Shown here piece by piece: positions 1-64,000 of a DNA stretch of 64,000 bases. Where the stretch lies: positions 11,207,338 to 11,271,337 of the forward strand of contig NC_092028.1 in NCBI RefSeq assembly GCF_042242105.1. Reading direction: 5' to 3'. Made by a program: the position numbers and the translations under genes. Every line of letters begins with the position of its first letter. Position 1 is the first letter of the stretch. This stretch comes from Pempheris klunzingeri (lineage: Eukaryota > Chordata > Actinopteri > Acropomatiformes > Pempheridae). The notes under the pieces were generated by a model, which was given only the letters and a program-made list of their open reading frames with translations, was not told where the DNA came from and did no database searches.

Positions 1-2941
1 CAGAGAGAGGCGGGGCGTCAGTGCATGTACTCTGCTCATGCTGTGGAGAAGGCCAACGAGCTGGCAAACGTGGAAAAGAGCATCTACGAACACAGAGACC
101 TGCTGAGACAGATCAGCTCCTACCATCTACGTCCACGCCGAGATCCTCATGCAGTCACCTGCCAGAAATGTATAACTGAGTGCTTGAGTGAGTGTGAGCA
201 GCTGTTAGAGAAATACGCCAAGCTTGCCAAACCTTTCAGTTACACTGACAAACTGGAGAAAGGGGAGGAAGGGCAGGGTCAGATTAATGATGGAGGGGGT
301 GAAGAAGAGGACGAGGAGGAGGATGAGGGCGTTAAACGCAGGCCGTCCTACACGCCGCAGCTGATCAAAGCTAAGTCTGCAAAATGTTTCGACAAGCGCC
401 TGAAGACCCTGCAAGAGCTGTGCGACAACACTTTCTACGAGGCCACTGTCGCGCTCCTGAAGGAGACAGAGAGGAGTTTCCGGGGGGACCTGTGTTACCT
501 GCACACACGCCGCTTGGACAGGATGCTACGCAGGAAACAGAGGGTTACCAACTTCCTGTTTGAGGAGGACCTCGTTGATGGTGATGAGGATGAGGAGGAA
601 ACACTGAAACCATTCTGTGCTGTGAACCATGCTGTAGATAACTATACACTCCACTTAAATCCACCTCCTATTGTGCTCGGACCAGAACCTCTAGAGCTAG
701 ATCCTCTGGACCCTCCAGATTCTCTAGACCCAGCCTCTGAGACCAGCCATACCCAAGAGAGTGAGCTTGGGCTTGTGGGGACCCATCTGGAGTCCTCCCC
801 CTCAGACCAGACTCTGGAGACCCAGGAGAGCTCGGATGGGACCAAAGGAAGCTTTAGCAGCGATAAGAGTGGGATGGGTCAGGCAGAGAGGCAACAGAAT
901 CTAGCGAGTATGACGTCAGAAGGTGCGGATCCTGATTCTGACCTGACCCCTGACCCTGACCATAACACTGACCTGGAGAGGGAGAGCAGCAGTGAAGACA
1001 TGGAGACCACTGCGGGGGAGGATGAGGGTGACAACGAGGGAGAGCAGACGCCTGTGTCTTTGCTGGAAGTGGTGTCTGAGCTGGAGGCCAGCAGGGAGGA
1101 TGAGTGTGTGGGAGTAACCGATGGGGCTTGTGAGATAGAGTCTGACTTGTTGGTTCCCATAGACACAGCATGCTGTATGTCCCAAGAGGGCTTCCTTTAT
1201 GAGGCTTCTGCCCCGGAATTGGTGCCTCATCTCAGCCAAAGCTCCCATACACAGCCCTGTCAAACCTCCGTGGTCAACCAGGAGCCCCAGGCCCTACTTC
1301 CACTCCAGGACGATTACGCTGTAGGTACTCCTTGCTCAGAAAGCCCCGCAGCCGGGCTGGAGCTGCCCGTGGGGCTGCTTGGAGATGCAGTTCCACGCAC
1401 ATCAGCGGAGGATGGGTCAGACTGCACCATGAGTGCTTCTACAGGTTCTGATCGGGCTACCTCACCTCTTGGCTACGGGGGGGTGGTGACCCTACGTCAA
1501 AGGAAGAAGGCTGGACAAGGAGCCCTAAGGTTTGTCCGACAGTACCCCTTTGCCATGCAAGCTCTATGGTGCCTGCTGAGCGGCAGAACCCTGGTGGTGC
1601 TTGGGGCAGATGAGGGGAGAGTCCGCAGACTGGTCGCTGCTCTGGCCCTCTTTGTGCCTGGTCCTGGGAAATGTGGGGAGAAGGTTCAAGCCTGGCTGTC
1701 CTGTCCCTTCACACTCACTGACCTGCAGAGGTGGAAACTCATTGGATTGCAAAGGTATTTCCAGTTTGCATTAATAATATAAAATATAATGCTTTTATAT
1801 GATTTAATATAAAAGCATTTAACCAACATGACAATACAAATGATGATGACAGATGTTGTAACTAACATAGATTTACTAGAACATTGCGCTTGCTCACAAA
1901 ACCTTAGATAGTCTGCATCCGTGTGAAGTTTGAAAATGATGGCATATTTAGTATTTGTAGTTTGTAATCCTACTGTTACTCACCTGCTGTGACTCAGACT
2001 GCGATGACTCACACAACTTACTATTCAACAATAAAACCTCCAGCCTCACAGCTGTCCTTGAACCTCTTTTTCATTACCGATCACCTTTACATTTCATGTC
2101 TCATTGACTGAGGCATGAAATGTGGGGAGAATGAGGAGGCACTTGGCTGCATTCAAATTTTCTGAATCGTGACACCACTGTGACTGTGATATCGAACTGT
2201 GAATTTTCTTCTTTATATCACTGCTGTTAATGTAGAGCATCTCTGCAGACATGCCTGTATATTTATATGTAGCTGTTAGCTGTTGTACAATTACTACAAA
2301 AAAAGTAAAAGCCAAGCATTTCTATTTGAATTGCAACAAAACAGCTGCTAATTTTTACAGGGTCTCCGATGTGCAGATTTTGTTAACCCTGACATATTTT
2401 GCCATCATGAGGCAAAATTACACATGCAAACTGTAATATGCAAAAACATTCATTTCAGTATCTGTCTGTCCCCCACAGAGTAGCATCACCTGTGGGTTCC
2501 AGCATGCTTTACTCGCTGTCACGCTACAGTCGCTACATCTCCATCCTGGATGCCGACCAGAAGACCTTGCGCTGTCCGTCCTATAGTGGCCAACTCCTTG
2601 CCAACATAGCCGACCACCGCACCTACATCCGCCGCGGTTCCACCTACTTCCTTCACTTGCAGAGCACGCTCTGTCGCCTGGCAGCCAAGGCCTTCCTGTT
2701 TACCTTCACCCACCACCTCCACCTGCCGGTAAGCTCCACAGAAGGGCCCGAAGTCGTGGAGGGCCGGCGCCGCTGCTTCCTGCAGGAGCAGCTGGGGCTG
2801 GGCGAGGAGGACAGCCAGATACTGCTCTACCTCAGCCAGCTCATCACTCAGCATTACCTACAGCCCGTCGGCGGGAGTGGTGCTGCGGCAGCAACTTGTT
2901 TTAGTTTTAACTACACCACCAGCGTTTTATACAAAATCTAA
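1..2941 (+). CDS. smcr8: SMCR8 (C9orf72-SMCR8 complex subunit), 3' part only
   Basis: Two exons: before base 1 to 1754, and 2479-2941. The reading frame is open through base 1, so the true start lies outside the window; the Met at 25 is internal. SMCR8 is a longin/DENN protein that binds C9orf72 and WDR41 and controls small GTPases, autophagy and lysosome function. Family signatures are the VEKANELANVEKS-like helix at the left edge, KAKSAKCFDKRLKTLQELCD, FRGDLCYL, FVRQYPFAMQ, SGRTLVVLG, WKLIGLQR (split by the intron), ASPVGSSMLYSLSRYSRY, and the C-terminal SVLYKI just before the stop. Between these lies a long acidic, Ser/Thr/Pro-rich low-complexity region (about 660-1450), the expected variable linker of the family. 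The N-terminal longin domain is not in the window. Intron 1755-2478 is GT-AG with matching phase (CAAAG|A reads Gln-Arg). Confidence 0.95.
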
Positions 2942-3359
2942 TATTATACTGGGAGGACGATTCCCACACACATTTTAACAGAATTCATCTTTGACCCATT
3001 GCTTTTTAATGGACCAAAGGTGATATTAATAAGGTCTACGGTCTTTTTAGTTTCAGGACAAACTCTGCACTGGTTATTGTTTTATTTGTGTGATCTCTCT
3101 CTCTCTCTCTCTGCCTTGCTGTCTTTTTCTCTTGCTTTTTTCCTCTGTGTGCCGGAAAAAAAGGAGTCAGAGTAAGTGGAGAATGTCAGTGAGTGGTTTA
3201 CTTGCGTGTATTTGCTTCAGAGCATGTTGACACTTACAAACACACATAACCGAGCAGATGAATGTCGGCTCTGCTTATTGTTCGGTGTTTTTTCACTAAC
3301 ATGGAAAAAAATGTTACTTGAGCTGGCCTGTTTAAGGTTAGTCCCCCACCTCTTCCTCA

Positions 3360-3440
<81 letters not shown>

Positions 3441-5112
3441 TATATATATTTCATCTTACAAAACTCAATCCAACATGGATGTCTGCGTGTAGCAGGTGCT
3501 GGTCTGTCCTCAGCCACAGCTCTCTGTTAACACCCACCAATCACCTAGTAGTTTGTCAGCTATGATATCATCTCAGCTATATGTAAACATGTTTTTCTGG
3601 ATCACAGTAACAGACTCACATATGCTGACATTTTCTGCCTGTGAGGAACAGGCATCTCTCTGAATCTGTCCATGAATCCTTATTAGCACCATGCAGGCTT
3701 GTTACAGCTGGTTTTGTGACATGCCTCTCTCTTAACCACATCGCTTATAGAAGGCAGAAAGCTTTCGGATTCCTTTCCTTTTATTATATTTCTGTTTCGC
3801 TTGGCCACACTTCAAAGTTTTACCTTTCGTGAACACACATTCCTGAAGTAACGGACGAATCTCCGTTTTGTTCCAATTAGATGTTGGATAGTTACTAAGT
3901 AGATTTGACCCTGGAGAGCACGGAGTAAACATTCCCAGAGGCTGCTTTCAGGTTGTGATGCATGAGGAAGTGTATTTGCTGTGTGAATTAGACCAATTCG
4001 GCTCCATGTGATATTGCATGTCCTGAGAAATAACGCCATCGTCTACACACTCACCCATATATGGGCCAGCAGCAGCCAATATGAACTGCTGGCGAGCATT
4101 TTCATGGATATTACTCGCACAGTCAGGAACATTTTAAAGTTACTTAACCTAAATGTATTGAATTTCACTGTTGTCTTACAGTTGTGTGAGAGTGTTGTGG
4201 TGTTAGCATGAGACTGTCTTGTGCCGGGGTGAATCACCGTATTGATAATATTTCTGTTTTGTTGTATTTGGATGAACCGATGAACAGGATGTTGAAGAGA
4301 TGCTGCCTAGACAGTGATGCTGTGTTTGTATAGATTTTATCATGGGAAAAATGCTTTTCCATTGGTGGTGTGCCATCAAAAGCAAAACTCTAAGCTTGAC
4401 ACCCGATTTAGGACAGTTGCCTGTTATTTATTTTTTGCCTCAACAATCCTTGCTGGATGTGTGCTCAGCTCTAAGCTGTTCTGTATTTATTGCTTTAGGA
4501 CAACATTTGGATTTATGATCATCATGCTGTGAATATCCAGATCTCCTCTTTAGAGGATAATGGAGAATGTCACAAGTAGAAGATGTTAATGTTTGAAGTT
4601 CTGTCACAACGGCCAGTGCGACGACATAGAAGAAGCGTCTTTGATGGTGTTTAGATTTTATTGTTCCTAATTCTGTGGCTTCAGTGATGGAGCTGTACCT
4701 CTGTATCTACGATGGTAACTGTACTTGTGACTGCATGGTCAGAGATTTAATGTGAAAGGTCAAACTTCCTGCTACGAACAAGGCAGATTTTGATTTTAAG
4801 GCTTTTAACTAACACATTTAATTCCACCTAATGTATTATTCTAGTTTAGTGCAATTTGAGCTTAATGATTCTTATTTGCTATGTCTTTTTATTTTTTACT
4901 GCTCAGATGTAACAACTGTTTTGTTTTTTTTAGGTATTGTTACTCTAATGCAAAAAGGTGAATGTAATCTGAATAAGCCATACCACAGTGTGCTTAACAT
5001 GTCGTCACTCAGTGTCCTTATGTTGCCATATCATGTCTACCTTTTGTATTTCAACATGAGGCGGCTCACTCCAGCCCTGTAAGACACCGTTGTCGCCAGT
5101 GATTTTAATAAA
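2942..5112 (+). other. smcr8: SMCR8 3'UTR and poly(A) signal
   Basis: No coding sequence is seen between the SMCR8 stop and a canonical AATAAA at 5107-5112. The stretch is AT-rich, carries a (CT)n tract near 3097-3112 and the long (CA)n tract at 3362-3438, and has no gene on either strand. It is most simply the SMCR8 3'UTR of about 2.2 kb. The UTR extent is an inference; transcript data could place the end earlier. Confidence 0.5.
3362..3438. repeat. (CA)n microsatellite
   Basis: An uninterrupted CA dinucleotide run of about 77 bp followed by a short (TA)n. It lies in the probable SMCR8 3'UTR. The open frames through it (poly Thr-His and Cys-Val) are artefacts of the repeat. Confidence 0.97.
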
Positions 5113-6418
5113 GCACGTTGTGAATGTCTTGATGCTTTTATGTAATGATGATGCTCATTTTATTTCGTTAAATTATTTGAATCAGTTTCATTCGTTGACG
5201 CCAGGGCAACGCGGGGAGTTTAAGCGATTATTCTAGTTATGATGAATCTCACTGTGAGATACTGGAGGAAACAGACAAATGCAACCTACAGATCAGCATT
5301 AAACATCAAATACTCCAGCAGACTCGTGTCTTTGTGACTTGTTTGAACGATGACGGATGTGAGAGCTTGAGGTGTCATGAATAATTAATGCTCGGCTGTG
5401 AAAACATCTAATTGCCCTGCTGCTGAATGATCCAGAAACATGTTTGCAGCAATGTTGTTAACAAATTATAAAAAAAAATGGAGTAAGAAACGTGCTTTGT
5501 GACTTGAGCTACATCTTCTCGATATAATAAGAATCAAAAACACAAGATAACAGTCATTGAGTGTTTCACCATGCTATGCATGCTATTAATGATTGAATTT
5601 GGGAATATTGACCTTTGAAGCTGATACAATTTAGCTTTTTTGCAGTCAGGATGCCACATTTAAGACAGAATTATTTTAGTCAAAACATTCTAATGTAAGT
5701 ATGTTTTCAGGTTACTGTGTCTGAATGCAGACACACAAATGAAAAATGTTGCAGTTAGGAAATGCTCATTGTGTTCTGCCAACCATCTAGTGCTTCTTCA
5801 ACAAATAGTTGTATGGAACAATCAACTTTTTAAATAAGACGAATTGTGCTTACAGAGGAAGAAAGATAAAACTTAAAAATAATGAAATACGAATGGAAAG
5901 AGTTCAGAATCAGAATCGATCATTTAAAATCAGACCACAAGAACAATGAAGAAAAAGTTTTAATGTTTAAAACAGCTTTTCAAACAAAAATCATTTCCTT
6001 CTCAGCCCTCTTATGTATTAACTGCAACACATGGGAACACACATGATTTAAAATGACCTTCACAGTGGGTATCACTAGCTGAAATGATAGGCCGGATACA
6101 GAAACTGCTAACCACAACTTCCCACTTTGGGCTTTTGGGACTGAGGGCATAAAATACATTACAAAAAACACACAAAACAAAGTAATACAATATGGCCCCT
6201 TGTGTGTCTTCTCCTTTGCTCCCCTGTACTAAAAAGGACAAAAAGATCCAAATACAGACCCCTATAAGGGCAGCTGAGGATGACGGTGAATGTATCAGTG
6301 ATTTGTTTCTGATGCAAGTGACTGAAATAAAGAAGAACGTTGCTTCGGAGGTTTGAGAGCGAACAGATGGAGGCCAGGTGAGGCAACAGAAAATAGACCA
6401 GATGTCTGAAAACTGCAC
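5113..6418. other. Intergenic region between convergent SMCR8 and BUD31
   Basis: SMCR8 (+) and BUD31 (-) end towards each other here. The stretch is AT-rich with no convincing coding frame. On the minus strand an ATTAAA at 5959-5964 lies about 455 nt past the BUD31 stop and is a candidate poly(A) signal. A minus-strand AATAAA near 5160 is a more distant alternative. Nothing else is recognised. Confidence 0.45.
5959..5964 (-). terminator. bud31: Candidate BUD31 poly(A) signal (ATTAAA)
   Basis: The minus strand reads ATTAAA here, about 455 nt downstream of the BUD31 stop. It is the commonest variant of the poly(A) hexamer. No downstream element was verified. Confidence 0.3.
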
Positions 6419-8786
6419 TTAGCCAGAGCATCCTCTGCATCCACAGTGAGTGCATTCAATGATCCTTCCCTACAGAAAGGAAAAAACAACAGGATTTAGA
6501 CCAAAAGGACAAGCAGGGAATGAACAGGCTATTTAGGAAGGTAACTGGATAAATGCCACTTTTCTTTATTAAGTATTAAGTAAGTTTTTAAATATTCTAT
6601 GTAGGTAGCATGGCAAAGCTGGTCTCTCAATAACCATTACATGGCATTGGATTGCTATACAATTTAAAATCAAACATTCAAAGTCTTTAGAGGATGAATC
6701 CTACCAACTTTGCTGACTCTCTGACCATTCCTCTAGTGCCACCAAAAGGTCAAAGTTTTCTCTTATTCTATGAAATATCTTCTATCTAAATTTAAATAGG
6801 AGACCGGGCATAAGACTTGAATGTCCAGACTCATCGGTAGATTTTTCAGACCGAATTTGACATCTGAGAACAAATAGCTGCATGTAAAGCTGGTGAAAAT
6901 AAATGGTTTTAAAATCCAACTGTTAAATGTATGTCACAGTCCGCCCGTTCATGCTATTGTGTTGCCAAATAATTGCAGGAAGATTGTAGCCAAGTACTGT
7001 AGGTCATACAAATCAATTAACACCAAACCCAGACAAGTTCGATGCCCAGCATGTTATTCATGTTTCAATGCTAAAACAGTGCAATGTTATTTATGTTTGC
7101 GTAAAAAACAGGGAACTTTATTGGTAACTCAAATGTTCAGACAAGCTCAATATTTGGTTATTTGTGATGCATTTCTGATGAAATATGTGTGCAATTCAAA
7201 GATAATGCTGCATTTTCTCTCAAACTAATTTGGTTGCTGATGTCTGGGCTTGGTACAGTTTTGAAGCACTGTGGCATATAGGCATAGAGGCAGCCCTGCG
7301 TAGGAGAGAGTGTTCAGATGAAGGCTATACTTCTTGCTTCGCTTTCAACGACATCAAGCTTCAAGCGTCCCTCTTGCACAGCCGTAAACATGCAAACACT
7401 ACTCCAAACGCTGAGAAAAACACTCTGCTTGTATGACCAATTTAATGTTAAAGTTTTGAAACACATAATTAAAAGAAGAGGTTTTTCAAAATGATAAAAA
7501 AAAAAAAAAAAACACGACTTTAGTGATAATCACTATAAATCTGTTGGACTTACGACTTCCAGCTTGCTCTTGGGGACTCTGCAGATGCAGTTGGTTCCAA
7601 AGTTGGTGTCTCGTGTTTGAATGCAACGCAGGCAGCAAAGGTTCTCGTAGCCCTGCTTCTTCCACTTAGCAATCAGGTTCTTGTCTGCATAGCCTTCCTT
7701 TATACAGTACTCATACAGCTCTGTCAGCAGACACACACAGAAAGAGAAAACTCGTTGGGCATCACATGGAGAGTATAACTGAATGGATTTCATATGTCTT
7801 ACATCTTAAAGTCAAAGGCACTTGGTCAATTTTGAATTCTCAAGCAACTGTTATTTAGTGTCATGAGATGATTTGTTATGAGTTGGCATTATAAAAATAT
7901 AAGTTAAATTTGATTTACATGTGGGAAAGTGTGGCATGTCCATTTTGTCTAAATCAAATAAACTAAACAGATCCATTGGTATCGTGTGTTGTACAGATTA
8001 GATATTATTCAAACACACTGAACATTATTTTAAAGTCCAGTCAAATTCTCAAAGTTTCTGCAGATAACCCAAAATGTCACGCTGGATTACATCAAATGCT
8101 TAAATATACAGAAGAAGGAGAGGCAAATAACGAAGAGGAAATGGGAGGTATGGGAGGGAACTGTGTCTACCTCTGCTGATGGCTTTCCTTTTGTAGAACA
8201 GGTCGTAGATGTATCGACTCCGCTGGTGATGCAGTCTGAAAATTGGCCACAGGGACTCCACCTTTCGCTTTCCTTCATGCGGCTCCGTTTCAGCTGGGGC
8301 ACAGAGGAAGATCAGGGATGTTAGCTTTGGTAAGCAGCAATTAAAATCAACTGTGCACCCTCTCTGTGAATTAAAAGGCCTCTCTGGGCTACGTGTGAAT
8401 AGGAGTAATACTGATGCAAACATTAATCTGCAGCTGTAACAGCCTCCCCTCCCATACTTTAAATGATGGAGTAACGCTGAGATTGGAAGCAAGTGTTAGA
8501 GCCCAAATTATTGAATCAGTATATCCACTTTTAAAATATTTAAAATCCTCATTTCACCAACCTAACACACGGATTATTCGGCTCTAGGCTGAAGTTATTT
8601 CACCACCACAAACTGCACGCTGTGATTAACGTTACAGCGCGACGGACAGGTTTTGTCAGGTCCGCTGGGATAATCATCTTCTACCGACTTACCTTCTCTC
8701 ATTTTCTGATCCAGCTCGTCCAAAGTGGGCTCAATGAGCTCCCAGCCGTCTGGAGGTGGCTTCCTACTCCTCTTTACCTTGGGCAT
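6419..8786 (-). CDS. bud31: BUD31 homolog (G10 protein), spliceosome component
   Basis: Four coding exons on the minus strand: 8786-8693, 8293-8171, 7720-7554 and 6469-6419, giving 144 aa, the same length as human BUD31. BUD31 is a small nuclear zinc-binding protein of the Prp19-related/activated spliceosome needed for pre-mRNA splicing. The product begins [20 protein letters not shown] and carries [18 protein letters not shown], the cysteine-rich [20 protein letters not shown] segment and the final [14 protein letters not shown]; the paired cysteines are the zinc ligands of the family. All introns are GT-AG and phases match. The start is fixed by the conserved N-terminus. It is head-to-head with PDAP1, as these genes are also neighbours in human. 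Confidence 0.97.
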
Positions 8787-9430
8787 TTTGCTCTGTTTTG
8801 TTCGAAATACAACAAAAGCTCACGGTGTTTTCCTTTTGATTTTTGCGAACTCGTCTCCGGCGCTACAATTTGACGTCACGGAGTTGGGGGTCCTTTTCGC
8901 CTTGTCGTCTCTTGACTGACGACATCACCCCCAAATAAACACACTCTGTTTACCAGCGCTTAACAATTTCCTCAATCCTCCCTTAGACGAACACACTGTA
9001 TATGTTCATGTAGACGTTTATTTAAGTCAGTGTAAAGATGTTTGTTGAGATTAAATCAAAGTAAATGTCTTTCTGTCGTTCCTGGCATATTGCATCACTT
9101 TAGCACACTGGAAAATAGCCTTTAAATAAACATGATTGAGGTTATTTTCTTTCCTAATTCATGTAATTTAGTCATGTATATGGGCAACATATGGAAAACA
9201 TCTAAATAATGTAGTTTATAACATTACCTGTGTTCGCTAAAATGCTAAAAACTCCGTTGTTTTCGAAGGTTTCTTAAAAGGCAAATACTTGAACTACTCA
9301 GCGTATTGTGTTACTCATCCCGACTCTGAGTTTATCCAGCTGTCAGTTCGTGCAGCCGCTGCTGTAACGCCTATGTTTTTGTCACTATTTATTTGTAAAA
9401 GCGTTTATAATTAAGGCTTCGCTTGTCAAA
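8787..9430. promoter_or_regulatory. Shared BUD31/PDAP1 bidirectional promoter with CRE
   Basis: The start codons of the divergent genes BUD31 and PDAP1 are 644 bp apart, so both promoters and 5'UTRs must lie here unless there are distant non-coding exons. A perfect palindromic CRE, TGACGTCA, is at 8871-8878, 85 bp upstream of the BUD31 ATG. CREB/ATF factors bind this motif. No TATA box is obvious. The centre (about 9000-9300) is AT-rich. Confidence 0.6.
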
Positions 9431-9635
9431 ATGCCCAGAGCAGGTAAGAATGATCTTATAATCTGCCATTTTGAGTTGACGTCCTTTTTTGTACACCTGT
9501 TAGCCTGCTGTTAGCCACCCAACAACACGCCTCTGTAGGACAAACATAGTTTCCTTACATATCTGTTATTTAGACATAAAACACGCACTGACAGCACGTT
9601 TATAACCCGCTGTGCCTCATTTGACACCTGTCACT

Positions 9636-9670
<35 letters not shown>

Positions 9671-11608
9671 TTTTTTTTTAAATCAATGCAGGTAAGAAAG
9701 GTGGCCACAAAGGTCGCGTGCGGACGTACACCAGCCCCGAGGAGATAGACGCCCAGATGAAGGCAGAGAAGGAGAGGAAAAAGGTTGGTGGAATGAACAA
9801 CCAAACTCTCTCCAAACGTGCGCAGCTTCAAAGTGTTGGTCAAGCTCTAAACATGCTGGGACCCACACTTCCCAAAAAGCATCTCCCCTTTGGGAAGAGT
9901 GAAGCACGTAAGCAAGTAAACTGATCTTGATTTTTAACATTGCTGGGATGCCCCCTGCAAGACCCCAAACACAACCAGACTGGAGAGGGGAACAGATAAG
10001 TAGCTGCGTGTGTTTGGATGAGTACATGCCTGCGTATACAGGTGTTGTATGTATTCCTTGTTGTAGCGGCATGTGTTTGACCTGGTTTTCTTTTGTCATT
10101 TATACGTTCTAGCAGGAGCAGGAGCAGGAGGAGCAGGGTGCAGCTCAGACTGACGCAGCAGAGGAGAAGTTACCAGCGTCAGGATCAGATGAAAGCGATG
10201 ATGAAAATTCCTTGGTACTGCCACACTGTTATATATAGATACACACTACTCACAAAAAGTTAGGGATATTCGGCTTTCGGGTGAAATTTCAGGATGAACC
10301 TAAATTGCATTAGAACCTTTACAGGCGAACTTAATGTGACCTTCTCTAAACCTTTGAATGCACATGTCCAACTGTTCAGTGTCTCAGTACTTTTTGCACA
10401 AGTTGCTGTTCTCTAACAAGACGCTTAACAGCAAAATTCACAGCAGGTTTGATCCATGAATCGACCAATACATTTCCTGCTTCAGTTAGAATTGGTATTT
10501 AAACAGTCCTCCTCATCATGCTGTTCACATTCTGACATCATGAGACCAAGACGACACCTAACAATTGATCAGCAGCACCTCGGCATTGCGAGGCTTCAAA
10601 CAGGAAGTCCTCAGATGGAAGTGGCCACTGAGCTTAGAGGGTCACAGAGTGTCATCAGGAGGTTGTAACAGTGATACAGAGACTGGAAGAGTCACAGAAA
10701 GGAGAGGAGTGGACGTCCTTTGGCCACATCCCAATTTATTGAGACATTGAAATTTTTTGCTGTGGTATACCCACCACTGTTGTTAGATTTTCTTTCAATA
10801 ACTTGTTTAAGATGAATAAAATGACCATTGCATGCTTAAATGCCCTACTTTCATGATATAATATCACTGTAGCATTCACTTTTTACATTTTCCATAAATT
10901 TCACCTGAAAGTCGAATATCCCTAACTTTTTGTGAGTAGTGTATATAATAAAACATGTATTATTAGTGTTGTTTGCACCTGTGAAACACCTTGTAATTGT
11001 TTTGTTTCGGTTTGTCAATTTAAGAATGCGGTCGTTTCATTTTTTGCTGTATTCAAAGCATGTGTTTTTACACTGTATGATCTGCTGCAATGTGTTTGCA
11101 GAGGAGAAGAGCGGGTGTGGAGGGCTTGATAGAAATTGAGAACCCCAACAGAGTGGCTCAGAAGTCGAAGAAGGTGACGCAGATTGAGGTGGACGAGCCC
11201 AGACAGTTATCAAGGAGAGAGAGGTGTGTGTTTTGTGCCTAAATACATCAGCCACATAACATCAGTGTTAAATGGGAACTTCATTTTTAACGTATAGTAT
11301 ATTTTTAAAAACGTGTTAACAGTAGAAGTTGCATACCAAGACATGTATTATGTGCTAGAAATGTTTTAAAAACATTTTACCAGCATATTTTGTGCACTGT
11401 AGGGTAAATCTGCACACAAATACAATGTTAACACCCTTTTTTGAAAGTAGCATGACCTCCAGTAAAGCTCTGCATGTAACAGTTAGAACAGTGACACTAA
11501 TAGGCTGATGCTTTGTTTTATGTGTATAAATTCCCACAGACATTAAGCTTCTATAATCCCTTAAAAAAAGTTTGATAGTGACTTTCTTTATGTGATGTTC
11601 CTCACCTT

Positions 11609-11651
<43 letters not shown>

Positions 11652-12775
11652 ACACATTGTGGTTCAGAGAGGAGATTGAGAAGCAGAAAGCGAAGGAGCG
11701 CTACATGAAGATGCACTTGGCAGGGAAGACAGACCAGGCCAAAGCTGACCTCGCTCGCCTCGCCATTATCAGGAAACAGAGGGAAGAGGCGGCAAAAAAG
11801 AAAGAGGAAGAGAAAAAAGGTAAGAATAGTATGTAATGAAGTGATTCTTATACAGTGATGATCATACTGAACAGTGTGTACATTTTGAGTGCACTAAACC
11901 AGAAAAGAAAAAAACACTACACAGTTTATTACCAGATTAGAACTGTTACATGATTATGAAATCTTATTTTCATTACCTTGAAAAAAAGAAACACTAATCT
12001 GCAGAAAGTGGGGCAGGTCACGATGGACCGTTGACTCAGTTATCTTGTGGTGTGTGGGAGTTCAGCAGTCTCTTGTGTCCTAAATGAGCCTCAGAGTAGC
12101 AGGAGGAGCCAAAATGATATAAAACATACTCAATCCTTCTACAAAAGTTAGTATTTGAATATGTGGCGATGAGTCTTTTCAGCCTGTTCAGATTCTGAAA
12201 TTGTTTTAAAGCCTTGTAAATCGAGCATTAGTGTTACATTTGGCAGTTTGCTAAACCCTTCTCCAAAACAGTGATTGTCCCATCATAGAGCAGCTTAGCT
12301 TGTGTGTCTGTACCGCTCTATTGGATTTGGGGACATTTACGCTCTCGCAGCCAAACTTGTTATTAAAGTTACATACATTAAAAGTGAAAACATACAGTAC
12401 AATCTTACATTTTTTCTTATCATACTCTTAACATCAGGACAAACCAACTCTAGAATACAATAGCAAGAGCTGTTTCTTCATTTCCACGTCTTCTATATGG
12501 ATCATCAGCTGGTTTTTGATGGGACATGCAGCTCAGTCCAGTATGAAACCATGAATGTAGCTATCAAGTGCATATTTAAGACGGCTTAATCGGTTTCTCT
12601 GTCTAAAAAGCAGCAGCTGGAAACATTAGAATAGTCAGCCGAATTAAGCATTTTCAGCCCTCTCGTGAAGCAGCGTGTGAAGCTTGACTGTGCCTGTCCT
12701 TTTTATTTTCTGCTTACAGCAAAAGAAGCAGTTGCAGCAGCGGCCAGAGGAGTAAACTCCCTCTCACTCAAATGA
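9431..12775 (+). CDS. pdap1: PDAP1 (PDGFA-associated protein 1, HASPP28)
   Basis: Six exons: 9431-9443, 9692-9783, 10113-10214, 11102-11223, 11668-11819 and 12720-12775. PDAP1 is a small, highly charged, largely disordered phosphoprotein reported to bind PDGF-A and affect stress/translation responses; its biochemical role is not settled. The first exon encodes only Met-Pro-Arg-Ala plus one base. Conserved blocks are [73 protein letters not shown] and the C-terminal NSLSLK. Exon 3 encodes an acidic Glu/Gln stretch and could alternatively start at 10116 because of a tandem CAG acceptor. Intron 3 contains a Tc1-like element. GT and CA repeats lie just before the acceptors of exons 2 and 5. All phases match and no break is seen. 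Confidence 0.95.
9637..9667. repeat. (GT)n next to PDAP1 exon 2 acceptor
   Basis: A GT dinucleotide run of about 31 bp ends 24 nt before exon 2 begins (9692), inside intron 1. In RNA this is a (UG)n tract, the known binding sequence of TDP-43 and CELF proteins. Confidence 0.95.
10240..10944. mobile_element. Decayed, non-autonomous Tc1/mariner-like transposon
   Basis: Long inverted terminal repeats bound this roughly 700-bp element. The left end reads CACTACTCACAAAAAGTTAG from 10244, and the reverse complement of the right end (ending near 10942) is nearly identical over about 45 bp, with a few mismatches. TA dinucleotides flank both ends, as expected for Tc1/mariner insertion. Inside, plus-strand codons from about 10541 encode [20 protein letters not shown] followed by [15 protein letters not shown], resembling the N-terminal helix-turn-helix of Tc1 transposases. 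The catalytic domain is missing, so the copy cannot move by itself. It sits in PDAP1 intron 3. Confidence 0.85.
11610..11656. repeat. (CA)n next to PDAP1 exon 5 acceptor
   Basis: A CA run with one TA interruption ends 11 nt before the exon 5 boundary (11668). It occupies the place where a polypyrimidine tract would normally lie. CA-repeat RNA is a known hnRNP L ligand. Confidence 0.95.
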
Positions 12776-13480
12776 TGCAGAGTATTTATCAGAGGCACTT
12801 TCACATGTCCACGGACTGGCGCAATACACAGTATATATTTGACTATTTTTAAACGAGGAGCTATGATGTTGACATTACTGAAACATATGTCAATTTGGGA
12901 AATGGCTGAGGAGACACCAGTGGAGAGGGGTTGTGTATATTCTGGCATGGAGTAATCGCTTCGCTGATCCCTCCAGGAAGCAAAGATACAGTTGAGAATT
13001 GTGAATCTTCATGCACACTTGGAGTGAAACTCTTCTAACTTGTGATCTTGTACATGATATTAATAATGGTGTACTTATCATTGTACGATTCTAACTTTGC
13101 TACCTGAGCTTTGCCACTATGTTTTTTTGGGGGGAGGGATCTTACATTGTATATAACATGAAAATATTTCAGATTAATATGATGAAATCAGTAAGATGTG
13201 TCAGTTTATTTATCTGTTTTATTTCCATGTAAGAAAATTGTTGCAACTGGTTTGGAGCAGCCTCAGGTGCATGAGTCCACCGACATGAAAATGAGATCAA
13301 GAGTCTATATAGCAGATGTTTATTTTGGAATAGCAGAGAAGGAGAATCTGGCAATTTAAATTTTTAGGAGCCAGACAGGATTTAGTCTCCGGACTAGTAT
13401 ATATAAAGCTGGAAAAGTTTCAGTCTTAAGTGAATCTGACTTCTAATTTCTTTGCTCTTATTCTCACAGTTAAGAATAAA
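12776..13480 (+). other. pdap1: PDAP1 3'UTR with AATAAA
   Basis: Non-coding sequence follows the PDAP1 stop up to a canonical AATAAA at 13475-13480, giving a 3'UTR of about 700 nt. No coding frame of interest is seen in it. The end point is inferred from the signal only. Confidence 0.5.
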
Positions 13481-14945
13481 TGGCATATTTGAATGTTCCT
13501 TCATGAGAAGAATTGGTTTTAGTGTTTAGGAGATGTCCAGATGTCTCTTAAGTCGGTTAGGAGTGACCAGCAGAGGCAGCAGCTACACAGTTTCTATATT
13601 TTGGAAATCTTTGATGATAGGCTGATGAAAGACAGAAGGTGTGTCCCAATACCCACACGCCCCATAGGACATGAAAAACTTTTGATGGGTTCAACATTGA
13701 TACAATCAAATGATCACACTTGCCATATATGTCTATAAATGATGAAATGTGTAATTTTTGTTACATCAGCTCAACTGTGACGAGTTCAGGTGAGTCTGAT
13801 TGACAATGAATAATGAAAAATAGAAATTATGAAGTCTAAATATATATAAAACATTAAACATTTTTATAGAAATGCTTTGACCCCTGAGTTCTCTGTTTGG
13901 GAAAAAAATTCAATGAACATAACATTATTTCACATATAAACAACGGTTGTTCTCTCTTAAAGTAGTTTTATATCTGTGTCTAAAACGTGTATAAACATTC
14001 CTCATAGCATATATTAATGTCAGCACAAGATTTCCACTTGCATGTTTTAATATATTTAAGCAAGACTGCAACAGGAAAGAGTGCAATACATAATCACTAA
14101 GATGCAATCGTAAAAAATACAGTAGGGATATGTATTAGAGGTGGCATAAAGCTAATACCAAATCTACAGTACAGGTATTTGACTCAGAAGGCAAAATAAG
14201 GGACCATTCTTATATTTTGTATATAGCACTGTTGCACCAAATCTTGTTACCCTTCAAATTCTGTGACCTTCTTATCTATGTCACCACTGCAGATGGCTTT
14301 ATCAGAGAGTGATGTAATACACCTAATATGCTTGGTAAAACAGTAAAAAAAAAAAAGAAGTGAGTGGAATGGTCGCCCTGCAGGAGACAGAGCAGACAGA
14401 AACAAATAACACCGTTATTGCATCGGACAGCTTTTCAGCACCGACAAGCATAAAATCTGGCAGGTCATTGTTTAGAATCAATGAAATATTCCTTATAATG
14501 TGCAGGATGGAAATTAAGAATATACCCACACACTTCCTTTGGGTGCCTGCTCCTGTGGCAGTGAAGGGAAATGTCACAATTAATCATGTAGACCTACAAG
14601 TTTTATTAAGCAGAGCTGAAGCTAAGACACAGCAGGAGGACTGGGATGAAAATGAAACTGGAAGGCATGTATATAATAAACAAAGACATGTTGGTGCTGT
14701 TTTCACTCATACCTGTCGAACATATACTACTTCAAAGCAATATCAATAGAAATCCCCTCCTTCAGTCACCAAGAACTGCAAAACACCATGACTTATTATT
14801 ATTATTGTGAATTACTACTATTATTATTATTATTATAGATTATTATTATTATTATTGTTATTGTTTCAAATTATTATTATTATTATCATCACTACACGTT
14901 TTTAAAAGACATTTAGCTACAACAAAGTAGGTCTGTTTTTCTCCC
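13481..14945. other. Intergenic, PDAP1 to SHMT1
   Basis: AT-rich non-coding DNA with no recognisable gene. A (TTA)n-rich microsatellite with interruptions occupies about 14792-14890. Nothing else is supported. Confidence 0.5.
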
Positions 14946-14954
14946 TGCATAACA

Positions 14955-15022
14955 ACACACTCCAGTCCAGTTGGTGGCGGTAATATGTCGCTAACTTAGG
15001 TAGGAAACACCAAAGAAGAAGA
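14955..15022 (+). repeat. Short dispersed teleost repeat at SHMT1 promoter
   Basis: The segment contains CCAGTCCAGTTGGTGGCGGT followed about 30 bp later by CCAAAGAAGAAGAA. This pairing is familiar from a very common short dispersed repeat in teleost genomes; that identification is from memory, not a search. It lies directly upstream of the putative SHMT1 first exon. Confidence 0.45.
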
Positions 15023-15024
15023 AT

Positions 15025-15132
15025 GTACGGTCGAAAGTTTGGCGGACTTTATCCTCCACAGAAGAAGCTTTTAGCGCCGAAGTCTGACTGCAGCTTTAAC
15101 AATTGACAGCAGCGGGAGTTTCCTCTCAACTG
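15025..15132 (+). promoter_or_regulatory. shmt1: Putative SHMT1 non-coding first exon and start region
   Basis: A GC-richer segment ends with a strong donor, CAACTG|GTGAGT, at 15132/15133. A matching acceptor (TTATCTAG) precedes 15958, 21 nt upstream of the SHMT1 ATG. This suggests a non-coding exon 1 spliced to an exon starting at 15958. The transcription start is not fixed by sequence. Confidence 0.5.
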
Positions 15133-15978
15133 GTGAGTTTAAACTAAATAATTTAATATTTCCGGGGCTCAGAGTAATGTAAACATACCAGAAGCTTGTT
15201 CGCAGTTTCAAGTTTGTGTTCGCGGATAAAAAGTAAGTTCTTAAAGATGATTTATAGTCGCACTTACATGCTTTTTATGCTAGTTAGCAGCCTGCCAACC
15301 AGTTATTCAGGTTCTTTCCTGTCAAAAGTATCAAACTAGTTTACAGGTTAACCAAGTTGGATATCTTTAACCATATATCTTTTCCTCAGCTCAGCACTAT
15401 TACCCACAATTTAACATTCATAGTTTACAATTGACATTTCCCCTCTTCCTCCAAAGCTAACAACTTTCTGGGTCAGTCGATCAGAGCAGATAATAAATGT
15501 CAGGCGCTTGGCTTTGCTAGTGTTAGCTGTTTGACAGATGCATGACTGACCTGCAGTGACTCTAAATGCAGACAGGACGAGCGGACTCAAATAAGGATTT
15601 GGCAAGTTTAAACACAAGTGCAAACTTCATGCAGTGCTGAATGTGCTGTCTGAGTTACCTAATAAGCTGTTTTGTTTCTGCAGCTTATCAGTCTGTGTGA
15701 TGGTTTAAAGGTTAACTGGTGAGACCATGTCACGCCATGTCTGAAGAGTTGCAACACTGCTGCATGTGTCCTCCTTTGTCTGAGGCTTAGGACTGTAATA
15801 ATCTGTGATAATGGATCTGTTTGACTTAAGCCTGAACTCATTGTTCATCCTTTGATAAGGCAACCACTGTATTTTCTTAAATCGACTTCTTTTATTTTTA
15901 TTAAAAGATCTGGTCTGACTTGGATGTTGTTTTTGTTTCTGTGTGATTCTTATCTAGTCTCTTAGAGAAACAACGACC

Positions 15979-18900
15979 ATGTCTTTAACTAATGGCCACA
16001 GTGTGAGCAAAGAAACATGGGATTCGCACAACAAGATGATGCTGGAGCCTCTGTCCGTGAACGACTCTGAGGTTTGTGTTCAGTGGATTTTAAAAACAAG
16101 GTTTTGTCTGCACTCATGATTTGTGATTCAGTGGGATCACCAGTTATTGCAAATAATTTTTTACTTGCCATTCAGTCCAGTAATTACGCATGCTTGTGGG
16201 ACAGATTGTCATTTTCTCCTGAATAACACAGTGTTTGTGAATGTTTGTGTTTTAGGTGTTTAACATTATAAAAAAAGAGAAGCACAGGCAGATATACGGT
16301 TTGGAGCTGATCGCATCTGAGAACTTTGCCAGCAGAGCTGTTTTAGAGGCTCTGGGATCTTGTATGAACAACAAATACTCTGAAGGATATCCTGGTCAGA
16401 GGTACAAGAATTAATCATGGTTGTCTATGAAATCCCAATGTTTGATTACATCCTATAAGCGATGCGCTCTGCTTCATCCTACCTATTTATTAAGTAACCA
16501 GTGCGATCCGTGTGGCCAGGTACTACGGTGGTACGGAGCATGTTGATGAGCTGGAGAGACTGTGTCAGAAGAGGGCGCTGGAGGCCTACGGTCTGGACTC
16601 AGAGAAATGGGGGGTCAACGTGCAGCCATACTCAGGTATCAAATAGCGATATAGCACCTAAAACGCTCTCTCTTCAAACTCCTCTGTACGCTTTTCTTTT
16701 TCATTTCCTCTCATCATGTTGTCCCTCGTATGACTTCTTTCCCGTTCGGTTTATGCTTGTCCGTAAGGTTCACCTGCTAACTTTGCTGTCTACACGGCCA
16801 TCGTGGAACCCCATGGCAGGATCATGGGACTGGACCTTCCTGATGGTGGTCATCTGACACATGGCTTCATGACTGAGAAGAAGAAAATCTCAGCCACGTC
16901 CATCTTCTTTGAGTCCATGCCGTATAAGGTACAATTTGTCAACACACTCATCCAGGATTACCGATGTTACTTTACATCTCCACCTCTGTGAGCCTCATCA
17001 AATCCTCTTTATCTTTACCGAGTAACAGAGTATAAATCAAACCAAGAGTTTGTCATCTGCGGTGTTTTGTTCAAACTTAATGTGGCTTTCTGAAACACAT
17101 TTTAAGTTTGGAGTAGTTACTTCTCGATTACAGACTCCTGGATTAAGTGAAACAAGATTAGTCCTCATTAGTGAAAGTATGTGCATGTGGCATTTCCCTG
17201 TGGCTTCTCGTGAGGGCTGGAGTCCATAATTTGATGGAATCGAGAGTAAAATCTGAAAACTGAAAACACACAATCACATTTTTACAAACCTGAAACTACC
17301 TTGTAGTTATCCAATCTACATCAACAGAGACCTTCACTTTCTCTCAGTATCAGTAACTGTTTTCCAGGGAGACCTGAATACATGCATTGAAACAAACAAA
17401 CAAAACAGTTAAAAAACATGTAAAACAGCTGGTACAATCTGCTGCTCAAGTGTTCTGATGTCTTAATTGTTTTACGCAACTAATTTGTAATTGTGATTTT
17501 CATTCACAACAGCGTAATGTTGTTGCAGTGCACAGAACAGTCAAGACTGAAGAAAACTGTCTTTTGACTACATGTCTTGTTCATATTCTTTGTGTTCTGT
17601 TCATATGTTGAGATAAAATATAATCCAGACAGTGTCATGTATCTTTAAAATATATATTATGATGATTTCAAATGGTGTTGCACATGAGTGTAATTTAATT
17701 TTAACATTAGAGATTATTAGAGTTCATAACCATAAGATTATTAGAGAATCGAACAGGGGACTTGTTAGGGCACTGGTTTAACTCAAGTGTTAACACAATA
17801 TTGAGCAAAGAGATTGCTAGTGGATACGTAGAGAAGATGGATTTGATAGATTTATTAGACACTGTATCTAAATTTAAAGTTTTTGGTGGAATTAAACACA
17901 GCGCAAGTGGAATAATTGTTTATAAAATGATAAAAGTTAAAGGCACAGTTCAGGTTGTTTCAGTCTAATGGGCTTTTTCGCTGATGTTCTGTACATCAGA
18001 TGTAGCTGTTTTGGTGTGAAGTGACCTGACACGGTCTTCTGTTTTTAGGTGAATCCAGAAACTGGCTACATTGACTATGACAGACTGCAAGAAAACGCTC
18101 GGCTGTTCCACCCCAAGCTCATCATCGCAGGTCCTTTAGCGCGCGCATACACAAACACACTTATTTAAACACAAATAAACACATTGATGAAATAAAGGAG
18201 GCGTGTATATTCAAAGAGGGCTTTTCTTCAGGAACAAGCTGCTATTCCCGCAACCTTGACTACGCCCGCATGAAGCAGATCGCTAATGAGAACGGTGCAT
18301 ATCTAATGGGAGACATGGCTCACATCAGTGGGTTGGTGGCTGCTGAAGTGGTGCCTTCACCCTTCGAGTACTGTGACATTGTTTCCACAACAACACACAA
18401 GACGCTGCGTGGCTGTCGTGCAGGACTCATCTTCTACAGGAAAGGTAGCAATGAACTGTGGAGCTTCTGTCAAAACAGACCACTTTTTTCTTTTGTCATC
18501 AGTAATCTTTTTTTTTTTTTTTTTTTTTTTTTACATATATCAGTACATTGTGATTTCTCTAGCTTTCCATTTTTTCCCCTCTGTCTTTCTATTTCCCTCC
18601 TCCAGGCGTGCGCAGTGTGGATGCCAAGGGGAAGGAGATAATGTACAACTTGGAGTCTTTGATCAACCAGGCCGTGTTTCCTGGGCTGCAGGGAGGACCA
18701 CACAACCACGCTATTGCAGGTACACCTGTCGTCATCATTTTTCTCCCTCTGAATTTTCTCTGCCACTTTCATTCAATTATATCAACATCCATCTCGTTCA
18801 CGTCATGTTTTTCATCGGCAGGTGTTGCTGTAGCTCTCAAACAAGCCATGACGCCAGAGTTCAAGGCCTACCAGACTCAGGTTGTTGCTAACTGCAAAGC

Positions 18901-21900
18901 TCTGTCCAGTACTCTTATTGACCACGGCTACAAGATTGTCACTGGTAAATGCCACAAACACATCTTTAGTGTCAGTTGCCATTGACAGTAAATTAACCAC
19001 GACAATTTAGATAACTTTCCTCATAATTATGCAACATGTTTCTCATAATTCCAAGCTCAAGATCTTAGATGTTTTTTTTTTTTAATAGTTACAAGATGCA
19101 TAATTCAGAAAATGTTTTCTTTCTTATTGAATACGATCAGCTTCTTTAGCCCTGAAAATGCCAATCTGACATTACACGTAAACAGCCATGTATCCCTATT
19201 GAATCGTGTAAAAACAAAGGTTCGTGGCATACCATGCTTGATGTCTGTGTTTTCTTTTGCTCACTCTATGCTGGAAAATGGGTTGTGATGGCAGATTTAT
19301 GCTAGAAGCTAATAGCTTCTTAGTCTTTGTGTAGTATCTTCTAAACTCTTTTCCTCTCCCTGTGTAGGCGGCTCTGACAACCACCTGATCCTGTTGGACC
19401 TGCGCAGCAAAGGGACTGATGGCGGACGTGCTGAGAAGGTGCTGGAAGCCTGTGCCATCGCCTGTAATAAGAACACCTGTCCAGGTACTGTGTGTGTGCA
19501 TGTCTATCCTATATCTCTGTGAGCGTCGCTTTAGATGTAGGCTTTGTTAAGGATTCTTGTAAATGGCTTTTTCCCTACAGAGTACCTCTCCTAATGTTTC
19601 CACATACATGTGTTTGTACAGGGGATAAGAGTGCTTTACGTCCTAGTGGTCTGAGGTTTGGCTCTCCAGCTCTGACCTCCAGAGGCTTGGTGGAGGATGA
19701 CTTCAAGAAGGTGGCCGAGTTCATTCACAGAGGTAATCTATTTTTTTTTTTTTTTTTATATTCTTTTTATTGAGTTTTATGGTATGTGCAAATAATAATA
19801 AACAAGCAAACAAGAAGGCAAGAACAAAAACAAAACAATCCCACCCACTACAAAACTAACTTCGTGCACTGCAATACAATATACAGAATTTTACAGAAAA
19901 AAAAAAACCACATATACTTATCAGACAGATTTAAAAACAAACAAAAAAAAAAAAAAACATTGCATCCTTCAGTGAGATATTGAGTTATTATGATATGGAG
20001 CTACGGTCAGAGTTTTTTGTAAAAAAGTATGCAGAGGGGTCCAGAGTCTCCAAAATTTTTCTGATTTGTGATTCAGATCGTGGGTCAGTTTTTCCAAAGG
20101 AAGAAGGGCCGATATCTGAGACATCCACATATTGACCGTAGGGACCTGGGGGGCCGACCATCGCAGTAATATGCATTTCTTAGCAAGGAATAACAGGATT
20201 GTTAATAGAGATCTTGTATCTGTGTCAAAAAGATTATCAGGTACATGGTTTAACAAATAGAGAGAGGATGACATTGTGAAACGTTTACCAGTCACTTCCT
20301 GGATAACAGAGTGTACACCTTTCCAAAACATTTTGATGTGATCACATGACCAGAACAAATGGATAAATGACCCCTTATGAACTTTACATTTATAACAAAG
20401 GTTTGAGCTGTTGGGGAACATCCTTTGGAGGCGAACAGGGGTGAAATAAGTCCTATGAAAAAATTTGAAATTTTGTTCATGTATTGAGATGGAAGTACAT
20501 TTTGGGAACACTCCGTCACAAATCTTGGTCCAGTCACTGGAGCTAAATGTTACCCCCAGGTCACGCTCCCACAGCGGCTTCAAAGAATCATAGGCAGAGG
20601 TCTGGAAGTGCACAAGTATAGCATAATACTCTGAGAGTTTCCCTTTCAATGATTCAGCAGAGAGCAGGGTGTTTTCCAGTTCAGAGAGATTCAGACGAAA
20701 TTTGCTCCCCCGCAGAAGGGATTCAAGAAAATGACGGATTTGAAGGTATTTATAAAAGTCTTTAGAAGGAATGTTGAACTCCGTCCTAATTTGCTCAAAT
20801 GGCTTTAAAGAGTCAGAAGTAAACAGGCTGGTGAAATCCAGGATACCTTTAGACATCCATTCTAACAAACCAATACTCCTAACCTGAGGAGGAAAATCAG
20901 GGTTCAGAGCCAGCGGGGATCGAACTGAAATAACTGATGGGATGTTCAAATATTTTCTAACGTCCTTCCAAGCCAATAATGTATTGTAAACAACAAAATG
21001 AAATTCTACTCTGTCTATATTGTACATAAAAGGAAGAGAATCCAGTTTGAGAGGATGACATGCTAGGGATTCAAGATCAATCCATAATGAGTCCTGTCTA
21101 TTCATGAACCAGTTAGTCATCATTTTAAGTTGAGCCGACCAATAATAAAGTTGAAGATTAGGCAGGGACAAACCCCCCAGTTCCCTCGGCTTAGTGAGTT
21201 TTGTAAACTTAACTCTCTGATGTTTATTATTCCAAATATACTGAGAAATATTGGTGTTCAAAGATTTAAAAAAAATAGGGGTCAAATAACAGGGAAGGTT
21301 TTGAAATAAATAGTTTAGTCGAGGGAGGATATTCATTTTTATAACATTAACCCTCCCTAGAAAAGAAGTAGGTAAGGATGACCATTTCTTTAAGTCATTT
21401 TTAATTTGCTGAATTAAAGGGGAGTAATTAGTACTAAATAAGTCTGTCAAAGTTGGGGTGAGAAAAATACCCAAATATTTGAGACCCTTTTCTGACACCT
21501 GAAAAGGAGATTGTACTGGTCTATCCCGAGGAATGTTGAAAGACAAAGCGGCTGATTTACCTAAGTTTATTTTATAACCTGATAAGGCGCCAAATGAGGC
21601 TATAGAGTTCAAAGCAGCTGGGATGGACTTTTCAGGTTTCAATAGGTATAAGAGAACATCATCAGCAAAAAGGGAAATTACATGTTTTTTCTCATTCCTT
21701 GTGATCCCTATAATATCAGAGTTAGACCTAATTGCTTCGGCTAAAGGTTCAATAAACAGGGTGAACAATAGAGGTGATAAAGGGCATCCCTGTCTACAAC
21801 CCCTACGCACCGAGAAACCTTCAGATATCAGGCCATTAGTGTTGACACTGGCCATTGGGTCTGAATAGAGAGTTTTGATCACATTGATGAAGTTAGAGCC

Positions 21901-24900
21901 GAGGTCAAATTTATCCAATACTGAAAACAAAAAAGGCCATTCAACTCTGTCAAAAGCTTTTTCAGCATCTAGGGAGATTATAAATGCTGGGGTTTTATTA
22001 GTATTGATATAGTGAATGATATTAAGAGCACGCCGTACATTATCTACACCATACCTTGACTTCACAAATCCTGCCTGGTCTGGGTTGATAACTTTAGGGA
22101 GAATTTTTTCGAGTCTACGAGCCAGTACCTTTGCAACTATTTTATAGTCTACATTAAGTAAGCTGATAGGCCTATAGGATGAACAGTCCAAGGGGCTTTT
22201 GTCTTTCTTTAAAATTAGGCTAATAGAGGCATATCTCCAAGATGGTGGAATATCACCTTTCCAGATGTTATTAATGGCGGGTATAAGAATTGGGTGAATC
22301 TCGGGCCAGAATTTCTTGAAAAATTCTAATGGAAACCCATCTGGGCCTGGGCATTTCCCATTTGGCATGGCTTGGATTGCAGCCCAGACTTCCTCTGGTG
22401 TAAATTCAGAATTTAAGTTGGAACGATCCTCCTCTGCAACAGCGGGTAATGAGATGTTATCAAGGTAGGAATTGATATTAGAATCAGCCTTTTGGGAGCT
22501 ATAAAGGGAAGAGTAGAAATCTCGAAATGTTTGATTAATGATAAGAGGGTCACAGGAAACGCCGCCACTAGGTGTCCTTATCATGTTAATTGAACGGTCA
22601 TTGTTTTGGTTCTTCAAATGATAGGCAAGTAATCGACTGGATTTGTTACCAAATTCGTAATACTTTTGTTTAGAGAAAAGCAGTAACTTCTGAATATGAC
22701 GTGTGTGGTCAATATTGAGTTTAGTTTTTGCGGCCACCAATGCTTTTAGATTTAAGACTGTAGGTGATTGTTTATGTAGTTGTTCTAAATTAGAGACTTC
22801 CTTCTCAAGGAGTTTCCTATTGTTCTCCAATATTTTCTTCTGATGGGATGTGTAGGAGATAAGTTGACCGCGTATGGTAGCTTTAGCAGCATCCCATATC
22901 ATAGAAGGAGAAACTGGAGAGTTTTTATTATCGAGCCAGAATTGTGACAAGGCATTACGGACAAAGGAGCCAAAGGAGTCGTTATTCAAAAATGACATAT
23001 TGAATCTCCATATAGGGGTTCTAGGGATGCTAAATGTTGGATCAATCTGTAAATGCACGGAGGCGTGATCGGATAATACAATAGAGTCTATGTGGCAGGT
23101 CTGGACTGACTGCAAGAGTTGTTTAGGAATGAAAAAATAGTCGAGTCTAGAATATGAATTGTGAGGGTGTGAATAAAATGTATAGTCTCTTGTTTTAGGA
23201 TTAATTTCCCTCCACACATCTATTAACCCGGTGTCTGCGCACAGGCTGTTGAGAAGTTTGGATGATCGTGGGTTCGGCATGTTAGCAGAGGAGGATCTAT
23301 CTAAGGAACCATTCATAATACAATTAAAATCTCCAGCCAAAAAACCAAGGCCTTTGCAAAAGTTATTAAACATTAGAATAATATGTGAAATGAAGTTAGG
23401 CGTATCGCAATTTGGGCCATAGACGTTGAGAATAGTAATGTGCTGTTTAAGTACAGAACCAGTAATCAAGATAAATCTACCCTCTATGTCCTTCTCCTCG
23501 TGTTCCAAAATAAATGGGAGGTTCTTATGTATAAGAATTGCTGTGCCTCTTTTATTTTGTGAGTAAGAAGAGAAATAAACTTGGCCTACCCAGTCCCTCT
23601 TAAGTTTCAGGTGCTCTGTATCAGACAGCCTAGTTTCTTGAAGTAATGCTATGTCAGATTTCTGTTTTTTCAAGTGTGTCAGAATCTTTTTCCTCTTTAT
23701 CATATGGCCAATCCCTTGGACATTCCAAGTAACAAGTTTAAGACCAGACATAGAAGTCAGGGATTGACGTGAAGACTAACAGATTAGGTTGATCAGGAGG
23801 AAAAAGAAAGAAGAAAAAGAGAGAGAGAAAAAAAAAGAGGATAAAGAAAACTGACAATGAAATAGGTGTGGTAAAAAAGTCAAAATTGCAGCGCTTACCC
23901 TCCCATACCCTGTCCCCAAACGACAGGAATAAAATACCCCAGATAAAGTCACAGACGGGATTAAACGTAAACATGAACTGTTGTTAACTTGAGTAAACCA
24001 CAGTAACACTATAACCGCTCAAGAAGCCAACCAAACCCCAGGCCAGGTCGTGGACACCCACAGGAGTCCCCCACCCCCCATAAACAAGAAAAAGGAAAAC
24101 AATATTGTATGACCTGAGCATCTTAAATAAAAGTATAGACCCTAAATTGGTCTTGGAAACAAATATACCCTGCTTATGACAGTTATATTAGTGGTATTAA
24201 ACAGAGAAAATAATCTTATTACCAGGGATAAAATGCTGATGCTTTCGAGTCCAGTATCTATCATTTCAATGTCTTTGTGAAAAAGAAGAGTGTAGTATGA
24301 TGAGTGGTGGGGGGTCCACACAGGTTAAGTCTATTCTCTCCATCAAAACCGGAAACAATTAAAGGTTACCTCAGTCAATAGATTCCAAAAAAGTGGCAGC
24401 CAACTCGGGGCTGTCAAAAAGACGAATTCGGCCATCGTGGAGACAACGCAGGCGAGCCGGGTAAGCAAATCCACGATACATGTTGCGGCGAGCCATCGCT
24501 TGAGGTAATCTATTTAAGAAAAAAGAAATTGCCAAGATTTTCTCTGAGAAATGTATTTAAACTGAGGTGAGGTGATCTCTCTCACTACAACTCCCAAGGA
24601 GCACTTTGGTAAAACATTCAGCCACCAAGCTATCATTTTCTGTCGTGCCTACTGCTAATGGCTGAGATTTGTAATAACATGTAACACGTTTAGAAGTTTA
24701 TCAGTCCACCTTGAGATTTGGGGTAAATTCAGCAGTGTTTTATGCTCATTTCTAACAGTGAAATGATGTGACTTCGCTTCAGCTCTGATTGGGAAAAATC
24801 CTCATGAGCTTCTTCTCCATATCATCTCCTGCAGGTATTGAGCTGACCTTGGTGGTGCAGAGAAGCCTGGAGCCCAAGGCCACGCTGAAGGAGTTCACTC

Positions 24901-25007
24901 AGGCACTGTCCCAGGGAGAGAAGTTCCAGCAGCGAGTGGCAGAAATCAGGGCAGAGGTGGAGGCTTTTGCTGGTCAATTCCCCATGCCTGGCCTGCCTGA
25001 GCTGTAG
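15979..25007 (+). CDS. shmt1: Cytosolic serine hydroxymethyltransferase SHMT1
   Basis: Eleven coding exons: 15979-16071, 16256-16401, 16520-16635, 16768-16928, 18049-18130, 18232-18444, 18606-18719, 18822-18944, 19368-19484, 19622-19732 and 24835-25007, giving 482 aa (human 483). The enzyme is PLP-dependent and converts serine and tetrahydrofolate to glycine and 5,10-methylene-THF in one-carbon metabolism. Visible signatures are the start [79 protein letters not shown] and the PLP motif [15 protein letters not shown], with Schiff-base lysine K256. No mitochondrial presequence is seen, so it is SHMT1 rather than the mitochondrial paralog SHMT2. All exons are intact. The last intron holds an antisense LINE inserted 8 nt past the splice donor. 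Confidence 0.97.
16929..18048 (+). other. SHMT1 intron 4, no feature recognised
   Basis: The longest SHMT1 intron apart from the LINE-bearing one. It is AT-rich. A 68-codon plus-strand frame at 17762-17968 resembles no family I know and has no supporting context. Nothing else is seen. Confidence 0.5.
19730..19743. repeat. LINE target-site duplication, left copy (contains SHMT1 donor)
   Basis: GAGGTAATCTATTT here matches 24502-24515. The last bases of SHMT1 exon 10 (GAG) and the splice donor GTAATC are inside the duplication. The final TTT may belong to the poly(T) tail, so the true duplication is 11-14 bp. Confidence 0.9.
19969..23751 (-). CDS. LINE ORF2: AP endonuclease plus reverse transcriptase
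   Basis: 1260 aa, close to the usual length of L1 ORF2p, without stop or frameshift. An N-terminal AP-type endonuclease carries TWNVQG (N9), LLQETRL (E39), NVYGP, AGDFNC (D141, N143), RLDYFF and LSDH (D228, H229). The reverse transcriptase follows, with [79 protein letters not shown] and the catalytic FADD (D697, D698). Near the C-terminus a CxxC...H...C cluster ([18 protein letters not shown], about residues 1112-1130) matches the cysteine-rich motif of L1 ORF2p. The protein would nick target DNA and copy LINE RNA. It lies antisense within SHMT1. Confidence 0.95.
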   Translation of the reverse strand: MSGLKLVTWNVQGIGHMIKRKKILTHLKKQKSDIALLQETRLSDTEHLKLKRDWVGQVYFSSYSQNKRGTAILIHKNLPFILEHEEKDIEGRFILITGSVLKQHITILNVYGPNCDTPNFISHIILMFNNFCKGLGFLAGDFNCIMNGSLDRSSSANMPNPRSSKLLNSLCADTGLIDVWREINPKTRDYTFYSHPHNSYSRLDYFFIPKQLLQSVQTCHIDSIVLSDHASVHLQIDPTFSIPRTPIWRFNMSFLNNDSFGSFVRNALSQFWLDNKNSPVSPSMIWDAAKATIRGQLISYTSHQKKILENNRKLLEKEVSNLEQLHKQSPTVLNLKALVAAKTKLNIDHTRHIQKLLLFSKQKYYEFGNKSSRLLAYHLKNQNNDRSINMIRTPSGGVSCDPLIINQTFRDFYSSLYSSQKADSNINSYLDNISLPAVAEEDRSNLNSEFTPEEVWAAIQAMPNGKCPGPDGFPLEFFKKFWPEIHPILIPAINNIWKGDIPPSWRYASISLILKKDKSPLDCSSYRPISLLNVDYKIVAKVLARRLEKILPKVINPDQAGFVKSRYGVDNVRRALNIIHYINTNKTPAFIISLDAEKAFDRVEWPFLFSVLDKFDLGSNFINVIKTLYSDPMASVNTNGLISEGFSVRRGCRQGCPLSPLLFTLFIEPLAEAIRSNSDIIGITRNEKKHVISLFADDVLLYLLKPEKSIPAALNSIASFGALSGYKINLGKSAALSFNIPRDRPVQSPFQVSEKGLKYLGIFLTPTLTDLFSTNYSPLIQQIKNDLKKWSSLPTSFLGRVNVIKMNILPRLNYLFQNLPCYLTPIFFKSLNTNISQYIWNNKHQRVKFTKLTKPRELGGLSLPNLQLYYWSAQLKMMTNWFMNRQDSLWIDLESLACHPLKLDSLPFMYNIDRVEFHFVVYNTLLAWKDVRKYLNIPSVISVRSPLALNPDFPPQVRSIGLLEWMSKGILDFTSLFTSDSLKPFEQIRTEFNIPSKDFYKYLQIRHFLESLLRGSKFRLNLSELENTLLSAESLKGKLSEYYAILVHFQTSAYDSLKPLWERDLGVTFSSSDWTKICDGVFPKCTSISIHEQNFKFFHRTYFTPVRLQRMFPNSSNLCYKCKVHKGSFIHLFWSCDHIKMFWKGVHSVIQEVTGKRFTMSSSLYLLNHVPDNLFDTDTRSLLTILLFLAKKCILLRWSAPQVPTVNMWMSQISALLPLEKLTHDLNHKSEKFWRLWTPLHTFLQKTLTVAPYHNNSISH
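24371..24501 (-). pseudogene. LINE ORF1 C-terminal fragment
   Basis: The minus strand from the 5' edge of the LINE encodes about 42 residues, including [16 protein letters not shown] and [15 protein letters not shown] before a TGA at 24373-24371. The YPARLR...G...F.SPE..ATFL pattern resembles the C-terminal domain of L1 ORF1p, the RNA-binding chaperone. It is cut off by the target-site duplication at 24502, so ORF1 is lost upstream. Assignment to ORF1 rests on position and this short resemblance. Confidence 0.75.
24502..24515. repeat. LINE target-site duplication, right copy
   Basis: GAGGTAATCTATTT repeats 19730-19743 exactly. It recreates an AG|GTAATC donor-like sequence 331 nt upstream of the last SHMT1 exon. 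Confidence 0.9.
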
Positions 25008-25455
25008 AGAGCAGCAGCACAGACACTGATGGCTTCTGGACTGATGATTATAACAAACATTATTATTATTATTATTATGCCAAATTTTGATGGTGTGGGT
25101 ATCTGTTTTGGATGTAAATCCGTCACTGACCAAATCAAGATATTTCCTCATGATGATGTTTGTTCTCAGCTTGGAACACATTTGTCTCAATGGAAAGATG
25201 AATTTGCAGATTTCATTGTCCTCCAGTTATTCGGCGTTGCTTCAGTGCCTTTGCAGTTTTGAATGGAGTTTTGTTTTTCATTGAACTTCTGGTCTCGGGG
25301 TGTTACTGTCATATTTATGCTTTAACCTGTCAGAAATCACCATTTCTTCATTCACCATTTCTTTTGTATTGAATATACAATTCCAAAGTTACTGTACTGC
25401 AAAATGAAGCACAAAGTGTGACTGTTCTATTCTGTCATACTGTATAATAAATAAA
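25008..25455 (+). terminator. shmt1: SHMT1 3'UTR with tandem poly(A) signals
   Basis: The 3'UTR runs from the stop to overlapping AATAAA hexamers at 25446-25451 and 25450-25455. A short (ATT)n is present near 25060. The transcript probably ends near 25470. Confidence 0.75.
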
Positions 25456-25835
25456 ATTTGATAAGCAACAAAAACACAACTGTTAAGTTTTCATACAAGT
25501 GATGGTATCTCCTGGACCTATTATCAGTTCAAGTCAGATGCTACAGTAAGTAAAACATAATCTGTGCATGCTGTGTTATAACAATATTCCCGATATAACG
25601 GAATGAGTAAGTGCTTGTCTTGAGAGAGCAAATAAATAAAAAAATCACATTGCATAATGACTTTTAGTTTTAATTATATCTACATGTATTTCACTTACTG
25701 GGGTATTTGTGTATTTGTATCTATTCATATTATTATTTATCTCATAATGCATTTAATCATTCAAAATTGAGGACTTTGGAGCGCCATAGTTTTCATCCAC
25801 TGGCAAGGACTTCTCTAGAAAAGGAGTATTGGTTG

Positions 25836-26010
25836 TAGCGATGGGAATTTCGGCTCTTTTTAGAGAGCCGTCTCTTTTGGCTCCTAAGTGGCTCCTCAGA
25901 TTTTTTTGTTGCTTCAATAAATTTGTTAGCAAATTATGTGTAAAAAGAAATATTAATGTAAAAAACACATTATATAGAATATTTATTGTTTATATTGCCT
26001 TATTAATTTG
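25836..26010 (+). mobile_element. Possible hAT-like element remnant
   Basis: The sequence TAGCGATGGGAATTTCGGCT followed by an imperfect TTTTAGAGAGCCGTCTCTTTT palindrome resembles the end of common teleost hAT elements, by memory only. No matching opposite terminus or 8-bp duplication was found nearby, so it would be a fragment. The flanking sequence to 26278 is AT-rich without a gene. Confidence 0.3.
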
Positions 26011-26278
26011 AAATTATTTCATTTTACTGGGGTCATAGAGCTCTGGGCTGCAGGTCTTGGTGGCTATGGCGTTGTCCTGGATGATACTGTAGACATTGTA
26101 AGAGCAGTAGACACACTGGCACCTTCATTAACAGCAGGTTCCCTTGCTTGAACTTTCTCCTCTAACTGAATTGATGGGTGAACAGTACACACGTCTGTGC
26201 AGGTTGTGTGTGGAGCCTGCCTGATATGAAATTTTAATTTTGCAAAGTCTGCACTCTGCCCTCGAACTATCAATTATA

Positions 26279-26596
26279 TTAACCCTTTCATGCTTAGAGG
26301 TCACTACAGTGTGCAGCTATTCAAAAGCTGTTTTCTTGTATATGCATGAGTTTTGATGCCATAGATGCACATAAGCCCCTACAGTGGATGCTACTGCATC
26401 ATCTCATACACTGCTACCCAGTGGGAAGCCATTGCAAGTAAAAAAGGAGTGAAACCAAGATGGTCGACAGACAGACAGAAACACCAAGTTCAAACCTTCT
26501 ATAAAAAGAGACCCTTGCAGGTGAGAAAATAGATGAATAAAAACACTTAGTAAAAAAAATCCTGACTGAATCATAATTCATGCATGAAAGGGTTAA
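26279..26596. mobile_element. piggyBac-type MITE with TTAA ends
   Basis: The element is bounded by TTAACCCTTTCATGC on the left and its exact inverse GCATGAAAGGGTTAA on the right, 318 bp overall. TTAA flanks both sides, the diagnostic piggyBac target, and the terminal repeats start CCCTTT. No transposase frame is present, so it is non-autonomous. It lies between SHMT1 and CPSF4. Confidence 0.85.
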
Positions 26597-27120
26597 AATG
26601 TGTCGTTACGTTTTATTTCGGAGAATTTCTTGTACTGGGTGATATCCACAAAATCATCAAGTTCTAAATGCAAAACAGTAATTCCTTAAAATATGATTAA
26701 GGAATCTCAGAGATAACAAAATAGTTCCCAACTGTTGTAACATAAAAATACAAATTATTCCTTCATCAGTTTATTGTTGGCAGCCAGCAGAGGTTACAAT
26801 GTAAAACAAACACTCAATCCAATATGAAAAATGTGTCGAACATCAATGTATTTATATATAAATGTATTAAAAAGATGAGGAAAAAATCTAAATATCATAA
26901 AAAATAACAGACCTTGTTTTTATTATTTAAGTGGGGTACACGTGTTTTTAATAATTTATCTCTAAAAAAGTATGTTTTACAGTGTTAATTTCTACTATAA
27001 ATATTATTAAGATATTAATTGAATAAATGAGTTAAATCAGTAGAAATGTAACGTGTGTACTATAATATCATCGCGCCTTTACCAAAACCGCTCGACGATC
27101 GTTTAGTCTTGCCTTATTCT
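26597..27120. other. AT-rich sequence upstream of CPSF4
   Basis: No gene or clear repeat is recognised. Composition is strongly AT-rich up to about 27060, then turns GC-richer at the CPSF4 promoter. Confidence 0.5.
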
Positions 27121-27123
27121 GTC

Positions 27124-27143
27124 AGGTCAGAGGTCAGAGGTCA
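27124..27143 (+). promoter_or_regulatory. Triple AGGTCA DR1 element upstream of CPSF4
   Basis: Three perfect AGGTCA half-sites at 27124, 27131 and 27138 are each separated by one base (G). Two such half-sites spaced by one form a DR1, the known binding site of RXR heterodimers, PPAR, HNF4 and COUP-TF. The element lies about 306 bp upstream of the CPSF4 ATG. Function is inferred from motif only. Confidence 0.6.
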
Positions 27144-27449
27144 GTCTGCGCGCCTCCATCCGTCCACCGGTGAGAACAAGAAGCAGTTCGTGACCAACTA
27201 AAAGTTTCAGAGCGACCGATGTTGAGCTCGTTTCTTTAAAACATAAAGCTACAAAGAACAGCAGACAGCGCGGTTTCTCATCAGGAAGTCCGCTGATCGT
27301 TATTTAGCTTATCGGTTAGCCTCGCTAGCTTCGTTGGCCGCTTTAGCTGGCTGATGAAGGCACACTAGCTGTAGCTAACTAGCACAACTTCAAGCTAGCC
27401 AACTGAAACTGAGATTTCTCTGACCGGAGAGCGACGAACTAACGCAGAC

Positions 27450-30019
27450 ATGCAGGACTTACTAGCTAACGTGGATCACATCAAGTTTGACCTGGAGCTC
27501 GCTGTGCAGCAGCAGCTGGGAGCACAGCCTCTACCCTTCCCCGGCATGGACAGTAAGTGCTCGGATGCTAGCTAGTAGTTAGCCGCTGTCGGTAAACGTT
27601 AGAGTTAACAATAAAACTGACGGTAGCTAACGGCGAGTTGTCACTTTTCATGCTAGCTGTTTGTACCCAAAGTGCCACTACTCGTACTGAGGTTGTATTA
27701 ATGTTTCCTTTGCAGAATCTGGCTCTGCTGTGTGTGAGTTCTTCATGAGAGCAGCCTGTGTGAAAGGTAACATGACAACATGACATTTCAGCAGCCCTCC
27801 CGTTGTGCTGCCTGTTTGCTGTATTTACAGTAGTCACACACATAAGTTAGCTAAATACAGTCAGCTGATTGTTGTGAAATCAGTAGTGTGAGAAATTGCT
27901 TTTGAAAGAGAACTTTAGCATTTCACTTCCACAAAGGAGTCAAGACTCAAGAGTGAAGCAGCAGGTATCCTGACATTTAGGCCTGTAGTATTAGCCAAGC
28001 TTCAAAAACACTGGACTCTACATTTCCCATAATGCAGCCCAGATCACCGTTTAATTAGACTTCCCATACCTGGTAACATACCTGGTAACATACCTGGTAA
28101 CATACCTGGTAACATACCTGGTAACATGCCTGGTAACATACCTGGTAACATGCCTGGTAACATACCTGGTAACATGCCTGGTAACATACCTGGTAGCATA
28201 CCTGGTAACACACGTCAGCAGTCATCAGCCTTTTTCAAGTCAGGATAACTTCTCTTGTTTCAAATATAAGCTGATCAGAAATACTATAAATAGAAGTCTA
28301 CAGTAGGACTGGTTGATGAAGACAAGTCATTAAAGCTATACAAGAAAGAAAGCAAACAGGCCAATACTCATATTTTTTTCATGGATTGGGACACTTTCAC
28401 AATGAACAGTAAACCTGAGCATGACTGGTTTTCCTGCCTTCTTTCCTTATCAGCAAAAGAAGGGGAATTTTTCCCTTGATGGTTTGTTACAGGGGTCCTG
28501 GCTCTGACAATGATAATAATATTAATTAGAATTATGATAATAACAACAAGAAGAAGAACTTCATTTGTTTGACACATTTCGTCCAAAGATGCAGCCCAAC
28601 GTGTGTCACTAAAAAACAATGTTTGGCTGAAAACAAACATTAAAATAACATTAAGTAAAGCCATTGATAACAATATGATAAAATATATAACCAAGACCAG
28701 GAAAACCCACAGAGAAAATCATATTAATAGTAAAGATACAAAAAAAAAAATAAATCCCCAAATAAAAGCCTTTTTATTCATTCTTGTTCTAAGATCCATG
28801 GGGAGCAGAAGTTTTTGTCAACCCTATTTCCTGTAGTTCCTTCACAATAAAATCCTGTATGTGGAAAGCTTTTACTACTAAGAGCAGCAGGAAGTAGCCA
28901 CTTTTAAATGAGCAGTAACTGAAAATCATCAACTAGATCTCTGTAGAGCTCTTGAAGAGATGAAAATTAACAAATTAACTTTCAAAAGAAATGCATCGTG
29001 ATGAACTAACCCTCACTGTTTGTGAAAAAAGATTAGCAATCGACAAGACACGGACTGCCCAGGGGGCACGCATCAGGAAGGTCTGTTGTAACGTGTGTTT
29101 TGTTTCCAGGTGGGATGTGTCCGTTCCGCCACATCAGCGGAGAGAAGACGGTGGTGTGTAAGCACTGGCTCAGAGGACTGTGCAAGAAGGGAGACCAGTG
29201 CGAGTTTCTCCATGAATACGACATGACCAAGATGCCTGAATGCTACTTCTACTCCAAGTTTGGTTCGTCAACTCCGTGCTCCATAAAATCATGCAGATGA
29301 GCCCGATGACTGCATTCGCCTTGTGACTGTTGATCTGCACGCAGAGCGAATTATCCTGTTAATGTTTCGTGCCTGTTTGTCTCCCCATTTGTGTGTTGAC
29401 CCTCGCAGGTGAGTGTAGCAACAAGGAATGTCCATTCCTGCACATTGATCCAGAGTCCAAGATCAAAGACTGTCCCTGGTATGACCGAGGCTTCTGCAAA
29501 CACGGTACGTCCTGCTCAGCAGTGGACACTGACAGTCTAACTATAATAAACACACTGTTTGTACACACAGTCTTCCCCTGCTTTATCCGTCTCTCACCTT
29601 CTGTTTCAGGTCCTGACTGCAGACACAGACACACAAGGAGGGTGATCTGTGTGAACTACCTGGTGGGCTTCTGTCCAGAAGGAAAATCCTGTAAATTTAT
29701 GCAGTATGTTGTCCTTTTTTATTATTATTTTATTATTATATATTTTGTGTGTGGGGTATCACACCACTTATGACTTGTTTTAGCTTGCCTTAGAATTAGG
29801 TTTTGCAATTTCTCTTTCTCTCTCTCTCATTTATGGGATGAACTATGTAATATATAATACAAATATTTGGAGATTTAACCTTACAGCTATGCAGATTTAA
29901 CAGTGAGATATTTGTCCACAGCCCTCGTTTTGAGTTGCCTATGGGAGCTTCTGAACAGCCTCCTCTACCACAGCAAACCCAGAACCAGACAAAGGTAAGC
30001 GGTTACAAGCACAAACACC

Positions 30020-30056
<37 letters not shown>

Positions 30057-30745
30057 ATGCGTAAGTGATACACCTGCTACTTTGTGGCTGAACAGCAGAA
30101 GAAAAAAACGATTTCTCTTTACTCGTCTCCTGCCGCAGCCTGTGCCTACCATCGGTCGCTCGTCGCTCTCTCTAATCCAGCTGACCAACTCCAGTCCAGG
30201 CCAGCGGCCGCAGAACCACACACAGATGTCTTCAATTCAGCAAAACAACATGAGCGGCAACAGAGGGCCCCGGCCACTGGACCAGGTCACCTGCTACAAG
30301 GTGAGTGATCTAAAAATCAGGGTTTTCTTCTGTGATTTGGTAAAATTGAGTATGGTGAGCCTTACAACGATACTATAAATTTATTAAGTTATATGATTAA
30401 CACCTTAACCACAACACACATTTTAAGGATCTGACATCACTACGTGGTTTTAATGTAAAACTATGTATCACAATCAAAACCCTCTTAGTTAGTCCTGATG
30501 TGGGATAGAGCTGAAACAATTAAGCTTTCTGCACCAAGATGAACACACTTAAATCTAATAATGCTTATTTCTACTGAATATTCACACTCCATCTTTCCTG
30601 TACTCTTCCCAGCTTTCTATTGCTTTTTGTAGCCATTAAACAAATGTCTTTGTTCCTCTCTTTCCTGTGTCTGTAGTGTGGTGAGAAGGGTCATTATGCC
30701 AACAAATGCACTAAAGGTCACCTCGCCTTCCTGAGCGGACAGTAA
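27450..30745 (+). CDS. cpsf4: CPSF4 (CPSF30), cleavage/polyadenylation factor subunit 4
   Basis: Eight exons: 27450-27552, 27716-27766, 29110-29262, 29409-29504, 29610-29703, 29922-29994, 30139-30300 and 30677-30745, giving 266 aa (human 269). CPSF4 is the nuclear zinc-finger subunit of the mRNA 3'-processing complex and contacts the AAUAAA signal with WDR33. Five CCCH fingers are visible in order, starting CEFFMRAACVKGGMCPFRH and continuing through CKHWLRGLCKKGDQCEFLH, CYFYSKFGECSNKECPFLH, CPWYDRGFCKHGPDCRHRH and CVNYLVGFCPEGKSCKFMH. A C-terminal CCHC knuckle, CYKCGEKGHYANKC, follows a Gln/Ser-rich linker. The end, KGHLAFLSGQ, is conserved. Intron 2 holds a 12-bp minisatellite. A CA repeat lies about 30 nt after the exon 6 donor. 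No damage is seen. Confidence 0.97.
28069..28212 (+). repeat. 12-bp minisatellite in CPSF4 intron 2
   Basis: Twelve head-to-tail copies of CCTGGTAACATA, with A/G variation at one position and one GGTAGC variant. The core GGTAACATG or GGTAACATA matches the CPSF4 exon 2 donor (AAAG|GTAACATG at 27763). Confidence 0.97.
30024..30054. repeat. (AC)n after CPSF4 exon 6 donor
   Basis: An AC dinucleotide run about 30 nt downstream of the exon 6 5' splice site (29994/29995), followed by CGTATGCG. Confidence 0.95.
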
Positions 30746-31428
30746 CCTTCAGCCTTGAGGTCACCACAGTGCTGTAGCGCAGTCCTCCTGTTGTGAGTGG
30801 AGGAGATGAGAGGAGCCCCCCCCCCCCTTTGCTCCAAAGGCTGAAGTTCAACTTAAAGACTTTAACTGCCACTGTCTTGTCACCTCAAGGTGATTTTATA
30901 CTGACGGGCAGTGGGAAAGACATCACACCCAGGGTCCAACAGAGGGGCAGTGCTATAACATGTTGCTGCTTCTTACAGGATGTTCTTGTTTCCTTGGGTC
31001 ATGTGACTGCATCAGTGACACCACACCAGTGCTTCTATTCTAATTCTAGTGAATGAAATTAAAAGGAAAACAGACTTGTCAGTAGGAATGTATATTAATG
31101 CCGTTTTTTTTTACTCAAACTACTGTAATGAACCAGTCCAAATCCACGCTGCAATGGTTTGTATTGTACTTGAAACTCCTCAGTTCCTCTCACTTCACAT
31201 ACCCTTTCTAACGGCAACTACACATTTGTGGTTTTTCTCAAACACACGTATTGTCAAATCTGAATACACAGATCAGTCAAATTTTACCTGAGAGGATATG
31301 TGAGGGATTCAGCAGTTTGGCTCAGTTTAAAAGAAGGCATCTCAGAGGATACGTTTCATTATTGTGTTGGCAGTCAGTGGAAACAGTCAGTACATATTCT
31401 CACAATCTGTACAGTGTGTACAAATAAA
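30746..31428 (+). terminator. cpsf4: CPSF4 3'UTR with AATAAA
   Basis: Non-coding sequence from the CPSF4 stop to AATAAA at 31423-31428. It includes a run of C residues near 30817. The gene end faces the ATP5MF end. Confidence 0.6.
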
Positions 31429-31587
31429 TGTTAGATTTACCTTTTGTAGTTGTGTTCAAGTCACTAAATGTTATCATACAGGATGGCTACACACTTCTTG
31501 GCAGTTGAATTGCAACCATTGAGAAAGCAGAAATGTTAACACACACACACGGAGAAACATGATTTCCTATATTAAATCTTAGTATTG

Positions 31588-31593
31588 TTTATT
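31588..31593 (-). terminator. atp5mf: ATP5MF poly(A) signal
   Basis: AATAAA on the minus strand, 106 nt past the ATP5MF stop. It lies only about 160 bp from the CPSF4 signal on the other strand, so the two transcripts end tail-to-tail. Confidence 0.7.
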
Positions 31594-31698
31594 GGTCACA
31601 ACAGTCACATATTCAACACAGAGCTGAGAGTAGCAAGAGCAAGGGGACGAAAGAGATTCAAGTTCAACCCCTGAAGGTCTGATGGCTGCTGAAGGGGC

Positions 31699-33783
31699 TT
31701 AATGGTACTTTCTCCAGCGGTCATGTTCTGGAAGAGAAGACAAAGGAAGAAGAGGATGTTTAAAGTAAGTATAAATATTTTTTTTTTCCACATTAGTGAG
31801 ATACTAGCTAAGAAAAACAACTTTATAGTAAAGGTTGGAGCGTCAAAGAGAAGGTAAGCGAGTGTATGCATTGCTTACTGATGTGATCGTATTCCCATAT
31901 GTAGCTCAGGACCACATAGCCAGTCAGGACCATAGCTACACCGCCAATGCCCCCCTTCTTCACGTTAATGTACTTGTTGTAGTATCTCGTGCTCGCTGGA
32001 AGAGAGAGGGGCAATAAAACAAAGCTGAAGAGAGTCAGACAACATGGGTCATCCCAATATCGTCACGACCTCAATACAAATGCTACATGCACTGATTTTG
32101 ACATGTGAGTGGACATGTTGAAAGGGGATATACACATGGGAAAAGGGATATGCAATCTGTGATTAAGAAAATCACTTGTTTTTGACCTACAAACTAGTTT
32201 TGGGGTTAAAATACTGAAATACTTTTAGAAGACCTGGGAGTCCTGAAGTTGGGACTGATGTCATCTTATTTTTTTAAATTTCTCATCAATAATTCCCAAC
32301 TGGTAGTCAGCCTCAGGATGTTTTGTGAATACGACCCCTGATCTGCCCTTTACCAAAATGCTGAACAGACAAGTGGCAGCAGTTGAGTTGTGCATGCTGA
32401 CATGAACGAAAGCACAACATACTGTGTGGTCCCTGAATATTTAGCATAAAGACAGTCACAAATCTCCTACATGGAAAGCTGCCCTCCTTTCCTGTAATGA
32501 AAGCTGAAGCCGAGGAATCAAAATCAAAACAGATTTATTTTTTTTGTAAAGTTTTTCCATGTGTCCTCACCATTGCGGATTCCTGAGGCGATGCCATTGG
32601 GAGTGAAGTCTCGACGTCCCAGCCAGCTCCCCATCTCATTCAGTTTCACATCCATCAGTCGCTTCTCAGCAACAGGAACTGGGCAGCAGTAGAGACAACA
32701 GGAGACAGCTTGATTACACATTGTCCAGAATAAGGAAAACATGCTGGAGCTCTGTTGTGTGCTCTGATTTGCACGAGGAGGCACTTAGTCAACCTTAGAT
32801 CATATAATATTTGCAGCTTCACAGGAAACCTGCCAGAGTTAGGATGACAGGTCACTTTACTGATTGGCCGAACAGAAAACTTTGATAATTGATTGCTTAA
32901 ATAACTATAAAAACAGATTTGCATAACATTTTCTCGATCCAACTTTTAAAATTTCAATAATTGTGGCTTTAATTTGTCTCAAGTGTTATTGACTAACTGA
33001 AGCAGTCACCTCGGACTCTGACGACTTGTGATGGGCATCTTAGACTAACTTATAGGCAAAAGTATGATCAGCAGACAATCGATACTGAAAATTATTATTA
33101 GTTGCAGCCCTAAATCCTGCAAAGTAGCAAACAACGTTGTCTGCTTTTGCTAAATAACTTCATCTACATGAATGCATATAGCAATATACTTGCTTGTGCC
33201 TTTCCACCTCTGGAGTTAAACTTTCCACTGAGACACAACGTTTGACATTTATCAGATGCAGCTTTAAAAAGGTTATTACGACTAAAACAGTCTTGGCCCA
33301 CTGTTCAAAACACTGTTTTATTTCAAAAGCTTCATTAAACTAAAATTTACCTTAGCTAATCTTAAGAGTTTGGTGTCGGCGCTGTTAGCGGGCTACCGTG
33401 CTAGCTAGGTTAACCAAAAGACACCGTTACATAACGTAAACACGCAAAGACAGCTCATTTGTAAAAACCTCATTCAACCTGCAGGTCAACTCAAGACTTT
33501 AACGTCGGTGAACTTGACAGTGAAATGCGGGAAAAAGCGGCTCTTGGATTAATTATAAGTGAAAACCGGCAATGACACGCAAAGTCCTTGACGTGACTCA
33601 AAGGATTCAACGTGGCCTTCAGTCAAACAAAAACCCGCAAGTGACTCATTGAGGGTCCGTCTGACACATCAACACACTCCGGCTGTGAACATGTAAAATA
33701 TACCAACAACGAAACACATAACAGAGACAAAAATGACATTATTTCTGCAGAGGACACGCCGTTTTACCTATTCTGTCCGCCAT
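31699..33783 (-). CDS. atp5mf: ATP synthase membrane subunit f (ATP5MF/ATP5J2)
   Basis: Four exons on the minus strand: 33783-33768, 32678-32571, 31995-31879 and 31727-31699, giving 89 aa, within the family's range of about 88-94. Subunit f is a small single-pass protein of the Fo part of mitochondrial ATP synthase in the inner membrane. Features are the short start MADRI, VAEKRLMDVKLNEMGSWLG, the conserved YYNKYINVKKGGIGGVAMVL that leads into the membrane helix (VAMVLTGYVVLSYIW), and the basic end KHDRWRKYH. Exon 1 carries only 16 coding bases. Splice phases all match. It converges with CPSF4, its neighbour also in human 7q22. Confidence 0.96.
32860..33111 (-). repeat. Dispersed MITE-like repeat in ATP5MF intron 1
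   Basis: The segment ends with the reverse complement of GGGCTGCAACTAATAATAAT and contains GATAATTGATTG and TTTTCTCGATCC stretches. This matches my memory of a very common teleost repeat starting GGGCTGCAACTA and rich in ATCGATTA-like words. The left boundary is not fixed. Confidence 0.45.
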
Positions 33784-33837
33784 CTTGACTGGTACATAGA
33801 ATTCGCAGCAGGGACTGATGGGTAATAAACGATAAAG

Positions 33838-33886
33838 TGCATTATGGGAGAAGATGTAGTTTTGGATGTGTCCGCGAGAGGGCAGC
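33838..33886. promoter_or_regulatory. ATP5MF promoter motifs: ZNF143-like and CTCF-like
   Basis: Just upstream of the ATP5MF start, the minus strand reads AACTACATCTTCTCCCATAATGCA-type sequence (33838-33862). It resembles the ACTACAATTCCCA...GC promoter motif bound by ZNF143/THAP11, but with a spacer about 4 nt longer. At 33872-33886 the plus strand reads CCGCGAGAGGGCAGC, a close match to the CTCF core consensus. Both are motif calls only. Confidence 0.45.
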
Positions 33887-34550
33887 ATAAGGCATGAAAG
33901 AGAGAGGCAGGTGGATTGTATCACATTATACAGAGAGTAAGTCTGTTAGTAAGTAAGTAGTAATGGATTCGTTTGTTCACACAGCTTTTCTTTTTGCATG
34001 TTGACGATGTGTAGAGCAGGAAACTGATAATAGATAAAGTTATAGATACAAACATACAGTTTTCACTGTGAATTTCCATTATATCATAGTATTTTGCATG
34101 TATGGACTGATATATATTCAATATCACAATATGATTTGAAATGAATTTAACAACAGGTATCTAAATAGGTATGGGAATCTAAATGTTCTAAACATGCTGA
34201 TGTTTATTTTTTGCACAAACCCACTGTAAACCTCTCATTCCATTAAAAAACATAACGTGTCAGATTTCAAGTACTAAAACTGTGACCTGAAGGGTTTACT
34301 GCACTGGTGTCTCCTGATACTCTATGAGAAGAATGATTTTTTTTCTAGAGAAAGCAGCCGATCAATGAGCAGCTCAACAGCCACTAGCACTGCAATACAT
34401 AATGTACCTGAGGATATAGTTAAGACCTGATTCAGGCTGGTGTTTGTCTTTGTGTGTGTGGCAGAGGTGGTGCTGTGCTAGTTCAGGTCCCTTCTCAACA
34501 CGCCCACCGATCAATATACCTCTCTCTCTCTATCTCATCTCTCTCTCTCA

Positions 34551-34597
<47 letters not shown>

Positions 34598-36047
34598 AGT
34601 GAATTAGGGTGTGTGGTAGTGGTTTTGGCCTTCATCCAAGACTGAGCAGAAACCTCTTTACTTTATTAAACTGATTTCCCTGCTTCACTCTAATGACATT
34701 CATTAGATGGAGGACTCATATAGATGTCCAACACCCATCCTTTTTCCCCATCCTTCGTCCTCTTTTCTCTGCTGCTGTGCTTGTGATTACTTTTCAACAT
34801 CTCTCTAATTTGATTAAGTTTTATCAAGGAGTACATGTTGCATGGCAGATACAGACAGGTGTGTGTGTGTGTTTTGTGTGTTAATGTTGATGATTCAGCT
34901 CTCTTTACTGCAAGTTTGTTGACCCAAATGTCACTCTTCTTCTTCTTCTTCTTCTTCCTCCAAACTAATGTTGATCCACTTTTGTGAACATTTTTAGTGA
35001 CTAAGTCCTGTCAGCTTTAACAACAACCTTTTCTTCCAAGAAGATAATAGATTTTAGATGCTTTACAGGTGAAAAACACTGTGATAATACAGCATAGACC
35101 AGATAGGATGGTAACTGAAATAGTAGGCAGGATTTGGGGCTGTTTTTGAACATATAAACGTATATATATAAAATTATATTACATGATATTTATTTCACTG
35201 TGTAAATATTAAGTTCTACATTTTATTAAGTATGAGTTGGATTTGTTTAGTATTGTTTTCAATACGAGTTTACCACCCCCCACCCACACTTTGTTTTTTG
35301 TAGTTTTTTCAAATATTTCCATTATTTAAGTACTTTTAAGTAATAAAAACACACCATCATTAATCATCACACATTATAATTTCTTAAAATCATGTTTAAA
35401 CAATAATTCATGCAATGGAGGGATGTTCACTCTCCTTTTAGTACAAGTACAAGTCCAACCACAGAGACAGTCCCTGCCAACCTCTGTACTAATTTGAATG
35501 TACTGTAAATTCTAACAAGCTGCCCAATCGAATAAAAAGTCGGACAGAAACAGCCCAGTCTGGCAACACTACTCCTCCCCTCTGTTCTCATCTGAAGGTC
35601 ACCCTCAGTCACAGAGGGTCAAACCAACATCTTGCATCTGGCTGATTTACACACAGCGCGGGCCAGAACCCCTAATCCAATCTCATTCTGCACTGCTGAG
35701 AAGCCAGCACACACCCTCAGAGGTGGCAGTTTCCCAAAGGCACTCATCAAACACCTACACACACACACACACACACACAATGCACACAGATGCAAACATA
35801 CAGAGACATAAACACGCAATGACAGACTGACACACTGAGCAACCGTCCAGAGGTGGACAAAACACACGTGAACACAAATGTGATTTGGGCTGAGAAGGTT
35901 ACCAACAACACTGTAACATAATCTCATTTAGGGAGTAAACCCACAAGCAGAAATGACCCTGTGGTCCAGGTTCACCTGCTAGTTTATTGGTTTTGTTTGT
36001 TTGTTGTAATGCTGCCTGGGGCTACACTGCACTTCAGTCTGTACCAG

Positions 36048-36091
<44 letters not shown>

Positions 36092-37044
36092 ACACACACA
36101 CACACACAGACAAAAGCACTAGGGGACGGATGATTTTATTCCACCTCAAGAGGCAGGTGCCCTCGAGGTCTGCCACAGAGACAGCTCTTTGAAGCTGATG
36201 GAGGGAGATAGAGAGAGAGAACGAATAAGTGATGGAGGGAGGGGGTTAGAGAGGGAGTTGGTTTGTGCAAAGGGGGTGGAGGTGGGTGGAGGAGGGGGGA
36301 GGGTTAGACAGACGGGGAGAGGAGACAGGGATGAAAGAGGACGAGGGAAGCGAAGACATGAAGACTGTAAAGGGGAAACAGGCAGCGGAAAGAGTGATGG
36401 AGGGAGATGAAGGATAAAGGAGAGGAAGAGGAGGGGAGTGGGCCCATGTCTCTGCAGGCTCTCTAATACACATGACCTTTAAACAGCCACTCTCCCAGTC
36501 ACTCCCTGTTCACTCATCGTTCATGCACCACATCTTCTTCCATTCCATTTTTTTAAACCTTCCCCTGTGTTTTCTTTATAATCAACACTTTTTTCTCTGC
36601 CCTTGTCAGCGATTTCTCTTTTCCACTCATCTGTAACTGTCTCTTACTCTCAGTTTCCTCTCCTTCCCCTCTTCCACATCGATTTCTCTCCTCTACATTG
36701 CTACTCTTTTGCCCTCAGCGTTTCGGCTCTTTTTTTTTTCTTCTTAACTCGCTCCTTGTCATGAATGTCATCTTCTCTCCCTCCTCCTCCTCCTCTCAGT
36801 GACCTCCATGTTTCTCTCCCATTTCTTTGTCCTGGTTAAGAGCCCACAGGTGGACAAACGGGAAGGAATCAGGCAAACTGATGGGCAGGCAAGCAGGCAG
36901 GCAGGCAGGCAGGAAGGAAGGAGGGATGGGTTGTGGATAATGGGTTTATCAACTGTCCTATTACTACAATAATCTCATTAGAGATATGGAGATCACCAGG
37001 GAGCTGCTAAAAGGAGCTCACTGGCCTGATGAAGGTCCCAGAGG

Positions 37045-37098
<54 letters not shown>

Positions 37099-38765
37099 TG
37101 TAAGACATAGACATAGAAGAGAAATAAAGAGAGAGAGAGGGAAGAAGGATACTGCATGTGTAGAAATGCTCCATGGGGACCGTTTTATTCCTTACAGCGA
37201 TAATGGCTTTAGCCACTAAATCAAACTTTCCCATTCACATTCACTCACACACTTAAATGTAATGGGCACTAATGCACACTGACTAATCCAAGCTTCACTT
37301 GTGCAGAATACAAACCAGCACAATGCAAAGCAGAACTGCAGTACACCTCGAATTTTGCTTATATTTGGAAAGACAATTAGCACCTATTTGTGGAGAATCT
37401 GTAGAAAATATAAAGGGGGTACACAGAGAGCACTCAATATGTTGAATTGTGACGCTTAATAACAAGCAACAGCTGCTGCACTCACAATCTGTCTTGCTCA
37501 GGGGCATCTCAGTGGAGCTGATGCCTCTGTCACAACAGACTGCATTTACATTCTGTATCAAAAGATCAACACAGACGGAGGATAAATGTTAAGATTCACG
37601 ATTTAAACAAAGCCCCAAATGAACAGAGCCATTTTTATACTTCAGATCAGTTATTATGCTGCTACGCTTCCGTCTAGTTACAAACATGCACACACGCATG
37701 AAGATACCTGCCACCGTGTACACTGACTGCCCTCTCACCTACGTTGAAGAAAAAGCAGATATCCTCTGAAACCTTATTTTTGTCCAAATGTTAGAAAATT
37801 AACTATTCTAAATGAACTTACTCATCCTCATCCTGAGCATCCTTTGGCCCCACACTGCCGACATTCCTCCTCCATGTTGTGGTAATATTTCTTAAACCTA
37901 ACATAGATTTTTATCATTACTGCACTGACACAGTTATGTCTCTCTATAAAATGTAACTGCACAAGCCATCAGATAAAGAGATGGGTGCGGATGATTTAGC
38001 TAAAGTTTAGCATCATTCTGTCATTCCCATCTGAGTTTTCAGATGGGAAATATTTCAAATATATAATAATCTGGAAAAACACACAACAACTTCCCCTTTG
38101 TGACCAATGCTGATTTTTAAATATTAGCAATCCAACATGCTAAACTGTTGAGCATGGTTAACATTGTACCTGCTAAACATCAACATGTTGCTGTGCAGCC
38201 TCATAGAGGTGCTAGCACGGCTGTGGATTCTTCTTCTTTCATTTTGATATCTGTGAAATCCTGTAGCGATGTTACTCCTTTCTAAATGATCACTGCAGGA
38301 CAGAATGACCTGATTGACACTGTTTTCTGTGTGGCAGGACAAAGTGAAGTCGACCTGGCCTTAAGCCTCTGCAGCAGATTAGACACAGATTGGTTCTATT
38401 GCTTTACTGTGAGATACTGCAGCCGAGGAGAAAAATAAAATTACAGTACACACATACACACGCACTAAAACGCACACTGAAACGCACACAAGCGCGTGCG
38501 CACACCCAAGCAGAGCTGTGTAATTCAAATGTAAAGGGGCTAGTGGTTACATAGCAACTTTTAATAAACAACAGCTGTAAGATGGAGACGATGATAATGA
38601 GAGACACAGAGGCGAGGCAGAGGAGTAATTGAACTCTGGCTCTCTGAGGGTCTCTGAGCTTTGGTTACGTGGCGTTGAATTTCAGAGCAGGGATTTGTTA
38701 AGGACGTGTGTGTGCGACAGTGCAGTGTGTTTTAACAAAGCTCTAAAAGCTTTAACTGACTGAGA

Positions 38766-38818
<53 letters not shown>

Positions 38819-38917
38819 CACAGACAAACCGCTCCAGCGAGCATGGATCAGATTTGAAAAAGAAACAGCAAAACAGAGCAGCAGGATTGTGAATAGAATT
38901 ATCTTCGTCTGCCACAT

Positions 38918-39061
<144 letters not shown>

Positions 39062-39478
39062 ATCTCTTTAAAAGTGAGACTGCAGTCATCAGATGTATCC
39101 TGGATAGGTGCATCCTTAAAAGAACACATGACCTGCATGTGTGTGTGAATGCACCTGAGAAAAAGACGCTGTGTCGTCATGTAATTCCTGCCCAGAGCAG
39201 ATCACAGCCAAACATAACAATAGTGTAGTGTTACAGCAAGTGCTTTCCAAGTGCTCAAGGCGAATTCCAGTTTTCACGGCTTCTTAGAGTGTGCTTGTGT
39301 GTGCAAAGAGTGTGTGCATACTCTCTTTGAGTGTGTTTGCTATGCATACAGTCCTGGGAGAGAAACAGATACAGAGATAATTTGTGCATGTGAGAGGAGC
39401 GAGAGATTAGGCGTCTGTGCGTGTGTGTGTGTGTGTGTGTATCTGTGCAGTTTACTGAAATAGAAAGAACACAACCAA

Positions 39479-39517
<39 letters not shown>

Positions 39518-39669
39518 TGTGTACTTATATGCTATTCATATTGTGGGGACATACTGTAGATCTGTACCCACAGTTAGAGATTCTGTTATAGACAATCACC
39601 ATCACACATGCTATATTTGTATAACAGCCAATTTACCAACTGTACAGACATTAAGCTAGTTAGCAGATG

Positions 39670-39711
<42 letters not shown>

Positions 39712-39831
39712 ATATCAGAATTTGCCTAAAAGTCCAGCTCTTTCTGTTATTTCCCTGCAAGTCTCACTACTTTATCTTGAATCTCTTAATGTTTGTGACA
39801 CAAACTGTAATATAACAAGCTGGTGATGATG

Positions 39832-39985
<154 letters not shown>

Positions 39986-40097
39986 AAAGCAGTGACTCCA
40001 TCCTGACCTCTCTCTCCAGTCCACAGTGCTTCATTGCATGTCTCTTTTTCTCCCTCTTCTCTGTCACGCTTTATCTTAATAGTGTCAATAGACTCTC

Positions 40098-40132
<35 letters not shown>

Positions 40133-40760
40133 GACTCTTCCTCAATGTACCTGTTCCCGCCTCCTCTATACGCCTCTCTACTTTCATTTCCCTCCAAATC
40201 CACTCGGCTAGATCGCACACCAATAGGGCGCACTGTGCTCTTTCCTGCAGTCTCTTACAGCTTTCTCTTCTTGCTCTCGTGTGAACTCTCCTGTTCTTTT
40301 TCCTCCCCTGGAATCTCTTTCTCCGAGGAACTCATTCCTCTCTGCTTCTCTTCCCTCAGACACTGCTCCTCATTTCTCTCTCTCCTTCTCTCTGTCTTCA
40401 TCCAACCTTCAGTCCCTGTGTCTTCATCTCTCCACCTCCTCTGACTCCCTCATCCCCCCGCTCTCTCTCTCTCTCTCTCTCGCTCCATCTGTCTCCATCT
40501 CTCGATCCCTCTGCCTCTGCACTTACACCTGTCTCTTCCCTTTCATCCCTCCTCTTCCTCACCTGCCTGCCTCGCACATCATTACCTCCTCCTTTTCTTC
40601 CTCCCAGCGCCTGCTTCTCGCGCTCTTTCCTGTCTTCCTCTAACCGTGTGATGGGATTAAGGCCCCATCTGTCTCTCTCTCTCTTATTTTTTTCTTTCAT
40701 TTTTGGTGGCTTTGCTCTCATTTCCTTGCCATCACTTTCCTAATTTGCCTATTTCACTGC

Positions 40761-40791
<31 letters not shown>

Positions 40792-40965
40792 TTTTTGTAT
40801 CTCTTTCTCCGGAGGTGAGCGGAGGGGGTAGTACTATCAGTATGCAGAGTCATGGTGCTGTGGCTCTGCCGTCATTGATTGAACCAGCAGCTAAATATAG
40901 CCACTGTTGAGGCTCAGCATCTTTACCAGGATGGAAGGTGGGATGGATGAGAGGATGGAGGGATA

Positions 40966-41019
<54 letters not shown>

Positions 41020-42082
41020 GTGTGCTAGTGTTAGAGAGAAAATAGTGGATTCACACATAATAAATCCAACACACAGACTTACAGACGGTGCCGTCAGTAC
41101 TGTCCCACAGGGTGTTGGTTGTACAGAGAAATAATTCCATTTGAGTGAAGGAGGCATAACATGGTCTGACCTTTTTACACATTCATAACAGAGAGCTGCT
41201 GGGAAAAATATTTCTGGGACACACACATAGGCACACACCAACAAATCGACAGTAACTCATTCTTTTCTGGGCAGGTTGCTCCAGGCTAAAACAACATGAC
41301 AAATCATTACTATTCAATACGCAGCATAAATCCAGAGCTGCAAGCTGAGCGGAGAGAAAGAGAAAGACGCAGATAGACAGACAGACAGACAGACAGACAG
41401 GCAGAGAGAGAGAGAGAAAGGCAGGCAGCCAAATGGAGAGCGAGACAGGCAAGAAAGACAGAAATTTGGCAGCTCAGTTATAACATAGAGAGACAGGTAA
41501 AGTGAGAGGCAGACAGGTAAACAAACCCAACTAAAGAGACGAGCAGGCCAACAACCACAAAACAACGCCCCCGTGATCCAGAGGATTTTACGCAGATTAA
41601 ATTCATCTCAAGAACGTGTTTCTGGACCAGCATCAAAACGCCTGCTGTGTTACACGATATGTTTCTGTGTCCCATAAAGAGTAGTTTGGTTGATAAATCA
41701 CAGATTAGTGTTGTTTCATTGTCCAGGCAGTGTATCATTTGGCTTTCAGTGCTGCAGGTTTTGTATCTTTTTGTCACTGTTACTGTAAATTGTGTTTTAT
41801 TTGATTGGATAGCCATAAGGAACGGAACAAACATTTGGAAATAAATCATAATTTATGCGCACATACATACCTGTCGTGGGTATTTGTCCTTTAGAGTTTG
41901 ATCAAAGGTGAACAGAAGGTTCAGTTTTTCAAATCCATCACACATTTAGCACAGCAGCAATGTATTTAAAGGTTCCCTGGGGAAGTTTTGGCCTCTAGTA
42001 GTGCTGTGGAGCTGTTTTGCTCCAAACGGGGTTTCACACTATTACACAGATCAACGCATCAGCAGAAACAGGGAAGAAGTAG

Positions 42083-42290
42083 TAGACTACTAGCATGTAA
42101 ACACTGATGGAAATTAATGGGGCTGATGGGAATCTCATTAGTTTTATGGATATTTAGTCATATTTAACTGACAATGGCGCATGATGAAAAGCCAGTAGAT
42201 CACCAAAGTCATTAAAATGCACTCTGATGGAGACGTGATTCCATCCAATGGTTGTTGAGTTATTTCAGTCTGACCAAGCAGCCGACTGCC
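42083..42290 (+). repeat. Dispersed teleost repeat fragment
   Basis: The words GCTGATGGGAATCTCATTAG, CATGATGAAAAGCCAGTAGA, TCACCAAAGTCATT and CCATCCAATGGTTGTTGAG occur in the order I remember from a widespread teleost repeat. It is degenerate, and boundaries and class are not determined. Confidence 0.4.
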
Positions 42291-42893
42291 ATCTAAAAAG
42301 CTGTCCTGCTAAAAACAGGCAGGTAAGTTCTTGTTTGTGCATTTATTAAAAACCAGTCTTTGTATGGACAATTGCTGCTCCGCTGAATACATTTCTTAGG
42401 TTTATCAAAATACATTAAGTATAACCATTTCTGCATGTGTTTTGGTCCTCTGCAGGTTCTCTTTAATTTGTGTGACATCTCCCATCACGATGTTCACTGA
42501 GCTACATCAGACGACTCTGTTGATCGTTGATGTCATCTGTGACGTTGAGCCAAACCTCAGGTGAGCTGAAGCTTCCATTAGTGGAGTTAAGACATCCAAC
42601 CGTCTTGTCTTAGTGTCTCTGTCTTTGTCTCTGTCTTTTGGAATGGGCTCCAGACCCACAACCTCACGCCCTGTAATGCAGCTGCAGATCCTGGCTCTCC
42701 TGCTCAGTACACCTAAAAAGACAGCTATACCATTTAGCTAATTCCCATCTGGCTCCGCTCCTCTATGGCAACAGTGGGGGTGTGCAACATGATGGAGCCC
42801 TTGCCAATAATAAAGCATTAGCATATTGAGCTGAACTGATAAAACTGTCAATCACACATGAGGCTCCACTGCCAGAATTGTGTTTGTGTATGT

Positions 42894-42950
<57 letters not shown>

Positions 42951-43599
42951 TTTCTCCCTCTATTGTTCTTTTTTCTTTTCATACCCACTGTTTTCCTTAT
43001 CTATGTGCTTTGGCCACTTCACATATCATGCTAATAAAGCCACATAGAATGGAAGAAATAACAAAAATGGAAGAGACAGCAAGAGAGAAGCTCAAATGAA
43101 AAACCACAATTTTATAATATTCACGCAGGACCTCCTGGGATTTAAACGCACACTGAGATTTCAGTGAATTTAAAGTGATCTTATCCTATTTTGTGTTATT
43201 TTCTGTCACATGACTCATTCCTGTGGTATCTTAATAAGCCTTTTTATATACTGTAAAGTGAGGATTTCTGTATATTATACTGGAACTGCTGATTATAAGT
43301 CATAATATATTCATAATTTAATTTTTACAGCACTTAATGATTTAAAGCACGACAAAAACTGCAGGGGGGGAAAAGTTATTGCGCTTGCATTTGGACGGTT
43401 TCTTCTTCCACTCTAATGGTGATTTTGAAAAGACTGATTGCAAAAGATGAACAGCCAGAGGCAACCCCCCCTCCTCCTCCTCCCACCCCCAACTCCACCC
43501 GTCCTCCTCCCCCCCCCCCTCTTCGCTCTCCTCACCCATCCATCCAAGCTCGCTGGTCCTCTGCTGCTGGTCGGCGCGTCAGGAGCGCACGCAGGACGG

Positions 43600-43781
43600 T
43601 ACCGGGGCTCCTCTGGTGTCTGATGGAGACGGGCTGAGGAGGGAGCAGGTCCGGACGGCGGAGACCACCTCGAGGACCCTGCAGGAAGGACTCCTGCTGC
43701 TGCTGCTGCTGCTGCTGCTGTAGAGGAGGAGGGAAAAAAGCCAGAGGAGCGGATACGAACCAGGGGAGCGAGACGCGGGAG
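43600..43781 (+). promoter_or_regulatory. slc29a4: Putative SLC29A4 non-coding first exon with (CTG)9
   Basis: A GC-rich stretch ends in a donor GCGGGAG|GTAAAG at 43781/43782. Nine CTG units lie at 43694-43720. A fitting acceptor (TTCCTGCAG) precedes 45935, whose exon runs into the SLC29A4 start codon at 46093. This would give a split 5'UTR, with exon 1 here and exon 2 at 45935-46327. The transcription start is not defined. Confidence 0.45.
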
Positions 43782-44319
43782 GTAAAGGGGCCATTAATAA
43801 CCTGTTGTTTGTGTATTTTTGTTTTTTTTCATTGGAGACAGAAAAGCGCGGTGGTCGCGGGCGTTGCAGGCAAAGAGAAAACAACACAATGATGGATTTA
43901 AAAGCGACATAAAGCTTGATGGACTTGATTGGAATCGTGTTAATGATGGTTTTGGGGAGAAAAAAAAGGAAGTGAGAGGGCATCTTTGTGTCCGCACCAC
44001 TGCTCAGCCGTCGCGTTTGTGCCTTTGGTTTGTCACATTTTTTTAATTTCCAAGCGCTCCTGTGTAGTAACACATGAGGTTAATTGAGTGTGAGTTTAAC
44101 CTGAAGATTTTTCTCCCAGGTGGATTGTCTGGTTAGAGGTGTAAAATCAAGTGATATCATGATTTTTCTCACTCTTGGTTTTCATGAGATTATTACATAA
44201 GTAAACAGTCGAAACTGCAGCGTGATGTTAGACTGCAATTCAATTATGATCGCTGGCTGGAGCCTTTTAATGTAAAGGAGGAAGGTTGAGAGCGCCATCT
44301 CAAGTCTGGAAATGGAAAC

Positions 44320-44325
<6 letters not shown>

Positions 44326-44355
<30 letters not shown>

Positions 44356-44364
44356 TGTGTGTGT
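44326..44364. repeat. (CG)n/(GT)n alternating purine-pyrimidine tract
   Basis: A GCGC run passes directly into a GTGT run, in the first (non-coding) SLC29A4 intron. Such tracts can adopt Z-DNA in vitro. Confidence 0.9.
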
Positions 44365-45369
44365 AAAACAGGGAACTGGCGTCATGATCAGATTTAGAAT
44401 AAACACACAACATTTACTTTAACAAGGCAGTCCTGTCTCCGTTTTCTGTCCAGGAGAGGGAGCCTCTGTTTAATCACCTGTTTCTCTGCAGCCTGCCAGA
44501 GGACAGGATGAGCCCAAATTACAGAGATGATAACCTTCTTACATCATCTGATCCTGCCACTTTGCAGACAGCTGTGGTTTCAAAATAGGATCTCAGCCTC
44601 AAAAACAAAGCAGCCTTGTTCCTGACCGAGTCTCCTCACTTTGTGGGCCGTAGGCCACGGGGTCGATGTGTGATGACCACACAGATGTACACAGTACATG
44701 AGCTTTTGTGCTTTTTGGTGTGTGTGTGTGTGTGTGTGTTTGCATAAGGAACAGTGTCAATATCCATTTCTATTGATCTAGCTTGGAACAATAACGTTTT
44801 CCTCAACAGTTCCCTGTTGACTGGAGTTAATGAAAGCAGGTTATTGTTTCTGCTGCTGTAGTAAAAGAAAGGGGACGCATGAGAAGTGATTAAACACGGG
44901 GGGGGGGGGCTGCTTTGCTTTTCATTACACTTCCACTCATGTTTGGCCATGGGTGAAAGTGCTGCATGATAGCGCTAAATGTTTAGTTGAATCTGCAGAT
45001 ATTTAATTATTTGAATCATTTAATTAGAATATATGGGTTTGGTTTTGGACTGTTGATGAGACAAAACAAGCTTATGTATGTATGTCAGCTTTGGGGTTTA
45101 GGATGCTGCAAGAGGCATCTGGCTCTATTTTCTGATGTTTTACACACAATGAAGAAAATAATAGGCTAATTAATTAATAATGACAGTAATCGGTTGCAGC
45201 ATATTGCATGATGATAACTGTAATAACAGCAGCCAGACGTGCCAGTGTTCTGGTTTTCAGTGGTTATCTTTATGCTGCATTTCCCAGAATTAAATAAATA
45301 ATTAATCAGATTGTTTAAAAACGGCTTTATTGTTCAGTGTTGAACTAAACTTTTATATACATTCTACTG

Positions 45370-45560
45370 TAGAGCTGGGACTCAGTTATTTTCATTATTG
45401 GCTGATCTATTGATTATTTTTTTCCCTTGAACTGATCAATGAATTATTTAGTCCATAAAATGTAGTGAAAAAGGCCCAAAATGATCACCAAGCAAAAAAT
45501 GATGTCTTCTGGTTGCATGATTTTTCAGTTTTTCAAAAATCCTCCAAATATTAACTGCAA
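45370..45560 (+). repeat. Degenerate dispersed repeat in SLC29A4 5' intron
   Basis: Words such as GTTATTTTCATTATTGGCTG, TATTGATTATTTTTTTCC, TAGTCCATAAAATGTAGTGA and CCAAAATGATCACC resemble the same common teleost repeat family as 32860-33111, here in the opposite orientation. Boundaries are uncertain. Confidence 0.4.
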
Positions 45561-46092
45561 GACAGCAAATCCTCACATGTATGTAGCTTGGAACAGCAAT
45601 TGCTCAGCTGATCATATAAAGTGTGGCTGATTGATTTTCTTCTGCCTTCTCTTCTACGTCACATCATATATTTTGCTGTTCCTGTTCATTGAATGCAGAG
45701 CTGCATTTTTGCTCACCTTGTCTGTCACGAAGTCAAGCATCCTTTGTCACTCTGTTTGTCTCATTTAATATGCCTCTCACACGCAAACACACACACAGCA
45801 CACTGCCTTTCTTAGGGGTGTCTAACCTTGACTCTTGTCACTGTCAGTAAACCACTGACAGATTGTTTTTTCTTTCTTTCTTAGTCTCTCCTTTTACATT
45901 TTAATTCTCTCTCTGCTTGTGTTTCTTCCTGCAGATCCTCCATCATCTGAAGGTCTCCTGCCTCGCCTCCAGAGCGTGTCGTGGTGATTGTGTGTTTAGC
46001 ATGCACACTCCTAAGACTGTGTAGCTTCTAGTGTCCAGAGGAGTGTTTTGTGTGTGTGTGTGTTTGTGTGTGGGTATACTTGAAGCACTGAG

Positions 46093-46332
46093 ATGGGCTC
46101 GGTGGGAGCGGAACGCCGCAGGCCCACTCCGGCCCAGACGCCCGAGGAGAGGGATGTGTGGAGGGATGGAGGAAGAGCTGGATGGAGGGATGGAGGGAGG
46201 GAGGTCTGGAGAGAGGGAAGAGAGAGTGGTGTGGTGCAGAGCTACAGCTTCGACTCTTACCAGCTGGAGGAGGAGGAGATCACTAAAGACGCCCCGGAGC
46301 GAGGAGTGCTAGCTCTGTCCGAGCCCGGTGAG

Positions 46333-46370
<38 letters not shown>

Positions 46371-49300
46371 GGTTTTAAAAATAGACAAAGAACAAAGAAA
46401 GAAGGAAGACAGGAGACAGATGCAGCAACAACAGCAATAATTCCAGGGAATTATGGGGAAATGGTGGAGTGAAATTCAACATTACCAGCATGATCTTTCA
46501 TAAGCAAAATACCCTGTTACATGCAAATAGCAGCCTTTTGGAGGGCAATGATGGTGCCACAGTACAGTCTGATTGCTCACCAACATTTCAAGCATGTTTA
46601 TAGAACATCACTTAGTTTTTCCAAGACAGGAAGAGAGGACGGAAGGGAAGAGGTAGATGTATCAGGGACAACAGATGGTTTGATAGCTTCTTTATGCTAT
46701 AGACTTATTCGAGAAATCTTATCCACCCTTATTTCATTTCTACTATCAAATACTATACATTCTATCGTTATGGTTAAGAAATTAGTATATACAATATATC
46801 CTTGATGTTTGTTTTGTGCAGTGCAGGAGCTGCCAAACATTCAGCAGCTCTTGAAATTGCATGAACAAAAAGCAGCGTCTATTCTAGTGGGAATCAGTGC
46901 TCACATTAGCATGCTAAGCCAACTAGCTTCCATTTTCCAGGTGGAGGCTCGTCAGCCAAGCTTGTGGCGGGGCGGGGGGGGCAGACAGCTGATGAACATG
47001 CAACACGACAACGTTAACAAAACTATGTGTGCTGGTTGAAAAAGGAGGCAAAACATCTTGAGGTTGACGGGGCGTCTCTGAGCAACACCCACGCTTAATT
47101 AAAAGAGAGACTAATGCTTGTTAGTCAGCCGCTGACATGGGAAACACCCATCCCACTGTTTCTACAGGTACATCGATGTTTTATAGTATATATATATATA
47201 TATACACATATATCCTAGTGATGCACAATAGCTGCAGTATCATTATAGTTTATATTTCCTTCCACTAAAAGTTTCTTGGAAGAAAAACAACAAAGAACAC
47301 GTCAGCACATTGGCAAATTTTTTTATTGTTTAAATTTTGTCAGGCTGGTTGGAATGAAAGACATGTTTTTGCAATGTGTGCATGTGTTTGCAGACGATGG
47401 TGGAGGCGGAGAGAATGAAAACAGTGACACACAGAGAGATGAAGAGGGAGGTGGATGTAAAAAAGCAGCAGGCCGGCCAGTTAACAGAAAATTGCTGTGT
47501 AGCATGATTACTCAGGTTGCACAAAGGGCACGTCAATCAGATCACAAGTGACCAAGGGTGCACCGTGAGGGTGCACTGTGATTACCAGAAACCCTTTGTC
47601 TTCTAATAAATTTCTTCATCCTTTGCATCTGTCTCTCTCTTGTCAGTTTCCACATTTATTGGCAGTGCACAGCTAATAAATTAGAAGGAGTGTGCACAGA
47701 CTGAGTCTGCTTTTTACCTTCAAGAAAGGACACAAATGTGCAAAGGCAGACTGAATTCTATTAGAATTAATTCTAATTAAACCTACATTACTGTGGCATT
47801 ACATATCTGTGGTTCTACCAAAGGACATTCCTCTTTTCTCATCCTAAATTTACATTTTGATTCATCCTTCCTTTGAATTATAGTTAAAAGTCACAATAGT
47901 AGTTACATCAGAAAGATAACTTTCACATTCCATTAATATATTTGAGTTTAATTTGGGTACTTGGGTGCTATTAAACCAGTTGTACTAGTCTAACACTGTT
48001 ATTTTAATGTGTAGTGGGGAGTGTTGCAGCTGTTTCTAAGTCGAAGAGGAGGGTTCAGTGAAAACATGAATAACTCTGGAGAGGGTTTTGCTTTTTGGTG
48101 AAACATGAACTCCACCCCCCTCGCCACCCAAATAATTACCATACAGCCCCTAAACATGTCAGTCACACAGAGTGGGCGGTGCTGCTCTGTCGTCTTCATT
48201 GGATTTTCTGTTAATTAGGTTTGGGTTCCTGTAGGCGGTGATCTTTCCTTCCGTCTGTGTAGCCACAGTGATGTTCACTGCTCATGCAAACTACACAGTT
48301 TGCTTTATTCTGAGCAAACCTGCTTCTGTAAGCCTGATCCGCTTCACTTCCTGTGTGCCGAGGGTTTTTCACACCAGAAACAACAAAACCAAGCGGACAG
48401 CAGAAATGGAAAAACTTCCAGGAGCTTTACATTGTGTATGCATTGCCACTGAAAATAGGCATTCATTCATAAGAAAACAATATGGACTATCGAAGTGCAG
48501 GTCATCCCCTTTTAGCAGCTGAATAAGAAAATATTTTCTCAGTCCCCGTTACCATGATAACAAATTACATAAAACATTAAAAAGTGATATAAATAGTCTC
48601 AAATTCATGTTTTTATCCGTTTAGTCGGCTGTAAAATATAAATGCTGAAAAATGGTTTGGAGCTGTTAATAGTGGGCTCACAGGATTAGGAAAGGATTAT
48701 GAACAGTTATATAAAGAACCTGCACATCCCACTTTAACCAGGAAACTAAATCAGCTGCAAAACACAAAACTACAGTTTTTAGCTGAAACTACTCGGACGG
48801 TTTGTATCGATCAGCAGTTCGTCTGATCAGTCTTTCACCAACACACCAGGATGAAGTCTTCTGCTGCACGAGCTGCTCCATCAGTGCAGCACTATTAGTG
48901 CATTATTGCCGCTGCTACAGCTTCATTCATCCTGATTAGCTTTAATGAGGATCGAGTGCTTTGGTTTCAGCTCTAATTCAGATGTTTTGAATTTACTTTT
49001 TTAAGCCTCACTGTTGGAGTGTGATTTCATACTCTTTTAATTCTCTAACCCTTGGCTCCCTGCTTCCCGCTCAGACTTTGAGGAGCCGATCCCTGACGAC
49101 CGTTACCATGGCATCTACTTTGCAATGCTTTTGGCTGGAGTGGGTTTCCTGCTACCCTACAACAGTTTCATCACTGATGTGGACTACCTGCACCACAAGT
49201 TTGAAGGTACAAAAATGCATGAGTAAACACATCCATGTGCTTACAGAACCGCGCCTATAGAGAATTCTGTACACAGCTCCCAGGAGTCACTGCTTCTGTG

Positions 49301-52300
49301 TGTGTTTGTGTGTGTTTCAGGGACATCCATAGTATTTGACATGAGTCTGACATACATCGTGGTGGCTCTGTTGGCTGTCATCCTCAACAACGTGCTGGTG
49401 GAGAGACTGAGCATGCACACCAGAATCACTGTGGGTAAGTGAGGCAGGAACCCGTTCATAGACTCACTAATTTTGGGAACTTCTGCTGTTACTCATTTAT
49501 TAATGGCACTCTGGGAACTTCAAGGCTTATCGTAGCAGAATATGAAGGGCAAAAATGGGAAGGCAGTGTAAAGAGAAAAAATACACTCACGCCATAATTC
49601 TCCTGTGGTTTTTAATCATAAAATGTTTCAAACAAACTTTGCGAAAGACTGTGAACTCACAAGAGGCTGTCTTTTCAGAGTACGAGTATTTCTGTTTTTA
49701 CCCTCACTTTTTTAAAATCTTGCGTCATCTTCAATGTTTTCAGCTTGAAGCCAACTCACTGTGCTATTCAAGTAAACCAGATACAAGTGTGTGTATTTAG
49801 GCAGATCAGATCTGTCAAAGAAGAATAGTGGAGATCTGTAATGTGCCCTAAAATTATTCATTAAAAAGCTGGTTTAATGCCAATACATCGTTTTGCCGTG
49901 TAAATAATTCTCCATAAGACTCTGTGATACTTTAGACTAGCATGAGAAATATTAAAGTTGTTCAGCCTACCCAATAGAAAAAAAATATTTTTCAGCAAAA
50001 TGAAAGAATGTTCTTTAAAAATGTATGTCCCCTGAGGAGAAGTTTGATATTTCTACACATATACGATGCATGTAAGAGCGAGGTTTCACCACCGTTCCCT
50101 CTGCGGCTTAAAATAGCTCCACTCGAATCCTTGAGGAAATGTTTTTTGAAGTGTTGTCTGCTCGAGAGCTCGTCTCTGGAGCTAATAAACTCAGAATCGG
50201 ACATCAGATGAATGCGATAAAGCTCGCATGTCAGGCTTGTCTAACATGGGTTCAGCCGTGCAATGAGTCTGCCTGTCTGTGTGTCTGTCTGCAGGTTACA
50301 TCTTAGCTCTCGGGCCGCTGATCTTTGTCAGTGTGTTTGATGTGTGGCTGGCAAAATTCACCACCAGCCAGGCCTACATCATCAACCTGGTGTCAGTGGG
50401 AGTGGTAGCCTTCGGATGTACAGGTACTACTAATTATAATCTATCTATCTATCTATCTATGCTTCCTTCGTTGTTTATTTCTAAGAAGAGAGGAGAATTT
50501 TTTATATACTGCAGCTGTACTGTAGATACAGTATGTACTTTCCTTAACACCTTGGTAATCCATATTTTCAACCATCAGTTGGTCAGATGAATATGAGTAA
50601 TGTTAAAAGAGTCTAACTCTGCAGTTCTTTAAAGGATATTTTTGCAACTTACATCTCGCTATTCAGGTTTTCTTGGCTGCAGTCTTTCTGTTTTGGTTCA
50701 GTCTCACTGCTGTCATTAGCCTCGTTTCAGACCACTGAACACACTTCACTCTATCCTCCCAGCATACAACATTATTATCTAGCTGGTGAACATTGTGGCA
50801 CATTTAGCAGCTAAAGAGCTAGATGTATCCCTCAGGAGTTGGTGGAGACCAAAAACTGAGCTAACAGGAGAGTGAATATTGGAATTAGATTCTCCAGGTG
50901 GCCAGAAACAAGACTCCATATGAGAGGCTCTGTTTGCCTACACGTTTGCTAAGTTGATAATATGCCATTGTCATGTTTGCAGCTTGTCTCATTGCCCTTA
51001 AGTGGTTAAAAAGATAAAGCATTGCATGATTGAAACATCATGCCACCAAATGATATAATTCAAACACAGTTAAAATCAATTAGAAATCACAAGCTTTCTG
51101 AAAGGTCAGAATTATTGTTGGGCTATTAGACTGATTTGCACTACATTGTAATCAATGGCGATGCAAATTCTTCATGGTGGTTTAACTAAATGTGCTAACT
51201 ATCAGAGCTGTCAAATGAGAAAGTAATTATATCAGGACAAACACAAACACAGCAGATGCTTTAGTCCTCAGCTGCAGCTAATGACTTGCATACTCTGAGG
51301 CAGTTTCCTTGTTGTTACTGGTGTGAGAACACAGAGCCTGTCAGTCAGCAGCGGTAATAGTTTAATTAGCGGAGGTCCAGGGGTCAGGGCGGCTTCTCTT
51401 GAAAGGTATGAGGAGGTTCAGGAAGTTGTTCCTTTCAATGAATAGTGTTTTTACACTGTTGACTGTTGGCCTCTGATTACCACTTCCTCATCCGTCCCCA
51501 GTGCAGCAGTCCAGTTTCTATGGTTACATGGGGATGCTGCCCAAGAGGTACACACAGGGGGTGATGACTGGAGAGAGTAAGCACACTCACACAGACAAAA
51601 AAAATACACACACATATCCCTAGCCCTGTTATCATACCCTCCTCCTCCTCACTTTCTCTGTCTTCCTCTCCTCTCCTCTCACCCATCCCTTTATCTTTAC
51701 TTCCCCTCCGTCCCTCCCAGGTACAGCAGGGGTGATCATCTCCCTGTCTCGCATCTTCACCAAGCTGCTGATCTCAGACGAGAGGAGGAACACGCTCATC
51801 TTCTTCCTCGTCTCCATCAGCATGGAGATGCTCTGCTTCCTGCTTCACCTGCTGGTACGCCGCTCCCGATTCGTCCGCTACTACACCAGCCACAGCCAGG
51901 GCAAAGGTCCGGCCAAATGTCACGACCCGCGTGACAGCGGGACTGGATACCGGGTTCACCATGACGTCACCGCAGAGGAAGTAAGATTTGTAAGTTTGTG
52001 GATAGTTTCTTGAACATACTGTGTGTCTGCGTTACCATGCTAAATATTTGATTTAAGCAGCGTGGCTCTGTGGAAGGCAACCTTGGTCTGTCAGACAGTC
52101 GATCGATCCACTACTTTGGTCCAGACTGAAATACCTCAAAGGCTATTGGACGGAATGCCACGAAATCAAACGCAGACATTCCTGATTCCTGATGAATGCA
52201 CCACCGTGAAGTTCACATTTATGGTTTGCATTCTTTCATGTCCCCCTCAAGATTAATTGTAATGACTTGGTGGTCATTTAACATTTCTGTCTCTCTCTAT

Positions 52301-53779
52301 TAATTATAGAGTGCACAATGTTTAACGTCCTCCGTTTTCTTTCATTCTCAAGTTCTGATCTGAATGGTATTATCTGCATAGTGCCCTCAAATAGCAGTGT
52401 CCATGACATGTACCTAGACTTCTACTAATAATCCCACAATGCTACTGCTCACTATAGAGTAAACTAATGAGTGTCCATTACATAGGTAGTAGTGAACGAG
52501 TGAACATGGAGGCGATTCAAAACACAGCTAGAGTCTTGCTATGGCACCAACAGCTTGTCATCCCTTTGCTATACCTGCTTATCCTTTACATGGTTGCAGT
52601 GATTAACTTTATGTTTTACTTCAACTTACATATTTTGCAATTATGATTTAGTCGCTTCAAAATTGTCAAGTTGTTTTTCTCAAGTTGGATCGAGAGATGA
52701 ACTGTTCCACTCCACACGGAGCAGCACATTTTCTAATTAAAGTTTCTTGTACATGTTTCATTCATTAAACCCTTCATAAATGTTGCAACAACAAACTGTT
52801 TCTGAGGAAATGTCAGGCCTCTAAACTGTGGTGTCATGCAGTTCCATTTTCTTATTGATTTCTCTGGCCCTGTTTCAGTGTGAGCACGCACACAAAGATT
52901 TCAGCTACAGGCTGCCTTCTAGCTACCACTCAGAAAGATGAAGATTGAGAGAGAGAGAGAGAATTTGGGATTTTTGGGTTATTAGGGTTGAAGTATGCAG
53001 AGAGTGAGAGCAGTAGGGTTGATGCTGGAAATAGATGGAGTTTTAGACATAAAGGGAGAGGTTGAGGCCTCCTGTGAACAGAGAGGAACAGAGAGTCACG
53101 ATGCTGACAGGAAGAAAGGTTGGGAGAACATTGCTGAGGCAAAGATGTGAGACAGACGGGGGGGAGACGGCGCAGAGAGGCAGCCAGAAAAGGTGAGGAA
53201 GAACAATGGATCATCTGAAAAAATGACAGAAAGCAACAGGGCAGGAGAGCAGGAGACCAGTCATGACAGTGAGAGAAAGAAATGACTGAAACATGATGGA
53301 GGAGGAGGTGAATCCACTTTGTAGTCAGGCTTGAAGCAGCACTGAAGACATGAAGCTCCTCATCACACCAACAAAGGAAGACACAGCACCTCAGGCTGTC
53401 ATCTTTTCATGTGTTTGTATGCCTTTCACATTAGACATGTGTGGGGGATGTCCCTCTGCGTTTTAGAGTAGTGTGTGTGTGTGTGTGTGTCATTTTCTGA
53501 GTCTGGGGCCTGATTCAAGCAGCTCTTTGCTCCCGTTGCTGGGGAAACCAAGGCATTGATTATGAGATAATCAAGAAGAGTAGTGCCTTCTGGCCCGCAA
53601 GTCCCTCTAATCAACTAATGGATCTGTGTGTGTATGTGTATGTGTGTGCGCGTGTGTGTGCATAATTGCTTGTGCAGACCTGTGTTCTTCTGTGATGTGT
53701 ATATTAAAAAGTGTCTGTTGAGAAAGAGTAGAAATATGCGCCTGTATGTCTGGATAAAGAGAAAATGTGTTTGTAGGGT

Positions 53780-53812
<33 letters not shown>

Positions 53813-56800
53813 CTGGGCTTGGTTGCAGTCCAATCTGCAGTCTCTCCAGCATCATTACGTCAACCTACAGACACTCACAGTGATGCTCTTTAATAGCCGC
53901 TGCCATAAAAAGCTGATGTCATGCTGCCAGGACACCATTATTAGTGAAAAACACAGAAAAGATAAAGTCAAAGTCAAACTACGGCAAGAGAACATGTTTA
54001 TTTACTGCGTGATGGCTACCTCTAGTGTTTTCTTAATGAACTGTTAATGTCCTTCAAAAAGCCTTGAAATGGTTTTCAGGAATTGAAAAACAAAATGACG
54101 GCATTGTGTGGTTTGATAGTTGATCAGCTGATTGTTATGTTGTTTTCAGTTGACCGTCTGTCTGAGAAGTTTCTCTGTGCGCCTCTCTACAGGGAAATGG
54201 TGGGGCAGGGCCGCCCTCTTTAGAGGAAGGCGTCGAGGACGTTGTTGGCGGGACTTATGTGCGGTTTGATGCCCCAAAAGCCAAGATAAGGAAGAGCTGG
54301 CCTGGTGTCCGCGGTACTCTCTTGTTTTAATCCTGTGCTCTTACTGCTCAATTACCCTCTGACTCTAACAGATGGATTTGAAATTTAAATGCATCCCCTG
54401 GTGTTTATTGAGAAGAGTACAGTGTTCTCAGTGAATTAATCTGCTCAAAAGTGAGAGTTTTAGGTTTATAAACACCCCCCTGTTTGTGTGTGTGTCCTCT
54501 CTAACCAGACATGATCTTGCATCGTTACGTCGTGTCCCGTGTGATCTGGGCCTACATGCTGTCTATAGCAGTGACCTACAGCATCACTCTGTGCCTGTTC
54601 CCCGGCCTGGAGTCAGAGATACGAAACACCACCTTAGGGGAATGGTTCCCCATCCTCATCATGGCCACCTTCAACATGTCGGACTTTGTGGGCAAGGTGA
54701 GCGTTTTTTAAAATTGCACAGGAGAATTAAAGATGTGAAGATGTGAAAGAGAAAAAAACAGTATACATGTAAATATTATAATACGTGCTTTTATCACTGT
54801 ATGTTGATTCATGTCATGACTGCCTTTTTAGGAAATATAACTGAGCTGAACATGAACTAACCTTAACTTGGTATTTCAAAAAATCTGGTGTTTTCATCAT
54901 TCAAAGCATTTTATTTTGTGGACAAATGTTGCCTTTATGATAATAATAACCTACAATATCCCTGCACACGCATGGTAAACACACACCACTGACTCTGATG
55001 CATTCTTATGTAACACACATCTGTGTTTCTTGGGCTACTGACTAATAAGTCAACTGTAAAAGGAAGACAGATGAGAGGCTAAATTGTTATTAGACAGTCA
55101 GCAACTGTAGAAAATCCACTTGTGGGTTTTCCAGTCCTGTGTTGGAGGGTCGCAGCTGCAGAACAACACAGCTCAGTTTCATTATCAACTTCATTTATTT
55201 TTCATGAGAAAAATTAAAGCAGCTATAAATAGCAATATGTTAAAATGTCACTGTTGTGTTTACAGCTTGTTTTAAACAATTCTACTTTTTGATAAATTAT
55301 ATTAATATAAAAACATTTCCAAAAAGTGGGGAGATAAGCAACAACAAAAATAAAGAGTTCTGAAAGTTTTCTGACATGTAGGGCAGCCTATTTGGCTTTA
55401 GTCGGGTTTTATCTAGCATAAGGGCATCCAAGAGAGCACTTTAGTTTTTTTTCTGACATCGGGGCACCGTGGGGCCAATCAAACATACACTCCTTGTCTT
55501 CAAGTATAAAATATCGACTGGGATGTCAACATTCATAATTTTTTCTGCTCAGCTTCACATAGCTGTTGGCAAAATATTGGAAGAAGCCCCTCACTTCACA
55601 CCCCCTGAGGTTCTGAGATTTGTACATAAGTTTTCAGAGGCAGGAAAGAGACACAATTAAACACTGGAGTTGACCTTGTGAAAATGTGGGAAGGATTCGC
55701 TCCATTTATTAAACCTGAGAGTATGGGTAGAAAAAAAAGTCTGGTTTATTTTGGGATAATTGCACTTAGCTCAAAGGCTTTATCTGAATATTCTGAAATT
55801 AAGCCTTATCTGGTGTCTTCGAGTCAGAATTCTGACTTTAAAGGGGAAAATGTAGTTGACTGAAAGTTTTTCGGATTGTATGCTTTGACTTTGTCCTCAT
55901 GGCAAATTTAGCATTTTGTTCAAATGGGGGGTAAAAAGATAAGGAGGGAAATTAAAAAGAAAATGGGAAAGGAAAATGAAGGTAGCTCAGAGGTAAAAGC
56001 GAAAAAGAGTCATGATAGGAAAGAGCAAGAAATAGAGTGGAAGAAATCCTGACTTACTGTTGTACTCTTTGGCAAGTGCTTCAAGCAGCTGGTAGAGCAC
56101 AGAGGCTCAGAGAATTAATGCAGAACAGGGTCTAATGTACAGAAAGAGTAATTTTTTACACTTAAAACTTTAATTTTAAGACTTGGCTACAAAGCAGAAG
56201 ATAACTAACCCCCAGCATCACTGAAAAACCCTCCTGCTCTTTTCTCAGATCTTGGCAGCGCTGCCGTACGACTGGACTGGAGGCCGCCTGCTCTTCTTCT
56301 CCTGCCTGAGGGTGGTCTTCATCCCTCTGTTTGTCATGTGCGTGTACCCGGCTAGCGAGCCCACCCTGTCCCATCCAGCCTGGCCCTGTCTTTTCTCCCT
56401 CCTCATGGGAGTCACCAACGGTTACTTCGGATCTGTGCCGATGATCCAGGCTGCTGGAAAAGTGCCGCCTGAACAGAGGGAGCTGGCAGGTGAGAGTAAT
56501 TCTCCTCCATAGGTGGATAATTGTGTGCAGGGAGAGATTGTAAAGGTTGGTGTAGTAGCTTAAAGATACATTTAAGTGATGTTGATGTTTTTTTTTGTTG
56601 TCTTTCAGTCTAATGTGAAAATAACACGTCAAACTCTATATGGATTAGATGATGGGCAGGAAATTTATAAAGTAATCATTCAAGTCACTGGTTCCAGCTT
56701 CTTAAATGTGAGGATTTGCTGTTTCCCTCCGCTGTGCATCATTCAGGGCTACTGGAAATTGCTTTCTGTTTCTTTCACATACAAACATTGATCTGTTCAT

Positions 56801-58226
56801 CTAAAAAAGAATCAAGGGATTAATCGATATTGAAAATAATCACAATTTACAATCCTGTTCATTTTGTATTCATTTTATTTTGCCAATCACTCCACCCCTA
56901 CTGGTGCTGGCATGCGATAGATTTAATACACAGAGGAAGTAGCAAGTTAGATACAAAATGTGTGGTTTTAAAGGTAGGGTCTGCAGAATTCACACCACAT
57001 GAACGCGCACTGCCTGACTACTGCTGGAGGACGACTCCAACTTCTCTCAGCTTTTTTCAGTCTAACAAATAAACAACTCTGCTAAATGCCACTATCATAT
57101 AAACACAAGTGCAATGAATACCTGTCATGAAAGTAACATTACCTTTAGCTCATAGTTACTACTCATTTGGCTCAGAAGGTGTGCTCTCTGCTAACAGTTG
57201 GCTACGTGGATGTTTGACTCATTCTTGTTGGCTAACAGTATGTCACTGAGCCGCAGCTCAAATTTTGGTTGCACTTTCACTGCCTAGACTAGCTTGTTAG
57301 CTTTAGCATTGTGGAAAACCTTGGTCATGCACAATGAGCACACGGGCACTGGCCTGTGACAGCCACAGATACTAGATTTTTTACTTTCTTCTGCAAATCA
57401 TTTCATTAATTGATTGCTGGCAGGCTGTGATTCAACAACTATAACAAAAATTGCTTCTAAAAAAAATAAGTGCAGGAGAAGCCTACCAGCACCTTCAGTG
57501 CTCGCTAATCAACATGATGAATATCATTGTTTTAATCCATGTAAGAACAAGAAGTTGTGATTTTGCTATTGTGTCTCTTCCTGGGGGAAGTCACAGCTTC
57601 TGGCCAAGAAATATTTTAGACAAAACCTCGCCCATAAATCCACAACGTAAAGTTTCTAGCATTCAGTTTTTGTGCCGATTACATAGTTACCTTGGTAGGT
57701 ACATAGTTGCCCTTGGGCCAGTCCAGGCTAGCATTTTCCTCTTGTTTCCAGCCTTTATGTTATGCTAAGCTAACAGGCTGCTTACAGTAGCTTGATATTT
57801 ACTATACTTGAGAAGGGTATCATTGTTCTAATTCACAACAACAAAACAAATGAGCATTTTCCCCAAAATGTTGAATCGAACTTACCTCTACCTACTAAAA
57901 CAAACTGCAAAAAACTTTATTTGTATTCAGTGCTAATTTGCAAATGTTAGCATGCTAAACGTGGTAAATATTACACCTGATTTTGTTGAAAAGCATTCAC
58001 TCTGGATAAGCCGATTCTCTATTCTCTGTGCATCAGCTCCACAGTCATCCTCTGCTCTCTCTCTCTCTCTCTCTCTCCAGGGAACACCATGACAGTCTCC
58101 TATATGACAGGCTTGATGGTCGGCTCCTCTGTGGCGTACGCAGTTTACAGCTTCACCGTTTCAGGAACAGGAACTCGCTTCTCCACACCCAACATACACA
58201 CATCTGCCAATGCCACCGGGTATTGA
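46093..58226 (+). CDS. slc29a4: SLC29A4 (ENT4/PMAT) monoamine and cation transporter
   Basis: Ten coding exons: 46093-46327, 49075-49206, 49321-49434, 50295-50423, 51502-51576, 51721-51980, 54193-54313, 54509-54696, 56249-56489 and 58081-58226, giving 546 aa (human PMAT 530). PMAT is an 11-helix plasma-membrane transporter of the equilibrative nucleoside transporter family that carries serotonin, dopamine, other organic cations and, at low pH, adenosine. Strong markers are DDRYHGIYFAMLLAGVGFLL, PYNSFITDVDYLHHKFEGTS, FGCTVQQSSFYGYMGMLPKR, YTQGVMTGESTAGV, LLHLLVRRSRFVRYYTSHSQ, LCLFPGLESEIR, MATFNMSDFVGKILAALP and QRELAGNTMTVSYM. The Glu of TGES (E228) appears to be the TM5 residue tied to cation selectivity in human PMAT (E206). 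The N-terminus carries an extra WRDGG-type repeat absent from human. The start is supported by the conserved MGSVG. Confidence 0.96.
46156..46221 (+). repeat. slc29a4: Coding purine-rich minisatellite in SLC29A4 exon
   Basis: Imperfect repeats of GGATGGAG-type words encode VWRDGGRAGWRDGGREVWRE in the cytoplasmic N-terminus. The rest of the N-terminus aligns with the family (MGSVG at the start, SYSFDSYQLEEEE after it), so this is an internal expansion. Confidence 0.8.
46328..49074 (+). other. SLC29A4 first coding intron
   Basis: No gene is recognised. The donor is followed at once by a (GT)n tract at about 46337-46369. A short (TA)n is near 47187-47203, and a degenerate GGCGGGGGGGG run is near 46970. 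The remainder is AT-rich unique-looking sequence. Confidence 0.6.
50425..51500 (+). other. SLC29A4 intron 4, no feature except short (ATCT)n
   Basis: A short (ATCT)n lies at about 50440-50460. No coding or RNA gene is seen. Confidence 0.6.
52090..52290 (+). repeat. Dispersed teleost repeat fragment in SLC29A4 intron 6
   Basis: The words TTTGGTCCAGACTGAAATAC, CTCAAAGGCTATTGGACGGA and ATGCCACGAAATC are close to a common teleost repeat I remember (GTCCAGACTGAAATATCTCA, with a following CTATTGGATGGATTGCCATG word). Degenerate, with unfixed boundaries. The rest of this intron (51981-54192) holds (GT)n at 53468-53490, (TA/TG)n at 53780-53811 and a purine-rich block at 52936-53310. Confidence 0.45.
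54697..56248 (+). other. SLC29A4 intron 8, no feature recognised
   Basis: AT-rich non-coding sequence. Two short adjacent open frames (55469-55660 and 55678-55863) have no family resemblance and no splice context. Confidence 0.5.
57700..57890 (+). repeat. Dispersed repeat copy A (CCAGGCTAGC family)
   Basis: Contains CCAGGCTAGCATTTTCCTCT, TGTTTCCAGCCTTTATG, GCTAAGCTAACAGGCTGC, TTGATATTTACTAT and CCCCAAAATGTTGAA. The same words in the same order and spacing recur at 60600-60765, so a repeat family is evident within the window. I also recognise it as common in percomorph genomes. It lies in SLC29A4 intron 9. Confidence 0.7.
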
Positions 58227-61200
58227 ATGTGCACACGCAATAAAAAAAAAAAAAAACAAGGCAAAACACGCACACACATGTAAACACGCATACATGTACA
58301 CACACCTGCAGCCATTTACACGCATGAGATCCTGGCCAGGAGAAGCAGCGCAGACTGATGGACCTGAGAAGACATCTGTAAAGAAGCCCTTAAAGGTTCA
58401 TGTTTATACTCCGAGAGACTGATTTATGTTTTGATTTGGCTCACCCGATTAAGAAAGTGAAGTAAAGAGACCACAAAGAAAAGAGAGATTTAGTAGTGGA
58501 GGAAATGATGTTAAACAGTAAAAACGTAGCAGATGTCTCCGCGCTCTCCTTCTCCAGCCTGGTGCTCCAGTGACCTTCAAATGTCTCGGCTCTGCTGTGA
58601 TGAACTTTTCCCTGGAGGTGATGAACCGGAGCTCAGCGGGGGCCAACAGAAGCCCTCCGAGTCTCTCACAATGAAATTATTGTCTGCATGTGTAGTGCGA
58701 ACAGATCGGGTGACATTTGTACAGTGTAAAGTCAAGTGGCGGTTCGCTGCGGGGAACCGTCGGTCACATATGTTCCAGTTCATGATTTCTCAAAGAGAGA
58801 GAGATGATGTCAGTGTAGTTTCAGCTGTTTCTTTATTATAATCTCCTCTAATGAAAATAGGATTGAGGGTTAATTCACAGTTCTTTCACAGTGAAACAGA
58901 AGCCAGCTTCTTTAATGTGACATATCTGTATAATATAATAATAAAAAAAAAAACTATAAGAGGGATCTAAATAATTGGAAATGCTGACTGAGATCCTCTG
59001 ACCCACAGTGCTGCTCTGCTGCAGTCAGTGTGATTTCATATGATGCACATTGCTAGCTAGTCAACCCCAAATCACATTTGATTGAATAGATTTATGTATT
59101 CGGCCTCAAGTTCAAAAATATGTAAATTTTACAGGAAGAAAAATGTGAAGTCAACCCTGCAGGACAGAATTAGAAGTTGGAAAATGTTTTTTTACTGTGC
59201 CTTAAAAGGAATTACAGTCGTCCATCAGTTCAGTCATACTGAATACAAGATATTCTCAAAATGTTGTTATTGCAATTTCAAAAATACATCTTTATTTTAG
59301 ACAGTAGACACATTAACTGGATTATATCTTGATTGGCTTCTCTCACCACAAATGTACTGAAACATCTCCAGTCTCCATTGATTCTGAGCTGGAAAAGCTT
59401 CCGTTGTATCCATTATGAGGAAAATAATCAGCCAACTAGTGACAAATGAATAATGTTAAACCTTTACTGAGTTATTATGATCATCAGCATTAGCAGCTGC
59501 TGCCCCCTGTTGTTCTTATTTACAAAAATGCTAAAAGAAAATGAGAATATGCATAGTTCTGCCTGCTCAGTGAGCTTCACGTCACTTCTTGCACCCTCTG
59601 ATGGCAGCAAAGAGAACAAAACGTTGGCGTGAATTCACCAGATGAAGCAGGGTGATGATGGCCGTGTCTCGTAGTTGTTTATTTGAATGGTCTTGTGCCC
59701 CTTGTGTCCCCCTGAACAATGTCTGTGTGTAACGTCCATGTAATGACGTGGGATATTACAGGGAAACAAATCAGTGCCAAAAAAATTTGACTTTTTGGAG
59801 CTGAGAAAAGAGTGAATGTAAAAAACAGTTTAACAGGATGAAAGTTGTAAATATGTAGAATTAAATGCACTCAAGGCAGCAAGGAGGCTCTTGTTTAATT
59901 CATGCAAAAGCCTCTAGAAGAGATCAGATTTATATTTTTGGTAGCTTTATTTAGCAGAAGTGATCCGGGGGAGCACCTGTTTCCTTTATTTTTTTCAACA
60001 CAGATGCAGCTGTGAGCCTCCCCAGCTTCTTAGTTCCTCCACATTTCCTGTTGGATTTGATTAATTTTTCAGCGATAAGAGGATCTCTTGGTATAGCAGA
60101 GTTCAGAGTTTATACATTATGAAGAAAAACAGGCCTCGGCGTGAAAGGTGCACTACATTATGTAGGTGATGGCTTGAATGGAGCCTTAACTCAGCGCTGT
60201 TTGAAGAATGGTGGGGTGCCATTTGGGAGCTAACCTCATTACTGTATGTATGTCCCGCTGTGCTGACAGTGCCATATTGCCTGAGGCTTGTCCGCTCAGT
60301 GAGCTGCTGGGTTTGAAGGTGTTTTTAGTTATTTTTGGTCAGATGTGTCATTAAAGGACATGAAAAGTCTCTTTTCCTCTCTTTCTCTGTGGTGGAAACT
60401 GCAGCACCATTTGAAAGAAGGAAGATCCCACTTTTCTAAGAATTGCATCTTAAACCAATATATTATACTGAATTTTATCCAACTTAAAGCTAATTTAAAG
60501 TATTGATTTGGTTTTAGTTATTGTAAATAGTTAAAATTGTTTGATAATTTTAGGAAATAGGAAATCACATTCTTGCAGAGAGTTAGGATTTTGTTACCCT
60601 TTTTGGCAGAGCCAGGCTAGCTGTTTCCCTCTGTTTCCAGTCTTTATGCTAAGCTAAGCTAATTGGCTGCTAACTCCAGCTTGATGTTTACAGATGTGAG
60701 AGTGGTGTCTCTGCAAGAATGTGAACAAATCCATCTCCCAAAATGTCAAACTGCTGCTTTAAGATGAAAAATCGACTACAGTGGGTGATAATCTCACCAG
60801 CTTTTGCTTCATGGCTTCTTGCTGTATAAAAGGAGCAAGTGAGTGAGATATCCGAGGTTAAACCAGCATAGTGATCTGCCAGAGCAACAGTTCAGTTGAA
60901 GCTGCAGTGGAGAAAATGAATCCTGCACGAAATTACCCCATAATGACACTGTGATCTGTTTGAACCCGACACTCTCAGATCTTATTAACGACCTACTGTA
61001 AGAAAGACTGTAAGCTCACTCTGAACCGCTCACTGAATCATTTATCATTTCAGAACATATTTTTGGCGTCAGCTGACACTTTTATCCAGAGCCCTTTCCG
61101 ATTAACACTAAAAATAAGCTTCACCAAAATGAGATCACCAAAAATTCAGCCACTAGGGAGAGCAGAGGCATTAAACAAGAGGCCGGCGGAATATTTGGAT

Positions 61201-64000
61201 AGCAATTAGGGGGAAAGAGGTTTTGGCCTCTGATGGGAGATGGAAAGCGACTCTAGAGTCTGAAGGTTATTCCGCAGCATCAGGATGACATTCAACCTCC
61301 ATCCTGTATGCAAACACACTGACCTGTTTTAAAAAAACTGGAGGAAAAAATCTGCCAGCCTGCCACGTGACTTTGTGTTTCTGTTTTTTTTCAGTCAGCT
61401 ACACTCTGAAATAACGTCAATTTTTTGCCCCACTAACAGCAAAGAATTTCTTTGGGAACCATGCCACGCTAATTATTTTCGACCCATGCGACTGCACACT
61501 GTGAAATACCAGGATGGTGTTAAAAGAGCGCATACAGACACTCCGCTGTATATATGTAAATACCTACTGTAACATAAGATATTTTGAAGATGATTGCTGA
61601 TATTTGTGACAAAGAAAAGTATGAGCACTTTAGTGATCCTCTTAAAAGTCCAAATAAAGAATTAAGAGCTAAATTTGGCCTTTTTCGCTGGTGCCATTAC
61701 AGCATGATTTTTTTTAAAGGATTCAACAGCAAAACACTGTAGCACACAGCAAATTATGGCCATTCAGCTCTCACTGTGTAATTACTAATGCTATTTCTAT
61801 TTAGAAAATGATGCTTTATTGCTTTACCTATTAAAATGCGATTCATATCATCCTCCAAAAGTTGCTCATTTTCCCAAGAAGGTGCAAAATTCTCCAATGA
61901 TGTGAATGGAACTGATGTTTTATTGTATGTGTTATTCCAATTTTGGTTTAAGACACTGGATTTTCACAAAGCAGTCTGCTCATGCCCAGCGTTGCATCAT
62001 TGTCAGAGCTCAATAAATGAGTTGTTTACATCTTTGTCTGCCGTCTGTGTTTAAATATGCTGTTGCTATTTCTGCTGTTATGTATTTACATGGAAGAAGA
62101 AAAGACTTTTTTTTTTTTTCTGCATCTTAGATCAGAGCTCCTTTGTGTCTGTCAAAACAGGAAGCAACCACGTTTAATCAGCCAGGTTTTTTTTTTTCTG
62201 TTTAAACAGCTGCGAGCGAAACAGATCTGCACCACGAAACCTCACATCTCAAAAAACCTTTTTCTTTCCAGCTGGGTTCCTCATCCTCGGCACCGTGACA
62301 GCACGCGTCTGCCCTGCTGTAGTGTCTTTGAGCAAGAATCTGAATGCCTTCCAGCCGGGAGAGGTAGACTTGTCTATAAAGTGGGGAAAGAAATGTGAAT
62401 TTACCCTGGAGGGTATGATAGAAGAAATAAAATCTGTATTGCCTGTTTCCATCCAGCAGAGAGAGCTGCAGCTTAGAGAACAAGGACTGAGCAGTGAGAG
62501 GACTTCAGGTCCAGATGGATGCTGGTGTAGAGCATTTGTATCACGGATCAGAGGTTGTGTCTTTATTTAGCTTCATATGTGTGTCAGAGAGCCCCAGAGA
62601 ATGGCAAAACGAGTTTCTTGCGAAGGGAAATTTTCCTTTTTCTGACCTTTGACCTTTCTGCTGCAGAACACAACTAAACAGGGCTGCACAGATGTGCCAC
62701 TCAATCAGACCATGTGTTCATAGTGTTATAGAGGTCAAAGTGTCTCAGTGTGTGTGTGTGTGTGTGACTTCATGTGTGTGCACGAACCTATGAATATCTT
62801 GGTGTTTGTCTGCGTGCAGGCTTGTATGAGTGTGTACGTGTGCATTTGCGGCTGTGTGTGTGTGTGTATGTGTGTGTGTGCTAATTTTGGATATGGCTGC
62901 AGGGAAAGAAAGTCTCTGGCGTGTGACAGAGCAACTGATCATTACTCATTCTGCTCCACATACTGTAGAGAGGAGGAAGATGGAGGAGATAGAGGAAGGT
63001 AGGAAGGGTAGAAGAGGTCTGGTAGCCTGTTTTTCGAGTCTTACTGTGTCTACGTTTTAATACAGCCATGTTTTAAATGTCTGTCTATCTACCTAACATT
63101 TGTATATCCATCTGTTGTTACGAGAAACGAATTTGTGCCATATTGTTATCACTTTGTGCCATAAAGCAGCAAAGCAGCGCAGAGCCAATCATCGTCGCTA
63201 TCAGCTTGCTTGTTTAAATAAATAAGAGCCATTTATTGATGTGAAAGTGCTACATGTGGCATTTTCACATCATTAAAATGAGTTCCTGTTCTTCTTTACT
63301 GTCTCTATGGCATGGATCAAATCCTTCAAAAAAGGAAGTAAGAGAGAGAACTATGGGAAGACATGTTTGAAAATGACATATGAAACAGTCGGACTAGTTT
63401 CTTTTCTGCGCATCCTTTATTGTAATTGCCCCTGATATTATGCTATCAGAATACAATGGGAAACATGAGAGATGATGAGTGATTAGAGGCCCCACTATAG
63501 AAAATCTGGAAAATGACCCAGATTTCTCAATGGTAAGCATGACAAAAGCAAAGAATACAAGCATGTGTGGCAATGAATAACAACCCAATAGATTATATAA
63601 GTGAATGACAAAAGAATAAATATGGAAATACAAATTTGAACTCTGACGACTCAGATTTACTGACCTGAAGGCCTCCATTAGGTTTTCAGTACTAAGAGGA
63701 AACTGCACCCAGTGAACTCTGCCGGTGTATTTGTGTGTGTGTTTATCAGATGACCCAATTTTAGTCCTCCTCCTCTGTATCTCGTGGTCATTTAAAGTAT
63801 TAAAGGCAAAAGTAAATAATCCAAAAGACAGATCTTTTGATGATACTATTATATATAATATTTTATCATTAGATTATTGTTGCTCATGGATTTGTGGAAA
63901 AGCAGGATTTTACTGTTGGTTAAAGTGAAAATAATTTTTAACCATGTTGTATTGGACTCAAACTAACAACTATTTTCACTATGGATTTATTTGGAAATTG
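58227..64000. other. Region downstream of SLC29A4, no gene recognised
   Basis: No coding frame with family resemblance is seen on either strand. The start of this stretch is presumably the SLC29A4 3'UTR: an AATAAA at 58239-58244 sits 13 nt after the stop inside an A-run, with others near 61656 and 62011, so the real end is undecided. Simple repeats include (GT)n at 62747-62766 and 62854-62880. A dispersed repeat lies at 60600-60765. Otherwise it is AT-rich unique-looking sequence. Confidence 0.6.
60600..60765 (+). repeat. Dispersed repeat copy B (CCAGGCTAGC family)
   Basis: Reads GAGCCAGGCTAGCTGTTTCC, TGTTTCCAGTCTTTATGCTA, GCTAAGCTAATTGGCTGC, GCTTGATGTTTAC and CCCAAAATGTCAAAC, collinear with copy A at 57700-57890. 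Same orientation. Confidence 0.7.

Follow-up and report, generated by a model that had tools for sequence, protein, structure and literature searches.

How does a gene accommodate a transposable element several kilobases long that has landed across one of its splice donors, and does the tail of that element help the donor to be used? The question arises in SHMT1 of the fish Pempheris klunzingeri, on the + strand of a stretch of 64,000 nucleotides that was analysed as a whole (the window). Here, an antisense LINE lies in the last intron, and a run of 17 Ts follows the donor of coding exon 10. The preliminary description proposed that the LINE tail had supplied a TIA1/TIAR-binding enhancer to a donor that the insertion put at risk. 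That interpretation as a whole is partly supported: its account of the anatomy largely stands, while its account of why the insertion could be tolerated fares less well.

The SHMT1 gene and the LINE in its last intron

The assembled SHMT1 coding sequence comprises 1449 nt without inner stops, and its introns, ten inside the coding region and one ahead of it, were placed by eye. The encoded protein could be aligned across residues 5-480 to cytosolic SHMT chains, with a single gap of one residue (887.4 bits), and its last 258 residues scored 449.8 bits against cytosolic SHMT as compared to 327.9 bits against the best chain named mitochondrial. A putative non-coding exon that ends at 15132 rests on placement by eye and lies outside the support of the protein alignment; the exon previously called SHMT1 exon 10 is more precisely coding exon 10, by a count that ignores this putative one. 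Coding exon 10, the penultimate (19622..19732, +), is 111 nt or 37 codons long, such that its skipping keeps the frame, and is followed by the donor GTAATC at 19733..19738 (+) in the context GAG/GTAATC. Coding exon 11, the last, extends from 24835 to the stop codon at 25007 (+). The longest T run of the window, T25 at 18508-18532, belongs to a different SHMT1 intron, with its donor at 18445, where it starts at +64 and lies 73 nt ahead of the exon at 18606.

The intron separating coding exons 10 and 11 contains an L1-type LINE of 4758 bp (19744..24501, -), antisense to SHMT1 and apparently 5'-truncated, since just a 41-aa open frame remains upstream of its ORF2. ORF2 (19969..23751, -) encodes 1260 aa without a stop and contains an APE-type endonuclease and a reverse transcriptase (PF03372 and PF00078 matches). 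Its nearest match in the PDB is human L1 ORF2p at 621.7 bits, with the best R2 match at 87.3 bits, in a collection that holds few LINE clades and in which L1 and Tx1-like elements cannot be told apart. The short frame (24371..24496, -; 41 aa plus stop), perhaps the end of ORF1, had no Pfam matches. Read in its own direction, the LINE terminates in AATAAA (19766..19771, -), a short spacer and the A-tail. No further copies were found in the window (blastn, E 1e-3), no relatives in the viral_contigs collection, and no Rfam matches at gathering score. With its ORF2 open, its duplication perfect and its tail unbroken, the LINE looks young. Other repeats of the window include an inverted repeat that might be a small DNA transposon (10239-10294 and 10891-10946; 56-nt arms, 91% complementary, 596 nt apart), a tandem array at 28041-28244 with a 12-bp unit around ACCTGGTAACAT, and a pair of long CTAT tetranucleotide arrays separated by less than 1 kb (about 38918-39070 and 39830-39990).

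The LINE is bounded by two exact copies of GAGGTAATCTATTT. The left copy (19730..19743, +) consists of the last three exon bases and 11 intron bases and includes the donor; the right copy (24502..24515, +) places a duplicate donor within the intron at 24505. Neither the 14-mer nor its first nine bases occur anywhere else in the window, the 14-mer having been sought on either strand. The duplication described earlier, covering the end of exon 10 and its donor, is therefore confirmed, and the donor is duplicated. Exact 14-mer repeats 3-7 kb apart, in words with all four letters, amount to six pairs at four places, GAGGTAATCTATTT included; the non-chance feature is that the copies sit exactly where an A-tailed LINE begins and ends.

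All hallmarks of endonuclease-dependent insertion are present, namely the target-site duplication, the A-tail and a T-rich/A nick site. On the sense strand of SHMT1 the nick site reads ATTT^AAG and is compatible with an L1-type endonuclease, for which the consensus AA-TTTT is given (PMC3219598). This endonuclease-like site favours a duplication of 14 bp, with the first nick most likely between intron positions +11 and +12; the letters alone also allow 11 to 13 bp, for which the nick site fits less well. A 14-bp duplication leaves 11 original intron bases and an added tail of 14 nt, so that three of the 17 Ts come from the target and 14 from the LINE. The earlier reading of eight intron bases followed by T17 was right as to the T17, and holds as to the eight bases only if the duplication is 11 bp long.

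We propose that the L1-type LINE arrived by target-primed reverse transcription, with a first nick on the SHMT1 sense strand at the site given above and a second on the opposite strand between exon positions -4 and -3, and that repair copied the 14 bp carrying the U1-pairing stretch of the donor. Because the exon and the intron through +11 are untouched, U1 pairing would be unchanged by the insertion; the cut likely fell outside the U1-pairing stretch. The exon-side donor copy would continue to be used, with the intron lengthened from 330 to 5102 nt.

Introners, too, show target-site duplications next to splice signals. An introner identity was rejected for this insertion, as removal of the insert leaves a 330-nt intron bounded by the unchanged donor and acceptor, compared to 5102 nt with the insert. 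In contrast to the introners of PMC9860276, the SHMT1 intron pre-existed and no new intron was made.

One of two identical donors is followed by a T-tract

The T17 tract (19741..19757, +) occupies intron positions +9 to +25. The rebuilt empty site, GTAATCTATTTAAGAAAAAAGAAATTGCC, is A-rich, with U at four of the 19 positions from +10 to +28, whereas the filled site has U at 17 of the 19; the tract is therefore new. An empty site whose donor context was already U-rich had been named as evidence against an enhancer role, and the site as reconstructed from the window is not of that kind. The other ten SHMT1 donors have 1-9 U in the same interval. Across 227 donor-like sites (whole window, both strands, score of at least 2.5 on the donor matrix, LINE and exon 10 donor included), one has at least 14 T in +10..+28, and it is the exon 10 donor, while 0.25% of all 19-mers reach at least 14 T. 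The rarity of this context goes back to a single event, the antisense LINE tail. Crosslinks of TIA1/TIAL1 downstream of donors predict enhancement, and the maps score the interval 10-28 nt beyond the ends of exons (PMC2964331); the tract was thus aptly placed by the preliminary description within the zone of TIA action in human cells.

The exon 10 donor does not look notably weak by its scores, contrary to the earlier premise. It ranks third of the 11 SHMT1 donors (15133-19733) by matrix score and sixth by the energy of its duplex with the U1 5' end (-6.7, in a range of -5.3 to -9.2), although both rankings are crude because the matrices use approximate base frequencies and some of the U1 duplexes have shifted or bulged pairing. 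A G at +5 is missing from nine of the 11 donors, that of exon 10 among them, and the sister donors stand in a U-poorer context. A need of this donor for rescue by the T-tract is thus left unsupported by the donor scores.

The duplicate donor at 24505 scores equal to the exon-side donor and has no U-tract behind it. The 23 AGs within 300 nt upstream of it score at best -2.1, lower than any of the 11 SHMT1 acceptors (-1.1 to 11.4). When the interval is extended to about 700 nt, the AGs number 56, and the best of them (0.2, at 578 nt) falls inside the score range of the real acceptors. We infer that the copy would be mostly silent, as a good acceptor is absent close upstream, and a cryptic exon that uses it appears unlikely. 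The copied AG/GT was also considered as a recursive splice site and rejected at a score of -8.8.

The T-tract may be less accessible than its letters suggest. In folds of naked RNA, which cell proteins may alter, the predicted unpaired values of U17 were 0.26, 0.25, 0.22 and 0.12 across four fold lengths. Its predicted partner in two of the four was an A11 run of the LINE (19897..19907, +), and in the longest fold (19690-20010) it paired mainly with an A15 run of the same LINE (19943..19957, +). At this last length the U17 value of 0.115 was below all 40 controls, which comprised 20 shuffled tails (0.120-0.70, mean 0.37), the lowest of them barely higher, and 20 other contexts from the window (0.19-0.92, mean 0.59). 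The donor itself is predicted to be unpaired at 0.14 in the rebuilt empty site and at 0.22-0.48 with the insert, an opening that would speak mildly for the insertion.

Weighing tolerance, enhancement and harm

We regard it as reasonably probable that this is an ordinary L1 insertion, which would owe its tolerance chiefly to the intact state of both splice sites and to the antisense orientation of the LINE; the anatomy and the scores are observed, and splicing and tolerance are inferred. The U-tract would be a by-product of the orientation of the LINE and a helper at most. Human full-length intronic L1s avoid exons: among 10134 of them, seven come as close as 20 bp or less to an exon, two of these at acceptors and hence, by subtraction, five on the donor side; of those full-length L1s within 2 kb of exons, 27.7% (644/2328) are sense (Zhang et al. 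2011; PMC3088655). The SHMT1 LINE shares with the human cases its extreme proximity to an exon, its donor side and its antisense orientation, and differs in its host, a fish, and perhaps in that its duplication covers the donor itself. An antisense, donor-side LINE is, as expected, what a survivor would look like regardless of any effect of its tail.

It is rather doubtful, by comparison, that the insertion became tolerable because the U-tract recruits TIA1/TIAL1 (TIA1/TIAR) and boosts U1 at the exon-side donor. The position of T17 relative to the mapped TIA region, the rise from four to 17 U after insertion, the lack of G at +5 and the greater predicted openness of the donor all fit such a role, and the mechanism, a U-tract from a transposable element that aids a donor via TIA, is already known from Alu and from general work on TIA. 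A 14-nt Alu U-tract shifted donor choice in 293T cells to the upstream, weaker donor and bound TIA1/TIAR, with an effect that weakens with distance, but TIA knock-down in the same study left donor choice unshifted (Gal-Mark et al. 2009; PMC2766253). Common to both systems are a transposon U-tract a short way past a donor and another donor farther on; in SHMT1, however, the two donors are identical, arose by target-site duplication and are separated by 4.8 kb, the tract comes from the tail of the LINE itself, the exon concerned is a host coding exon, and any function is putative. About 20-40% of introns carry a pyrimidine tract centred at +15 to +25, such tracts being commoner at weak donors in metazoans, C. 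elegans excepted (PMC2766253), and 5% of exons, including constitutive exons, have TIA clusters downstream of them (PMC2964331). Within SHMT1, on the other hand, most donors equally lack G at +5 and all the others have fewer U nearby, and U17 is predicted to be mostly paired over 19690-20010. Furthermore, hnRNP C prefers U-tracts of at least nine and may obstruct TIA at donors (PMC3629564), and a poly(T) insert 3 nt ahead of an NF1 exon end led to the use of a cryptic donor, although that insert lay upstream of the donor (PMC3219598). A TIA boost of the exon 10 donor is accordingly possible, but the stronger claim, that the T-tract made the insertion tolerable, sits poorly with a donor that scores no weaker than most of its sisters and a likely cut outside the U1-pairing stretch. 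Among the papers listed by term searches of open-licence literature, no account appeared of a duplicated donor enhanced through TIA by the tail of a LINE, a result that is weak as evidence of absence.

The LINE may also be harmful instead of tolerated. Its apparent youth means that it may be unfixed, and an unfixed LINE would leave no tolerance to explain, which counts against the reading as a tolerated insertion. We consider it unlikely that the allele is partly harmful and perhaps unfixed, with coding exon 10 skipped to some extent, the intron retained, or transcripts polyadenylated early within the LINE. The consequences would range from the in-frame loss of 37 codons upon skipping to a stop 13 codons from the start of the junction codon upon retention, and early polyadenylation is possible in view of the 15 AATAAA/ATTAAA hexamers that the LINE presents on the SHMT1 sense strand, starting at intron +65. 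Near human exons, young antisense L1s are underrepresented, and in human cells they recruit repressors and repress neighbouring exons (PMC6108849). In a study of NF1 patients all 18 of 18 L1-driven insertions altered splicing, having been ascertained as mutations (Wimmer et al. 2011; PMC3219598); these share with the SHMT1 LINE the insertion chemistry and similar duplications, most of those listed being 10-17 bp, but they were discovered through broken splicing. Against harm stand the intact donor and acceptor, an SHMT1 coding sequence free of decay, and an antisense, donor-side placement that belongs to the milder class in human (PMC3088655). Assemblies err at homopolymer runs and at repeats; it is nonetheless highly improbable that the junction is an artefact, since a single clean insertion fits the perfect duplication, the polyadenylation signal and the endonuclease-like site.

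Meaning of a duplicated donor

The locus is a clean and apparently young case of a splice donor duplicated by a transposon. It offers, in one intron, two identical donors with a U-tract behind one only, and this pair, which differs in the U-tract, is well suited to testing whether the tail of a LINE aids nearby donors. A wider rule can be suggested, which we hold to be improbable, whereby an L1 inserting antisense over a donor duplicates it and, through its tail, singles out the exon-side copy for use in preference to the intronic one. Were this to hold generally, antisense L1 insertions at donors would secure their own tolerance, which would give one more reason why L1s close to exons tend to be antisense and to lie on the donor side.
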